A DNA stretch of 11,425 bases from JACPSX01 sp035288405 [NCBI: bacterium] (GTDB lineage Bacteria > JACPSX01), in assembly GCA_035288405.1 (NCBI GenBank), contig DATEAK010000373.1, positions 1 through 11,425 on the forward strand, written 5' to 3'. Each line of letters opens with the position of its first letter. Positions within the stretch are counted from its first letter, which is position 1. The notes under the pieces were generated by a model that was not told the DNA's origin, searched no databases, and saw only the letters and a program-made list of their open reading frames with translations. Made by a program: the position numbers and the translations under genes. Below, one piece after another: positions 1 to 11,425 of this stretch.

Positions 1-50
1 TCCCCAAGGTCCGAGCGGTAATGCACATGGAGATCCTGTATGCGGATCAC
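1..50 (-). CDS. ABC transporter ATP-binding protein, N-terminal fragment (runs off window)
   Basis: Only the first 16 codons are present, reading MIRIQDLHVHYRSDLG from a GTG start. The pattern of a short beta strand, then DLHVHY and a Gly, is how ABC ATPase subunits begin, just before the A-loop and Walker A, which lie outside the window. The GTG overlaps the TGA of the permease gene (GTGA, 47-50), and a G-rich Shine-Dalgarno-like stretch sits a few bases upstream at 54-62. The overlap implies translational coupling to the permease. By inference it supplies the ATPase for the permease encoded directly upstream, as in FbpC/PotA-type importers. The family call rests on a short peptide plus position, so it is likely but not proven. 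Confidence 0.72.
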   Translation of the reverse strand, partial: MIRIQDLHVHYRSDLG

Positions 51-1768
51 GTTCCACCCCCAAAAGCGCCGTGCTTGCGAAATCCCACCCGACGGGAAAT
101 CACGGTGAGCACGAGCAGGGCCAGCATGAGCATGGAGCCGATGGCACCCACCGCCCCCACATAACCCTCGTCCCACATGTTCCAGATCAGAATGGAGAGG
201 ACCTGGTTTTCAGACCCTTGATAGAGGATCAAAGGCATGCCGGCGATTCGTACCGCGTGGAGAACGACCCAAATCCAGACCCCGACAAAGGTCGGGGCCA
301 GCAACGGCAGTAAGATCTTGAGTCCCACGCGCCACGGTCGGGCCCCGCTCAAATAAGCCGCTTCCTCGATCTCCTTGTGAATCTGCAAGAGACCGGCGTT
401 CATGGACCGGGTCCCGTAGGCCAGAAACTGCACGGAAAACCCAATCACCATGGCCCAGATCGTTCCGTAGATGGGGAGAATGAAATCCAGCTTCAGGAGA
501 ATCCACATGAGGGCGAGCCCCATCACGATCCCGGGAATTGCATGAGGGATGAAGGCCAGCTGATCCAGGATCTTCCTCCCCCAGAAGCGGCTGCGCACGA
601 CCACGAGGGAAGTAAAGAAGGCCAGGAGGGTGGTCGCCGTGGCGGCCGCGAAGGTCATGATCACCGTGTTCTTCAGGGCTCTGCCGACCTCCCCGTAGGT
701 GCCCAGCAGGCGGTAGTTCTTCAAGGTAAACTTCTGGATCGCCTCCAGGGAGGGAGCCTGCAGGTAGGGCAGGAATGAGGTAAAGACGAAAACGAGAAAG
801 GGCACCACGACCGCCAGGCCCAGGTAGAGCAGCACAAGCCCAAGGGCCGGGACCCGCCAGCGCTTCAGATCGGTCTGACGGGGCCGGTACCCCTTGCCGG
901 TTATGATGGTAAAGCGATAGGCGCGGCTGATCATGCGGGTGTAGAAATACGTGGTCACCAGGGCAATGAAAAGGTAGACCATGGCCAGGGCGTTGGCCTG
1001 CCCGTAGATGGGGAGGAACGTTGCCGTGTGGACGATCGAATAAATCTTCGTGCTGAACACGAAGATCCCGGCGGGGAGGCCCAAAATGCCCGGAATCTCG
1101 AAGACCTCCAGGGCCGTCATGGCCTGATAGACCATGACGGCAAAGAGACCGGGAGCCAGAAGGCGGAAGGTCACCTTGCGCATGGCCGAAGCGGGGCGCG
1201 CGCCCGAGACCGCAGCGGCTTCCTCCAGGGCCGGGTCCATGCTGCGGAAGAGGGGAACCAGCATCAAGAAAGCGGTCGGCACCAGGCGCAGCCCTTCCAG
1301 AAAGATCATCCCCGGGAGAGAATAGATATTGATGGGACCTCTGGGCAGGTCGAAGACCGCCATCAGGATCCGGTTCACAAACCCGATGCGCGGGCTCAGC
1401 AGGAGGACCCAGGCCATGGCCTGAAGCATCCCGGGAACGGCCAGGGTCATGGGGACGCCGGCATAGACCAGAACCTTTCCCGGCATGTTCGTGCGCTCCG
1501 CCAGCCAGGCCAGGGACACGGCCAGGCTGATCCCCACCAGGACGCTGCCGGCCACGTAAAGAACCGTGTTGACCATCAGGTCGTACGTGGACGGATCCAG
1601 GTAGACCGCCGCGTAGTTCTTGAGCCCCATCTCGGTGAAGCGGAACTCCGTCGGCATTTTTGCGAGACTGAAGCTCCCCAGGACCAGGAACGAGAGCGGG
1701 CCCGCCACCAGAAAAGTCACCAGAGCGAAGATCACATAGTGGTTTGCCTTCGTGGATCCCGAACCCAT
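47..1768 (-). CDS. ABC transporter permease with two fused transmembrane domains (FbpB/AfuB-like)
   Basis: This 573-residue inner-membrane protein would form the whole translocation channel in one chain. Hydrophobic segments occur throughout, with two homologous halves separated by a polar linker near residues 285-305. Each half carries the EAA loop that contacts the ATPase: EEAAAVSGARP at about 182-192 and EEAAYLSGARP at about 468-478. This double binding-protein-dependent permease layout is typical of ferric-iron, phosphonate, putrescine and thiamine-type importers. The start has GAGG about 8 bases upstream. A 111-bp gap separates it from the SBP-A gene upstream, and its stop overlaps the ATPase start. 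It probably serves SBP-A and perhaps SBP-B. Substrate cannot be read from the permease. Confidence 0.93.
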   Translation of the reverse strand: MGSGSTKANHYVIFALVTFLVAGPLSFLVLGSFSLAKMPTEFRFTEMGLKNYAAVYLDPSTYDLMVNTVLYVAGSVLVGISLAVSLAWLAERTNMPGKVLVYAGVPMTLAVPGMLQAMAWVLLLSPRIGFVNRILMAVFDLPRGPINIYSLPGMIFLEGLRLVPTAFLMLVPLFRSMDPALEEAAAVSGARPASAMRKVTFRLLAPGLFAVMVYQAMTALEVFEIPGILGLPAGIFVFSTKIYSIVHTATFLPIYGQANALAMVYLFIALVTTYFYTRMISRAYRFTIITGKGYRPRQTDLKRWRVPALGLVLLYLGLAVVVPFLVFVFTSFLPYLQAPSLEAIQKFTLKNYRLLGTYGEVGRALKNTVIMTFAAATATTLLAFFTSLVVVRSRFWGRKILDQLAFIPHAIPGIVMGLALMWILLKLDFILPIYGTIWAMVIGFSVQFLAYGTRSMNAGLLQIHKEIEEAAYLSGARPWRVGLKILLPLLAPTFVGVWIWVVLHAVRIAGMPLILYQGSENQVLSILIWNMWDEGYVGAVGAIGSMLMLALLVLTVISRRVGFRKHGAFGGGT

Positions 1769-1879
1769 CCCCGCATCCTCATCCAGTCAGACGTCTGCCC
1801 ACAAACTTCCAGCTCTTGAATGAAACTGGATCCGGCCTTTCTTGAAACGCTGACCGCTTCCCGGCTGATTGCTTCTGTG

Positions 1880-3037
1880 CTATCCCTTCTTGCTCCCGCC
1901 CCGGAGCCACATCTCTTCCCAGAGCTTGAGCAGCTTGGGCTGAATCTCCAGCTCATCGCCCGGCTCCCGGAAGGCTTGCTCTTTCCCCAAGATCTCCTCG
2001 GCAAAGGGGAGAAGTTCCCGGCGCTGCAACCCCTTGTGGACCGGCGGGGCAAAGTCCGCGGCGTACTGGGCAATCTGGCCTTCCTTGGAGAGAAACCAGT
2101 TCACGAAGAGTTTGGCGGCGTTGATGTTGGGAGCCTTCCGCAGGATCCCCATCTCCGAGGAGGAGGACGGCACGGGCTCGGGACAGGTGTAACTCACCGG
2201 AGCCCCCTCGACGACCTTCTGGTACGTGCGGTATTCCGCTGCCGGAATGTTCGCGTAAAACTCCCCGGCCACCGTGAGCTCGAGCATGGCGTTCATCCCC
2301 TCCTTGCGGAGCTGGGGTTTCACCTCCGTGAACATCCGGGTCAGGTAATCCGTCATCCACTTCTCACCTTTCACCTTCCAGAGCTGCAGGGCCCAGAGCT
2401 GAGGACGGTTGCCCAGAGCCAGGTTGCGGTTTTTCCAAATCGGGTTGGTGAGAAAGTCCTCCCACTTCTTGGGCAGGTCAGACTTCTTCACCAGCTTCGG
2501 GTTGTAAGCCATACACCAGTAGCGCATGTGCATCCCGACCCACTGCCCGCTGGGGTCCTGAGTTTTCGGAAGGTTGTTCTTCAGATTGGGGATATCCCGC
2601 ATATCCTCCAGGGCCCCGGCATCCCGGTACAGGAAGAAGCTCCCCCCCAGGCCGGTAATCACGTCGGTCACGATGCGCCCCTGCTTGTAGGCCATCACGG
2701 TCTTGATGGCCCGGTCCTCGTGGCTGGCCCGGTTGTAGGTGATGCTCAAGAAGGGGTACCTCTCCTTGAAAGGCCCCAGGATCTCTTCGGCCTGGGGTGG
2801 ATCCCAGGTCGAGAAAATCCGCAGCTTGCCTTCCTTGCGGGCTCCATCCATCCAGGCTCTGGGAACCTTGAGCTCCTCGTCCAGCCCGGCCAAAAGGGTT
2901 GCTTCCAGTTTGATCTCTTTCAACATCTTCTGGGTTGCCTTCGGGAGAGAGGCAGGCACGGTTTGAGCCGATGCGGCCGCCGTGAGGCCGCCGCAAAGGA
3001 ACAGGAGAATCATCAACCCCGCAAGACCTCGGATCAT
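1880..3037 (-). CDS. Periplasmic solute-binding protein SBP-A (FbpA/AfuA-like, family 1)
   Basis: This 385-residue exported receptor has a signal peptide with a hydrophobic core at about 5-18 and an ASA|Q cleavage site after residue 24. The Cys at 15 is not in a proper lipobox, so it is probably a soluble periplasmic protein. The fold resembles the FbpA/PotD group: KLRIFSTWDPP near 71-81, a hinge region with WCMAYN at 174-179, and LFVNWFLSKEGQ at 310-321. It lacks the adjacent tyrosine pair used by FbpA to bind ferric iron, so iron is unlikely. It is roughly three-fifths identical by eye to SBP-B at 5892-7055. The start is fixed by AGGAGG at the ideal distance (3038-3049). It lies just upstream of the permease and is its likely partner. 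Confidence 0.93.
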   Translation of the reverse strand: MIRGLAGLMILLFLCGGLTAAASAQTVPASLPKATQKMLKEIKLEATLLAGLDEELKVPRAWMDGARKEGKLRIFSTWDPPQAEEILGPFKERYPFLSITYNRASHEDRAIKTVMAYKQGRIVTDVITGLGGSFFLYRDAGALEDMRDIPNLKNNLPKTQDPSGQWVGMHMRYWCMAYNPKLVKKSDLPKKWEDFLTNPIWKNRNLALGNRPQLWALQLWKVKGEKWMTDYLTRMFTEVKPQLRKEGMNAMLELTVAGEFYANIPAAEYRTYQKVVEGAPVSYTCPEPVPSSSSEMGILRKAPNINAAKLFVNWFLSKEGQIAQYAADFAPPVHKGLQRRELLPFAEEILGKEQAFREPGDELEIQPKLLKLWEEMWLRGGSKKG

Positions 3038-3182
3038 CTGCCACCTCCTTTGTCTTGAATTCCCAACTCGCCCATCACTCCACTCGAGTCTGGCGCCAGG
3101 CTTCTCAACTCATCCAACTCTTTTCCGCTCTCGCCGGCCCGCTTCACTTCGTGGCGCCGGCACTTCTTAAAGCGCCCTCCAC

Positions 3183-4199
3183 CTATCTGTACAGGGCCGT
3201 GTAAAACCCGCTGTCGTCCAACTTTTTTACGATGCTCATGTCCGCGATGTCCTGGAGCTTCACTTGCGCGGCCGCCGGAATAGTCTTTGCCGTCTGCTCC
3301 AGGAGATACTTTAAAGCCTCCATCGAGATGTACGGTATCCGTTGCGTCACCTTATCGGTGGCGTAGTATTCATACGTGGCGCCAATGATTTCCTCGTCGC
3401 TCATCCTCATGCGCTTGGCGATGACCATTTTGCCGAAGTCCCTGTCGGTCTTGAAGCGATGCATCCCTTCTCCATAAGCCTTCAGGAGCCTCTCCAACTC
3501 ATCGGGGTTGCTCCGAAGGAAGGCTTTGCGAATCCCATAGGACACCGAAACGTAGGGGATCCCCAGATCGGCCAGATCCACGAGCGTCCGCATTCCCGCC
3601 TTCTCCAGTGCCAGTTGGGCCGGCGGGACGATTACGGTGCCGTCCACTTTCCGGGCCTGCAGGGCGGCGGCCCGCTCGCCCTGGCCTCCGACACCGATGA
3701 TGTTTACGGAATCCGGGGAAACGCCCAGCTTGGTCAGGGCGTTTCGAGTCAGCCAGTCGGAAGAGGCTCCCACCCGGCTGATCGCCAACCGCTTTCCCTT
3801 CAGATCCTCGGGCTTGCGAATTTCGGGCACAACCACCAGCTTGTACTCGGGGTGGTTGTTTTGCGTGGCGATGATCACCAGCTCCGCGCCGCCGGCGATC
3901 GGGGGAATCAGTTCGTCGGGAGCGGTCAGGAGGACGTTGACTTCCCCGGCGATCAGCGCCGCCTCCCCGGCGATGGCGCCGATGCGGACAAACTCCACGT
4001 TCAGGTTGTACTTGTCGAAATAGCCCGCCTCCGCCGCCGCCCAGGTGGGGGCCAGGGCTCCAGCCACAAACGTGTGAGCCATCTTGAGCTTGAACTTCGG
4101 GGGACCCGCCTGGGCCCACACGGAGGGCAAGAATGCAGCACCCACAAGGCCGCTGCCAAGGAGCACAACGGAAATCAGCATCGCAAGACGTTGGATCAT
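3183..4199 (-). CDS. NMT1/TauA-type ABC substrate-binding protein
   Basis: This 338-residue exported binding protein has a signal peptide with a hydrophobic core at about 6-24 and SVWA|Q cleavage after residue 29. It shows the layout of the NitT/TauT/ThiY-like family: PTWAAAEAGYFDKYNLNVEF at 51-70, IAGEVNVLL at 83-91, the hinge segment KPEDLKGKRLAISRVG at 129-144, and NPDELERLLKAY at 231-242 near the C-terminal lobe. Members bind sulfonates, nitrate, pyrimidines, riboflavin precursors or aromatic acids such as phthalate, and normally work with separate TauB/TauC-type subunits, none of which are in the window. The start is set by GAGGAGG at 4205-4211. It begins 36 bp after the UbiD stop, so it is probably co-transcribed with it. 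It belongs to a different family from SBP-A and SBP-B. Confidence 0.9.
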   Translation of the reverse strand: MIQRLAMLISVVLLGSGLVGAAFLPSVWAQAGPPKFKLKMAHTFVAGALAPTWAAAEAGYFDKYNLNVEFVRIGAIAGEAALIAGEVNVLLTAPDELIPPIAGGAELVIIATQNNHPEYKLVVVPEIRKPEDLKGKRLAISRVGASSDWLTRNALTKLGVSPDSVNIIGVGGQGERAAALQARKVDGTVIVPPAQLALEKAGMRTLVDLADLGIPYVSVSYGIRKAFLRSNPDELERLLKAYGEGMHRFKTDRDFGKMVIAKRMRMSDEEIIGATYEYYATDKVTQRIPYISMEALKYLLEQTAKTIPAAAQVKLQDIADMSIVKKLDDSGFYTALYR

Positions 4200-4235
4200 T
4201 GGCCACCTCCTCGTATTGGTTTGCCAGACCGCAGC

Positions 4236-5834
4236 TTACTCAACCCGGGTCCGGCTCTTGGCCATCTTCTCTCCCAACTGGATGTATTGACCTTTCAAGA
4301 TCAGTTGGGCATTTTCCTCGTCGTCCTCGTCCCACATCCCCAGCGTGTACCCATACCAGGGCTCCCGCAGGTGAAGCTTGGGAAGCCCCGCCTCCTCCCA
4401 GATCCGGATCGCTCGCTCCATGTATTCCTTCTTGGGCAAGGCCACGGGAGGATAAGGGAACTTGCGGGTCGCATCGATGAGCAAGGCGGAGTTCCCCGTC
4501 GGGGGAGGGAAGGTCCGGCTTTCTCCCTCCACGGTGAAGGGGAGCCCCGAGGGATCCAGTCGCGCCGTTCGCCCCTTTATAATCTCAATGTCCCTGTGCG
4601 GCTGTGTCGAATAGGAAAGTGCCCAGTTCACCGCATCAGCGTCCCGGGGATTAATGTCCTCGTCCACGACGATGATGTACTTGCCGATGTTCGGGTCTCG
4701 ACCGGCCACGGCGTGGAGAATCTGCCAGGGTTGGCTCGGATGACTTTTGCGGATCTGGATCACCAGGTACATCCAGCCGCTGCCCGAGTAGTGGAAGGCA
4801 AGGTCCTTGACCATGGGCAGGTTGCACTCGTATTTGAGGAAGCGATAGTATACGCACTCCGTGGTAAAGCGCTGGATCACGTGATTGTCCGAAGGAGGAA
4901 AGCCCACTAGAAAGGGCGTAAAAATGGGCCGGAGCCGGTGGGTGATGCAGGTGATCTTCATGATGGAGTTGACCCGGTGCTCCATCATCATGTAGCCCGG
5001 ATACTCTCCGAAGGCACCGTAGGGCTCCGCGAATTCCGTGGAAATTTCCCCCTCGATGACGATCTCCGCATGGGCGGGAACTTCCAGATCGACGGTTTTG
5101 CACTTGACCAGCTCTAGAGGCTCCCCCATGAGAGCCCCGGCCACAGCCAGTTCGTCTACCCCATAAGGAATATTCACCGAGCCCACATAAGACACCGCCG
5201 GGACGGCACCGATGACGATGGCCGTCTGGAGGGGGATACCCATCTCTCGGGCTTTGCTCCAGTGATGGAGCCTGGCGTGGTGGACAGGGCCGATGGCGCA
5301 CATAAGACGGTTCCTGGCCCGCAGGTGGCCGCTGTACGTCCCCACGTTCCGAGTGTCGCCCCCCGGCTCCTTGGTAATGAACTGGTTCGTGGTCCGGATG
5401 GTGCCGCTGAACCCGGGCTCCTCCACGGGAATCGGGAAATAGTCCATTCCTACTTCTTCCAGCCAGGCTCCCGTGTGCACTTCTTCCTGAACCGGCCCCG
5501 AATTCACCAAGCGTGGCGGCAAAGGATGGTCCAGGGCCTGGCGCCACTTCTCGTACATCTCGTCGGGGTTCTCCAGACCCATTCCCCAGGCAAACATATC
5601 CCGGGAGGCTCCATAGACGGCAGCCGCCACCATCCCGTCGTACTGGCGCCCTTTCACATCCGTAACATTTTCGAAGAGAAACGCTCTTCTCTCCTCCTCT
5701 GCGAGCCCGCGGAACTGCAAGCGCACCAGAGGGAGAAGCTCAGTCTCTTTCACCACCGGGCGCGTGATCCGGGCCAGCCGCCCTTTCTTTTCGAGCACCT
5801 GAAGGTATTCGCGAAGATCATGAAATTCGGCCAT
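4236..5834 (-). CDS. UbiD-family prFMN-dependent (de)carboxylase
   Basis: This 532-residue cytoplasmic enzyme is of usual length for UbiD/Fdc1 proteins, which reversibly decarboxylate aromatic, heteroaromatic or unsaturated acids using prenylated FMN made by UbiX (no ubiX in the window). Family landmarks are the N-terminal FHDLREYLQVLEKKGRL, TRNVGTYSGH at 161-170, PYGVDELAVAGAL at 223-235, VPAHAEIVIEGE at 252-263, and AFGEYPGYM at 274-282. Against A. niger Fdc1, a constant offset of -5 places the metal ligands at N163, H186 and E228 and the catalytic acid at E277. The same offset puts Ser168 and Tyr272 where Arg173 and Glu277 are expected, which is unusual. The start has AGGAG 7 bases upstream. 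It lies between two binding-protein genes (57 bp and 36 bp gaps), suggesting it acts on the imported compound. The true substrate is unknown. Confidence 0.93.
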   Translation of the reverse strand: MAEFHDLREYLQVLEKKGRLARITRPVVKETELLPLVRLQFRGLAEEERRAFLFENVTDVKGRQYDGMVAAAVYGASRDMFAWGMGLENPDEMYEKWRQALDHPLPPRLVNSGPVQEEVHTGAWLEEVGMDYFPIPVEEPGFSGTIRTTNQFITKEPGGDTRNVGTYSGHLRARNRLMCAIGPVHHARLHHWSKAREMGIPLQTAIVIGAVPAVSYVGSVNIPYGVDELAVAGALMGEPLELVKCKTVDLEVPAHAEIVIEGEISTEFAEPYGAFGEYPGYMMMEHRVNSIMKITCITHRLRPIFTPFLVGFPPSDNHVIQRFTTECVYYRFLKYECNLPMVKDLAFHYSGSGWMYLVIQIRKSHPSQPWQILHAVAGRDPNIGKYIIVVDEDINPRDADAVNWALSYSTQPHRDIEIIKGRTARLDPSGLPFTVEGESRTFPPPTGNSALLIDATRKFPYPPVALPKKEYMERAIRIWEEAGLPKLHLREPWYGYTLGMWDEDDEENAQLILKGQYIQLGEKMAKSRTRVE

Positions 5835-5891
5835 TGCGTTCTCCTGTTCATGGAACCATGGGTTGCCGTGGGCGCCTCCTGATTCGGAGAG

Positions 5892-7055
5892 CTACTTTGC
5901 GGGCTTTGCCCCCTTTCCCAACCAGAGGCTGTTCCAGAAGTCCCGGACTTTCGGCAGCGTTTTTTCCGCATCCTCGGGGAGTCGAAAGCTGACCCGCTTG
6001 CCGAGAATCTCGTCGGCATAGGGGAGAAACTCCCGGCGCTGCAACTCCCGGTGTACGGGCGGGGATTCATCGGCCATGTACTGGGCCAGCTGCCCCTCCT
6101 TGCTCAGGAACCAGTTCACGAAAAGCCTGGCGCTGTTCAGGTGCGGGGCGTTTTTCAGGATCCCCATCTCCGAAGTCATCACCGGCACCGGCTCGGCGCA
6201 GGTGAAACTGACCGGAGCCCCCTCCGATTCCTTCTGGGAGGTGCGGTACTCGGCGCTCGGGATGGAGGCGTGGAACTCGCCCGCCGCCAGCAGATCCAGC
6301 ATGGCGTTCATCCCCTCCTTGCGTAGTTGGGGCTTCAGGTCGCGAAACAAGCGGATGAAGAAATCCTTGGCCTTCTCCTCACCCCAGGACTTCCAGAGCA
6401 TGAGGGGCCAGAGCTCAGGGCGATTGCCCAGCGCCAGGTTCCCGTTGCGCCACACCGGATTCGTCAACAAGTCTTCCCACTTTTTGGGGAGATCGGACTT
6501 TTTTACCAACTTCGTGTTGTAGGCCATGCACCAATAGCGCAGGTGCATGCCGACCCAGAGGCCGCCGCCATCCTTGGTCCATTCCGGGTTGTTCTGCCAG
6601 TTGGGCACCCCCCGGAGGTCTTCCAGGGCATCGGCTTCCTTGAACATGTCCACGCTGCCGCCGACCCCTGTAATGACGTCGGTCACGTAGCGCCGCTGTC
6701 TGAAGGCGACCACCGTCTTGATCACCCGGTCCTCGTAGCTGGCGCGGCTGTAATCGACCTCCACAAAGGGGTAACGCTCCTTGAAAGGGGCCAACAGGGC
6801 CACGGCCTGCGGAGGATCGAAGGTGGACAGGATCCGCAGCTTTGCTTCCCTTCTTGCCCCCTCGATCCAGGCCCGGGGAACGTTGAGCTCCTGATCGAGT
6901 CCCTTGAGAATCGAGGGGTCGAGTTTCAACCGCTGCAGAATCTCCTGCGTCGATTTCGGGAGAGCAGCGGGGGCCTGGGCCCAAGCGGCGGCGGATGCAA
7001 GCGCGAGAAGCAGCACAAGGCAAGATGCCCCCCCGAAAAGTCTCTTCCAAAGCAT
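5892..7055 (-). CDS. Periplasmic solute-binding protein SBP-B (paralogue of SBP-A)
   Basis: This 387-residue exported receptor belongs to the same FbpA/AfuA-like family as SBP-A. The signal peptide runs from Met1 with a hydrophobic core at about 11-24 and AWA|Q cleavage after residue 26. Long blocks are identical to SBP-A, including LVKKSDLPKKWED, KPQLRKEGMNAML and LFVNWFLSKEGQ. The mature chain has only two cysteines (176 and 286), at the same places as in SBP-A, so a disulfide is plausible. It also lacks the ferric-binding tyrosine pair. I chose the ATG at 7053-7055 because GGAGGAG lies 7 bases upstream. An in-frame ATG at 7074-7076 overlaps the cupin stop (ATGA) and would add 7 residues, but its SD is too close. 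No permease is adjacent, so it may share the one at 47-1768. Confidence 0.92.
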   Translation of the reverse strand: MLWKRLFGGASCLVLLLALASAAAWAQAPAALPKSTQEILQRLKLDPSILKGLDQELNVPRAWIEGARREAKLRILSTFDPPQAVALLAPFKERYPFVEVDYSRASYEDRVIKTVVAFRQRRYVTDVITGVGGSVDMFKEADALEDLRGVPNWQNNPEWTKDGGGLWVGMHLRYWCMAYNTKLVKKSDLPKKWEDLLTNPVWRNGNLALGNRPELWPLMLWKSWGEEKAKDFFIRLFRDLKPQLRKEGMNAMLDLLAAGEFHASIPSAEYRTSQKESEGAPVSFTCAEPVPVMTSEMGILKNAPHLNSARLFVNWFLSKEGQLAQYMADESPPVHRELQRREFLPYADEILGKRVSFRLPEDAEKTLPKVRDFWNSLWLGKGAKPAK

Positions 7056-7062
7056 CTGATAT

Positions 7063-7069
7063 CTCCTCC
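7063..7069 (-). promoter_or_regulatory. Ribosome binding site deciding the SBP-B start
   Basis: GGAGGAG reads 7 bases before the ATG at 7053-7055 and lies just after the cupin stop codon. The alternative upstream ATG at 7074-7076 has only GAGG almost touching it. This favours the shorter signal peptide, beginning MLWKRLF. Confidence 0.7.
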
Positions 7070-7072
7070 GCT

Positions 7073-8134
7073 TCATTTCCTCGCCACGGCCGGCATCCGG
7101 AGCTCAAGTCCCGCCTTCCGGAGCTCCTCTTCGTAGATCGCGCGCACGTCGGGCTCTTCATCCTCGTACTCGATCTGGTCGCCACCTTGCTTCACGTCAA
7201 GCCAGGGCTTATACCTGCGGCCCACGTGAGGGAGACCTCGTCTCAAAGCCACGTGGCGGGCCGGCTCCGGGCTCGTGTTGAAGTGCTGGTGATAGCAGTT
7301 CTCCGGAGGGCTAATCAGGCTCCCCGGCTTCCAATCAATCCGCATCCGCTCTCCTTGTTCATTCCAGAGAAACGTGTATCCCCGGCCGCTGAGCCATACG
7401 ATATGAGCACCCGGATTATGTCGGTGCGCCTTCTTGTAAGTTCCCACTTCCAGCTCGGCGATGTGACCGGCCATGCTGTTCCTTGCCAGGTTGAGCTGGA
7501 CGATGCTCATCCCCGTTCCCATCGGGGTTTCACCCAGATTTGAAGCGTAGGCATCAGGGATTAGACTCACCTTCCACACCGGGCGATCCGTGCCGACTCC
7601 GATTTCTTCGTCTCTCTTTCCTTCGGGGTCGAAGTAATCCGCTTCTCCGTTGTAGCGATCCGTGAAAGAAAATGCGGTATTGAAAACAAAGTCGGGATTT
7701 CGGAAGACATTAAAGACGATGGGGGCATTGATGACGGCCACGTATCGTGCCGGTTCGCTCCCGGTGTTGCGGTGCTGGTGCCAGACGTTCAAGGGAGTGG
7801 CCATGACGCTCCCTCTTTGCCAAGCAGCACTCTGTCGCCGTCCTCCGTCACTCCAGAATTCCGTTTCCCCCTTTCCCTTGAGAACGTAAATCTGCTCCTC
7901 GAACAGGTGGCGCTGGGGCGTGAGGGTTGCTGCGGGCGGGATCTCGCAGACATAGGCGGCATTGAAGCCCTGTCCGCCCTGCAGGATGATAATGGCCCCC
8001 TTTCCCTCTTTTCGCTTCCACGTCTCAACAGGCACCGCAAGGAGATCTTCCACCGCATAGCCCCGCACGACGGGGATCCCCTCGCCTTCAGCCCAAAGTT
8101 CAAAAGGGGAATCCTTTCGAGTACCGTTTGCCAT
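7073..8134 (-). CDS. Bicupin (two cupin domains) protein, possible metal-dependent dioxygenase-like enzyme
   Basis: This 353-residue protein has no signal peptide and is presumably cytoplasmic. It has two cupin barrels. Domain 1 carries QRHLFEEQIYVLKGKG at 74-89 and NVWHQHRNT at 116-124. Domain 2 carries HRHNPGAHIVWLSGRG at 237-252 and NCYHQHFNT at 279-287. The two second motifs match closely (N, H-Q-H, N-T, EPAR), which shows internal duplication. The layout recalls gentisate or 1-hydroxy-2-naphthoate dioxygenases, but I cannot assign a reaction. It could also be an isomerase or a sensor-like cupin. The ATG at 8134 is chosen because AAGGAGG stands 8 bases upstream; an ATG at 8254 has no SD and would add unstructured residues. 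It is the first gene of the transport/UbiD operon, and its stop lies 17 bp before the preferred SBP-B start. Confidence 0.85.
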   Translation of the reverse strand: MANGTRKDSPFELWAEGEGIPVVRGYAVEDLLAVPVETWKRKEGKGAIIILQGGQGFNAAYVCEIPPAATLTPQRHLFEEQIYVLKGKGETEFWSDGGRRQSAAWQRGSVMATPLNVWHQHRNTGSEPARYVAVINAPIVFNVFRNPDFVFNTAFSFTDRYNGEADYFDPEGKRDEEIGVGTDRPVWKVSLIPDAYASNLGETPMGTGMSIVQLNLARNSMAGHIAELEVGTYKKAHRHNPGAHIVWLSGRGYTFLWNEQGERMRIDWKPGSLISPPENCYHQHFNTSPEPARHVALRRGLPHVGRRYKPWLDVKQGGDQIEYEDEEPDVRAIYEEELRKAGLELRMPAVARK

Positions 8135-8142
8135 TTTCTTTA

Positions 8143-8149
8143 CCTCCTT
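8143..8149 (-). promoter_or_regulatory. Strong ribosome binding site of the cupin gene
   Basis: AAGGAGG lies 8 bases before the ATG at 8132-8134 and fixes the start. It is preceded directly by C and a run of eight G (8151-8158). Part of it can pair with CCTTGC at 8177-8182, which could limit access to the site. Confidence 0.75.
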
Positions 8150-8186
8150 GCCCCCCCCAGTTTTTGCGAATCCATAGCAAGGGGCC

Positions 8187-8215
8187 TGCCTCCGAGGGGA
8201 TAGCCCCCGCAGGCA
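8187..8215 (-). other. Leader hairpin upstream of the cupin gene
   Basis: TGCCT (8211-8215, minus strand) pairs with AGGCA (8187-8191). Inside, GGGG pairs with CCCC around the loop GCTAT, leaving a small asymmetric internal loop. No T-run follows in the direction of transcription, so it is not an intrinsic terminator. It ends about 50 bases before the cupin start codon and may help stabilise or fold the leader. Confidence 0.45.
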
Positions 8216-8368
8216 ACCCACGTCCGCTCCATCGCTTTGCCGCTCATGGATCATCCAAAACGGAAAAGAGACAAAGAAAAATCTGTTCGGGCCAGGACCT
8301 TGCTTGCTCCCCCCGGTAGTGATTCACCTTGTTGGTCAAATGTAATAATGTAGATGAGTAGCGAGCCG

Positions 8369-8397
8369 ATCTTAGGTTACCCGAACCCAAAAGTCAA
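8369..8397 (-). promoter_or_regulatory. Predicted sigma70-like promoter for the cupin-SBP-ubiD-transport operon
   Basis: On the minus strand TTGACT (8397-8392, five of six to the -35 consensus) is followed after exactly 17 bases by TAAGAT (8374-8369, four of six to the -10 consensus). It lies directly after the predicted terminator of the FAD-subunit gene, and its -35 begins inside that terminator's T-rich tail. The position explains how the downstream operon could be expressed independently. This is a sequence match only. Confidence 0.55.
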
Positions 8398-8434
8398 ACA
8401 AAAATCCATTCCGCCAACCTCTTCAGCGAATGGA
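8396..8434 (-). terminator. Predicted intrinsic terminator after the FAD-subunit gene
   Basis: The minus-strand arm TCCATTCGC (8434-8426) pairs with GCGGAATGGA (8414-8405), with one bulged G and an 11-nt loop. The stem is followed at once by TTTTTGTTTG (8404-8395). It lies about 60 bases after the stop codon at 8497-8499. The stem is not very GC-rich, but the T-run is good. A third matching arm upstream (8466-8473) could compete for the first arm, so read-through may be conditional. Confidence 0.6.
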
Positions 8435-8496
8435 CACGCTCAGACCATCGCGTTTCGTGGCAATTTCCATTCGAGCCACAGCGTAAGCCAGCGCCC

Positions 8497-9360
8497 TCAA
8501 TTCCTGGAGCCGGCCTCCAGAAGGCTCTTCTTCACCAGGTAGGCGGTCATCAGGCGACGGTATTCAGCACGAGACCGGGGATTTATCTCGCGGGCCGCCA
8601 GATCCGCAGCTTCCCTGGCCAAGTCTTCATCCAGTTGCTTCCCCTGGATCAGGACTTCGGCCCCCCGCGCCCGCATGGGCTTTGAGGCCACCGAGGCCAG
8701 GGCAATCCGTCCCTTCCCCACCGTACAGTTTCCATCGCTGAACTCCAGGCATACCGCAGCCACCGCCAGCGCTTCGTCCTCGGCCGTCCGTTTCGTGGCT
8801 CTCTGGTAGGACCAGCCGCTCCGCTCTGATGGCGCGGGGACGATCAACTCCGCGACAATCTCCGTGGGAGCCAACACGGTTTGAAAGGGACCCTCGCAAA
8901 AGCTCTCTGCCTCCACCAGCCGTTCCCCTCGGGCACTCACGACGCGAACCTTGGCTTGAAGGGCCAGCAGAGGAGGAACCGCATCCGCCGCCGGTGAGGC
9001 GTTGCACAGGTTGCCTACCAGGGTCCCGGCATGGCGAATCTGGGGCCGTGAGAAGATGCGGGCTGCCTCCCAGAGCAAGGGGAATCTCTTCCTGACCACG
9101 TCGGCTCTCGCTAATTTGGCGAAAGTCGCCATGGAGCCGACGCGCAGCCCTACCTGCGGATCAAAGTGCACGGTGTCTAGACCCGGGATACCCCGCAGAC
9201 CCACAACGTAGCGGGGCTTTCCTCCACCTCGCTTCTTTAGCTCAACCAAGACATCGGTTCCCCCGGCCATTACTTTGGCCTGCCCAGTGTGCTCGTCGAG
9301 CATGGAGCAGGCTTCTTCCAGAGAGTGGGGTCGCAAGTATTCGAATCTCGGTAGCCTCAT
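8497..9360 (-). CDS. Molybdenum hydroxylase FAD-binding subunit (xanthine dehydrogenase/CoxM-like)
   Basis: This 287-residue protein would carry electrons from the iron-sulfur subunit through FAD. The FAD-binding motifs are clear: AGGTD at 32-36 and GTLVGNLCNASPAAD at 112-126. A C-terminal CO-dehydrogenase flavoprotein-like domain follows from about 180. Length is normal for a three-subunit enzyme. There is no cysteine-rich [4Fe-4S] insert of the kind found in 4-hydroxybenzoyl-CoA reductase beta subunits, so that enzyme is unlikely. The ATG overlaps the large-subunit stop (ATGA, 9357-9360), implying coupled translation and a complex. It is the last gene of its operon; a predicted terminator follows. 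Substrate is not deducible from this subunit. Confidence 0.94.
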   Translation of the reverse strand: MRLPRFEYLRPHSLEEACSMLDEHTGQAKVMAGGTDVLVELKKRGGGKPRYVVGLRGIPGLDTVHFDPQVGLRVGSMATFAKLARADVVRKRFPLLWEAARIFSRPQIRHAGTLVGNLCNASPAADAVPPLLALQAKVRVVSARGERLVEAESFCEGPFQTVLAPTEIVAELIVPAPSERSGWSYQRATKRTAEDEALAVAAVCLEFSDGNCTVGKGRIALASVASKPMRARGAEVLIQGKQLDEDLAREAADLAAREINPRSRAEYRRLMTAYLVKKSLLEAGSRN

Positions 9361-11425
9361 GGACTGACTCCTTGGAGCTCCTTCTCCTTCAGGGCGGCCA
9401 GAATTTTCTCCGGGGTAATCGGCAGACTCTTGATCTGTACCCCAATCGCATCATAGATTGCGTTGGCAATAGCGGGGCAGGTGGGCAACTGGGGCATCTC
9501 TCCGATTCCCTTGGCCCCGTAGGGACCTTCAGGATCAATGGGTTCCACCAGGTAGGTGCGTATCTCGGGAACGTCTCGGGCACTGGGAATCTTGTATTCG
9601 GCAAAGGAGGGGTTCAGTGTCTTCCCCTCTTCCATGAGACAATCCTCGTAAAGGGCCTGACCCAATCCCATCGTAACTCCCCCCTCGACCTGTCCTTCCA
9701 CCGCCATGGGGTTGATGGCAAAACCGCAGTCCTGGGCCGCGCCCAAGGAGAGAACCTTGACTTGCCCGGTCTCCAGATTCACTTCCACCTCTGCCACCTG
9801 GGCGCCAAATGCGTAAGCCAAAGTGCGGCTCCCCTTACGAACCTGAGGGTCATAATCCGTAGGAGGGTTGTAGGAACCACGCCCCATGATCGGGATCCCC
9901 TGGCTGGAAAAGAGAGCGGCTACCACGGCCTCCTCCAAGAGCATGGCTTGCTCCGTCGTTCCTTTGAGGAAGACTCCGTGATCGCGCAGCTCCAGGCTTT
10001 CCGGATCCGCCTTCATTTTTTCCGCCGCCACTTCCAGGAGCTGGCGCTTGGCGTCGCGCGCCGCCGCCAGCACCGCGTTTCCGGCAATGAAGGTCACACG
10101 GCTGGCGTAAGTTCCGAGATCGAACGGGGTGACATCCGTGTCGGCGGCAATTACGGTCACCTCCTGGGGAGAAATCCCCAGCTCGTGAGCCACCAACTGG
10201 GCCAGCACCGTGGTGGAACCCTGGCCAATATCCGCCGTCCCGGTGAGGAGAGAGACGCTGCCGTCCTCGTTCAGTTTCACGAAGGCCGAGGAGCTGTCGT
10301 GGGGAACCCAGATCTTGGACCCGCTCACGTATACCCCTGCGGCAATGCCGATCCCCCGTCCGCGGCCTAGATTGCCCCGTTTGGAATGAAAGTCCGTCTC
10401 TCGGGCTACCACCTCCAAACACTCCGACAGCCCGCAGCTCTTCATCTTGGCCCCCAAAAGAGTCACGTCGCCCTGCTGAACGGCATTCTTTAACCGGATC
10501 TCCACAGGGTCCAGGTTGAGCTCCCTGGCAATGCGGTCCAATTGGGAGTCGTCGGCGAAGCGGACCGCGGTGTTCCCGAAGCCGCGCATGGGAGAGGTCA
10601 CCGGGTTGTTCGTGTAGACATGGTAGGCTTCGTACCGGAAGTGCTCGAAGCGATAGAGATTGGTCAGTTGGGTCGCCCCCGAGGCGATGATCTGAGGTCC
10701 CAGACCGTTGTAAGCCCCCCCGTCGGCAAGCACCCGGCAGTGCTTGGCCACCAGGGTGCCGTCCTTGCGGACCCCGGTTTTCAGGTACACGGTCATAGGA
10801 ACCTTGCGACGAGAGGCCGAAAAGACCTCCTCACGGTCGTACACGATCTTCACCGGCTTGCCCGTCTTCCGGGCCAACAACGCGGCACAAAAGTCTACAC
10901 CCAGGATCTCCCACCGTGCGCCGAAGCCACCTCCCATGAAGGGCTTGATCACGCGCACCATGCCCAGGGACAAGCCCAAAGTTTTGGCCAGATCGGCGCG
11001 GAAGCGGAAGGGGACCTGAGTATTGCACCAGACGGTGAGCCGCCCCGACAAATCACTGGCAGCCAAGGCCACGTGCGGTTCCAGGTTGCAATGAGTGATC
11101 CAGCCGCTGCGAAACGTATCTTCGAAGACGTGGTCTGATTCCCGAAATCCTTTTTCCACATCGCCCGCCGGAATAAGGATCCTCCCGCTGATATTGTTCT
11201 CGACATGATCGTGAAGCCGCGGCGCGCCGGGCTGCATGGACTCCTCGGGAGAAAAAACGGCTGGAAGAAGCTCGTACTCGACCCGGATCAGCTTCAGGGC
11301 CTCAAGGGCAGTGTCCTCGTCCACAGCGGCCACGGCGGCCACCTCGTCGCCGATGTAACGAACCTTGTCCACGGCGAGCCCCAACTCGTCCATGAATGGG
11401 TCAATCGTGCCGTACTTGATCCCCA
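9357..11425 (-). CDS. Molybdenum hydroxylase large (molybdopterin-binding) subunit, N-terminus cut by window edge
   Basis: The reading frame stays open to the right edge, giving 688 codons. It begins GIKYGTIDPFMDELG, so the ATG at 11391-11393 is internal and perhaps 80-100 N-terminal residues are missing. The protein would bind the molybdopterin cofactor and hydroxylate or dehydrogenate the substrate. Numbered from the first full codon, motifs are VRYIGDEVAAV (21-31), GGGFG (164-168), SPMRGFG (277-283), GTADIGQGSTT (395-405) and GIGE (639-642), whose Glu is the expected catalytic base. The position occupied by the AYRCSFR loop of form I CO dehydrogenase reads SPMRGFG, so it is not CO dehydrogenase. 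It could act on a purine, N-heteroaromatic, aldehyde or acyl-CoA. It is coupled to the FAD subunit downstream; the [2Fe-2S] subunit must lie outside the window. Confidence 0.94.
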   Translation of the reverse strand, partial: GIKYGTIDPFMDELGLAVDKVRYIGDEVAAVAAVDEDTALEALKLIRVEYELLPAVFSPEESMQPGAPRLHDHVENNISGRILIPAGDVEKGFRESDHVFEDTFRSGWITHCNLEPHVALAASDLSGRLTVWCNTQVPFRFRADLAKTLGLSLGMVRVIKPFMGGGFGARWEILGVDFCAALLARKTGKPVKIVYDREEVFSASRRKVPMTVYLKTGVRKDGTLVAKHCRVLADGGAYNGLGPQIIASGATQLTNLYRFEHFRYEAYHVYTNNPVTSPMRGFGNTAVRFADDSQLDRIARELNLDPVEIRLKNAVQQGDVTLLGAKMKSCGLSECLEVVARETDFHSKRGNLGRGRGIGIAAGVYVSGSKIWVPHDSSSAFVKLNEDGSVSLLTGTADIGQGSTTVLAQLVAHELGISPQEVTVIAADTDVTPFDLGTYASRVTFIAGNAVLAAARDAKRQLLEVAAEKMKADPESLELRDHGVFLKGTTEQAMLLEEAVVAALFSSQGIPIMGRGSYNPPTDYDPQVRKGSRTLAYAFGAQVAEVEVNLETGQVKVLSLGAAQDCGFAINPMAVEGQVEGGVTMGLGQALYEDCLMEEGKTLNPSFAEYKIPSARDVPEIRTYLVEPIDPEGPYGAKGIGEMPQLPTCPAIANAIYDAIGVQIKSLPITPEKILAALKEKELQGVSP

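Follow-up and report, generated by a model that had tools for sequence, protein, structure and literature searches.

A branch of UbiD-family proteins that lacks the conserved active-site arginine and carries another arginine nearby

Introduction

Work on UbiD enzymes is motivated by their reversible fixation of CO2 on aromatic acids. The arginine of their active site, Arg173 in Fdc1, is treated as conserved, its mutants being nearly dead. In A. niger Fdc1 this residue forms a catalytic network with Glu277 and Glu282 (PMC5818171), and three reports describe the E(D)-R-E motif as conserved across the UbiD family (PMC8379154, PMC8988006, PMC5818171). According to the Fdc1 study, R173A has very low activity, accumulates the prFMN radical and is slowed in its maturation to the iminium form, R173K is inactive and E277Q almost inactive, while E277D and E282D keep activity at a lowered rate (PMC5818171). 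In AroY, exchange of Arg181 or Glu289 is reported to have abolished activity (PMC5656893). Among the titles and abstract openings listed in searches of the open-licence PMC literature, no Arg-less UbiD branch was found to be described. A natural and selected Arg-less lineage makes the question of what the Arg is for directly testable and, if its members are active, provides candidates for substrates not taken by canonical UbiDs.

Among the described systems, HmfF (6h6x, 6h6v), the 2,5-furandicarboxylate decarboxylase of Pelotomaculum thermopropionicum, is both the best sequence match (9.9e-57) and the best fold match of the UbiD-family protein analysed here, which is encoded in a stretch of 11,425 nucleotides (the window, i.e. 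the whole stretch of DNA analysed). The Asn, Glu and acid columns are alike in the two proteins; HmfF, however, has Arg and Glu at the two sites at issue, no Arg at column 147 (numbering of the window protein) and a shorter chain (448 residues). Fdc1 shares family and fold with the window protein and differs by its intact Arg173-Glu277-Glu282 network. Near full-length homology, including the C-terminal part, is found to an uncharacterised subfamily of ~530 aa (L001-L004, L006 and L009-L086 except L017 and L022; 34-51% identity), present in rhizobial and Burkholderiales replicons, in Chloroflexi and Binatia MAGs and in others, often with xanthine-dehydrogenase-type genes nearby. All aligned members of this subfamily have Arg, Glu and Glu, with the exception of L030 (Asp at the Fdc1 Glu277 column), whereas the window protein does not. 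At column 147, where the window protein has Arg, 125 of the 127 homologues of this type that were compared have Tyr, Phe or Thr (Ala in one, one not listed).

Results and Discussion

Family membership and catalytic residues

The gene at 4236..5834 (minus strand) starts with ATG and encodes 532 aa, and its product is a UbiD-family protein by sequence and fold. PF01977 (8.1e-47), PF20696 and PF20695 all match above the Pfam cut-off (159.5, 79.8 and 29.0 bits), and the chain continues past the Pfam UbiD_C match for ~100 residues that it shares with its ~530-aa subfamily. Other profiles score below their cut-offs: TIGR00148 (UbiD family decarboxylase) gives 223.9 bits against 244.85, the phenylphosphate carboxylase alpha and beta equivalogs TIGR02723 and TIGR02724 give 93.8 and 113.6 bits against 564.6 and 468.95, and NF041204 (VdcC-type hydroxyarylic acid decarboxylase) gives 202 bits against 650. 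An AlphaFold2 model of the protein has a mean pLDDT of 93.6, and 49 of the 50 entries listed in its fold comparison are UbiD-family structures (Z 38.0-49.5), the next row having a Z of 14.1. HmfF with prFMN (6h6x) is the closest (Z 49.5, rmsd 1.6 over 423 residues), Fdc1 (4za4) has a Z of 41.4, and phthaloyl-CoA decarboxylase (8oz5, 8pmk) is among the matches.

The initial annotation had placed Ser168 and Tyr272 in the positions of Fdc1 Arg173 and Glu277. Both placements are borne out by codon arithmetic (Ser168, codon AGC, at 5331..5333 and Tyr272 at 5019..5021, minus strand) and by phmmer alignments to solved structures (6h6x HmfF, 7ae4 VdcC, 7pda and 2idb E. coli UbiD), gap-free within both motifs, in which Ser168 falls on the Arg of N-x4-R (Arg168 in VdcC) and Tyr272 on the Glu of EGPFGE/EGPYGD. 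Judged by the E(D)-R-E motif, the protein is not a canonical UbiD decarboxylase, as only the last Glu is present. This acid, Glu277 (5004..5006, minus strand) at the Fdc1 Glu282 acid-base column, is retained as had been claimed, and Glu or Asp occupies the column in 36 of 36 sequences with Ser or Asn at column 168 (Ser/Asn types). The altered protonation chemistry that had been suggested would be one with the proton donor kept.

The metal site had likewise been claimed to be kept. This applies to Asn163 (5346..5348, minus strand) at the Fdc1 Asn168 column and Glu228 (5151..5153, minus strand) at the Fdc1 Glu233 column, both present in 29/29 Ser/Asn-type rows. His186 is less certain: the candidate metal His lies in the pair His185-His186 (5277..5282, minus strand), the register of which is uncertain, and column 186 is variable (His 23, Asp 3, Gln 1 and Asn 1 in 28 rows of the window's clade; mostly Ala or Gln in the canonical sister group). 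For Fdc1, N168, H191 and E233 are here assumed to be the metal ligands, following the numbering of the initial annotation; a look for these designations in PMC5818171 gave no hit in that spelling.

Loss of one arginine and presence of another

From 383 ORFs, 11 with a UbiD match of less than 300 aa were discarded, and the other 372 were reduced to 319 by taking out sequences that were identical to, or contained in, another one (near-copies, e.g. L207 and L208, remain). Together with four PDB segments this gave a set of 323 sequences. Arg is found at column 168 in 280 of these, and none of the 278 that are readable at column 147 has Arg or Lys there. Ser or Asn is found at column 168 in 36, and all 35 that are readable (one is truncated) have Arg at column 147, which in the window is Arg147 (5394..5396, minus strand, codon CGG). 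The same division is seen in a smaller set, with Arg147 in 28/28 Ser/Asn-type against 0/213 Arg168-bearing sequences. When the 28 members of the window's clade were compared with 127 near and 87 far Arg-bearing homologues, Arg168 was found in 0/28 against 127/127 and 87/87, and Arg147 in 27/27 readable members, the canonical homologues mostly having Tyr there. A nearby Asp is also lost in the clade: Ser occupies its place in 27/27 readable members (Ser143 in the window, 5406..5408, minus strand), against Asp in 209/214 Arg-bearing homologues, and Glu138, Glu139 and His170 are clade-specific and present in most members. On these alignments, it is the loss of Arg168 and the gain of Arg147 that go together. 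The codons are compatible with a path from CGC (Arg) via AGC (Ser) to AAC (Asn) by single changes. Arg loss is not always compensated, since seven other Arg-less homologues (four with Thr, two with Lys and one with Pro at column 168) have no Arg at 147.

The coupling originally proposed, a joint loss of Arg and Glu, was assumed at first in the present analysis too and then dropped, since 7 of the 24 Ser-type copies still have Glu at the column of Fdc1 Glu277; Asp is found there in 8/8 members of a second group of Arg-less sequences (see below). In the 280 Arg-bearing sequences of the 323-sequence set this column holds Glu in 275, Asp in four and Cys in one; in the 24 Ser types it holds Gly (11), Glu (7), Ser (3), Tyr (2) or His (1), and in the 12 Asn types Asp (8), Arg (2), Asn (1) or Gln (1). 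A residue that is neither Glu nor Asp is thus seen in 21/36 Ser/Asn types versus 1/280 Arg-bearing sequences, and Glu loss does depend on Arg loss.

DSSP assigns residues 150-155 and 162-173 of the window model to strands and residue 147 to an isolated bridge, which places residues 147 and 168 on one predicted hairpin. If the strands pair symmetrically, 149 would face 168, and 147 would lie one step along the same face. The initial annotation had named another Arg and Glu placed at the two sites as counting against its reading. This is partly the case, as the hairpin predicted to hold residue 168 does have an Arg adjoining its partner strand, although in a different column. The backbone near the site may differ between the two types, because the AlphaFold2 model of the canonical L103 protein (pLDDT 90.3) has strand or bridge at 143-144 (Tyr143, Thr144) and a strand break at Tyr164-Arg165. 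Owing to a one-residue deletion in the window's clade, the register of Arg147 is uncertain by one: in large alignments it falls on the conserved Tyr, in a small alignment with the rhizobial sisters the gap comes at an earlier point, and the DSSP assignments of the two models, window and canonical, fit an ungapped match with Arg147 replacing the residue after the Tyr.

Distribution, phylogeny and selection

Single-sequence searches of genome contigs and viral contigs with the window protein found no relative. An alignment-based search covering one genome for each of 84,980 species was used instead, and the best 80 of at least 563 confirmed relatives were aligned with five plasmid loci and the window protein. 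Arg is present in 81 of these 86 sequences, and the five without it are close relatives (the window, L007, L008, L017 and L022). The plasmid locus L005 was omitted owing to an interrupted frame, and its middle ORF shows Arg and Glu; plasmid relatives (37-39% identity; six of 412 matching records read) keep both residues. That the nearest subfamily is simply Arg-less was ruled out, as the rhizobial and other sisters keep the Arg.

Further genomes were searched with a profile of the five Arg-less sequences, and the motifs were then read in the fetched matches. Arg-less copies were found in 16 of 77 relatives of G002 and in three of 29 genomes in the class of G003 (L017, named Chloroflexi), with E up to 1e-180, and at the same limit in one of 247 genomes in the phylum of G004 (L022, named Blastocatellia). 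Of 395 sampled genomes from the phylum of G002, only three passed 1e-190, namely G001, G002 (Arg-less) and G039 (L103, Arg present). The clade has its members in relatives of Candidatus Binatia MAGs, in three MAGs of the Chloroflexi class and in one Blastocatellia MAG. The match in G424, a relative of G002 and G401, coincides in its coordinates with L020 on a Candidatus Binatia chromosome, and the lineage of G002 and G401 is therefore probably near Binatia. G401 is also the nearest relative of the window: its UbiD protein has 60% identity with identical Ser and Tyr, and identities are 72% for the permease, 68% for the binding protein, 64% for the molybdopterin subunit and 55% for the FAD subunit. 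UbiX was detected above cut-off in 7/7 relative genomes tested.

Whether Ser and Tyr at the two sites define a clade, as had been asked, was examined in trees, and for the Fdc1 Arg173 column the answer is positive. When the three catalytic columns are masked, a single branch with an SH-aLRT of 100, nested inside Arg-bearing UbiDs, unites 25 of 26 Ser/Asn-type rows (21 Ser and four of five Asn rows); the fifth Asn row, L147_12929, falls outside it in the second Arg-less group. This tree had 84 rows, the Ser-type fragments L117, L123 and L148 being left out; thinning at 72% identity reduced the canonical sisters from 127 to 60, of which 45 entered the tree together with a quarter of 37 distant rows. 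For a second alignment, with 17 masked columns, 20 rows were taken from the 28 of the window's clade, 40 from the 60 canonical ones with three further rows, and one in five from the distant ones; the 20 window-clade rows again formed one branch (SH-aLRT 98). In ten chosen branch pairs, some of which, like the window pair, have a dS close to saturation, dN/dS was 0.04-0.18. Loss of the Arg marks a clade that is under purifying selection, in line with the earlier view that it is not random decay. Decay or sequencing error was ruled out by the 24 Ser-type sequences from 18 genomes, of which the window's is one, together with dN/dS.

Four of the 12 Asn types belong to the window's clade and eight form the second group (L205-L212, L205 being the same gene as L147_12929). 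All eight have Asn at 168, Asp at 272 and an Arg exactly on the conserved Tyr without any gap. By strand parity this Arg, one residue further from the Asn, could face the opposite side. In the free tree the second group is separate (SH-aLRT 100) and stands beside Arg-bearing rows (94), while forcing all 28 Ser/Asn-type rows of the second tree into one clade lowers lnL by 15.6 (AU p 0.275), so that a single clade is not rejected. Two independent origins are favoured by the free trees, though not proven. Only one or two evolutionary events, rather than 35, underlie the exchange of one arginine for the other, in sequence sets that are biased toward UbiD-rich MAGs (G001, G002, G003) and relatives of the window protein.

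Gene neighbourhood

The window is a single run of minus-strand genes. It begins with a molybdopterin subunit (9357..11423, cut by the window end), for which the best equivalog is 4-hydroxybenzoyl-CoA reductase alpha, below cut-off, and continues with an FAD subunit of the same xanthine dehydrogenase / 4-hydroxybenzoyl-CoA reductase superfamily (8497..9360), a double-cupin protein with a weak likeness, far below cut-off, to gentisate-type dioxygenases (7073..8254) and a periplasmic solute-binding protein (SBP_bac_6/8) just upstream of the UbiD gene (5892..7076). The UbiD gene is followed by an NMT1-like solute-binding protein (3183..4199), a second SBP_bac_6 solute-binding protein (1880..3037) and, last, an ABC permease that is PhnU2-like, below cut-off (47..1768). 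Overlaps of four bases, as in an operon, occur at 9357-9360 and, between the cupin and solute-binding genes, at 7073-7076. Within 6 kb of 24 Ser/Asn-type gene rows, many with short flanks, SBP_bac_6-type genes were found in 17, a double cupin in 13 (window included) and a molybdopterin subunit in five. The cluster of the nearest relative also encodes an ABC ATPase, a PaaK-like CoA ligase and an Arg-bearing UbiD. Taken together, the neighbourhood looks like one for aromatic acid uptake and breakdown.

Runs of solute-binding genes belonging to one similarity cluster recur near UbiD genes (5892-7076 and 1880-3037 in the window; L156 has five such genes in succession, L152 four). At L151:13146-14695 a second Ser-type UbiD gene of the cluster is split into frames of 422 aa and 112 aa, probably by a frameshift or as a broken copy.

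Possible functions

The presence of a new nearby Arg in every readable member of the branch suggests an enzyme that was rebuilt rather than broken. We give an even chance to the reading that the window protein is a functional, prFMN-binding aromatic-acid (de)carboxylase of UbiD type with a relocated active-site Arg. In such an enzyme the Arg173 of the E(D)-R-E network would have given way to Ser or Asn, both small and polar, and an Arg would have appeared at 147, the bridge residue that immediately precedes the partner strand in this predicted beta-hairpin. Arg147 may then take over the binding of the substrate carboxylate, the poising of the acid (Glu/Asp282), or both, while Glu277, if it mainly served to hold Arg173, would become free to drift. 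That Fdc1 R173K is inactive (PMC5818171) indicates that the position of the charge matters and counts against relocation. More broadly, and somewhat more tentatively, the branch may represent a second way to build the ionic network of a prFMN decarboxylase, in which the Arg was relocated to the neighbouring strand once or possibly twice, Ser or Asn was left behind and the partner Glu was freed, the outcome being active enzymes whose carboxylate geometry differs and whose substrates may be new.

A different handling of the substrate is an unlikely explanation. Here Arg147 would bind a second acidic group, e.g. in a dicarboxylate such as phthalate, and the reacting carboxylate would need no Arg. 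The clade-specific Glu138, Glu139 and His170 suggest a rebuilt pocket, and the gene adjoining the nearest relative's UbiD gene (L144:7620-8609), with the PaaK-like CoA ligase beyond it, is one that we take to be 4,5-dihydroxyphthalate-decarboxylase-like; by profile it has a weak Phosphonate-bd match in Pfam, and Pfam and NCBIfam alike give weak binding-protein matches alone, all below cut-off. The second group, however, has the Arg but not Glu138/139, a pattern that agrees better with a shared role of the Arg than with a shared substrate.

We consider it equally improbable that these proteins are pseudo-enzymes, or non-catalytic partner subunits of a nearby Arg-bearing UbiD. The mutant studies would agree with a dead enzyme, given the very low activity of Fdc1 R173A, the almost complete inactivity of E277Q (PMC5818171) and the loss of activity on exchange of Arg181 in AroY (PMC5656893). 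Another, non-swap UbiD ORF lies within 6 kb in 15/24 rows (13/24 without the two L151 rows that have the 112-aa fragment), some of these ORFs having been checked for the Arg; yet L022, L145, L154 and L162 have no other UbiD within 6 kb with both flanks present. In the known complex of two UbiDs, phenylphosphate carboxylase, the alpha and beta subunits are paralogues encoded together (Azoarcus KH32C, L164), and both retain Arg, Glu and Glu, unlike the window protein. The acid, Asn163 and Glu228 are moreover kept throughout, under purifying selection. An active prFMN (de)carboxylase is favoured over a pseudo-enzyme because UbiX is present in all seven relatives, the Asn/Glu metal site and the acid are intact, and the neighbourhood is of aromatic type.

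A prFMN chemistry other than decarboxylation, e.g. use of the stable prFMN radical, which in the Fdc1 work is favoured by loss of Arg173 along with slowed iminium maturation (PMC5818171), seems less probable still in view of the retained proton donor and a neighbourhood with no sign of another reaction.

Other UbiD types and UbiD-rich genomes

A different Arg-less UbiD type was encountered at L007:6740-8245, L124:3338-4597 and L157:16734-17999, with N-C-A-Y-Q-T replacing the Arg motif, RHGLRADY/F for EGPFGEY (Thr, His and Asp at the triad columns) and Thr at the 147 column; the nearest solved structure to the L007 copy is HmfF. At L164:9709-11121 (Azoarcus KH32C) and L195:292-1710 the Arg and both Glu are kept, and Gly or Ser, and Lys, are found at the Asn/Glu metal-site columns. 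The genomes of L007, L008 and L017 (G001, G002 and G003; 4.5, 5.4 and 3.9 Mb) are rich in UbiD genes, with 66, 62 and 37 matches, fragments included, at E <= 0.001, and G404 has 148 first-look UbiD candidates.
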